Shown one piece after another: positions 1 through 47,800 of a stretch of 47,800 bases of DNA (its first letter is position 1; the number at the start of each line of letters is the position of its first letter). The stretch comes from Acidobacteriota bacterium. Lineage in GTDB: Bacteria > Acidobacteriota > Blastocatellia > RBC074. The stretch covers positions 1 through 47,800 of the forward strand of contig JACPYM010000073.1 of NCBI GenBank assembly GCA_016196035.1, in the 5' to 3' direction. The position numbers and the translations under genes were made by a program. The notes under the pieces were generated by a model. The model was not told where the DNA came from, searched no databases, and worked only from the letters and a program-made list of their open reading frames with translations.

Positions 1-35
1 CCCTTTCAGGGCTGGCCGAACCATTTGCACGACTC

Positions 36-80
36 CCCAGGGCTTCACCCTGGGCTGTTGGCTGGTCGTCCCTTTGGGAC
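36..80. repeat. Pair of small hairpins at the left edge
   Basis: Two short perfect inverted repeats lie close together. The first is CCCAGGG (36-42) and CCCTGGG (48-54) around a 5-base loop. The second is GTCCC (68-72) and GGGAC (76-80) around TTT, followed by TTTT. They could be the end of an upstream transcript or part of a dispersed repeat. The gene to the left lies outside the window, so the role cannot be decided. Confidence 0.4.
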
Positions 81-130
81 TTTTCGGAAATTCTTTTTCT
101 TGAAAACTATATAAGAAAAGCCGCGTAGCG

Positions 131-208
131 TTCCTTATCCTTCACCGAGAATAAGGAAGGCTGCGCCGCTTCTTTCCCAGCAGGCAAGGATGCCTGCGCT
201 TCCAGGAT
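131..208. repeat. Inverted repeat plus half of a dispersed GCAGGC element before flgJ
   Basis: TTCCTTAT (131-138) and ATAAGGAA (151-158) form an 8-bp stem. Just downstream, 176-208 contains a GCAGGC...GCCTGC palindrome followed by GCGCTTCCAGG. This resembles the arms of the 29-bp inverted repeat at 47700-47800 (GCCTGCGCTCCCAGG). An ATG at 190 lies inside this element and would give the peptide MPALPG, a typical translation of such repeats, so it is probably not the true flgJ start. Confidence 0.5.
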
Positions 209-222
209 GGAAATGGTCACTT

Positions 223-1263
223 ATGCCTTTCATCCGTCTCGACTCTGCCGAGCTAAAACCAAATGCCTTGCTCAAAAACGCCGCCTCGCCCGAGGCGCGT
301 GAAGCGCATGCGGTGCGGCAGGCGGCGATGGAGTTCGAGGCCATGTTGCTCAAACAACTCACGGCGGCGCTGAATTCCTCTGAAGAAGACGAGGACAGTT
401 TGTTTAGCAGCAACGAGGGCGGCTTTTACAAACAGATGTTCAGCGAACAGTTGGCGACGGCGATGGCGCGCAATGGCGGCGTGGGGCTGGCCGATGTCTT
501 GGTGCAACGCTTAGGCGGGAAAGCCGCTGCCGTCGCCGAATCACATAGCACGCAACGCGCTGTTGAGACGGCTCGACTGTTGCGCGAGAACAATGCGGCT
601 GAAAGACCGGCGGTGGCGACACCGGTATCTGTGGGGGTCTGTCTGCCACCGGCCACTGAACCAGCGGCAACGCCCACCAACCAGGCCGCTGCGCAATCAG
701 TTGCCCACCTTCCAACTCAAACCACTTTGCGCGAGTTGCCTGCCGCACTTCGTGGCGTCGCGTCCCCGCACCTTGCTCCGAGTGCGGTGAGCGCGCCACC
801 AGCGGCGGCAGCCAATCTCGCGCGTAACGCGACGGCGTCAGCGGCTCCGGTCGCCGTCGCGTTGCGCATCCCATTACACGGGCGCATCAGTTCCAATTTC
901 GGCGTGCGCCATGACCCGCTGCACGGCGGCGTGCGGCGGCACGGCGGCGTTGACATCGCGGCCCCGCCAGGCACACCGATTGCCGCTGCGGCGGGGGGAA
1001 CAGTGGTCTTCGCCGGGCGGCGCGGCGGCTATGGCAACCTGGTTGAGATTGAACACGCCGACGGCCAGCGCACCCGCTATGCCCACGCCGCGCGCCTGTT
1101 GGTGCAGGCCGGCGACGAGGTAAAACCAGGACAAACCATTGCCACCGTTGGTTCAACCGGGCGCTCGACCGGGCCGCATCTGCACTTTGAAGTCAACAAA
1201 GATGGTGCGCACGTAGACCCCTTACAAGCTGTGGCTAAAGATTCCAAACGTTCTCGCCGATAA
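223..1263 (+). CDS. flgJ: FlgJ-like rod-binding protein with C-terminal M23 peptidase
   Basis: The 346-residue protein has two parts. Residues about 30-95 match the FlgJ N-terminal rod-binding domain (FEAMLLKQL, DSLFSSNEGGFYKQMF, NGGVGLADVLV), which caps the growing flagellar rod. After a long Ala/Pro-rich linker, residues about 215-340 form an M23 (LytM/lysostaphin-type) zinc endopeptidase with the expected ligands: HxxxD in HGGVD (H240, D244), YAHA (H288) and HLHFE (H319, H321). Classical FlgJ carries a GH73 glycosidase instead, so here wall opening for the rod would be by peptide cleavage. A longer frame starts at 190, but that ATG sits in a dispersed repeat. The ATG at 223 follows GGAAATGG and is preferred. 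It heads the flgM-flgN-flgK-flgL series, with an 84-base gap before flgM. No signal peptide is visible, as expected for export by the flagellar type III route. Confidence 0.85.
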   Translation: MPFIRLDSAELKPNALLKNAASPEAREAHAVRQAAMEFEAMLLKQLTAALNSSEEDEDSLFSSNEGGFYKQMFSEQLATAMARNGGVGLADVLVQRLGGKAAAVAESHSTQRAVETARLLRENNAAERPAVATPVSVGVCLPPATEPAATPTNQAAAQSVAHLPTQTTLRELPAALRGVASPHLAPSAVSAPPAAAANLARNATASAAPVAVALRIPLHGRISSNFGVRHDPLHGGVRRHGGVDIAAPPGTPIAAAAGGTVVFAGRRGGYGNLVEIEHADGQRTRYAHAARLLVQAGDEVKPGQTIATVGSTGRSTGPHLHFEVNKDGAHVDPLQAVAKDSKRSRR

Positions 1264-1347
1264 GAAGCCGTAGGTTGCCTCTCCGCTCCCGTGAGCAAGG
1301 TTGAGGCGTCGAGGCATAACGGATCGTCATTGTGAGGAGTTTGCGAA

Positions 1348-1668
1348 ATGAACCGAATTAACTTGAACGGCGGTGGCGAAGTCGAAGCGCGGCGCACGGG
1401 GCGATTGGAAACAGAGCGCTTGCCCGAAAACAGCACGGCAACACCCGCGAGCACAGGTGCGCCCACGGCGGCGGATTCGATCAGCGTTTCGGGACGCGCG
1501 GCAGAGCTTGGCGAACTGACCAATAAGACGTTGCAGTTGCCGGATGTACGGGCGGGGCGCGTCGAACAATTGCGCGCCCAAGTGCAAGGCGGAAATTACC
1601 AACCTGCCGCTGGCGACATCGCGGATGCCTTGCTGAAAGACACGCAGGATGGAACCACAGCGGTCTAA
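1348..1668 (+). CDS. flgM: FlgM, anti-sigma-28 factor
   Basis: This 106-residue protein has a disordered Ala/Thr-rich N-terminal half and the FlgM core in the C-terminal half (about 42-106). The core shows DSISVSGRAAELGEL, then DVRAGRVEQLRAQV, then GNYQPAAGDIADALL. FlgM binds the flagellar sigma factor FliA and is secreted through the finished hook-basal body, releasing late gene expression. GAGGAG at 1334-1339 lies 8 bases before the ATG. The next gene starts 3 bases after the stop, so the two are probably co-translated. FliA itself is not in the window, but two sigma-28-like promoters are. Confidence 0.9.
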   Translation: MNRINLNGGGEVEARRTGRLETERLPENSTATPASTGAPTAADSISVSGRAAELGELTNKTLQLPDVRAGRVEQLRAQVQGGNYQPAAGDIADALLKDTQDGTTAV

Positions 1669-1671
1669 TGA

Positions 1672-2175
1672 ATGTTTGAAGTGCTGCGCCAAGGCGCAGC
1701 GTTGCAGGCGCACAACAAGATGCTCGACCAGTTAATCCAAAACGCGGCGCAGTTGATGCACGAACAGGCGGCGGCCTATCGGCGGCTCAATGCGGCTTGC
1801 TTGCAGTTGTGCGGCGCGTTGGTCGGCGGCCAGCCCGAAAAGATTGATTCTCTGACGCGCGCGGGCGCAGGCGAATTGCTCAAGATGCGCGTGCGGCTGG
1901 TGGAATTGATGGCGGCGCTTTCGGCCTTTGCTGACCGTCACGTGGGCAACGAAGGTCAGCCCGCGCTGAGCAATGAAACGCGTGTCGCCTTTCGCGCGGC
2001 GTCCAATGAATTGCTGAGTGCGGCCCGCGCGTTTCAACGTACACAGGCGCGCGCCGCCGCTGTCGCCAACAATGGCGCGACCTTCACCGCGAGTTGCATC
2101 GAATTGTCAGGGGTGCCGCCCCTCACCTACCGTGCGCCGTATGCGCGGCGCGGGGAGGTCAAATCATGGGCGTAA
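1672..2175 (+). CDS. flgN: FlgN-type chaperone for hook-filament junction proteins
   Basis: This is a 167-residue, mostly helical protein rich in Ala, Leu, Arg and Gln, without a signal peptide or membrane segment. Sequence conservation is weak, as is usual for FlgN. The heptad-like Leu pattern over residues 1-125 and the place between flgM and flgK, its expected client gene, make FlgN the best call. FlgN holds FlgK and FlgL monomers and delivers them to the export gate. The ATG comes 3 bases after the flgM stop, without a clear Shine-Dalgarno of its own, so translational coupling is likely. The 3' end overlaps flgK by 10 bases, and the flgK ribosome binding site lies inside this gene. Another small export chaperone cannot be excluded. 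Confidence 0.7.
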   Translation: MFEVLRQGAALQAHNKMLDQLIQNAAQLMHEQAAAYRRLNAACLQLCGALVGGQPEKIDSLTRAGAGELLKMRVRLVELMAALSAFADRHVGNEGQPALSNETRVAFRAASNELLSAARAFQRTQARAAAVANNGATFTASCIELSGVPPLTYRAPYARRGEVKSWA

Positions 2176-3545
2176 ACTTTTCCTCGTTTGAAATCGGGCG
2201 GCGGGCGTTGCGCGCCAGTCAACTCGGCGTCACGATCACCGGGCAGAACATCGCCAACGTCAACACGCAAGGTTACACGCGCCAACAGGTGCAATTGCCG
2301 CCCATCGGCACCAACTTGCAACCGGGCGGCAGCGATCTTGGCCCGGATGGCGTGCGCGCCTTACGCGACAATTTCGTCGAGGCCCGTTTGAATGCCGAGA
2401 CCGGCCTGAATGGCCGCTTGACCGCGCGCCGCGATGCGCTGGCGCCGGTGGACGCGGTCTTTAACGACTCCAACACGAGTGGCGGCATTCAAGCCGCGCT
2501 CACCAACTTTTTCGGCGCCTTCCGCGATTTAGAAGCGCAACCGACCTCCGTGCCGCTGCGCGCGCTGGTCGGGGCCAAGGCCGAAACGTTGGCCGATTCC
2601 TTTCAAGTTACGCGCGCGCGTTTGGCCGATATTCGTTCGAGCACTGACGCAGCCTATGGCCAGGGCGTTGACCAGGTGAACACCCTGACGCAACAGGTCG
2701 CCGACCTCAATAACAAGATTTCCATCGCGGAAAACATTGGCGAACAGTCCAGCGGGTTGCGCGATCAACGCGGCGAACTGGTGCGCCAGTTGGCCGAATT
2801 GACCGGCGGACGCGCCACCGAAGCGGGCAGCCTCGTGACCTTTCAACTGGCCGATGGCAAATCGCTGGTAGTCGGCACGCAAGCCTTCGCCTTGGGCACG
2901 ACGAGCACGCCGCCCAATGGCTTGACGCAAGCGACGCTGGATGGCGTGCCCGCCAATTTTGCCAGCGGCAAGCTGCGCGGTTACCAGGACGCGCTGGGCG
3001 AGATCAACGGACAGATTGCCAGCCTCGATGACTTGTCGGCTTCTGTGGCCGACCGCGTCAACACTTTGCATACCTCTGGTACCGACCTGGACGGCAACCC
3101 GGGCACGGCAGTTTTTTTGGCGCAGGGCGGCGGCCCCGTCACGGCTGCGAATATCCAATTCAACACCGCACTGAAAGACGATCCGCGCAAGATCGTCACT
3201 GCCGCCAACGGCGCAGGCACCGGCGACGCCACGGTGGCGCGCGCGCTGGCGGGCTTGTTGCAAGACAATACTTCGGTAGTCGGCACGAAAACCGGCTCCT
3301 TCGAATCGTTTTATGCGGGGTTGGTGACGAGCGCCGGGCAAGGCGTTCATGCCGCCGAGGATGCGCTTTCGACGCAACAACTGATTTTGGCGCAGGCCCA
3401 GGCCCAGCGCGATTCGGTGTCGGGCGTCTCGCTCGACGAAGAAGCGGTCAACTTGTTGCAATACCAGAAGGCTTACGAGGCAGCGGCCCACTTTTTGAAA
3501 GTCGCCGACGAGATGACCCAGATCGTTTTATCGCTGGCGCAGTAA
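2166..3545 (+). CDS. flgK: FlgK, hook-filament junction protein 1
   Basis: The protein is 459 residues long. Its N-terminus carries the flagellar rod/hook signature (SSFEIGRRALRASQLGVTIT, then GQNIANVNTQGYTRQQVQL). The C-terminus has the matching D0 helix (VSLDEEAVNLLQYQKAYEAA, then FLKVADEMTQIVLSL). FlgK is the first junction ring between hook and filament. A longer frame begins upstream at 2094, but GGGGAGG at 2152-2158, 7 bases before the ATG at 2166, fixes the start. The length is at the short end for FlgK, mainly in the variable middle domain. It follows flgN with a 10-base overlap and is followed by an inverted-repeat element and flgL. Confidence 0.95.
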   Translation: MGVNFSSFEIGRRALRASQLGVTITGQNIANVNTQGYTRQQVQLPPIGTNLQPGGSDLGPDGVRALRDNFVEARLNAETGLNGRLTARRDALAPVDAVFNDSNTSGGIQAALTNFFGAFRDLEAQPTSVPLRALVGAKAETLADSFQVTRARLADIRSSTDAAYGQGVDQVNTLTQQVADLNNKISIAENIGEQSSGLRDQRGELVRQLAELTGGRATEAGSLVTFQLADGKSLVVGTQAFALGTTSTPPNGLTQATLDGVPANFASGKLRGYQDALGEINGQIASLDDLSASVADRVNTLHTSGTDLDGNPGTAVFLAQGGGPVTAANIQFNTALKDDPRKIVTAANGAGTGDATVARALAGLLQDNTSVVGTKTGSFESFYAGLVTSAGQGVHAAEDALSTQQLILAQAQAQRDSVSGVSLDEEAVNLLQYQKAYEAAAHFLKVADEMTQIVLSLAQ

Positions 3546-3547
3546 TT

Positions 3548-3672
3548 GGAATGCGGAATGCGGAATTGACGCTGGGACAGTACCGCGCGCGTGAGCAAGC
3601 GGCGTGTCAAGCTTGCCCTCTTGGCTCCACTGCCAACCTGCCGCTTGCTCACGCGCGCGGCACCGTCCCAGC
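3548..3672. repeat. MITE-like inverted repeat between flgK and flgL
   Basis: Direct units of GGAATGC begin 3 bases after the flgK stop. Next come two 33-base arms, 3571-3603 and 3640-3672, which are inverted complements with 2 mismatches. Each arm carries GCGCGCGTGAGCAAGCGGC or its complement. Between the arms, TTGGC (3621-3625) and GCCAA (3632-3636) form a second hairpin, so the whole could fold as a cruciform. A single arm of the same sequence lies at 13465-13495 before the propeller kinase. No coding capacity is seen, so this is probably a non-autonomous dispersed element. Confidence 0.75.
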
Positions 3673-3756
3673 TTGCAGTTTTCCCGTACACCGAAGTGAA
3701 AACCGATCTAAGTGCGAAGGAAAGATGTCCGCTTTCCCCAATCCCAGGTATCCAAG

Positions 3757-4662
3757 ATGACTTTTCGTGTCACAGATGGTTTCAGCAACGCCCGCCTCGT
3801 CGCGCAGATCACGGCGGGCCGGCAACGTATCGCCACCGCGCAGGAACGCATTGCCAGCGGCAAGCGCATCAATCGTCCGTCGGATGACCCGGTCGGCGCG
3901 GGCACGGTGGTGCGGCTGCGCAGTTCGGAAACGGCCCTCGCGCAGTTTCAACGCAATGCCGGCACGGCCAGCGATACGTTGCTGGCCGCCGATAGCGCGC
4001 TGGAAAGTTACGAGACGACGCTCGACCGGGCGCGCGCCTTGCTCACACAGGGCGGCTCGGACAACACCAGCGCCGAAGGCAAAAAGGACATCGCCGCCGA
4101 ACTCGATCATCTGTTCGCGCAAACGCTCGGCCTGGCGAATCAAAAATTCGGCGACCGCTTCCTGTTCGGCGGCACGCGGCAAGATGTGCCGCCTTACGAT
4201 AACAACGCCGTCCCGGCGGCCACGCCCGCGACACAACAACTGCTGCAACTCGACCCGGATGGCGCGCCCATCGCGATTGGAGTGACAGCGGAAGCGGCGT
4301 TTGCGGATGCCACCGGCTCGATTTTTACGGAGCTGAAAAATGCGGCGACGGCCTTGCGCGGCACGGGCAATCCGGCGGCGGATAAAACCGCCGTCCTGAC
4401 CAGCCTGGACCGGCTCACCGTACTGGCCGAACAGGCCCGCACCGCGCACGCGCTGGTCGGCAACGGCCTGGAACGTGTGCAGGCGACCACTGATCAACTT
4501 GCGCAGCGTTCGATTGTGCTGGCGCAAGCCGCCGACCACACCGAAGGCGCAGACTTTGCCGAGTCCGCGTTGGAATTGACATCGTCGCAGCAAGCGCTGG
4601 ACGCCATTTTGCAAACCCGGGCAGTCACCAATCGCCGCACCTTGCTCGATCTGCTGGGTTGA
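3757..4662 (+). CDS. flgL: FlgL, hook-filament junction protein 3
   Basis: The 301-residue protein has a flagellin-like N-terminus: FRVTDGFSNARLVAQITAG, then RIATAQERIASGKRINRPSD and a D-D-P-V motif. It ends in the FlgL C-terminal helix (SALELTSSQQALDAILQT). The internal NQKFGDRFLFGGT is also typical of FlgL. It forms the second junction ring, on which the filament grows. An upstream in-frame ATG at 3712 would add 15 unrelated residues, so the ATG at 3757 is chosen, though its Shine-Dalgarno (AGG at 3746-3748) is weak. It may be transcribed from flgK across the repeat at 3548-3672. Confidence 0.93.
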   Translation: MTFRVTDGFSNARLVAQITAGRQRIATAQERIASGKRINRPSDDPVGAGTVVRLRSSETALAQFQRNAGTASDTLLAADSALESYETTLDRARALLTQGGSDNTSAEGKKDIAAELDHLFAQTLGLANQKFGDRFLFGGTRQDVPPYDNNAVPAATPATQQLLQLDPDGAPIAIGVTAEAAFADATGSIFTELKNAATALRGTGNPAADKTAVLTSLDRLTVLAEQARTAHALVGNGLERVQATTDQLAQRSIVLAQAADHTEGADFAESALELTSSQQALDAILQTRAVTNRRTLLDLLG

Positions 4663-4677
4663 TCTTTCCCAGAAGTA

Positions 4678-4786
4678 TTGCCACAGAGGCACAGAGGCAC
4701 AGAGCAATTTGGTTCACGACCGTAATTGTCTTTTTCTCTCTGTCTTCTTTTCTCTCTGTCTCTGTGTCTCTGTGCCTCTGTGGCAA
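4678..4786. repeat. 27-bp inverted repeat of CACAGAGG units between flgL and fliW
   Basis: The arms at 4678-4704 and 4760-4786 are inverted complements with one mismatch and are themselves built of repeated CACAGAGG units. The 55-base spacer is rich in TCTCTG. The element fills almost the whole flgL-fliW gap. It may stop transcription or stabilise mRNA ends, but it looks like a dispersed palindromic repeat rather than a classical terminator, because no T-run follows. Confidence 0.7.
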
Positions 4787-4818
4787 AGCCTGCTTCATTT
4801 GTTTGACCTACGAAAGTT

Positions 4819-5256
4819 ATGCCAAAGGTTCGCATTCAAAGCACGGACATCGAATATACCGAGAGCGATGTCATCACCTTCGAGGAAGGCTTGATCGGAT
4901 TGCCGCAATTGCGCCGCCTGGTCGTAATCAGCCAGCCGGAGATCACGCCGTTCTTGTGGCTGGCCTCTGTCGAAGCAGACGAAACGGCATTTTTAGTGCT
5001 CGACCCGCAAGCCTATTGCGACAGTTACACGCCGCGGTTGCCGGGCGAAACGCGCGCGCGCATCGGCCTCAAAACTGATGAAGAACCGCTGCTATTGGCG
5101 ATTACACGAATCATGCCGGAATGGCATGACTCGACGCTCAACCTGCGCGCGCCGTTGGTGATTTCGACCGGGGCGATGCGCGGGACGCAACCGGTGTTGA
5201 CCGAAAGCGGCTACCGCTTGGATGAGCCATTGGCGGCGCTGGCCGCCCTAGTGTGA
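4819..5256 (+). CDS. fliW: FliW, flagellar assembly factor and CsrA antagonist
   Basis: This 145-residue cytoplasmic protein has the FliW signatures ITFEEGLIGLPQLRR near the N-terminus, FLWLASVEADETAFLVLDP in the middle and NLRAPLVIST in the last third. FliW binds CsrA and blocks it. When flagellin accumulates it binds FliW instead and frees CsrA to repress flagellin translation. The csrA gene lies directly downstream, which is the usual pairing. The ATG at 4819 starts the conserved protein; no strong Shine-Dalgarno precedes it. Confidence 0.93.
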   Translation: MPKVRIQSTDIEYTESDVITFEEGLIGLPQLRRLVVISQPEITPFLWLASVEADETAFLVLDPQAYCDSYTPRLPGETRARIGLKTDEEPLLLAITRIMPEWHDSTLNLRAPLVISTGAMRGTQPVLTESGYRLDEPLAALAALV

Positions 5257-5329
5257 GGATGTGAGGACGGGACGGCTGACGAGAACCGTTGCCAGGACGG
5301 CAGCGGGTAATGGGCCAGGAGGGCTTTTC

Positions 5330-5617
5330 ATGTTGGTGTTGAAACGGCAGGCCGGCGAGAAGCTGGTGATTGGGAATGAAATTACGATTGAGGTTTTAGC
5401 CGTCAGCGGCGATGGCGTGCGCTTGGGCATCGTCGCGCCGCGCGAAACTTCAGTGCATCGTTTTGAAATCTTCGCCGAGATTCAGGCCGCCAATCGGGCT
5501 GCCTCACAGACCACAGCCACACCCCGCGCCGCCTTAACCAGCCTGGCCGCGCGCTTGCGTTCTCCCGCCGCCGAACCCGAAGAAGACCAGTCAGAAGCGC
5601 CGGAGAAGCCCGGCTAA
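5330..5617 (+). CDS. csrA: CsrA, carbon storage / translational regulator with C-terminal extension
   Basis: The first 60 residues of this 95-residue protein are a standard CsrA: MLVLKRQAGEKLVIG, ITIEVLAVSGDGVRLGI, then APRETSVHRFEIF. The RNA-contacting L4, R6 and R44 are all present. CsrA dimers bind GGA motifs in mRNA leaders and block ribosomes. About 35 extra residues follow the core, ending in an acidic Glu/Pro-rich tail; most CsrA proteins stop at 60-75 residues. An in-frame upstream extension exists, but AGGAGGG at 5317-5323, 6 bases before the ATG, fixes the start at 5330. It lies 73 bases after fliW. The flagellin leader at 24153-24182 carries candidate target sites. Confidence 0.93.
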   Translation: MLVLKRQAGEKLVIGNEITIEVLAVSGDGVRLGIVAPRETSVHRFEIFAEIQAANRAASQTTATPRAALTSLAARLRSPAAEPEEDQSEAPEKPG

Positions 5618-5640
5618 AACACAATGAGGTTGAATGTGCG

Positions 5641-5705
5641 TCCCCTTGTAGTAGCGAATTTATTCGCTGCGGCGCGTAACGAATAAATTCGTTACTACAA
5701 GGGGA
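5641..5705. repeat. 26-bp inverted repeat before motA
   Basis: The arms at 5641-5666 and 5680-5705 are inverted complements with one mismatch (TAGCG against CGTTA) around a 13-base GC-rich loop. The AT-rich stem (AGCGAATTTATTCG) is unlike the flanking DNA. It lies 23 bases after the csrA stop. It may act as a transcript end or be a dispersed palindromic element; no T-run follows the stem. Confidence 0.75.
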
Positions 5706-5795
5706 TGTCCCGCTTTGTGCGCACAGTCAAGACTTGCGCTTGGGTTGCTCAGACTGGCATGCCAGCGCCTGCCGGAAATCCAAAGAAACACTTTT

Positions 5796-6557
5796 ATGAA
5801 ACGCCGGGATTTTTCAGTTTTGATCGGATGGTTGATCGGCTTCGCCGCCATTGGCGGAGGCGCGTTGCTCGAAGGCATTCGCTTGCGGTTTCTGTGGCAA
5901 CCGACCGCCGCGCTGGTTGTCTGCGGCGGCACGCTGGGCGCGGTCGTCGTCCGGCGTGGCTTGGGCGGGCTGAAAGAAGCCATTCACGCCACTTACATTT
6001 ATTGCTTTCGCGAACAGGATGACGAGTTGGAAGCCGGGCTGGCGCGCCTGACCTGGCTGGCCCGGCTGGTCAAACGCGAAGGCGTGCGCGCCCTGGAACC
6101 ACATGCCAACAACAGCACTGACCCACTGCTCGCCAAAGGCCTGGCCCTGATTGCCGATTACGCCGAACCGCGCACCGTGCGCGAACGGCTCCAGCGCATG
6201 CTCGATGCCGAAGACGAACGCGGGTTGGGCGAAGTGGCGACGCTCGATGCCGCCGGCAGTTACGCGCCGACCTTCGGCATCATCGGCGCAGTGCTGGGGC
6301 TGATTTACGTGTTGCGCTCGCTGGCCGATCCGGGCGCGTTGGGCCTGGGCATCGCGACGGCCTTCGTCGCCACAATCTACGGCATCGGCATCGCCAATCT
6401 GGTGTTCTTCCCGCTGGCGGCGCGCTTGCGCGATCAACATCGCTTGCGCATGAAACGCCGCGAAGTGCTGGCCGAAGCCCTGGTCGCCTTTGCCGCGCAC
6501 GAAACGCCCACGGCGATTGCCGCGCACCTGGCCAATCAAACTGGCTACGGCGCTTAG
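5796..6557 (+). CDS. motA: MotA, flagellar stator proton channel subunit
   Basis: The 253-residue membrane protein starts with a hydrophobic pair of helices (about 8-25 and 38-53). It ends with the paired helices that contain the key motifs GSYAPTFGIIGAVLGLIYVL (P158) and ATAFVATIYGIGIANLVFF. The large cytoplasmic loop between them holds the charged region that meets the rotor (EPRTVRERLQRMLDAEDERG). Length and layout fit MotA/PomA. A longer frame begins at 5715 but reads through unrelated sequence, so the ATG at 5796 is chosen on homology grounds with only a weak Shine-Dalgarno. motB follows after 12 bases. The ion used cannot be fixed from the sequence alone. Confidence 0.92.
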   Translation: MKRRDFSVLIGWLIGFAAIGGGALLEGIRLRFLWQPTAALVVCGGTLGAVVVRRGLGGLKEAIHATYIYCFREQDDELEAGLARLTWLARLVKREGVRALEPHANNSTDPLLAKGLALIADYAEPRTVRERLQRMLDAEDERGLGEVATLDAAGSYAPTFGIIGAVLGLIYVLRSLADPGALGLGIATAFVATIYGIGIANLVFFPLAARLRDQHRLRMKRREVLAEALVAFAAHETPTAIAAHLANQTGYGA

Positions 6558-6569
6558 GAGGAATGCCCC

Positions 6570-7286
6570 TTGTTCGAGACTGCTGATGACCAGGTCAAAC
6601 GGCGCAAAGCTGGCGACAACACCGTCGGGCAGGAAGCGAACCATCGCGACCGCTGGCTGGTTTCGTATGCCGATCTGATGACCTTGCTGTTTGCCTTGTT
6701 CGCGGTGCTTTATGCCGCCGCTGATCGCGACCGCGCGCAAGCCGTCGCTGCCGCGCTGAGCCAGCAAATCGCCGGCGCGCCCGCCGCCGCGCTGGGGCCG
6801 CCGGGCGGGAGCGGTGTCTTGCCGGGCAGCGATTCAGTGACCGAAGCGCGCGCGGCGGTCGAATGGGCGCTGGCGCAAAATGAACTGCTGCGGGCGCGGG
6901 CGCGGGTGTTGACGACGGGGCGCGGTTTTGTGGTGTCGCTGGCCGAGGCCGGTTTCTTTGCGGCGGGCGAGGCGGCGGTGCGTGACGATGCGCGCGGTTT
7001 GATTGACACGCTGGCCGATAGCCTGAGCGGCGCGCGCACGCAAATTCGGGTCGAAGGGCATACCGACGCGACGCCGATTGCCACCGCGCGGTATCCCTCG
7101 AATTGGGAGCTTTCGTCCGCGCGCGCCTCCAAGGTGTTGGCGCAACTGGTCGCGCGCGGCATCGCGCCCGCGCGGCTTTCGGTCGCCGGATATGCCAGCG
7201 AACGTCCGGTCGCCGATAACAACACGCTGGAAGGCCGCGCGCTCAATCGTCGCGTTGATCTGGTCATCTTGAACACAGAGCAATAG
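6570..7286 (+). CDS. motB: MotB, flagellar stator anchoring subunit
   Basis: The 238-residue protein has one N-terminal membrane helix with the channel signature WLVSYADLMTLLFALFAVLY; D35 is the expected proton-carrying residue. A flexible linker leads to an OmpA-like peptidoglycan-binding domain (about 120-235) with RVEGHTDATPI, NWELSSARASKVLAQL and LEGRALNRRVDLVI. The start is TTG at 6570: AGGAGG (6556-6561) is 8 bases upstream, and the nearer ATG at 6563 is out of frame and soon closed. The Shine-Dalgarno lies at the motA stop, so the pair is coupled. The flagellar cluster breaks off here for the sensory island and resumes at 24188. Confidence 0.93.
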   Translation: MFETADDQVKRRKAGDNTVGQEANHRDRWLVSYADLMTLLFALFAVLYAAADRDRAQAVAAALSQQIAGAPAAALGPPGGSGVLPGSDSVTEARAAVEWALAQNELLRARARVLTTGRGFVVSLAEAGFFAAGEAAVRDDARGLIDTLADSLSGARTQIRVEGHTDATPIATARYPSNWELSSARASKVLAQLVARGIAPARLSVAGYASERPVADNNTLEGRALNRRVDLVILNTEQ

Positions 7287-7384
7287 CGGCGGCTGCTCAG
7301 ACATCCCCAGCAATCCCCATTCGCCACACTCACACTAGCCGTCATCCGCTCAATCGGCTGGCTAATTGTCAGGAAGGATCTGCA

Positions 7385-9460
7385 ATGAAATATCTGACTT
7401 GGTCTTACTACGGCTTGACAGCGCAGCTCGACGTTGGACGCCCGCGCGTTGTCAGTGATGGCTTGATGAAGTGTTTGCTGGCGCTGCTGTTGGCCTGGCC
7501 TGCCCAGGCGGTCTGGGCACAGTCAGCCAAAAACGACCTGACCACGACCAGCCTGGAAGAGTTGCTGAACATCGAGGTCACCTCGGTCTCGAAGAAAGAA
7601 GAGAAACTCTTTCAGACCGCAGCGGCCATCTATGTCATCACGCAAGAAGACATCCGGCGTTCCGGGTTGACCAGCATTCCCGAATTGCTGCGGCTGGTGC
7701 CGGGCTTGTCAGTAGCGCGTGTTACCGGCAGCATCTGGGCGATCAGCGCGCGCGGCTTCAATGGTCAATATGCCAACAAACTGCTGGTGCTGGTGGATGG
7801 CCGCAATACTTACTCGCCGATTTTCGCGGGCGTTTACTGGGACGAACAGGATTTGCCGCTCGAAGACATCGAGCGCATCGAAGTCATTCGCGGCCCCGGC
7901 GGCACGCTCTGGGGCGCGAATGCCGTCAACGGCGTCATCAACATCATCACCAAACGCGCCAAAGACACACAAGGCGGGTTACTTAGCACCGGCGGCGGCA
8001 ACGCAGAGCAGGGCTTCGGCACTGTGCGTTACGGCGGCAAGCTGGGCAGCCAAGCCTACTATCGGTTTTATGCCAAATACTTCAATCGCAGCGGTCTCGT
8101 GAATGCCCTGGGGCAGGCGGCGCGCGACGGCGAACAGATCGCGCGCGCGGGCGGACGCGCCGAGTGGCAATTTTCCGGGCGCGATGCGCTGACTGTGCAG
8201 GGCGACGTTTATAAAGGCGATTTGCGCGAGACCGGCACGCTCATTTCCGCGGCGACGCCCTTTGCGCCGCTGGCCAACACGCGCGCCACCCTCTCCGGTG
8301 AGAATGTGCTGGCGCGTTGGAATCACGCCTCCTCGCCACGCTCCGACACCGCCCTCCAATTCTATTATGACCAGACGAGCCGCCAGGCGGCCGCGCTCAC
8401 CGATGAAATTGACACCTTCGACCTCGACTTCCAGCACCATCTGGCGGCGGGGCGGCACGACCTGGTCTGGGGGCTGGGGTACCGGTCGGTCTTCGATGAA
8501 ACGAATAGCAGCAGCCGGACACCCGTGCAATTTACACCTAAAGACCGGCGCTATCGGCTTTTCAGCGGCTTTGTGCAGGATGAGTTGACCTTGGTCAAAG
8601 AGCGTCTGCGGCTGACACTCGGCACGAAACTCGAACACAACGATTTTTCCGGCGTCGAAGCCCAGCCCAGCGTCCGCTTGTTGTGGACGCCGAGTCAGCG
8701 CCAGACCTATTGGGGCGCTATTTCGCGCGCGGTCAGAACGCCTTCGCGCTCCTGGCATGACGTGCGGGCCAATCAGGCCGCCTTCCCCGGCCCGGACGGA
8801 ACGCCCAACATTCTGGCGTATTTCGGCGACCGTGGGTTCAAGTCTGAAAACGTGCTCGCCTACGAGATCGGTTATCGCAGTCAAATGTACGACCGCCTTT
8901 CGCTCGACGTGACGGCGTTTTACAACCGTTATCACCGCCTGCTGACTGTGGTGCCCGAACGCCCGTTTTTTGAACTCGACCCGCTGCCGCCGCACGTGGT
9001 CATCCCGCTGCGCTTCAGGAATCTGACGCACGGTGAAACCTACGGCGTCGAAGCGTCAACCAATTGGAACATCACCAGCCAATGGAAATTGAGCGGCAGC
9101 TATTCTTTCTTACGCCTGCAATTGCACCGCGAAGACGCCACCCTCCCTGTAGCCGCTGAGCAAGGCGAAAAGGAAAACCCGCAACATCAGTTTCAAGTGC
9201 ATTCCTTCTTCAAACTGCCGCGCAACTTTGAACTGGATGCGGCGCTCTATCACGTCTCGGCGCTGACGGCGCAGCAGATTCCCCGCTACACCCGGCTTGA
9301 TCTCAGGCTGGGGTGGCGCGTGACAGAAAGCCTCGATTTCAGTCTGGGCGGTCAAAATCTGCTCGATAACCGGCATCCCGAATTCAATGGCTTAGACCTC
9401 ACCGTCGTCCCAAGCCAGATCAAACGCAGCTTTGTGGGGAAAGCGACATGGCGATTCTAA
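7385..9460 (+). CDS. TonB-dependent outer membrane receptor
   Basis: The protein is 691 residues. From the start at 7385, which has a good AGGAAGGA Shine-Dalgarno at 7371-7378, a 27-residue polar lead precedes a signal peptide (MKCLLALLLAWPAQAVWAQ). Starting at the ATG at 7466 would give a normal signal sequence. The plug domain (about 75-195) shows SLEELLNIEVTSVSKKEEK, AAAIYVITQEDIRRSG and IEVIRGPGGTLWGANAVNGV. The rest is a 22-strand-type barrel ending NLLDNRHPEF and a terminal WRF, with the C-terminal Phe used in barrel assembly. It takes up an unknown ligand using TonB energy. It overlaps the YfiR gene by 13 bases, which is followed by a CHASE8 kinase, so the receptor may serve signalling as well as uptake. 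Confidence 0.9.
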   Translation: MKYLTWSYYGLTAQLDVGRPRVVSDGLMKCLLALLLAWPAQAVWAQSAKNDLTTTSLEELLNIEVTSVSKKEEKLFQTAAAIYVITQEDIRRSGLTSIPELLRLVPGLSVARVTGSIWAISARGFNGQYANKLLVLVDGRNTYSPIFAGVYWDEQDLPLEDIERIEVIRGPGGTLWGANAVNGVINIITKRAKDTQGGLLSTGGGNAEQGFGTVRYGGKLGSQAYYRFYAKYFNRSGLVNALGQAARDGEQIARAGGRAEWQFSGRDALTVQGDVYKGDLRETGTLISAATPFAPLANTRATLSGENVLARWNHASSPRSDTALQFYYDQTSRQAAALTDEIDTFDLDFQHHLAAGRHDLVWGLGYRSVFDETNSSSRTPVQFTPKDRRYRLFSGFVQDELTLVKERLRLTLGTKLEHNDFSGVEAQPSVRLLWTPSQRQTYWGAISRAVRTPSRSWHDVRANQAAFPGPDGTPNILAYFGDRGFKSENVLAYEIGYRSQMYDRLSLDVTAFYNRYHRLLTVVPERPFFELDPLPPHVVIPLRFRNLTHGETYGVEASTNWNITSQWKLSGSYSFLRLQLHREDATLPVAAEQGEKENPQHQFQVHSFFKLPRNFELDAALYHVSALTAQQIPRYTRLDLRLGWRVTESLDFSLGGQNLLDNRHPEFNGLDLTVVPSQIKRSFVGKATWRF

Positions 9461-10116
9461 CTGCGCCGAATCTGGCTGCGCCGAATCTGGCTGCGCCGAA
9501 TCTGAAGGAAGCCTTCGCGCGCAGAAGCTGTGTGGCGTGGCGCAGGCGCGCCTGTTGGGTCAGCGGCGTGTTCCTGCTGGGGGCGCTGGTTGCCAGCTTC
9601 GGCCCTGACCCGCAGCAGGCCCTGGCGCAAGCGGCCAGCGAATATCAGGTCAAGGCCGCCTTCCTGTTCAACTTTGCGAAATTCGTCGAGTGGCCGGCGG
9701 AAACCTTCAACGACGCCAGCGCGCCTTTCGTCATCGGCCTGCTCGGCGACGACCCTTTTGGCAACACGCTCGACCAGGCCATCAACGGCAAGGCCATCAA
9801 TGGACATCCGTTGCTGATCAAACGCTTGAAGCGCGGCCAGAACCTGCGCGGCTGCCACATCCTTTTCATCAGTTCATCGGAGCGCGGCCGTTGGGCGCAA
9901 ATCTTCGAGAGTCTCAGAGGCGCGAGCGTCTTGACCATCGGCGAAGCCGAGCAATTTACCGAGCAAGGCGGTCTGATCAATTTCGTTATCGAAGGCGGCA
10001 AGGTGCGCTTTGAAATCAATGCGGAACCCGCCGAACAGTGCCATTTGAAAATTAGCTCGCGGCTGCAAATTTTGGCGAAACCTGCCCGGGGCGGACAGGC
10101 CGCAAGGAGGGAGTAA
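9448..10116 (+). CDS. YfiR-family (DUF4154) periplasmic protein
   Basis: The 222-residue protein has an unusual N-terminus: a 15-base tandem repeat (GCTGCGCCGAATCTG) gives three PNLAA-like units. A signal-type hydrophobic stretch (about 37-60) follows, ending in ALAQA. The mature part has the DUF4154/YfiR pattern: SEYQVKAAFLFNFAKFVEWP, PFVIGLLGDDPFGNTLD, CHILFISSSE and a C-terminal GGLINFVIEGGKVRFEIN. In Pseudomonas, YfiR is a periplasmic repressor that binds the sensor domain of the diguanylate cyclase YfiN. Here the next gene, one base away, is a hybrid kinase with a YfiN-like sensor domain. The mature protein has only two Cys (C136, C198), fewer than Pseudomonas YfiR. It overlaps the receptor gene by 13 bases. 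Confidence 0.85.
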   Translation: MAILTAPNLAAPNLAAPNLKEAFARRSCVAWRRRACWVSGVFLLGALVASFGPDPQQALAQAASEYQVKAAFLFNFAKFVEWPAETFNDASAPFVIGLLGDDPFGNTLDQAINGKAINGHPLLIKRLKRGQNLRGCHILFISSSERGRWAQIFESLRGASVLTIGEAEQFTEQGGLINFVIEGGKVRFEINAEPAEQCHLKISSRLQILAKPARGGQAARRE

Positions 10117-10117
10117 G

Positions 10118-13100
10118 ATGCGCGTTTTCCAGCAACTCTCAATCAAACGCAAACTGACCCTGATCATCATGCTCACCAGCGGCGCCGGGCTGCTGTTGGC
10201 ATGCGCGGCGTTTATTACTTATGACCTGGGCAGCGCGCGCCAGGCGATGGTGCGCGACCTCACGACGCTGGCCGAGATGCTCGAATTGAACAGCACCGCC
10301 GCCCTCACCTTCGACGATCAGCAGTCCGCCCGCGAGTTACTGGCGGGCTTGAGCGCCAAACCGTCTATCGTTTCCGCCTGTCTTTACGACAAAGATGGCG
10401 CGTCGTTTGCCAAATACTTGCGCGGCGACGCGCAAGCCAGATTCACGCCGCCCGTGCCGCAAACGCCGGGGAGCTATTTCAGCCAAGACCGGTTGGTGTT
10501 GTTTCAGCAGATCAACCTGAGCGGCGAAATGGTCGGCACGATTTATCTGGAATCCGATCTGAAAGAATTGGACGCGCAATTGAAGCGGCACGCCAGCATC
10601 CTGGTCATCATTCTGCTGGCGGCGCTGGGCGTAACCTTGCCGCTCTCGGCCAAATTGCAACGCGTCATTTCGCAACCGCTGGAGCATCTGGCGCACACGG
10701 CGCGCGTCATCTCGGTCGAGCAGAATTACTCTATGCGCGCCAGCAAAACGAGTCAGGATGAGTTGGGGCAATTGATAGACGGCTTCAACGAGATGCTCGA
10801 ACAGATTCAGGCGCGCGACTCGGCGCTGCAACAACAACGCGAACTGGTCGAACAACAGGTGCTCGAACGCACCGCCGATCTCAAAACCAGCGAGGAGCGC
10901 TTCAAGTCGTTGAGCGCCGCCTCGCCCAGCGGCATCTATCAGACGGACGCGCAGGGGCAGTGCATTTATACCAATGCGCGCTGGCAGACGCTCTCCGGCC
11001 TGAGTTTTGAAAAGAGCCTGGGCACCGGCTGGCTGCGCGCGTTACACCGGGAAGATCAAGCCACTTTACAGGCGGCGCTGTTGGCGGCGGCGCGCAACGG
11101 CGGCGAAGTGGTCAACGAATTCCGCTTCCGCAACCAGGCCGGCGAGATTTGCTGGGCCTATAACTGTGCGACCGCGCTTTACGCCGAAGACGGCCAGTTC
11201 GCCGGTTTGCTGGGCACCATCACCGACATCACCGCCCGCAAACGCGACGAAGCCGAGTTGTTCCGCGCCAAAGAAGTGGCCGAAGCCACCAACCGCGAAT
11301 TGGCCGCCACCAACCGGCAACTCGAAGAAGCCATCGCGGCAGCCCAGCGTCTGACCATCGCGGCGGAAGAGGCCAACCGCGCCAAGAGCGAATTCCTGGC
11401 GAATATGAGCCACGAAATTCGCACCCCCATGAACGGCATCATCGGCATGACCGAACTCACGCTCGACACCGAACTCAACACCGAACAGCGCGAATATGTA
11501 GACATGATCAAAAGCTCGGCGGATGCGCTGCTCACCGTGATCAACGACATTCTCGATTTCTCGAAGATCGAAGCCGGCAAGCTGAGTCTCGAAGCCCTTG
11601 ATTTCGATTTGCGCGAAACCGTCGAAGAGACGCTGAAAACGCTCGCGCTGCGGGCGCACCAAACCGGCCTGGAAATGGCTTGTTACATCCAGCCCGGCGT
11701 CCCCGAAGCGGTGGATGGCGATGCCGCGCGCCTGCGGCAAATTCTGGTCAACCTGGTGGGCAATGCCATCAAGTTCACCAAACGCGGCGAAGTCGTCGTG
11801 GAAGTGCGGAGGGCGGAGGGCGGAGGGCGGATTGAAGATCTGCCACAAGTCGAACGCACCGTTAATTCCGAGCCTTCCGGTCATTCCAGGCAGGCCAAAC
11901 AATCCGCACTCCGTCATCCGCACTCCGCCATCCAATTGCATTTCACTGTGCGCGACACGGGCATCGGCATTCCGTTAGACAAGCAAGCGCGCATCTTCGA
12001 GGCCTTCACCCAGGCCGACGGCTCGACGACGCGGCAGTATGGCGGCACGGGTTTGGGCCTCAGCATTTCGCAGCAACTGGTGGCCTTGATGGGCGGCAGG
12101 ATGTGGGTCGAGAGCGAACCGGGCCAGGGCAGTACGTTTCATTTCACCGCCGCGCTCGGTCTGCCGCGCGCTCCGGTCGAGCCACGGGCCGCCGCCGCCG
12201 TGCCCTATGATCTCGCGGGCCTGGCCGTGCTGGTGGTGGATGACAACGCGACGAATCGCCGCATTCTCGCAGCGACCTTGAGCCATTGGGGCATGCAGCC
12301 GGTGCTCGCCGAGAGCGCCGCCGCCGCCTTACCAGCCTTGGATCACGCCCGCGATACCGACAATCCCTTTGCACTTATTCTGCTGGATTGTCACATGCCG
12401 GAAATGGACGGGTTCACGCTCGCCGCCGCGCTCAAACAGCGGCCCGAATTGGCCGAGACCGCCACCATCATGCTGACCTCCGCCGGTCAAATCGCCGATT
12501 GCGAGCGCCGCCGCGAATTGGGCCTGGCCGCCTGTCTCTCCAAGCCAGTCAAACAAGCGGAGCTACGCCACGCGCTCGCCACCGCGCTCGGTTTCACCGC
12601 GCCGCCCGTGGCGCCTGCTCAACGCGCCACGCCCAGCGCGCCGGTCACACCAGAGCAGCATCTGCGCGTGTTGCTGGCCGAAGACAATCTGATCAATCAA
12701 CGGCTGGCGATCCGCCTGTTAGAAAAGCACGGTCATCGGGTAACCGTAGCCAACAACGGCCAGGAGGCGCTCGCCGCCTTTGCGCAGCAGCCGTTCGACC
12801 TGGTGCTGATGGATGTGCAGATGCCCGTGCTGGACGGCTTCAAAACCACGGCGCGCATTCGCGCCGAGGAGAGCCTGCACGGCCAGCACGTCCCGATCAT
12901 TGCCCTGACAGCGCACGCGATGAAAGGCGACCGCGAACGCTGCCTTGCCGCTGGCATGGATGGGTATCTGGCCAAACCGCTTCAGTCCGCCGAGTTGCTG
13001 GCCGTCCTCACCAGACTGGCGCCGCAGGCCGGTCAAGCAACCAGGCCCGCGCCGCCGGTCGAAAGGCCGGAAGTCGAAGCCGCCGTTTTCGATCAAGCGC

Positions 13101-13426
13101 GAGCGCTGGCCCAGGTGGAAGGCGATCACGAGTTGCTGGCCGAGTTGGGGGAACTCTTCCGGCAGGATAGCCCGCGCTTGCTGGCCGCGCTGGCACAAGC
13201 CAGCGCCAAGCACGATCGCGCGGGCCTGGCGCGCGCCGCCCATGCCCTCAAAGGCGCGGCGGGCAACTTTGGCGCGCAAGCGACGGTGGCCGCAGTTTGT
13301 CGTTTAGAGGAACTGGCGCAAACCGGGAATTTCGACGGGGCCGACCTGGCCTGCCAAGCGCTGGAGGCCGAGTTAAACCGGCTCAACGCGGCGCTTGGCG
13401 CATTAATGGCGCTAAGCACGGCCTAG
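10118..13426 (+). CDS. CHASE8-HAMP-PAS hybrid histidine kinase (HisKA-HATPase-REC-REC-Hpt)
   Basis: The 1102-residue inner-membrane kinase has TM1 about 13-35, a periplasmic domain about 38-155, TM2 about 159-179, HAMP about 180-233 and PAS about 262-378. The periplasmic domain resembles CHASE8 of YfiN (ALTFDDQQSARELLAGL, VSACLYDKDGASFAKY). Next comes HisKA with H432 in [18 protein letters not shown], then HATPase ([28 protein letters not shown]). Two receivers follow (D757 in LLDCHMPEMDG; D899 in LMDVQMPVLDG), and then an Hpt domain (H1042 in [12 protein letters not shown]). This is the BarA-like complete phosphorelay in one chain. It starts one base after the yfiR stop, with GGAGG ahead, so receptor, YfiR and kinase form one unit. 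A repeat-derived insertion lies within the ATPase domain (11801-11933). The downstream regulator is not identified. Confidence 0.92.
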   Translation: MRVFQQLSIKRKLTLIIMLTSGAGLLLACAAFITYDLGSARQAMVRDLTTLAEMLELNSTAALTFDDQQSARELLAGLSAKPSIVSACLYDKDGASFAKYLRGDAQARFTPPVPQTPGSYFSQDRLVLFQQINLSGEMVGTIYLESDLKELDAQLKRHASILVIILLAALGVTLPLSAKLQRVISQPLEHLAHTARVISVEQNYSMRASKTSQDELGQLIDGFNEMLEQIQARDSALQQQRELVEQQVLERTADLKTSEERFKSLSAASPSGIYQTDAQGQCIYTNARWQTLSGLSFEKSLGTGWLRALHREDQATLQAALLAAARNGGEVVNEFRFRNQAGEICWAYNCATALYAEDGQFAGLLGTITDITARKRDEAELFRAKEVAEATNRELAATNRQLEEAIAAAQRLTIAAEEANRAKSEFLANMSHEIRTPMNGIIGMTELTLDTELNTEQREYVDMIKSSADALLTVINDILDFSKIEAGKLSLEALDFDLRETVEETLKTLALRAHQTGLEMACYIQPGVPEAVDGDAARLRQILVNLVGNAIKFTKRGEVVVEVRRAEGGGRIEDLPQVERTVNSEPSGHSRQAKQSALRHPHSAIQLHFTVRDTGIGIPLDKQARIFEAFTQADGSTTRQYGGTGLGLSISQQLVALMGGRMWVESEPGQGSTFHFTAALGLPRAPVEPRAAAAVPYDLAGLAVLVVDDNATNRRILAATLSHWGMQPVLAESAAAALPALDHARDTDNPFALILLDCHMPEMDGFTLAAALKQRPELAETATIMLTSAGQIADCERRRELGLAACLSKPVKQAELRHALATALGFTAPPVAPAQRATPSAPVTPEQHLRVLLAEDNLINQRLAIRLLEKHGHRVTVANNGQEALAAFAQQPFDLVLMDVQMPVLDGFKTTARIRAEESLHGQHVPIIALTAHAMKGDRERCLAAGMDGYLAKPLQSAELLAVLTRLAPQAGQATRPAPPVERPEVEAAVFDQARALAQVEGDHELLAELGELFRQDSPRLLAALAQASAKHDRAGLARAAHALKGAAGNFGAQATVAAVCRLEELAQTGNFDGADLACQALEAELNRLNAALGALMALSTA
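11801..11933. repeat. Inverted-repeat element inserted in-frame in the kinase ATPase domain
   Basis: The left arm (11801-11833) is a run of GGAGGGC units and the right arm (11901-11933) is its imperfect inverted complement (ATCCGCACTCCGTC). The two sister kinases have shorter and unrelated sequence at this loop, between the N box and DTGIGI. The element keeps the reading frame and adds about 44 residues (about 562-605). The GGAATGC units after flgK (3548-3567) look like the same kind of repeat. Confidence 0.6.
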
Positions 13427-13464
13427 CGCCGTTTGCAGTTGCGTTTACGGGAGTCAGTTGACAT

Positions 13465-13495
13465 TGGGACAGTACCGCGCGCGTGAGCAAGCGGC
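13465..13495. repeat. Solo arm of the flgK-flgL inverted-repeat element
   Basis: This 31-base stretch matches the left arm at 3571-3603 (GGGACAGTACCGCGCGCG then TGAGCAAGCGGC) and is not accompanied by a second arm. It lies between two kinase genes, 82 bases before the chosen start of the propeller kinase. A TTGACA precedes it at 13458-13463 but no matching -10 hexamer is evident. Confidence 0.7.
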
Positions 13496-13576
13496 GCTTT
13501 GGCAATTCGGCCAATGGTGCGAGCGCGCGCACGCAGGCACACGCCGCGTTTGAAAAGCGTGGGAACGGGAGCAGCT

Positions 13577-19667
<6,091 letters not shown>

Positions 19668-19669
<2 letters not shown>

Positions 19670-19735
19670 GCAGGTTGGATGGGAGCAGGTTGGATGGGAG
19701 CAGGTTGGATGGGAGCAGGTTGGATGGGAGCAGGT
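19668..19735. repeat. 15-bp tandem repeat carrying four in-frame ATG codons
   Basis: The unit GAGCAGGTTGGATGG occurs four times in full (from 19668, 19683, 19698 and 19713) plus a partial copy. Each full unit supplies AGCAGG followed by an ATG (19679, 19694, 19709, 19724), so each is a possible small translation start in the same frame. The repeat begins at the stop codon of the upstream kinase gene. Loss or gain of a unit would keep the frame. Confidence 0.85.
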
Positions 19736-20379
19736 GAGGATTTCGTGAGACATAGGCTTCAACCCGTTTTGTCGGTGCTGGCGAGCGGCGCGCGGCTCGC
19801 CTTCCTGGTGACCGGCTTGAGCATACTTTGGCAGTACGACCACACCCCCGGTCAGGCCGCCGCGCCTCCCCCGGTTTGGCCCGCGGCCAGTCGCATCCCA
19901 CGTTCGTTAGAACATCCCACGCTGATGCTGCTGACGCACCTGCATTGTCCTTGCACGCGCGCCAGTCTGGCAGAGCTAGACCGCTTGCTGGCGCACAGCC
20001 AGGGCCTGGTCAAAGCCTTTGTACTTTTCTATCAACCGGACAGTCTCCCCAAGGACGGCCCAACGGAATGGACAAATACTGGCCTCTGGCAAACAGCCGC
20101 CGCGATTCCTGGCGTGACGGTGTTGCCCGATGCAGAGGGACGTGAAGCGCGGCTTTTTCACGCTACGACTTCTGGGCATGTGGTGCTTTACGACACCACA
20201 GGCCAGTTACTCTTTAACGGCGGTGTTACGGGTTTGCGCGGTCACGCCGGCGATCACGCCGGTCGCAACGCGCTGCTCGCGCATTTGACGGGCGCAGTGA
20301 CAGCAGAGGCGCGCACGCGCGTCTTCGGTTACGCCTTGTTTGATGCAGCCCACGCCAGCCGTACCACGGGAATTCAGAT

Positions 20380-20392
<13 letters not shown>
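19679..20392 (+). CDS. Membrane-anchored thioredoxin-like protein with HCPC motif (RedB-like)
   Basis: The product is up to 237 residues. Residues 1-19 are MGAGW repeats from a tandem repeat, so the start could be any of four ATGs. One TM anchor follows (about 30-51), then a Pro-rich linker and a thioredoxin-like domain. That domain contains LLTHLHCPCTRASLAELDRL with C90 and C92; a CxC pair replaces the usual CxxC. Later segments (FVLFYQPD, IPGVTVLPDAEG, ATTSGHVVLYDTTGQLLFNG) fit a thioredoxin-fold order, and the protein resembles those annotated RedB. It may be a periplasmic thiol-disulfide or metal-binding partner. It overlaps the next gene, a membrane kinase, by 13 bases, so a joint function with that sensor is likely but unproven. 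Confidence 0.6.
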
Positions 20393-23946
<3,554 letters not shown>

Positions 23947-23977
23947 AGTCGGGCACGGTTTACCAACTGTAACGACG

Positions 23978-24017
23978 TGCCCGGGTGCGCCTGCGAGGAC
24001 GCAGGCGCACCCGGGCA
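23978..24017. other. Perfect 18-bp hairpin with AGGA loop after the kinase gene
   Basis: The arms at 23978-23995 and 24000-24017 are perfect inverted complements and leave an AGGA loop (23996-23999). A-rich DNA, not T-rich, follows on the + strand, so it is not a standard intrinsic terminator for the kinase gene. The CGCCTGCG/CGCAGGCG core resembles the dispersed element at 47700-47800. A GGA in a hairpin loop is also the structure preferred by CsrA, but this may be chance. Confidence 0.6.
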
Positions 24018-24063
24018 AAAAATCCGCCTCACACTGTTAAACCCGGATTTCTTGGCCAAGACC

Positions 24064-24091
24064 TAAAGTTCCCGCCGCGCTTGTTCGATAA
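24064..24091 (+). promoter_or_regulatory. Sigma-28 (FliA) type promoter of flagellin
   Basis: TAAAGTTC (24064-24071) and TTCGATAA (24084-24091) match the sigma-28 consensus TAAAGTTT and GCCGATAA well. The TAAA and the -10 element are 16 bases apart, one more than usual. Transcription would start near 24098, leaving a leader of about 90 bases before the flagellin ATG. Confidence 0.65.
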
Positions 24092-24152
24092 GGGGTATGT
24101 CCCGGGGCGTTGTGGGCGCTCCCACCAAAATCAAATTCTCAATTGCCGAGGC

Positions 24153-24182
24153 AAGGATGCTAAGGCTTCAGTTCACGGAGGA
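24153..24182 (+). promoter_or_regulatory. Candidate CsrA binding sites in the flagellin leader
   Basis: Two GGA-containing sites lie in the flagellin leader: AAGGA (24153-24157) and ACGGAGGA (24175-24182). The second is the Shine-Dalgarno itself, 5 bases before the ATG. This two-site layout is like the hag leader in Bacillus, where CsrA blocks ribosome binding. csrA and its antagonist fliW are both in the window. The assignment rests on motif and context only. Confidence 0.45.
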
Positions 24183-24187
24183 ACATC

Positions 24188-25717
24188 ATGTCAGTTTCAT
24201 TAGTCAACAATCTCGGTTCAGCATCTTCCCAAACACGTTTGAACGCTTCGGGCGCCAAACTGAATCAAACGATTCAGCGCCTGTCATCGGGCTTACGTAT
24301 CAACAACTCCGGCGATGACGCGGCGGGTCTGGCCATCGCCAACAAATACCGGAGCGACATCAACGTGCTCAATCAGGGCGTGCGCAATGCCAACGACGGT
24401 CTTTCGACCTTGCAGATCGTGGACGGCGGGTTGAACACGGTTTCCAACCTGCTCGACCGCGCTTCGACACTGGCCGCGCAATCGGCTTCGGATACCTTCA
24501 CCGGCAACCGCGACACGCTGCAACAAGAGTTCTCCAATGTGCTGAGTGAAATCACGCGCCAGGCGGAAAACATCGGCTTGGTCAATGGCGGCACCAACAA
24601 CAAATCACTGACCACGATCATCGGCGGTGGCAGCGACACCTTTTCGGCGGCGAACACCAACAATGGCGTGCAGGTTGATTTGTCCGGCGCAGCCAATCGC
24701 GTGGACTCGACCAGTCTGGGCCTGAACAGCTTGAACATCGGCGCGGGCACCGGCAACGTCACCGGCGGCGGCGACATTTCCGGCGGGTTGACCGCCAACG
24801 AAAATCTGACCTTCCAATTCATCGGTTCCAGCAGCTCGCTTTCGTCCGCAACGATTAGCCTTTCGGCAGGCGCGACCTCCTCCAATGTGATTGACACGAT
24901 CAACAACGATGCCAATGCAAAAGAGGCGGGCATCACGGCTTCGGTCAACAGCAGTGGCAATTTGGTGCTGTCCTCGACGAAGTTCTTCACCGTGTCTTCG
25001 GACGTGGCAGGTACAGGGACCGGGCAAACCAGTGTGGCGGGCGCTGCGGCTGCCGCAAATGACGTGGCGATTACCGGCGCGGCCAACGTCACGACGAAGA
25101 GTGTCTCCGCCGCCACCGCCGCCGGTAGCCAGACGCTCAGCTTCACGGGTAAGGAAATCGGCTTTGAAAACACCGCCAAGGATGTGAGCTTCACCACCAG
25201 CACGACGGCGGCCACCGGCGCGGCGAATGCGGCAGCTTCAGTTAATAACGACACGACCTTGCGCTCGGCGGGCGTGTTTGCGGTGGTCAACAAAGCGGAC
25301 GGTTCCGAAGTGACCTTCGTTTCGCTGAACAATTTCAATCTGGGCATTAGCAACGATGCCACGGCAAGCGCCGATAACAACCTGACCGCGCAAAGCCCGA
25401 CGGCGGCCAGTGGCGCCACCCTGACGGGTGGCGCAACGGGTGCCAAAACGGCGTTGGATTCCATCGCGACGGCCATCACCAATCTGGGCAAAGTCCAGGG
25501 CGTCGTCGGCGCGGGCCAGAATCGCCTGCAACAGGCGATTGATCTGGCGACTTCGCAGATCAACAACTTCCAGGCTGCCGAATCGCGCGTGCGCGATGCG
25601 GACATCACGGCGGAAGCTTCGAACCTCTCGCGGTTGAGTGTGCTGCAACAGGCGGGCGTCGCGGCGTTGGCGCAGGCCAACCAATCGAGCCAGGCGGTGT
25701 TGTCACTGCTGCGGTAA
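24188..25717 (+). CDS. fliC: Flagellin, filament subunit
   Basis: The 509-residue protein has the flagellin N-terminal D0/D1 (SLVNNLGSASSQTRLN, QRLSSGLRINNSGDDAAGLA, about 1-140) and the C-terminal D1/D0 (QINNFQAAESRVRDADITAE, then ASNLSRLSVLQQAGVAALAQ, ending VLSLLR). The middle is a Ser/Thr/Ala-rich variable domain that forms the filament surface. The C-terminal half is also what FliW and FliS are expected to bind. GGAGGA at 24177-24182 precedes the ATG. A sigma-28-type promoter and candidate CsrA sites lie upstream, and a hairpin terminator lies downstream. Only one flagellin gene is in the window. Confidence 0.96.
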   Translation: MSVSLVNNLGSASSQTRLNASGAKLNQTIQRLSSGLRINNSGDDAAGLAIANKYRSDINVLNQGVRNANDGLSTLQIVDGGLNTVSNLLDRASTLAAQSASDTFTGNRDTLQQEFSNVLSEITRQAENIGLVNGGTNNKSLTTIIGGGSDTFSAANTNNGVQVDLSGAANRVDSTSLGLNSLNIGAGTGNVTGGGDISGGLTANENLTFQFIGSSSSLSSATISLSAGATSSNVIDTINNDANAKEAGITASVNSSGNLVLSSTKFFTVSSDVAGTGTGQTSVAGAAAAANDVAITGAANVTTKSVSAATAAGSQTLSFTGKEIGFENTAKDVSFTTSTTAATGAANAAASVNNDTTLRSAGVFAVVNKADGSEVTFVSLNNFNLGISNDATASADNNLTAQSPTAASGATLTGGATGAKTALDSIATAITNLGKVQGVVGAGQNRLQQAIDLATSQINNFQAAESRVRDADITAEASNLSRLSVLQQAGVAALAQANQSSQAVLSLLR

Positions 25718-25754
25718 GCTGGGCGCAAGCTTAAATCGTTGGTCAAAAACCTAC

Positions 25755-25785
25755 AGGCGAGTTCTCCTCGGAGGACTCGCCTTTA
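25755..25785 (+). terminator. Hairpin terminator after flagellin
   Basis: AGGCGAGTTCTCC (25755-25767) pairs with GGAGGACTCGCCT (25770-25782) with one mismatch around a 2-base loop, followed by TTTA. The hairpin lies 37 bases after the flagellin stop. The T-run is short, so it may act partly as a stabilising 3' end or let some transcripts pass into flaG. Confidence 0.6.
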
Positions 25786-25863
25786 GGCCATTTGACCGGC
25801 CACGCGCGACCCGCTACGCAAAATCTGCCACGCAAACCTGGCCACGCGAACCTGGAGGTAGTT

Positions 25864-26310
25864 ATGCAAATCCTTCCGCTAAATTCGATCAACCTGCTCA
25901 ATCCGCAGGCCGAAAGTCCGGCCATTGTGCCCACCGCCGCCATCGGCACACGCACCCAAGCGGGCGCGGCGCAAACCGGGACGGGACAGACTGGCACCGG
26001 TGCGGCGGGCAATGGAACAGTCCCCCGCACGACCATCGGCATCAATCAAACGCAGGGCGAAATCAAATTAAGTTTTCCACCCGGCCAGGGCGAAGCCGCC
26101 GCCGAAGCGGCCCAAGCCTTAAGCGAGGCCGTGAAGCAATCGCAGATTGATTTGAAATTCAGCCGCGATGATGACACCGGCACCATCGTCATCAAGCTGG
26201 TGGATCAATTATCCGGCGAAACGGTGCAGCAGATTCCGACTGAAGCCTTGTTGCGGCTGTCCGCCGCGCTGGGCAAAACGCAGGGGCAGCTTTTCGATCA
26301 ACAGGCTTAA
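25864..26310 (+). CDS. flaG: FlaG-family protein
   Basis: The 148-residue protein has a low-complexity Ala/Gly/Thr N-terminal half and a conserved C-terminal FlaG domain (about 85-140): QSQIDLKFSRDDDTGTIVIK, LVDQLSGETVQQIPTEALL and RLSAAL. FlaG proteins modulate filament length or the cap in several genera, though the mechanism is not settled. A frame extends to 25792, but GGAGG at 25854-25858, 5 bases ahead, fixes the ATG at 25864. The usual flagellin-flaG-fliD-fliS order is kept. Confidence 0.85.
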   Translation: MQILPLNSINLLNPQAESPAIVPTAAIGTRTQAGAAQTGTGQTGTGAAGNGTVPRTTIGINQTQGEIKLSFPPGQGEAAAEAAQALSEAVKQSQIDLKFSRDDDTGTIVIKLVDQLSGETVQQIPTEALLRLSAALGKTQGQLFDQQA

Positions 26311-26354
26311 CGGCAAAGAAGGGCGACAGGCGCATTCACGCGCAGGGGGTTACG

Positions 26355-27758
26355 ATGGCAACCGTCAATTTCAACGGAGTGGGCAGCGGTTTGGATTTCA
26401 AAGCGCTGACGGACTCGATCCTGGCCGAAAAATCGCGCCCGCTTTCGCAGTTGCAGAACAAGAATGCCGAAAGCAGCAAACGCAGCGACGCGTTGAAACA
26501 ACTCAACGCCCGCTTGCTGGCGTTGACTGCCGCCGCCGATGCGCTCAATGACCGCACGCTGGGTAACGGCCGCACCGCCAGTTCTTCGGCGGCCAATGTC
26601 GCCACGGCCACCAGCAGCGCCGAAGCCGCCACCGCCAGCATCAATCTCACGGTCACGCGCCTGGCGACCAGCCTCACGCAAACCTCGCGCGTTTATACCA
26701 GCGACACCGCAGCCGTGTTAGCGGGCGGGGCGACAACGGCGACCTTTGAGTTGCGCAAGGGTGGCGCCAGCACCGGCACCGCCATCACGATTGACAGCTC
26801 CAACAATACGCTGACCGGTTTGCGCGACGCCATTAACAAGGCGGGCGCGGGTGTGAACGCCACCATCGTGGATGTGGATGGGACAGGCACGAAATTCAAA
26901 CTCGCCCTCAATTCGAACGCCACCGGCACGGCGGGGCGCGTCGAATTGGTCGAAACCAGCGCCACCGGCACGGCGGCTGATTTGAATCTGACGGCGGTCA
27001 ATCCGCCCGGCGCGACCACGGATTTTTCCGACCTGGACGCTTCTTTCAGCTTGAACGGACTAGCGCTCACGCGTTCGTCCAACACCGTTTCCGACGCGGT
27101 GACGGGCCTGACTTTCAATCTCAAAAGCAGCGGCTCGACCACAATTTCGGTCACGTCAAAAACGTCCGATTTGAATGAGAAGCTGAACAGCCTCGTCGCG
27201 GCTTACAACGATGTGCAAAGCTTCATTGCCGGGCAATATACGAAAGACGGCCAAGGACGGCCTTCCGGCCCGCTGGCGGGCGATGCGACGTTGCGCACTG
27301 TGCAACGCCAGATCCGCGAGGCGCTCGGCGGCAATGCCGGCAATAACGGCGGCGCGTTTAAGAACCTGGCGGAGCTGGGCCTCAGCCGCGATGATTCCGG
27401 GAAATTGACACTCGACGCAACCGTGCTCAATGAAAAATTGAGCAACAACCTGGGCGATGTACAAGCCCTGCTGGCGGGCAAAAGCGAGGGCTTCACCGGC
27501 CTGGCTGCTGCCTTGCACGATGAATTCGACAAGCTGAGCGACGCGGTCACCGGCACCGTCACCACGGCCATCAACGGTTATCAGGATTCGATCAAACGCA
27601 CGGAAAAAAACATCGCCGCCCAACTGGCGCGGCTCAGCGATTTGCGCCAATCGCTCAATCGCCAGTTCGCCATCGCCGATGCGGCCATCGGGCAACTCAA
27701 TGGGCAGAGCACGCAATTGACCACCATCCTCGATTCGCTCAAACCGAAATCCGCCTAA
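26355..27758 (+). CDS. fliD: FliD, filament cap protein
   Basis: The 467-residue protein has the FliD N-terminus (FNGVGSGLDFKALTDSIL) and a long coiled-coil segment at about 28-70. Its middle domain contains TGLRDAINKAGAGVNATIVD and its C-terminal domain contains NEKLNSLVAAYNDVQSFI, AELGLSRDDSGKLTLD and a final coiled coil (YQDSIKRTEKNIAAQLARL). FliD forms the pentameric cap that folds flagellin at the filament tip. AGGGGG at 26344-26349 precedes the ATG. It follows flaG after 44 bases, and a sigma-28-like promoter for fliS lies just after its stop. Confidence 0.94.
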   Translation: MATVNFNGVGSGLDFKALTDSILAEKSRPLSQLQNKNAESSKRSDALKQLNARLLALTAAADALNDRTLGNGRTASSSAANVATATSSAEAATASINLTVTRLATSLTQTSRVYTSDTAAVLAGGATTATFELRKGGASTGTAITIDSSNNTLTGLRDAINKAGAGVNATIVDVDGTGTKFKLALNSNATGTAGRVELVETSATGTAADLNLTAVNPPGATTDFSDLDASFSLNGLALTRSSNTVSDAVTGLTFNLKSSGSTTISVTSKTSDLNEKLNSLVAAYNDVQSFIAGQYTKDGQGRPSGPLAGDATLRTVQRQIREALGGNAGNNGGAFKNLAELGLSRDDSGKLTLDATVLNEKLSNNLGDVQALLAGKSEGFTGLAAALHDEFDKLSDAVTGTVTTAINGYQDSIKRTEKNIAAQLARLSDLRQSLNRQFAIADAAIGQLNGQSTQLTTILDSLKPKSA

Positions 27759-27765
27759 GGCCGCT

Positions 27766-27792
27766 TAAGCAATGGGCCGCACCCGCCGATAA
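27766..27792 (+). promoter_or_regulatory. Sigma-28 (FliA) type promoter of fliS
   Basis: The element has TAAG (27766-27769), a 15-base spacer, then GCCGATAA (27785-27792), a perfect sigma-28 -10 element at the preferred distance. Only one -35 base departs from TAAA. Transcription would begin near 27799, leaving a leader of about 170 bases before fliS. Confidence 0.6.
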
Positions 27793-27972
27793 GAGGAGTG
27801 GGTTGAACAAACATCTTTAAGCGCTGGCTGGCACTCTCAGCCCGCGTGGCTAACCAAGCGCAAACCCATTCACGCCGCCCACGGCAAACTATCCCTTGAC
27901 CGTTGCCGGACGGCCCCTTAGTGCCCCCACGGCGGCTGATTTGCCACCGTGAACCACTCGCAGGGAGAACAC

Positions 27973-28410
27973 ATGAACTGGAAAGCAAATGCCCTGGCCG
28001 CTTATGGCAAAGTGGCGAACGCTGAGACCGATCCCCTTCAACAAATCGTGATGCTTTACGACGGAGCGATCAAATTCTTGCGGCTGGCCGCGGCGGATAT
28101 AGCGGCGGGCGACCTCGTGGCCAAAGGCGAACATACCAATCGGGCCCTCGACATCATCGGTTATTTGCAATCCATTCTCGACTATGAGCGCGGCGGCGAG
28201 GTCGCCCCGATTCTCAACAACCTGTATTTGCATGTCGCCGCCGATACGCTGCGCGCCAGCGCGCAACTGGATGAAGCGTTGATGCGGCAAACGGCGGAGT
28301 TGTTAGTGCCGGTGCGCAATGCCTGGTCGAACAACGCGAAAACCCAGGCGCTGGCCCTGGCGGCGGCCGTCCCCCAGCCCGCGCCAATGGCGGGCGTCTG
28401 TCTGGCCTAG
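27973..28410 (+). CDS. fliS: FliS, flagellin export chaperone
   Basis: The 145-residue helical protein has the FliS pattern: NALAAYGKVANAETDPLQQI, VMLYDGAIKFLRLA, GEHTNRALDIIGYLQSILD and LYLHVAADTLRASAQLDEAL. FliS binds the disordered C-terminus of flagellin and stops early polymerisation. AGGGAGAA at 27962-27969 supports the ATG at 27973 over the in-frame ATG at 27949. The last 25 residues are Ala/Pro-rich and not part of the family core. A small chaperone-like gene follows after 18 bases. Confidence 0.93.
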   Translation: MNWKANALAAYGKVANAETDPLQQIVMLYDGAIKFLRLAAADIAAGDLVAKGEHTNRALDIIGYLQSILDYERGGEVAPILNNLYLHVAADTLRASAQLDEALMRQTAELLVPVRNAWSNNAKTQALALAAAVPQPAPMAGVCLA

Positions 28411-28428
28411 AAGGAGCGCTTGATCGCT

Positions 28429-28899
28429 ATGTCTGCAACCCATCCGATCCATCCGCACGCCGTCTCGGTGCTGGATTTGCTGATCGCCCAATGCACGGAT
28501 TTGGAAGCTTTATTGGCGTTGGCCCGGCAAGAGGAACAAGCCGCGACCGCACGCAATTTCGACGAAGTCTTGCGCGTCGTCAACGAACGCGCCACGCTGG
28601 GTGAACGCCTGGAGGTTTACCATCGGCAGATCGCCGCGTTGCGCGACACGTTGGGCAAGGCCGAAACTGATTTGGCCAGCACGCCCGCGCCCGCCGGGCT
28701 GACGCAAACCGCGCTGGCGGGGCAAACGGCTGCACTGGTGGCGGCGATCCGCGCCACCGATGCCCGCACCCAACCCTTGTTGCTGGCGGCCCGTCACGAC
28801 TTGCGGGCCGAACAATGCCAGTTGGATAAAACGCAGCGCGGCGTCAACGCTTATTTGCGCAATGGCCACAACGCCGTGGCTTGTGACCAGCACGTTTAA
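28429..28899 (+). CDS. Small helical FlgN/FliT-like flagellar protein
   Basis: This protein of about 156 residues has no signal peptide or TM and is helical with heptad-like segments (EEQAATARNFDEVLRVVNER, then ATLGERLEVYHRQIAAL). Family assignment is by position after fliS and by similarity of layout to FlgN/FliT chaperones; the sequence itself is weakly conserved. Two starts are possible. TTG at 28420 is only 3 bases from AAGGAG (28411-28416), and ATG at 28429 is 12 bases from it. The ATG is preferred, without certainty. It could deliver FliD to the export gate. Confidence 0.6.
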   Translation: MSATHPIHPHAVSVLDLLIAQCTDLEALLALARQEEQAATARNFDEVLRVVNERATLGERLEVYHRQIAALRDTLGKAETDLASTPAPAGLTQTALAGQTAALVAAIRATDARTQPLLLAARHDLRAEQCQLDKTQRGVNAYLRNGHNAVACDQHV

Positions 28900-29105
28900 C
28901 ACACTCCCCATTTCCCGCCGTAGCTGCCGCCAGACCACGCTCCCCCCAAGCCCAAAATATGCAGCTCCGGTGGCAGGCAAGGCAGGCCCGGGCGATGTCA
29001 GCACACAGACTGGCCCGCCCCTCCCCAGATGTTATGCGTTGCAGAGGCGCCCCTGCCGGGCCCTACCTGTGTTTCCCGGCTTTATCGTAGCGAGGAGGAA
29101 AGTCC

Positions 29106-31295
29106 ATGAAAATCTTGATTGCCGACGACAGTTCCAGTTTCCGCCTATTGGTGCAGGCCACCTTGTCCAAGCGTGGTTATCAAACGATCACTGCCAGCAA
29201 TGGCCAGGAAGCGCTCGACATCCTGCTCGGGCCACAGGCGCCGCCGCTGGCGATTCTGGACGTGAATATGCCGGAACTGGACGGCATCGAAGTCTGCCGC
29301 CGCCTGCGGCAAACGGGGCAAAAACTGCCGACCTATCTGATTTTGCTGACCGCCAACAATTCCAAAGCGGATGTGGTGGCCGGGTTGCAAGGGGGCGCGG
29401 ATGATTACGTCACCAAGCCGTTTGACCGCGAAGAGCTGTTAGCGCGCTTGCAGGTCGGCGTGCGCCTCATCGAAATGCAACGCCGCCTGAACGAGCAGCT
29501 CAACGATCTGGAAACCACCTCGCTCCGGCTCGAGCGCCACGCCCAGTTGGCCCATTTGGGCGCTGACATTGGCACGGTGCTAACGACAGGTGACGACTTG
29601 CCCTGCACCTTGCAACGCTGCGCCGAGTTGATCATGCAGCATCTCAAAGCGGAATGTACCCGCCTCTGGCTGATCAACCCTGAAACCCAAATGCTGGAAT
29701 TGCTGGCGGGCGCGGGCGCGGCGGCGGAATTGGATCAAGCAACGCGGTGCGTACCGCTAGACCAGCACAAAATCGGCCGCATTGCGCAAACGCGCCAACC
29801 GCTCATGACCAATCAGGTGGATAGCGCCGCCTTTTTTGGCGAACAGGAATGGATACGCCGCACGGGCCTGGTGGCCTTTGCCGGTTATCCTTTGATTGTC
29901 GAAGACCGCGTGCTCGGAGTGCTGGCGCTCTTTGCGCGGCGTCCCCTGACGGAAAACATCCAAGCGGCGCTGGCCACCTTGGCCAACACGCTGGCCCAGG
30001 GCATTCAACGCAAACGCGCTGAGGAAGCGCGCCGCGTCAGCGAAGAGAAATACCGCTCGCTGATTAACAACATTCCCGATGTCACCTGGACCTGTGACAG
30101 TGAGGGACGTTGCATGTTTATCAGCCCGAATGTGGAAAAGGTCTTGGGCTATACCGCCGCCGAGATTTATCAGAACCCGCAACACTGGTTCGACAGCATC
30201 CACCCGGATGAGGTGGCCAGCGTGCGCGCGGCGCTGACGGCCTTGTTCAGCCAGAACGTCACTTTCGATCTGAATTACCGCGCCAGCCACAAAGATGGAA
30301 CCTGGCGCTGGCTGCACGAGCGGGCTGTGGCGACCTACGAAAAAGACGGCGTGCGTTATGCCGACGGCGTTTTTTCGGACATCACGCAGCAACGCAAAAT
30401 CGAAGAGGCGCTGCGCGAAAGCGAAGAGCACTTGCGCCGGGCGCAGAAATTGGAATCGCTCGGCCAACTGGCCGCCGGCATCGCCCACGAGATCAATACG
30501 CCGATGCAATATATCGGCGATAACACGCGCTTCTTACTGGACTCCTTCCAGGAATTGAACCAGGTCATCGGGAAAGATCGCGAATTGTTGGAGGCCTGCC
30601 AAACCAGCGACCTGCTGTCAGAGTTGGTGGCGCAAGCCGAGGCCACGTTGCGCAGCGCCGATGTGGATTATCTGCTGCTGGAAATTCCCAAGTCCTTGCA
30701 ACAATCGCTGGAAGGCGTCGAACACGTCACCAAGATCGTGCAATCCCTGAAAGATTTCGCGCATCCCGGCCTCAAGAAAAAGGCCGCCGACCTCAACAAA
30801 GCGATTGAGAGCACGCTCACGGTCGCCCGCAACGAATGGAAATACGTCGCGGATGTGGTCACCAAATACGACCCCACGCTGCCGCCGGTGCCGTGCGTCT
30901 TGAGCGAGTTGAATCAGGTCGTGCTCAATTTGGTCATCAACGCGGCCCACGCCATCGCTGAGGTTGTCAACGACGGCCACAAGGACAAAGGCACGATCAT
31001 CATCAGCACCGGCCACGATGAACAGTGCGCCGAGATTCGCATCAGCGATACCGGCGCCGGTATTCCCGAAAAAGTGCGGGCGCGCATTTTCGATCCGTTC
31101 TTCACCACCAAAGAGGTCGGACACGGCACCGGTCAAGGCCTAGCCATTTCGCATGAAGTCATCGTGAAAAAACATAAAGGCACCATCGAGTTTGAAAGCG
31201 AAGTCGGACGCGGCACGACGTTTATCGTTCGTCTGCCCTTGCAGGAAATTACCGCTGCCGCGGCTGTCGCCGGGCAGAACGGGAGGCTGCAATGA
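29106..31295 (+). CDS. REC-GAF-PAS sensor histidine kinase
   Basis: The 729-residue soluble protein has an N-terminal receiver (D52 in LAILDVNMPELDG, K in DDYVTKPFD), a GAF domain (about 137-300) and a PAS domain (about 312-432). The kinase core has H461 in GIAHEINTPMQYIGD, an HATPase with LNLVINAAHAIAE and DTGAGIPEKV, and a G box of unusual form (GTGQGLAIS). No membrane segment is seen, so the signals are cytoplasmic or come through phosphorylation of the receiver. The Shine-Dalgarno is GAGGA a few bases ahead of the ATG. Its last codon overlaps the start of the REC-HDOD gene (ATGA), so the two are translationally coupled and that regulator is a likely phosphate acceptor. Confidence 0.9.
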   Translation: MKILIADDSSSFRLLVQATLSKRGYQTITASNGQEALDILLGPQAPPLAILDVNMPELDGIEVCRRLRQTGQKLPTYLILLTANNSKADVVAGLQGGADDYVTKPFDREELLARLQVGVRLIEMQRRLNEQLNDLETTSLRLERHAQLAHLGADIGTVLTTGDDLPCTLQRCAELIMQHLKAECTRLWLINPETQMLELLAGAGAAAELDQATRCVPLDQHKIGRIAQTRQPLMTNQVDSAAFFGEQEWIRRTGLVAFAGYPLIVEDRVLGVLALFARRPLTENIQAALATLANTLAQGIQRKRAEEARRVSEEKYRSLINNIPDVTWTCDSEGRCMFISPNVEKVLGYTAAEIYQNPQHWFDSIHPDEVASVRAALTALFSQNVTFDLNYRASHKDGTWRWLHERAVATYEKDGVRYADGVFSDITQQRKIEEALRESEEHLRRAQKLESLGQLAAGIAHEINTPMQYIGDNTRFLLDSFQELNQVIGKDRELLEACQTSDLLSELVAQAEATLRSADVDYLLLEIPKSLQQSLEGVEHVTKIVQSLKDFAHPGLKKKAADLNKAIESTLTVARNEWKYVADVVTKYDPTLPPVPCVLSELNQVVLNLVINAAHAIAEVVNDGHKDKGTIIISTGHDEQCAEIRISDTGAGIPEKVRARIFDPFFTTKEVGHGTGQGLAISHEVIVKKHKGTIEFESEVGRGTTFIVRLPLQEITAAAAVAGQNGRLQ

Positions 31296-32500
31296 GAAGA
31301 ATTCTCTTTGTGGATGACGAGCCCAAAATCTTGCAAGGGCTGCAACGCATGCTGCGCCCCATGCGCCACGAATGGGAAATGAGCTTTACCGAAAGCGGTG
31401 AGCAGGCGCTCGCCTTTTTGGCCGAACGGCCCTTCGATGTAGTGGTTTCGGATATGCGCATGCCGGGCATGAATGGCGCGCAACTGCTGACCCAGGTGCG
31501 TCTCAATCATCCGCACGTCGTGCGAATTATTCTGTCCGGCTATTCCGACTACGATCTGATTTTCAAATCGGTCGGGCCGGCGCATCAATATCTTTCCAAA
31601 CCCTGCGAGGCCGAGACGCTTAAACTCACGGTGAATCGCGCCTGCGCCTTACGCGACCTGCTCTCGAATGAAAGCCTGCAATTGCTCGTTTCGCAAATGC
31701 AATCGCTGCCCAGCCTGCCGTCGCTCTACCACGAACTGCTCGAGGAATTGCAATCGCCCGGCGTGACGCTCAAAAAAGTCGGCGAGGTCATTGCGCGCGA
31801 CTTGGGGATGACGGCCAAGATTTTGCAAATGGTCAACTCCGCCTTTTTCGGTTTGCGCCGGCAAATTTCCTCGCCGGCTGAAGCCGTGAGCCTGTTGGGG
31901 CTGGAAACGGTGATGACGCTGGTCATGACGATCCAGATTTTTTCGCAATTCAGTTCGACCCTGTCGCGCGGCTTCTCACCCGAAGCACTGTATGACCACA
32001 GTATGCGCGTGGCGATGTGCGCCAAGCAGGTGGCCCTGGCGCAAGGCGAAGCGATTGACCTGGCCAATGACGCTTTTACCGCCGGACTCTTGCACGACGT
32101 GGGACATCTGGTTTTGGCGGCGAATATGCCTGAAAGTTACGGCCGCTTATTAGCGTTGGTGCGGGCGAACGAGTTGCCCTTCGATGACTGCGAGCGACAG
32201 GTTTTTGGCGCGACCCATGCGGAAATCGGCGCCTACCTGCTGGGGCTGTGGGGCCTGCCGAACGCCATTGTTGAAACCGTGGCGTTTCATGATCAGCCGC
32301 GCGCTTGCCAGGTGGAGGGCTTTAGCGCGTTGAGCGCGGTGCATATCGCCAATGCGCTGGAGCATGAACTGCACGCGCAGTGCGACCTGTGCGGCAGCAC
32401 GAAGCTGGACGAGGAGTATTTAACGCGTTTGGGAATCAACGACCGGGTGGCGGTCTGGCGGGCGGGCTGTTTTCAAAACACGCAGTTGGCAGCGGCTTGA
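31292..32500 (+). CDS. REC-HDOD response regulator 1
   Basis: The 402-residue protein has a receiver (FVDDEP, D54 in VVSDMRMPGMNG, K in YLSKPCE) joined to an HDOD domain (about 130-345). The HDOD part shows GMTAKILQMVNSAFFGLRR, LLGLETVMTLVM and an HD pair in GLLHDVGHLVLA (H268, D269). HDOD domains are related to HD phosphodiesterases but are usually non-catalytic signalling modules. The gene overlaps the kinase stop by 4 bases. A paralog follows at 32637. Confidence 0.9.
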   Translation: MRRILFVDDEPKILQGLQRMLRPMRHEWEMSFTESGEQALAFLAERPFDVVVSDMRMPGMNGAQLLTQVRLNHPHVVRIILSGYSDYDLIFKSVGPAHQYLSKPCEAETLKLTVNRACALRDLLSNESLQLLVSQMQSLPSLPSLYHELLEELQSPGVTLKKVGEVIARDLGMTAKILQMVNSAFFGLRRQISSPAEAVSLLGLETVMTLVMTIQIFSQFSSTLSRGFSPEALYDHSMRVAMCAKQVALAQGEAIDLANDAFTAGLLHDVGHLVLAANMPESYGRLLALVRANELPFDDCERQVFGATHAEIGAYLLGLWGLPNAIVETVAFHDQPRACQVEGFSALSAVHIANALEHELHAQCDLCGSTKLDEEYLTRLGINDRVAVWRAGCFQNTQLAAA

Positions 32501-32636
32501 GCGCAAGGGGGAAAAGCCCTGTTGCGCTTGGCCGCGCGCCGGCTGCCGGTCACTGAAACCTGTAACACACACAGACAACGCACGCTGCACCGCAACTCTG
32601 CTTGCCCGAGGCAGGCAATTTCCTGACAGGCAACCA

Positions 32637-33848
32637 ATGCAAAAACAAATCCTTTTTGTGAATGACGACCCGCACTTCTTGGCGGAACTCAAACGCATGC
32701 TCGATCCCATGCAAGCCACCTGGTTCATGCACTTCACACAGAGCGGCGTCGAGGCGTTGGAGATTCTGGCGACGCAGCCGTTTGATGTCGTGGTGGCCGA
32801 TATGTATTTGCCTGGCATCAGTGGCACTGAGTTGCTCAAGCTGGTCAGGGATCGTTATCCGCGCATCGTGCAAATTCTGCTGTCGGATTGCACGGATGAA
32901 GACATCATCACCAAGACCGTCCGGCCCTCTTACCAATTACTGGCTAAGCCTTGTGAGTTGGAACGGTTGACGCTGGCGATTAACCGGGCTTGTGCGGTGC
33001 GTGAACTGCTGGCGAATGAGCAATTGAAAATGCTGATCTCGCAAATGAGTTCGCTGCCGACCCTGCCGACCCTTTACACGGAACTGGTCAAGGAACTGCA
33101 ATCGCCCAATTCCTCCATGAAAAAGATCGCCGAGATCATCACCCGCGACATGGGGATGACGGCAAAAATTCTGCAAATGGCGAACTCGGCGTTCTTCGGC
33201 TTGCGCCGGCATATCTCGAATCCGATAGACGCCGTCAATTTGCTGGGGCTGGACGCCATCGTCGCCATGACGCTGACCATCCAGGTTTTTTCGCGCGCCA
33301 AAACGGCCGCCATTCAGGGCTTTTCACCGACCGCCATTTGGAATCACAGTTTGCGTGTCGGTGTCTTTGCCAAACGCATCGCGCAAGGCGAACAGCAAAC
33401 GCTGGAAGTAGTCAACGATGCATTCACCGCAGGCCTCTTGCACGACGCCGGGAAAATGGTTTTGGCGACTGAATTGCCGCAGCAATATGACCAAATGCTC
33501 AAACTCGCGCGCACGGAAGGGCTTTCCGGCAAAGCTGCCGAACGGCGCGTGTTTGGCGCCACCCACGGGGAAGTCGGCGCTTATTTGCTGGGATTATGGG
33601 GCCTGCCCAATGCCATCATCGGCGCGGTGGCCTTTCATAACGAACCGTCCCGCGCTTTGACCCAAAGCTTTTGCCCGCTCACTGCCGTCCATGTTTCCAA
33701 CGCGTTAGACCTTGAACAACAGCGCACGCCGCAAATTGTTCAACCGCCAGCGCTCGATCTGGATTACATTATCAATCTGGGGCTGGAAAACCATGTCCCC
33801 GTCTGGACCGAGATGCATAAACAGGCTACTGAAGCGCACGCCGCCTAA
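32637..33848 (+). CDS. REC-HDOD response regulator 2
   Basis: This 403-residue paralog of the preceding gene has the same layout. The receiver keeps D55 (VVADMYLPGISG) and the Lys (LLAKPCE), but one of the two N-terminal acidic residues is Asn (FVNDDP). This may weaken Mg2+ binding. The HDOD domain carries GMTAKILQMANSAFFGLRR and GLLHDAGKMVLA, nearer the HD-GYP HDxGK form than its sister. The gap between the genes is 136 bases and the Shine-Dalgarno is weak (ACAGG). The two were probably produced by tandem duplication. Confidence 0.9.
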   Translation: MQKQILFVNDDPHFLAELKRMLDPMQATWFMHFTQSGVEALEILATQPFDVVVADMYLPGISGTELLKLVRDRYPRIVQILLSDCTDEDIITKTVRPSYQLLAKPCELERLTLAINRACAVRELLANEQLKMLISQMSSLPTLPTLYTELVKELQSPNSSMKKIAEIITRDMGMTAKILQMANSAFFGLRRHISNPIDAVNLLGLDAIVAMTLTIQVFSRAKTAAIQGFSPTAIWNHSLRVGVFAKRIAQGEQQTLEVVNDAFTAGLLHDAGKMVLATELPQQYDQMLKLARTEGLSGKAAERRVFGATHGEVGAYLLGLWGLPNAIIGAVAFHNEPSRALTQSFCPLTAVHVSNALDLEQQRTPQIVQPPALDLDYIINLGLENHVPVWTEMHKQATEAHAA

Positions 33849-33880
33849 GTAGACCCGCCTGGCACCAACGCGACGCCAGT

Positions 33881-33950
33881 GTGATAGAACCAGCGTGGTA
33901 GAACCGGCGTGGTAGAACCGGCGTGGTAGAACCGGCGTGGTAGAAGATGC
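33881..33950. repeat. Five 14-bp tandem repeats between regulator genes
   Basis: The unit GTGGTAGAACCGGC occurs from 33881 in five head-to-tail copies; the first and last are degenerate. It lies in the 273-base gap between the second REC-HDOD gene and the REC-HD-GYP gene. The unit length is not a multiple of three and no gene covers it. It could be a set of protein-binding sites or a simple slippage product. Confidence 0.8.
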
Positions 33951-34121
33951 CCGCAAAACTTTGCCAACTGATCACGCCGCGGTGTCAGGGATCAAGGCGG
34001 CACGCGTGACATTGGCGCCACGACCGGCGGTTAGCCTGACGGCGGGGTGAGTTAGCCCCAGAAAGAGTACGAGCTGAATTCCTGAGCTGATAGCCCGACT
34101 CAGCATGTGAGGATAAGAGCG

Positions 34122-35360
34122 ATGAAAGAGAAAATCCTTTTTGTTGACGACGAACCGAACATCTTGGAAGCCTATCAACGTTCGTTACGCAAAGAATTCC
34201 ATATTGACACGGCGTTGGGCGGCGCGGATGGACTGATCGCACTGGCCAGCCAAGGACCTTATGCCGCCATCATCACAGACATGCGCATGCCGGGCATGGA
34301 TGGCGTGGAATTCCTCGCCCGCGCCAAAGAAAAATCACCCGACAGCGTGCGCCTGATGCTCACTGGCAACGCCGATCAACATACGGCCGTGGAGGCGATC
34401 AATGAGGGCGCGATCTTTCGCTTTTTGACCAAACCCTGTCCGCCGGTAGTGCTAGCGCGTGCGCTCCAGGCCGCGTTGCGGCAATACCAGTTGGTGACGG
34501 CGGAAAAAGAATTGCTGAACAAGACGCTGAGCGGAAGCATTCATATTTTGACGGACCTGCTTTCGCTGGTGAACCCGACCGCCTTTGGCCGGGCCTCGCG
34601 CGTGCGGCGGCTGGTCAAACAGATCACGACCATCCTCAAAGTGGAAAATGCCTGGCAAGTCGAAATCGCCGCCATGCTCTCGCAAGTCGGTTGTATCACG
34701 ATTCCCGAAGAGACCCTGTGGCGCGTTTATAGCGGCCATTCGCTGAATTCGGAAGAAATCAAAATGGTGCAGGCCCATCCGCAAATCGGGCACGACCTCC
34801 TGCGCCACATTCCACGGCTGGAAGGCGTGGCCGAAATCATCGCGTACCAGGAGAAACTTTTTAACGGCGCGGGCGTGCCTTATGACAACCGGCGCGGCTA
34901 CGAAATTCCGCTGGGCGCCCGCATCCTGAAACTGGCGCTCGATTACGACAAGTTGGCCGAATCGCGGCTGGATAATTTTCAAGCGCTGGAAGAAATCCGC
35001 GAACGTCACAACTGGTACGACCCTGAAATTATCCCGGCGCTCGAATTGGCGCTGAAAAATGAAATCCGCTATGAACTCAAGCTGGCCCGTATCGATGAAC
35101 TGACTCCCGACATGCTGTTGGCAGAGGATGTAAAGTCTGTGAAAGGAATGTTGCTGATTACCAAAGGGCAAGAGGTCACGCGCTCACTGTGCATGCGTTT
35201 GAAAAACTTTCACGAAGGCGGCGCTATCGTGGAACCGCTCCAAGTGCTGGTTCCGGTCAAGAGCAATACGGGCAAATTAACGCCCCCAGGACAGACAGCT
35301 AAGGCAGGCAATTCGGGGCGACTTGTCCCGCCGCCTCAAATCGCCAAGCAAGGTCAATAA
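34122..35360 (+). CDS. Response regulator with degenerate HD-GYP-like domain
   Basis: The 412-residue protein has a standard receiver (FVDDEP, D53 in IITDMRMPGMDG, K in FLTKPCP) followed by a domain with the fold order of HD-GYP c-di-GMP phosphodiesterases. The catalytic residues are lost. The HDIGK position reads SQVGC (187-191), the HHE position reads YQE (242-244), and GSGYP has become GAGVPY (249-254). H219 in QAHPQIG is kept. It is therefore probably a non-catalytic effector or adaptor. The GTG at 34107 would add five residues, but GAGGAT at 34109-34114 fits the ATG at 34122. It ends the + strand series; the next gene is convergent. Confidence 0.85.
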   Translation: MKEKILFVDDEPNILEAYQRSLRKEFHIDTALGGADGLIALASQGPYAAIITDMRMPGMDGVEFLARAKEKSPDSVRLMLTGNADQHTAVEAINEGAIFRFLTKPCPPVVLARALQAALRQYQLVTAEKELLNKTLSGSIHILTDLLSLVNPTAFGRASRVRRLVKQITTILKVENAWQVEIAAMLSQVGCITIPEETLWRVYSGHSLNSEEIKMVQAHPQIGHDLLRHIPRLEGVAEIIAYQEKLFNGAGVPYDNRRGYEIPLGARILKLALDYDKLAESRLDNFQALEEIRERHNWYDPEIIPALELALKNEIRYELKLARIDELTPDMLLAEDVKSVKGMLLITKGQEVTRSLCMRLKNFHEGGAIVEPLQVLVPVKSNTGKLTPPGQTAKAGNSGRLVPPPQIAKQGQ

Positions 35361-35460
35361 GCGTTGCGGTGAGGGTGGAACAACGATCAATCAGCTTAAT
35401 GCGCAAGAAGCCGTCTGCCAAAAACGCTCACAACATTTTTCCAATTCCAAGCCGCTCGCC

Positions 35461-35476
35461 TCTGACGATCGTCAGA
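35461..35476. other. 16-bp perfect palindrome between convergent genes
   Basis: TCTGACGATCGTCAGA is its own reverse complement, with no loop. It lies 100 bases after the regulator stop and 4 bases before the last codon of the activator on the minus strand. It could be a dimer binding site. It lacks the loop and T-run of a terminator. Confidence 0.5.
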
Positions 35477-35479
35477 CGC

Positions 35480-37000
35480 TCAGCAGCGCAACCGCTCCAC
35501 TGCACCTGGCGCACCCAGCGCAAATCCTCCATAAGGAAGATTTCCATTGGCATTGACCGCCAGTTCCGCCAGGGTTACTTCGTTGAACTCTTCGATCTGT
35601 AACCGCTTGAGCTTTTCCACAAAGGTGGTGCGTTTCATCTTCAGCAGCTTGGCCGCTTGCATCTTGTTGCCACCGGTCTGGCTTAAGGAACGCAACAACA
35701 ATTCGCGCTCAATATTCGTCACTACCGCATCCAGACTCACGCCTTCGACCGGCAGCGGCTGCTGTGACAGCAAAGCCGCATCCATTCCGAATCCTGTTCC
35801 GAGATCAGTCCTCAGCTTGGCTTGGCTCTGGCCAGCGCCCGTGCCGCGAATCTCTTCGGGCAAATCCCAAACGTAAAGGGTCTCTGCCGGGCCGGAAAAC
35901 GCCGCCGCACATTCCATCGCGTTTTGCAGTTGCCGCACATTGCCCGGCCAGTGATAGGCCTGCAAAGTTTCCAGCACCTCTCCGTCAATTTGTTTGGCGG
36001 GTAACCCGGCGCTGGCGCAAAACCGCGCCAGCAGTTGTTCCGCCAAGGGCCGAATCGCTTCCCGGCGCTCGCGCAAGGGCGCCACGCGCAAATGCACGAC
36101 ATTCAACCGGTAATACAAATCCAACCGGAAAGTGCCCTCTTTGATCTTTTGCTCCAAGTCCGCGCTCGTGGCCGCCAGGATGCGCACATCCACCGAAACC
36201 GTGCGCGAAGAGCCGAGCTTTTCGAACTCGCGCTCCTGCAATACCCGCAGCAACTTGGCCTGCAACGGCAGGCTCATATCGCCGATTTCATCCAAAAACA
36301 GCGTGCCGCCATTGGCATACTCAAAGCGGCCCTCGCGCGCCGTTTGCGCCCCCGTGAAAGCGCCTTTGACGTGACCGAACAATTCTGCTTCCAACAAATG
36401 ATCCGGAATGGCCGAACAATTCAGCGCGACAAAATTGCGTTGGCGGCGATTGCTGTGCTCGTGAATGGTGCGCGCAATCAGTTCCTTGCCGGTGCCCGAC
36501 TCGCCCGTAATGAGGACGGTGGTGTTGAAGGGAGCGATGGTTTTGGCCTGCTCGTACAATTTGCGCATCTTTGCGGAATGCGCCACCAGCCGCGCCTGCG
36601 CAGGGTGATTTCCAACGGTGGAAACAGCCGGATGTGTCGAATTTTTTAGGGCATTTTGGAGGGCGGTGGCAAGCGTTTCACCGGAAAGCGGCTTGGTCAA
36701 AACATCTGCCGCGCCACGTTTCATGGCGGTCACGGCAACGGCGGTAGCGCCCGGCTCGGCGAGCATGAAGGTGACTAACGCCGGCTGGCGCTGCTGGCAC
36801 CAGGCCAATAAATCGGCCCCCGACAATTGCGGCAACTTCTCATCCGTGATCAAAAAATCAAAGGCGCTCTGCGTTAACAAGGCGCTGGCGGCTTCCGCCG
36901 TGGGTACATATTCAAACTGAAATTGCCCGGCTTTTTCTAAACTCAATAAGTGCTGTTTGACTGCTTCAGCATCCCCGACAAAGAGACCTTTGATTGCCAT
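35480..37000 (-). CDS. NtrC-type sigma-54 response regulator
   Basis: The 506-residue protein has a receiver with D53 (FLITDEKLP) and Lys (VLTKPLS). The N-terminal acidic pair is reduced to FVGDAE, so the Asp may still be phosphorylated but less typically. The AAA+ domain is complete: Walker A GESGTGKE (166-173), GAFTGA (213-218) for sigma-54 contact, Walker B TLFLDEIGD and an arginine-finger region (LDLYYRLNVVHLRV). A Fis-type helix-turn-helix (GGNKMQAAKLLKMKRTTFV) lies near residue 460, with a tail after it. Such proteins turn on sigma-54 promoters, often of flagellar or surface genes. No convincing sigma-54 promoter was seen in the window, so its targets are unknown. Confidence 0.93.
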   Translation of the reverse strand: MAIKGLFVGDAEAVKQHLLSLEKAGQFQFEYVPTAEAASALLTQSAFDFLITDEKLPQLSGADLLAWCQQRQPALVTFMLAEPGATAVAVTAMKRGAADVLTKPLSGETLATALQNALKNSTHPAVSTVGNHPAQARLVAHSAKMRKLYEQAKTIAPFNTTVLITGESGTGKELIARTIHEHSNRRQRNFVALNCSAIPDHLLEAELFGHVKGAFTGAQTAREGRFEYANGGTLFLDEIGDMSLPLQAKLLRVLQEREFEKLGSSRTVSVDVRILAATSADLEQKIKEGTFRLDLYYRLNVVHLRVAPLRERREAIRPLAEQLLARFCASAGLPAKQIDGEVLETLQAYHWPGNVRQLQNAMECAAAFSGPAETLYVWDLPEEIRGTGAGQSQAKLRTDLGTGFGMDAALLSQQPLPVEGVSLDAVVTNIERELLLRSLSQTGGNKMQAAKLLKMKRTTFVEKLKRLQIEEFNEVTLAELAVNANGNLPYGGFALGAPGAVERLRC

Positions 37001-37977
37001 ATAAAATTACCTAGTGGGTTGGGTGCCGAGTTGTTCCGACTAGGTACAGCACGCAATAGCTACACAGCGAGGCCAGGAACCGCGGCCCCGAATTTCGTTC
37101 GCTCTGTCTTTGTATCGGTTGGGGGAATTACGTGCGTGGTCGTGCTTGCTTTAGCGTTAAGGCCGATCGCCACCACAAGAGCCACTGTCTAGAGAGTGCA
37201 AGCATGGCTGAAGCCAATGGTGTTACTGCTTAAAGATCGTTTTCGTAACGCTAACGATAATGCCCCGCAACCAGTAGAATTTGCTGCGCAAAGATTGCCG
37301 TCTGTACAAGTCTTTCCGGTCTCAAGAACAGCCACGGAAGCGCCGTCTCAACGGGCGGCTTCGGGTGGCGGTTTGCATACCGGAAATTTGAACTCTCGGC
37401 GCGTAGCTACTGTGCGACGCATTCATAGATTCAAGCCGCAGTGTTTTTCAAGCAACCTCTTGCTTGAATTGGCGTGGCATTCCACTGGTGCTGAACCTAT
37501 CAATACTGCGCTCAGCATATCTCAGCGGCACATTGAAGAATGAGTGCATCCTTCAACCGAACCGCTGTTTAGAGAAGCAGAGCGTGGAAACAGAACTTCG
37601 TCCCGGCGAAGTTTAGAGGGGACCGCAGGTCTTCAATACGCGCGCACGTCTCCGCAGCCGATCAGTCATTGACTGTCAGTGACAATAAACGGTGATCTTC
37701 CAAGATGAATGGGAATGCTGCTGGAACTTGTGAAAGTCGAACGTGCGTCTATGTGTGGAGCAGTACACGAAACGTTACATAAATTCAGCGCTTCGGTGTC
37801 AATTATCCGGCACTGAAAGGCCCGCGTCCGTCTTGCCTGAAAACTAGCCCAACCGATATTGTGCAAAAGGCGCTTCAATCGTAGATTGTGCCAGTCCGAA
37901 TAAGCATTCCACCTTCATTTTCGCTGACAACGCAGATTTGAGGTTCGCTGTCACCCTTTGCGGGAGCAACAAATCCT
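37001..37977. other. Gene-poor 1-kb intergenic region
   Basis: No convincing gene is seen between the divergent activator and SDR genes. The longest frame (37196-37543, + strand, 115 residues) has no recognisable motif. The region is less GC-rich than its neighbours. Promoters for both flanking genes should lie here, but no clear motif could be picked. Confidence 0.5.
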
Positions 37978-38757
37978 ATGGAAATCGCAGGTAAAGCAGC
38001 CGTCGTGACGGGCGGCGGAACCGGAGTAGGCCGCGCCACGGCTTTGGAACTGGCGCGGCGTGGTTGTGCCGTGCTAATCAATTACAGCCGCTCAAAAGCT
38101 GAGGCAGAAGAAACCGCCGCCGCCGTAACAGCGTGCGGGGTGCACGGGGTCGCCGTGCAAGCCGATGTCACCGACGATGCCGCCTGCCGCCGGATGATTG
38201 ACAGGGCCGTGCAGGAATTTGGGCGGTTGGACGTATTGGTCAACAACGCCGGCACGACCTCGTTTATCAAACACGCCGACCTCGAAGCGGTGACGGCCGA
38301 AGATTGGCAGCGCATTCTGGGCACGAATTTGCTTGGCCCGTTTCAATGCGCGCGGGCGGCGCGGGCCGCCTTGCTCGCCGCTGGCAATGGCGAAATCGTC
38401 AACGTTTCCAGTATCGCGGGGCTAGCCGGAACGGGCAGCTCCATTCCCTATTGTGCCTCCAAGGCGGCGCTCAATAATCTGACCGTGACCTTGGCGCGCG
38501 TCTTTGCCCCGACTGTCCGTGTCAATGCGGTCGCTCCCGGCTTCATCACCGGGCGCTGGTTACAAGAAGGTTTGGGCGAAGTTGCCTATGAAGCAACCAA
38601 GCAGAAGGTCGAGCAACAAGTTTTGCTCCAGCGCGTTTGCATACCAGAAGATGTCGCCGCCGCCATTCTCAACATCATCACCGGCCCCGATTTAATGACC
38701 GGGCAGGTTTTGGCTTTGGAAGGCGGAGCCTTGCACTCAAATTTTAATCCACGTTAA
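37978..38757 (+). CDS. Short-chain dehydrogenase/reductase (FabG-like)
   Basis: The 259-residue protein is a classical SDR: cofactor motif TGGGTGVG (11-18), structural NNAG (89-92), catalytic S144/S145 in NVSSIAG, then Y158 and K162 in YCASK. An N-terminal Gly-rich loop with NYSRSK after strand 2 suggests NADP(H). The C-terminus has GQVLALEGG, typical of FabG-like enzymes. The substrate cannot be told. GGGAG at 37962-37966 lies 11 bases ahead of the ATG. The gene stands alone between two gene-poor stretches. Confidence 0.88.
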   Translation: MEIAGKAAVVTGGGTGVGRATALELARRGCAVLINYSRSKAEAEETAAAVTACGVHGVAVQADVTDDAACRRMIDRAVQEFGRLDVLVNNAGTTSFIKHADLEAVTAEDWQRILGTNLLGPFQCARAARAALLAAGNGEIVNVSSIAGLAGTGSSIPYCASKAALNNLTVTLARVFAPTVRVNAVAPGFITGRWLQEGLGEVAYEATKQKVEQQVLLQRVCIPEDVAAAILNIITGPDLMTGQVLALEGGALHSNFNPR

Positions 38758-39203
38758 AGGCGACGCAGGAGGAAAAGCGGATGGCTGTTAAATTCGGTCA
38801 AAATTACAGCCATAGTCAGCCAGTCCCATGACAAATTGATTTAAGTTTGGTATCAAGTAAGCGTTTTGATGGTCTTACTAAATCAGTTCAAGTTGCATAT
38901 CTCAACCGGTGCACAGCAAAACGCCTTTCGCAAAAGGCAAGCTGGCGGCTTCATCAACTAGAATGACCGGTTACACCACCAAGCTTGGCACTCCCAGAGA
39001 GTGCCTCTCTCCCAACAAACCCAAAACAGATATGTGCTTGCTGATAAGCCCCGACTGTGTCTGAGCCAGCTTACGCTTGGCCTATACACGCGCCCCGTCT
39101 GGGTCTCAAGGTGCCAGGCACTTGAACCTGCAACCGTTCAACCTGAAACCTGCACCATAAACATTCCGGCAATGCCGTTTATGGGACGATGCGATAAACA
39201 CCG

Positions 39204-39420
39204 TCACCCCGCTAGCTGATCCAACCAGGGCAGTTTGAGCTTGGTCAGGCAGGTATCGGGCAGCGGTGCGTTGGACGGATCGTAATTGTTCAACACGTTC
39301 TGAAAAGAAAATCTTCCCGCCAAGTCGCGAAGAGAGGATCGTTTTTCGCCTCGCTCACCTCTCACCTTGAGACGGGTTGGCGGCGTTTGAAACTTATCCG
39401 AATGGAGAAGGGGTTACGAA
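39204..39420 (-). pseudogene. Possible C-terminal remnant of an unknown gene
   Basis: Reading the minus strand from about 39420 to a stop at 39204 gives about 66 open codons. The sequence looks protein-like near its end (RDLAGRFSFQNVLNN, then SNAPLPDTCLTKLKLPWLDQ, then LAG and stop). It has no start codon, and a stop lies just upstream in frame. The composition suggests the tail of a lost gene, but no family is recognised. Confidence 0.3.
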
Positions 39421-39656
39421 GGCTGGCAATGCATCATTACATTTATAAATGCAGATACTGTCGGGCGGCTGTGGAAGGCAGCCTATTTATGCTGCCGCTG
39501 AAAATCATCCGGCACGAATGGAGCGCACACCAAAAGCTGTTCACGGAGTCCTGGAATCCGGTGAATATCATTCGGCGCATGGTACGAACTGTCAGGGAGC
39601 GCAAGAACGATGAGTTTTTGTCGAGTCTCACCAAAGGCAAAGGCAATCCGCCATAG
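39402..39656 (+). CDS. Weak small ORF, hypothetical
   Basis: The ORF encodes 84 residues from ATG 39402, with a CRYC pair in HYIYKCRYCRAAV and a basic C-terminal half. No Shine-Dalgarno is seen and no family is recognised. A TTG at 39387 could extend it by five residues. It may be a chance ORF or the remains of a gene. Confidence 0.2.
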   Translation: MEKGLRRLAMHHYIYKCRYCRAAVEGSLFMLPLKIIRHEWSAHQKLFTESWNPVNIIRRMVRTVRERKNDEFLSSLTKGKGNPP

Positions 39657-39733
39657 CCGCCAAGCAAAGCCGACAGCAGCCAGGTAGGCCTGGCGGAAAA
39701 TATGCCTTGCGCGCTGAAGGTGCGCCAGGAATT

Positions 39734-40483
39734 TCAACGCGGCTCTGTTTGTAACAGGCCGCTCAGGGCCATTTTGCAAATTTCTTCGGCAACCTGGGTG
39801 TTGGTCAACGGCCCATCCGGGCGATACCAACGCGCCAGCCAGAGCATCATGCCGAAAATACTGAACGCAATCACCGTGATGTCTATCTCTTTCAATTTCC
39901 CTTCGACTTTCAGTGCCCGCAGCGTGTCGCGCACCAAATCCACATAAGCGCGTTTGCGTTGCGCGATCTTACGGCGATGAACTGGGGAAAGTCCGGCGAC
40001 TTCATCCACGACAACAGTGACAGGATTGAAACCCGCGGCGGTGCTGCCGCGCGTAATGACCTGAACATGGTTTTGGATAATGGTGCGCAGCCGTTGCTCG
40101 GGATCGGCGACCGCGCGCGCGGGTGCGAGCACTTCGCGTTCGAGCGTATCCATGCCGTAGCTGATGACGGCATATAAAAGCTCTTTCTTGCCGCCGGGGA
40201 TGAAATGGTAAACCGCCGCTTTGGTAAAGCCGATGGCGTCGGCGATGTCATTCATCGAAGTGGCGTCGAAACCGCGTTCGCAAAACAGCCGCGCCGCCAC
40301 ATAATAAATCTGCCGCAGCCGGTCTATTTCATTGTCATTGGCCGTGACGGCTTGCGTGCGCGCCTTGCTCGCGCCAGCTTTGCCATCCTTGCCGGTTTTA
40401 GCCGCCTTGACCGTCAGTTTGCGCCGATGACTGGTCGGCGGGATGGTGAGCAACGCTTCGATGAGAGCGGTTTGTTTGGCCAT
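39734..40483 (-). CDS. TetR/AcrR-family transcription regulator
   Basis: The 249-residue protein has a TetR helix-turn-helix at about 76-95 (SMNDIADAIGFTKAAVYHF) and a ligand-binding helical C-terminal domain. The first 50 residues are an unusual Lys/Ala-rich basic extension (VKAAKTGKDGKAGASKARTQ). It is transcribed after the SDR gene, with a 22-base gap. GGAGGAG lies 13 bases before the ATG, so the two are likely co-transcribed and the protein may control its own operon. In TetR/SDR pairs the ligand is often a lipid-like compound; this is not shown here. Confidence 0.88.
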   Translation of the reverse strand: MAKQTALIEALLTIPPTSHRRKLTVKAAKTGKDGKAGASKARTQAVTANDNEIDRLRQIYYVAARLFCERGFDATSMNDIADAIGFTKAAVYHFIPGGKKELLYAVISYGMDTLEREVLAPARAVADPEQRLRTIIQNHVQVITRGSTAAGFNPVTVVVDEVAGLSPVHRRKIAQRKRAYVDLVRDTLRALKVEGKLKEIDITVIAFSIFGMMLWLARWYRPDGPLTNTQVAEEICKMALSGLLQTEPR

Positions 40484-40505
40484 TACAGCTCAGTTTCTCC
40501 TCCGG

Positions 40506-41297
40506 CTATTTGATACAGATGCCTCCATCCACAGGGATGACCACGCCGTTCAGATACGCGCCGGCACGCGCGGCCAGATAGATCGCCACGCCCACCATAT
40601 CCGCCGGTTCGCCAATGCGTTTGAGCGGACATTGCGCTTCGATTTCCGAACGGAAGTTATCGAGCATCCATTCGGTCATTTTGCTTTCGAACGGCCCCGG
40701 CGCGACCGCATTGACGGTGATGTTGCGGGGGCCGAGTTGAACCGCCAGCACGCGGGTCAGATGATGCACCGCCGCCTTGCTGGGCGCATAGGCGTAATTT
40801 TCGACGCGTGGCACCTTCAATCCATCAATTGAACCGATGTTGATCACGCGCGCCGGATCAGTCGCCGTGGCGGCCTTTTCGAGCAAGGGCAGCAATTGCT
40901 GGGTCAGAAAGAAAACCCCTTTGACATTGGTGTCCATGACTTTGTCCCAACCGACTTCGGGATAGCCTTCGAGCGGCGCGCCCCAGGCCGCGCCAGCGTT
41001 GTTGACGAGGATGTGCAAGGCTGATTCGCGCGCTTGAATTGCCGCCGCCAGTTCCTGACAGCCCGTCACCGCCGAGAGATCGGCGGGCAACGAGATACAC
41101 TCACCGATGGCGGACAATTGCGCCGCGACCTCATCGCAGACTTCTTTTTTGCGGGCTGAGATGTAAACCTTCGCGCCCGCCTCCAAATAGCCGCGCGCAA
41201 TCATCAATCCAATGCCACGCGAGCCGCCTGTCACCAGCGCGACTTTACCGCGAATCGAAAACAAGTCCTGTACATTGATCGCCTCATCCGGCTTCAT
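40506..41297 (-). CDS. Short-chain dehydrogenase, RhlG-like
   Basis: The 263-residue SDR has TGGSRGIG (23-30), NNAG (99-102), S156 in NIGSIDG and YAPSK (Y170, K174). Its overall pattern (PADLSAV, AWGAPLEGYPEVGWDKVM, PARVINIGS, GAYLNGVVIPVDGG) is close to RhlG and related beta-ketoacyl reductases of NADP type. RhlG was first tied to rhamnolipid precursors, but its relatives have diverse substrates. It starts the two-gene minus-strand unit with the TetR regulator. The start at 41297 gives a 12-residue lead before the core. Confidence 0.85.
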   Translation of the reverse strand: MKPDEAINVQDLFSIRGKVALVTGGSRGIGLMIARGYLEAGAKVYISARKKEVCDEVAAQLSAIGECISLPADLSAVTGCQELAAAIQARESALHILVNNAGAAWGAPLEGYPEVGWDKVMDTNVKGVFFLTQQLLPLLEKAATATDPARVINIGSIDGLKVPRVENYAYAPSKAAVHHLTRVLAVQLGPRNITVNAVAPGPFESKMTEWMLDNFRSEIEAQCPLKRIGEPADMVGVAIYLAARAGAYLNGVVIPVDGGICIK

Positions 41298-41443
41298 GAA
41301 GTTTATTGCTCCTTGTGATTTGCCGCTGACTTACCAAGTGGTTAGCGACAGCAAAGGTATAACAGTAGCGCCGTTTGAACAATACTCAAGTCCGGGTTTC
41401 CGCGCCGCCGCTTCAGAATGCCGCCCTCTAGCATTCAAGAAAA

Positions 41444-41613
41444 AGAAAACCACGGGGGACACAGGGAACACGGGGGCAGCAAGGTCAGCAGCGGGTGCGC
41501 CTTGCTCAATGTTCAGCGGTCTTTTTGCCCACGCTCTGCCCCCTGTACCCCCTGTACCCCGTGTGCCCCGTGTGCCCCGTGTCCCCCGTGTCCCCCGTGT
41601 CCCCCGTGGTTTT
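41444..41613. repeat. 17-bp inverted repeat with decamer tandem array
   Basis: AAAACCACGGGGGACAC (41444-41460) and its exact inverted complement (41597-41613) bound the element. The right side carries about seven 10-base units of the CCCCGTGTGC kind (about 41540-41609), which would encode repeated Pro-Arg-Val. Their style is like the CACAGAGG element at 4678-4786. The flanking 41298-41443 and 41614-41876 hold nothing else I can support apart from the pseudogene start signals. Confidence 0.7.
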
Positions 41614-41876
41614 GACCAAATTCTTTTCCTTGCAGTCTATATTTGAAACATCAGCGGACCGTGTCGGCAACCGCTTCATAAAAAACCTGCGGCAAAGGCC
41701 CGGCTCAGATCGTCAACGCCGCCGGAAATAGGTAAATTACCAATGCGCGTGTGTTGCAGATGTCGGGCACTGCCCCGTTCACCCGCGCCTCGTTGCGTCT
41801 TTGCCTTACTTTCGTCAACGTGCGTCACGTTGAATTCGTGTCTGTACTGACAACCAACATCACGACTGGAGGCCGC

Positions 41877-42178
41877 ATGAATCGCCTGCTTTCCGTTCGC
41901 GCCGCGCTTGTCACGGCGTGCTGCATCGCGTTCACATTTTATTTACCGGCGCATGCCCAACCGCAACTCACCAAGGCCGACATTGACCGGCTGATGACCC
42001 AGCTTTCCAATTGGGGCCGCTGGGGCAAAGACGATCAACTCGGCGCGCTCAATCTGCTCACGCCCGCCAAACGCAAAGCCGCCGCCGCGCTGGTCAAAGA
42101 GGGCGTCGCTGTTTCGCTGGCATGCGAATCGAACGCGGAACGCGAGGTGGATAATCCGAATCCTTACCAACACACCGC
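41877..42178 (+). pseudogene. 5' fragment of a cyclase-family gene
   Basis: The ATG at 41877 follows GGAGG (41868-41872) and begins a signal-type N-terminus (LVTACCIAFTFYLPAHAQ). A stretch nearly identical to the intact cyclase gene at 45726-46709 follows (MTQLSNWGRWGKDDQLGALN). Close DNA identity to the intact copy ends near 42175 (CCAACACACC). The frame then reads unrelated sequence to a stop at 42545, so the product would be an N-terminal stub. The catalytic His motif of the cyclase is missing. Confidence 0.85.
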
Positions 42179-42183
42179 TGTAA

Positions 42184-42511
42184 TCACTGAACCTGATGAA
42201 CGATGTGACGTATGTCGAAGCAGCACGCTTCCTGGCCGAACGCATGCTCAAGGAAGGTGGCGCGACGCCGCAACAACGCCTAGCTTGGGGCTTTCGCGTC
42301 TTGCTGGCGCGTGCGCCCAGCGAACGGGAGTTACAAACATTGGTGCGCAATCTGAGCAAGCAGCAAGCGTATTTCACCAGCAACCTGCCAGCCGCCGCGC
42401 AACTGCTGGCGGTTGGCGACAAACGTATCGGCGGTCAATTCGCTGCGGCGGAATTGGCGGCCTATGCCCAGTTTGCTGTTTAATCTGGACGAGGCGATTA
42501 CCAAGCAATAA
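42184..42511 (+). pseudogene. 3' fragment of a DUF1553 (PSD1) gene, frameshifted
   Basis: From 42184 the sequence reads NLMNDVTYVEAARFLAERML, then RLAWGFRVLLARAPSERELQ, then FAAAELAAYAQFAV and a stop. This is the C-terminal pattern of DUF1553 proteins of planctomycetes and acidobacteria. One frame over, the expected end FNLDEAITKQ and a stop (42509-42511) follow, so a small deletion has broken the frame. No start is present; the fragment is joined directly to the cyclase stub. Confidence 0.75.
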
Positions 42512-42553
42512 TTGTGTAAGGCTGGCGATAACAGCTTCCGCATAGAGGACGCA

Positions 42554-45493
42554 ATGGACCCAGAACGCTTGCTACAGATCGAAAAGCTCTATCACGCAGC
42601 GAGAGAATACGCCCCAGCGGAGCGCGCAGCTTTTCTAGTGGAAGCCTGCACCGCTGATGACGGTTTGCGGCACGAGGTCGAAATGTTATTGCGCGATGAC
42701 AGCGCGGAGTGGAGCTTCATTGAGGGAAAGGGGCTCGAACTGGTGGCACAACGGCTTGGTGCCGCGGCGTTGAGCGAGGCCAAGCTGCCGTTTCTCGCAG
42801 GACAACAAATCGGCGCGTACAAGATTCTTGGGCCCCTGGGCAAGGGGGGAATGGGCGAAGTCTATCGGGCTAAGGATGAGCGCTTGAACCGCGCAGTCGC
42901 TATCAAGGTTTTGCCGAGCAGCTTTGTCCAAGACGCAACCTTGCTCAAACGCTTCGAGCAAGAAGCGCGCGCGACTTCGGCACTCAATCATCCAAATATT
43001 CTGACCATCTACGACATTGGCGAGCACGCGGGAACGCCTTACATCGTCGCCGAATTGCTGGAAGGCGAAGAATTGCGCGCGCAAATGCCTTCGGGGTCAG
43101 AAGCTGGTGCGCTGCCCGTGCGCAAAGCCATCGAGTATGCGCAGCAGATTGCGGCTGGGCTGGCCGCCGCGCACGACAAAGGCATTGTGCATCGGGACCT
43201 CAAACCCGAAAACCTGTTCGTCACCAAAGATGGGCGCGTCAAGATTTTAGATTTCGGCTTAGCGAAGCTGAAGCCGCAGAGGTTGGCGGGCGGCGTGGAT
43301 TCCGAAGCTCCTACGCAAAAGCCGTTGACGAATCCCGGCATGGTGATGGGGACGGTTGGGTACATGTCGCCGGAACAGGTGCGCGGGCAGGAAGTCGATC
43401 ATCGCTCGGACATCTTCAGCTTCGGGATGATTCTGTACGAGATGCTGAGCGGCAAACGGCCGTTCAGCGGGGCGTCAATGGCGGATGTGATGAGCGCGAT
43501 TTTGAAAGACGAGCCGCCGGAGTTGAGCGAGACCAATGCGAAGATCAACCCGGCGCTAGACAAGCTCGTGCGGCATTGTTTAGAGAAGCAACCGGAGTTG
43601 CGCTTTCAGTCGGCGCGCGATCTGGGTTTTGCACTCGAAGCCGTCGCGGCGCACGCGAGTTGGCCGTCCGGCGCGCAATTAAGCGAGGTGACCGGAGTGG
43701 TGACTGACCAGACCGGCAGCAAGTGGCGTATCGGCCTTGGACAGTTTGGTTGGCTTGCGGCAGCGATTTTCCTAGTGGTGTTTGTCGGATCGGGCATTGC
43801 CTACTTCAAGCGTGCGCAACCGGAGGCGCTGGCCTTGCGGTTTATGCAGTTTGCGCCGGAAAAAACGAATTTCGCTGCTTTTTCCGTCTCGCCGGACGGG
43901 CAGCGGCTCGCCTTTAGCGCCGCCGACTTAAGTGGGAAGAGGCTTCTGTACGTCCGCCCGCTGAATTCTTTCACAGCCCAGGCCTTGCCTGGAACGGAGG
44001 ATGCGGCTCTTCCGTTCTGGTCACCAGACAGCCGCTCGCTAGGGTTTTTCAGCGAGGGAAAGTTGAAGCGGATTGAGCTGTTAGGTGCCACGCCGCAAAC
44101 GATTTGCGAAGCCAAGATACCGGTCGGAGCTTCGTGGAATCGCGCTGGTGAAATTGTCCTGTCGGGAAGCGGGGATGTGCTCTATCGTGTGCCCGCCACA
44201 GGCGGCGTTCCTACCGCGTTGACGACGCTTGATGCGTCGCATGGAGAAATCATTCAGGGGCTCCCGCAATTTTTGCCCGACGGTCAACACTTCCTTTATT
44301 TTGCGAACTATAACTATAACCAGGCTGCCCGGACGGGAATTTATGTTGGCTCGCTCTCGGACAAAGCGACGAAGCTGGTGCTCAACACGGAATGTACTGG
44401 TAGCTATGCGGCGGGCCATTTGCTGTTCGCCAAAGGTGGCACGCTGTTGGGACAAGTCTTCGACCCCGGCGCGCTGAAGCTCGTCGGAGCACCCTTTCAG
44501 GTGGCTGAGCAGGTGAGAACTACCCCTTTTCTTCCCGTTTTCTTTACACACTTCAGCGTTTCTGAGAGCGGCGTACTGGCTTATCAGACTGGCGCTAGTA
44601 AGTTGCCGCAACTGATCTGGTACGATCAAACCGGCAAGCAACTTGGTGCGGTCGGTGAGCCAGCCAATTACAGCAATCCGAGTCTTTCGGCGGACGACAA
44701 GCGGTTGGCTGTAGGTATTCGAGACCCCAACACAAAGAAACGCGACATCTGGCTGTTTGATTTGGCGCGTGGCGCTAAATCGCGGTTCACCTTTGATCCG
44801 GCGGATGATCTCAATCCGCTCTGGTCAAGAGATGGCAGCCGGGTTTTCTTTACTTCCGACCGCAAAGGGCAGCGCGACATTTTCCAAAAGAAAGTGGACG
44901 CTGCCGAAGAAGAGGAACTCGTTTACACCTCGCCCGAAATCAAGAACGTCTCTGACCTGTCGCCCGATGGCCGACTGATGATCTATGTTACGAATCCTCT
45001 TGGCTTCAGCAGTTCGACCCAGAATGATTTGTGGTTGTTGTCGCTGGAAGAAGAGCGCACCGCCAAGCCCTTTCTCAAAACGCAGTTTCAAGAAGAACAA
45101 CCAACCATCTCGCCCGATGGCCGCTATGTGGCCTACGCGTCATATGAATCTGGCAGGGGTGAAGTCTACGTGACGACTTTCCCACAACTCGGCGGCAAAT
45201 GGCAGGTTTCAGTAAACGGTGGTGTGGAGCCGCAGTGGCGGCGGGACGGGAAGGAGTTATTTTTTGTCGTCGGCGACAAGATACTAATGGCGGTAGAAGT
45301 GAAGGCTACTGCTGCCGGGTTCGAGACGGGTGTGCCGCGTCAGCTCTTTGAGACTCCTTTTGTCAATCCGGGCCGAAACAACTATGTCGTGACAAGCGAT
45401 GGAAAACGGTTCTTGGTGATCACACGAGTTGAAGACACGGCCTCCCCGCCCATCAATGTGGTGGTCAATTGGATGGCAGAGGTGAAGAAATAG
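42554..45493 (+). CDS. Membrane Ser/Thr protein kinase with WD40-like propeller
   Basis: The 979-residue protein starts with a helical lead (1-85) common to acidobacterial kinases. The kinase domain is complete: GKGGMGEV (96-103), K118 in [14 protein letters not shown] with D215, DFG (233-235), and [16 protein letters not shown] segment lies at about 398-417. The outer part has TolB/WD40-like propeller repeats ([41 protein letters not shown]) up to the C-terminus. It likely senses something outside the cytoplasm and phosphorylates proteins inside. GAGG at 42545-42548 favours the ATG at 42554. It is preceded by pseudogene debris and followed by an intact cyclase gene. Confidence 0.92.
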
Positions 45494-45508
45494 TCCTGAG
45501 CAAACACT

Positions 45509-45629
45509 GCTTCCAGCGTGCAGGCGTGGGGCGGAATGAAGGTCAAAAGATGCAGTGATGGGTTGGCGGGCTGGCAAAGAGGTGTACTGTCGGCCAATGG
45601 ATGTTATGCCGAGACTGCACGTTGGAAGC
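45509..45629. repeat. 15-bp inverted repeat spanning the kinase-cyclase gap
   Basis: GCTTCCAGCGTGCAG (45509-45523) and CTGCACGTTGGAAGC (45615-45629) are inverted complements with one mismatch, separated by 91 bases. They begin 16 bases after the kinase stop and end 96 bases before the cyclase ATG. The enclosed DNA codes for nothing recognised. It may be a small mobile or structured element. Confidence 0.5.
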
Positions 45630-45725
45630 GCTGCATACTCAGAATAGGAGAGAAGCCTGCTCACAACTGCCGCTATGGAAGAATTGTTTCTCTCATTCCC
45701 AAACAATCTGATTACAGGAGGCACC

Positions 45726-46709
45726 ATGAATCGTAAACGTTACCCATTCACCGCCCTCGTGCTGGTCTTGACCGGCGCGCTCACGTTCTATCTGCCGACC
45801 CACGCGCAACAAAAGCTGACCAAAGCCGACATTGACCAAATGATGACCCAGCTTTCCAATTGGGGCCGCTGGGGCAAAGACGATCAACTCGGCGCGCTCA
45901 ATCTGCTCACGCCCGCCAAACGCAAAGCCGCCGCCGCGCTGGTCAAAGAGGGTGTCGCCGTTTCGCTGGCGCGCGAATCGAACGCGGAGCGCGCGGTGGA
46001 TAATCCGAATCCTTACCAACACACCATGCTACTGGCCGACGAACTGCAATGGAGCGCCGACAGTTTCGGCGTCAACTTTCACGGCTATCAGCACACGCAC
46101 ATGGATGCGCTCTGCCACATCTTTTACCAGGGCAAAATGTACAACGGCTTTTCCCGCCAGGAAGTCACGGCCAAGGGCGCGGGCAAGCTGGCGATCACCA
46201 ATCTGAAACAAGGCATCTTCACGCGCGGCGTGCTGATGGATATGGCCGCGCTCAAAGGCGTGCCCTATCTGGACGGCGCCGTAGCGATCTATCCGGCGGA
46301 TTTGGATGCTTGGGAAAAGCGCGCCGGCCTCAAGGTTGGCGCAGGCGACGCGGTGTTCATTCACACCGGACGCTGGGCGCGCCGTGCGGCCAAAGGCGCG
46401 TGGGATGCCGAGCAAGGCACGGCGGGCCTGCACGCCTCGTGCGCGAAGTGGCTCAAAGACCGCGATGTAGCCTTGCTGGGCAGCGATGCCGCCAGCGATG
46501 TCTTGCCGTCGGGCATCGCAGGCATCTCGCATCCCGTGCACTTGCTGACGCTGAATGCGATGGGCGTGCACATTTTCGACAATTGCGATCTGGGGCCGCT
46601 GAGCGCCGCCACGGCGCAACGCAAACGCTGGACGTTTTTGCTGAGCGCCGCGCCCTTGCCGATCACAGGCGGCACGGGGTCGCCGCTCAATCCGATTGCG
46701 ACGTTCTGA
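45726..46709 (+). CDS. Cyclase-family protein (kynurenine formamidase-like hydrolase), exported
   Basis: The 327-residue protein has a signal peptide (about 1-28, ending PTHAQQ). The PF04199 metal-hydrolase core has the His/Asp motif HTHMDALCH (123-131). Further family segments are GVLMDMAALKGVPYL, AVFIHTGRWARR, ALLGSDAASDVLPSG and HLLTLNAMGVHIFDNCD. Members hydrolyse amide or lactone bonds with a divalent metal; the substrate here is unknown. AGGAGG (45716-45721) lies 4 bases before the ATG. A truncated copy lies at 41877. A GC-rich hairpin and a Ser/Thr kinase gene follow. Confidence 0.85.
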   Translation: MNRKRYPFTALVLVLTGALTFYLPTHAQQKLTKADIDQMMTQLSNWGRWGKDDQLGALNLLTPAKRKAAAALVKEGVAVSLARESNAERAVDNPNPYQHTMLLADELQWSADSFGVNFHGYQHTHMDALCHIFYQGKMYNGFSRQEVTAKGAGKLAITNLKQGIFTRGVLMDMAALKGVPYLDGAVAIYPADLDAWEKRAGLKVGAGDAVFIHTGRWARRAAKGAWDAEQGTAGLHASCAKWLKDRDVALLGSDAASDVLPSGIAGISHPVHLLTLNAMGVHIFDNCDLGPLSAATAQRKRWTFLLSAAPLPITGGTGSPLNPIATF

Positions 46710-46745
46710 AGCGCGTGTCCAGCCAGCAACCAACAATAACCGGCG

Positions 46746-46776
46746 GCGCGGCGGCGTATTTCAAATGCCGCCGCGC
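46746..46776. terminator. GC-rich hairpin after the cyclase gene
   Basis: GCGCGGCGGC and GCCGCCGCGC flank a TATTTCAAAT-type loop region (46746-46776), with a 2-base bulge. The hairpin starts 37 bases after the stop. No T-run follows, so it may protect or attenuate the transcript rather than end it cleanly. Confidence 0.45.
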
Positions 46777-46826
46777 TGCCTTACACTGCGCACGCTTTAC
46801 CAACCCAACCCGGAGGCCCATTAACA

Positions 46827-47800
<974 letters not shown>

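Follow-up and report, generated by a model that had tools for sequence, protein, structure and literature searches.

Microhomology-mediated or illegitimate recombination at short direct repeats fuses genes or deletes parts of them and leaves chimeric pseudogenes, a well-known kind of event, and gene conversion between neighbouring paralogues is likewise known in bacteria. A third point of comparison comes from the same bacterial family as the genome described here, in which two relatives (G006 and G008) carry a PSD1–cyclase–DUF1501 cluster on one strand (Pfam labels checked), with the two gene families that meet in the present locus standing adjacent. The window, i.e. the whole stretch of DNA that was analysed, is the complete 47,800-base contig C73 of an Acidobacteriota genome of 9.59 Mb (139 contigs, 96.9% complete). 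On its + strand, a chimeric region (41877–42511) is followed by kinase 1 (42554–45493; Pkinase domain and PD40 repeats), an intact cyclase (45726–46709; PF04199, E 2.4e-18; a second in-frame ATG lies upstream at 45675), and kinase 2 (46827–47800), the frame of which is open at the contig end and the product of which is 77% identical to that of kinase 1 over 300 aa.

As in short-repeat fusion pseudogenes, the chimeric region joins pieces of two unrelated coding sequences, out of frame and at a few bases common to both, and has subsequently decayed; as in gene conversion between bacterial paralogues, it carries a bordered identical block within divergent direct copies, here 3849 bases apart. With moderate confidence, the region is interpreted as a dead chimeric gene that would have arisen by exchange between cyclases and by a direct-repeat deletion, from an ancestral order on one strand of cyclase A – PSD1 – kinase 1 – cyclase B – kinase 2. 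Two repeats also lie in this part of the contig. The intergenic DNA upstream of the pseudogene (41446–41613) holds repeats resembling CCCCGTGTCCCC, in which 31-base arms are inverted (94%), and a perfect 29-base inverted repeat (CCTGGGAGCGCAGGCGTCTCGCCTGCGGG with its complement) sits at the contig end (47700–47800), inside the open frame of kinase 2; the latter is perhaps a dispersed repeat at which the assembly stopped.

The cyclase fragment and its mosaic

The fragment at 41877–42176 aligns without gaps, at the constant offset, with the first 300 bases of the intact cyclase, and each of the first four positions after 42176 differs from that gene. The cyclase match to the window (tblastn, E 2e-46) is more than chance. 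Judged by eye, the encoded piece comprises an apparent signal peptide and the start of the mature enzyme. Its 108-aa product has no Pfam match at E up to 0.001 and does not constitute a working PF04199 cyclase; the PF04199 match of the intact gene starts only beyond the 100 residues of the fragment, at residue 137 in the 344-aa frame, or residue 120 when counted from the ATG at 45726.

The first-pass annotation had described a cyclase 5′ end with about 190 near-identical bases ending near 42175 and had proposed aligning the two cyclase copies. The alignment bears out this description in substance, with corrected borders, and shows the cyclase piece to be a mosaic. Near-identity extends over 185 bases (41992–42176, six differences), and homology reaches back at much lower identity to the ATG at 41877. 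By block, the fragment differs from the intact cyclase at 43/115 positions in its 5′ part (41877–41991), at 0/112 in a gene-conversion-like tract (41992–42103, identical to 45841–45952 of the intact gene), and at 6/73 at the end of the cyclase homology (42104–42176). Despite the 37% difference, the 5′ part contains no indels, and its synonymous and nonsynonymous differences (pS 0.66, pN 0.27) represent paralogue-level divergence from the intact cyclase. Because of this divergence, the fragment records one or more additional exchanges, of the homologous kind. That it is merely a recent duplicate of the intact cyclase is ruled out by the 43 differences among the first 115 bases. Outside its own copies, and among the loci collected in this analysis, the best match to the 5′ part of the fragment was the 5′ part of the intact gene (58% aa identity over 38 residues). 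The fragment thus began as an older sister copy of the intact cyclase, later exchanging sequence with it; the mosaic shows that an exchange took place and leaves its direction undecided.

Constraint as the cause of the 112-base identity is ruled out by the five orthologues compared (G004, G006, G008, G009, G019), which differ from the intact gene by 21–29/112 bases in this block; in the last 73 bases they differ by 19–30. The smallest difference from the intact gene in the block was 20/112 among 81 sequences, comprising five relatives and 76 of 80 cyclase loci (omitting L044 and L045, from the same genomes as G004 and G006, L066, truncated within the gene, and one locus lacking the anchor motif of the alignment). 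A ratio test of the 185-base part versus the 115-base part was significant for all four orthologues tested (p = 6e-6 to 1.3e-4; G019 not entered). When 49 differences were placed randomly in 300 bases, a run of at least 112 identical bases occurred in 0 of 20,000 trials, and when six differences were placed in the last 185 bases alone, in 2.4% of trials. The contrast between 0/112 and 6/73 is weak by itself (p = 0.02–0.07, for tract borders picked after inspection of the data), so the exchanged tract may be 112 bases, or up to 185 bases or more. As expected of a conversion tract, the identity exceeds constraint and is bordered, on the left by the flank with 43 differences; the right border is not resolved. 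It is improbable that the truncated copy is still a live exchange partner for the intact secreted cyclase 3.8 kb downstream; were it one, the pseudogene would feed variants into the working gene, or be overwritten itself, in a presumably free-living acidobacterial host.

The join and the PSD1 tail

The cyclase and PSD1 homologies have no gap between them and overlap by 11 bases, ACCAACACACC, at 42166–42176, where the end of the cyclase homology is also the start of the PSD1 homology. The 3′ end of the PSD1/DUF1553 gene (42166–42511) was delimited by tblastn with the PSD1 paralogue on C105 of the same genome, the match to which begins at 42166 (76% aa identity over 104 residues, E 2e-40) and carries on in another frame to 42508, followed by a stop at 42509–42511. 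In a class-wide search, with the window's own match set aside, 19 of the 20 PSD1-side matches started at query position 77 (= 42166), the remaining one being a 30-base match in G121, and all three cyclase-side matches ended at query positions 86–87 (= 42175–42176). The DUF1553 start had previously been placed at 42184, which is the base directly after an in-frame TAA (42181–42183) and was mistaken for the beginning of the tail; the start is moved here to 42166.

A short shared sequence is therefore present at the join, though its length depends on the stand-in chosen for the lost parental PSD1 and ranges from 5 to 11 bases. Counted by eye, the PSD1 on C114 shares 10 of the 11 bases of ACCAACACACC (eight consecutive), and the PSD1 on C105 shares nine (five consecutive). 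Random joins between cyclase and PSD1 fell inside an exact match of at least 8 bases in 0.03–0.04% of cases, of at least 6 bases, with C105 as the PSD1, in 0.3%, and of at least 4 bases in 2.4–2.5%. The five consecutive bases shared with C105, the nearest paralogue, are not rare, and because matches of eight or more bases are rare and those of four or more are not, the strength of the microhomology argument depends on the stand-in.

The frames of the cyclase and PSD1 parts are one base apart, so the fusion was dead, as a PSD1 or as a cyclase, from the start. Within the tail, the TAA at 42181–42183 occupies a position where eight aligned PSD1 homologues have a sense codon, and the frameshift reported by the first-pass annotation is confirmed, since at about 42467/42468 the tail has an 8-base deletion when compared with all eight of these homologues. 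The PSD1 piece covers only positions 197–242 of the 244 of the PF07587 profile (28.3 bits; cut-off 28.5), extending to positions 176–242 (43.4 bits) when one TAA is read through, and lacks the whole domain, the upstream parts, and the open frame of a working PF07587 gene. The region is thus a chimeric pseudogene, made of contiguous fragments of two unrelated genes, out of frame and disabled, and no function is expected of the remnant.

Compared with the C105 paralogue, the PSD1 tail has a dS of 0.82 and a dN of 0.15, and compared with 13 other PSD1 tails a dS of at least 1.34. In a tree of about 100 residues and 15 sequences (two of which, L033 and L036, are the same gene; L034 and L125–L127 have no tail with the motif used and were not included), the fragment groups with C105 (FastTree local support 0.98; IQ-TREE 90 on the corresponding branch), on a branch about 3–4× that of its sister (0.22–0.23 versus 0.06–0.07). 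The tail is read as that of a gene whose divergence took place mostly under selection, from which it was later released. PSD1/DUF1553 is a strongly expanded family in this genome, with 24 PF07587 matches as opposed to none in 14 control genomes. One PSD1 gene on C91 (54578–55410) appears as two adjacent matches (profile positions 1–63 and 65–243) that start in different frames, and is perhaps another frameshifted PSD1.

Gene order in relatives and possible histories

The first-pass annotation had suggested looking for the same junction in related genomes and for the intact DUF1553 parent. Only the genome under study has a match that crosses the junction, both among the 14 of 58 relatives (own genome included) and among the 12 of 162 genomes of the class with some match, leaving 0/57 other relatives and 0/161 other members of the class (the two sets overlap, and the best eight and best five candidates per genome were scored, respectively). 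The one genome of the same genus in these two sets (G001, 73% complete) has a PSD1 match only. The assembly holds no intact parent at high identity, the nearest gene being that on C105 (77% over 336 bases).

Where the two families are linked in other genomes, either order occurs. G009 has PSD1 and then cyclase near a contig end (Pfam label checked for PSD1). Among 80 cyclase loci from named genomes, eight have a PSD1 match, which lies upstream on the same strand in three (L045, which is G006, L058, and L096), downstream on the same strand in three (L054, L075, and L111), and on the other strand in two (L050 and L090); these counts come from searches at E 1e-8 with a single query each for PSD1, DUF1501, and kinase, with which distant neighbours may be missed, and many of the 80 loci are cut by contig ends. 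In G003, a kinase directly follows PSD1, like the kinase directly 3′ of the PSD1 tail in the window; its identity is 51% with kinase 1 (931 residues) and 76% with kinase 2 (306 residues). This G003 locus (L041, 1–6949) carries a PSD1, the kinase, a PIN-domain ORF, and DUF1501 on one strand, the kinase and PIN protein sitting where the cyclase stands in G006 and G008. In G007 (L042, 1–4554), one PSD1 gene directly follows another on the same strand, the first being truncated at the locus start, indicating that the family can stand in local arrays.

The two kinases flank the intact cyclase, and at the DNA level no gene in the genome is closer to kinase 1 than kinase 2 (78%, the next being 70%). 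A conversion tract between them was not convincing, the longest identical run being 29 bases. A duplicated cyclase–kinase unit was rejected on the basis of a 77-aa N-terminal extension of kinase 1 that is absent from kinase 2, as were similar flanks upstream of the two cyclases (matches of at most 18 bases, best E 0.028).

That illegitimate recombination united two genes, as originally annotated, is supported by the unrelated parents, the out-of-frame join, the shared bases, and the disabling lesions, but that account was incomplete, having overlooked the second, homologous exchange that the mosaic of the cyclase half shows. At least two events are needed, a homologous exchange between cyclases and an illegitimate join to PSD1. 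In the favoured history, cyclases A and B would be older paralogues, of which 112–185 bases were made alike by homologous exchange. A deletion between short direct repeats, ACCAACACACC in the cyclase and the TNTP codons of PSD1 (ACCAACAC and similar), would then have joined the 300 bases at the cyclase 5′ end to the ~345 bases at the PSD1 3′ end, removing the cyclase catalytic domain and most of PSD1, and the remnant would have decayed after the fusion through the nonsense codon, the 8-base deletion, and faster amino-acid change. The join is directly visible; that a deletion and not a duplication produced it, and the order of the two events, we infer.

The same final sequence, also by two events, would result if the segment PSD1 3′–kinase 1–cyclase B 5′ had been duplicated in tandem at this microhomology, creating the joint of cyclase 5′ end to PSD1 3′ end, and if cyclase A had then undergone homologous recombination with the duplicated cyclase 5′ end, deleting the left copy. 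This alternative is considered rather unlikely, yet the gene order of the nearest relatives that link both genes (G006, G008, and G009) counts against the favoured history, since duplication of their PSD1→cyclase arrangement would be expected to give just this joint order. The PSD1 tail, kinase 1, and intact cyclase to the right of the join also fit the right half of a tandem duplication, and the 185-base part beside the join, with its six differences, fits a duplicate of cyclase B. The same-strand cyclase→PSD1 loci, conversely, were counted for the favoured order. A tandem duplication requires the loss of its left half, and upstream of 41877 tblastn found no left-copy remnant (PSD1 or a second kinase 1) below E 0.09; PSD1, DUF1501, cyclase, and kinase queries likewise had no match below that value anywhere in the window outside the known genes. 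Because no left-copy remnant is present in the window, the balance tilts slightly towards deletion.

An assembly artefact, in which reads from different loci were joined at 42166–42185, is very improbable. The genome is a draft, the missing halves of both genes could lie in unassembled DNA, and an exact repeat of 112 bases is long enough to trouble short-read assembly. Yet the putative source loci do not occur at high identity elsewhere in the assembly, where PSD1 reaches only 77% over all 336 bases (C105) or 85% over 112 (C114) and the cyclase is matched only by the neighbouring gene and by 25 bases on C66; there are seven PF04199 matches in the genome, and the three others that could be aligned to the intact cyclase are only 27–33% identical to it. 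Based on the match table, the 23 PF07587 matches outside the window include no 5′ piece with its end close to profile position 196, and each partial match has a partner beside it (C91 and C18). No listed match of either family resembles a missing half. With two copies of a direct repeat on a single contig, only one linear path should run through all of the flanks, and the decay lesions lie within the fragment itself. Least credible of all is a new expressed gene, by which the 222-aa frame at 41877–42545, running from the cyclase ATG through the out-of-frame PSD1 part, would encode a secreted protein with a cyclase N-terminus and a novel C-terminus. The frame is open, it keeps the apparent signal peptide, and by eye a purine-rich stretch precedes the ATG. 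However, openness over such a stretch is not special, because the same alternative frame is open for 14, 41, 14, 101, and 80 codons in five PSD1 homologues; it is judged to be due to chance, and a function for the frame was rejected on the same grounds. The frame was found in no other genome searched, and sigma-70-like promoters numbered zero in 41298–42600, a weak indication given that 0.4 were expected by chance.

Comparison with known recombination events

The chimeric locus is ordinary genome decay, unusually readable, and opens no long-standing question. Its interest is that two types of recombination, a homologous exchange between paralogues and a microhomology join, can be read in some 640 bases of a genome with many PSD1 and kinase genes, and that it carries a warning, namely that how closely a pseudogene matches its neighbour can reflect the age of an exchange instead of that of the duplication. 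Unlike other short-repeat fusion pseudogenes, the fragment adjoins an intact paralogue and bears the marks of a second, homologous exchange, while the intact parents at the site are gone. Compared with gene conversion between bacterial paralogues as otherwise known, one partner here is a truncated pseudogene, and the direction and right border of the exchange are not determinable. In the cluster of G006 and G008, both genes are intact, with PSD1 first and DUF1501 after, whereas the chimeric locus has the reverse order and only truncated pieces of the two.
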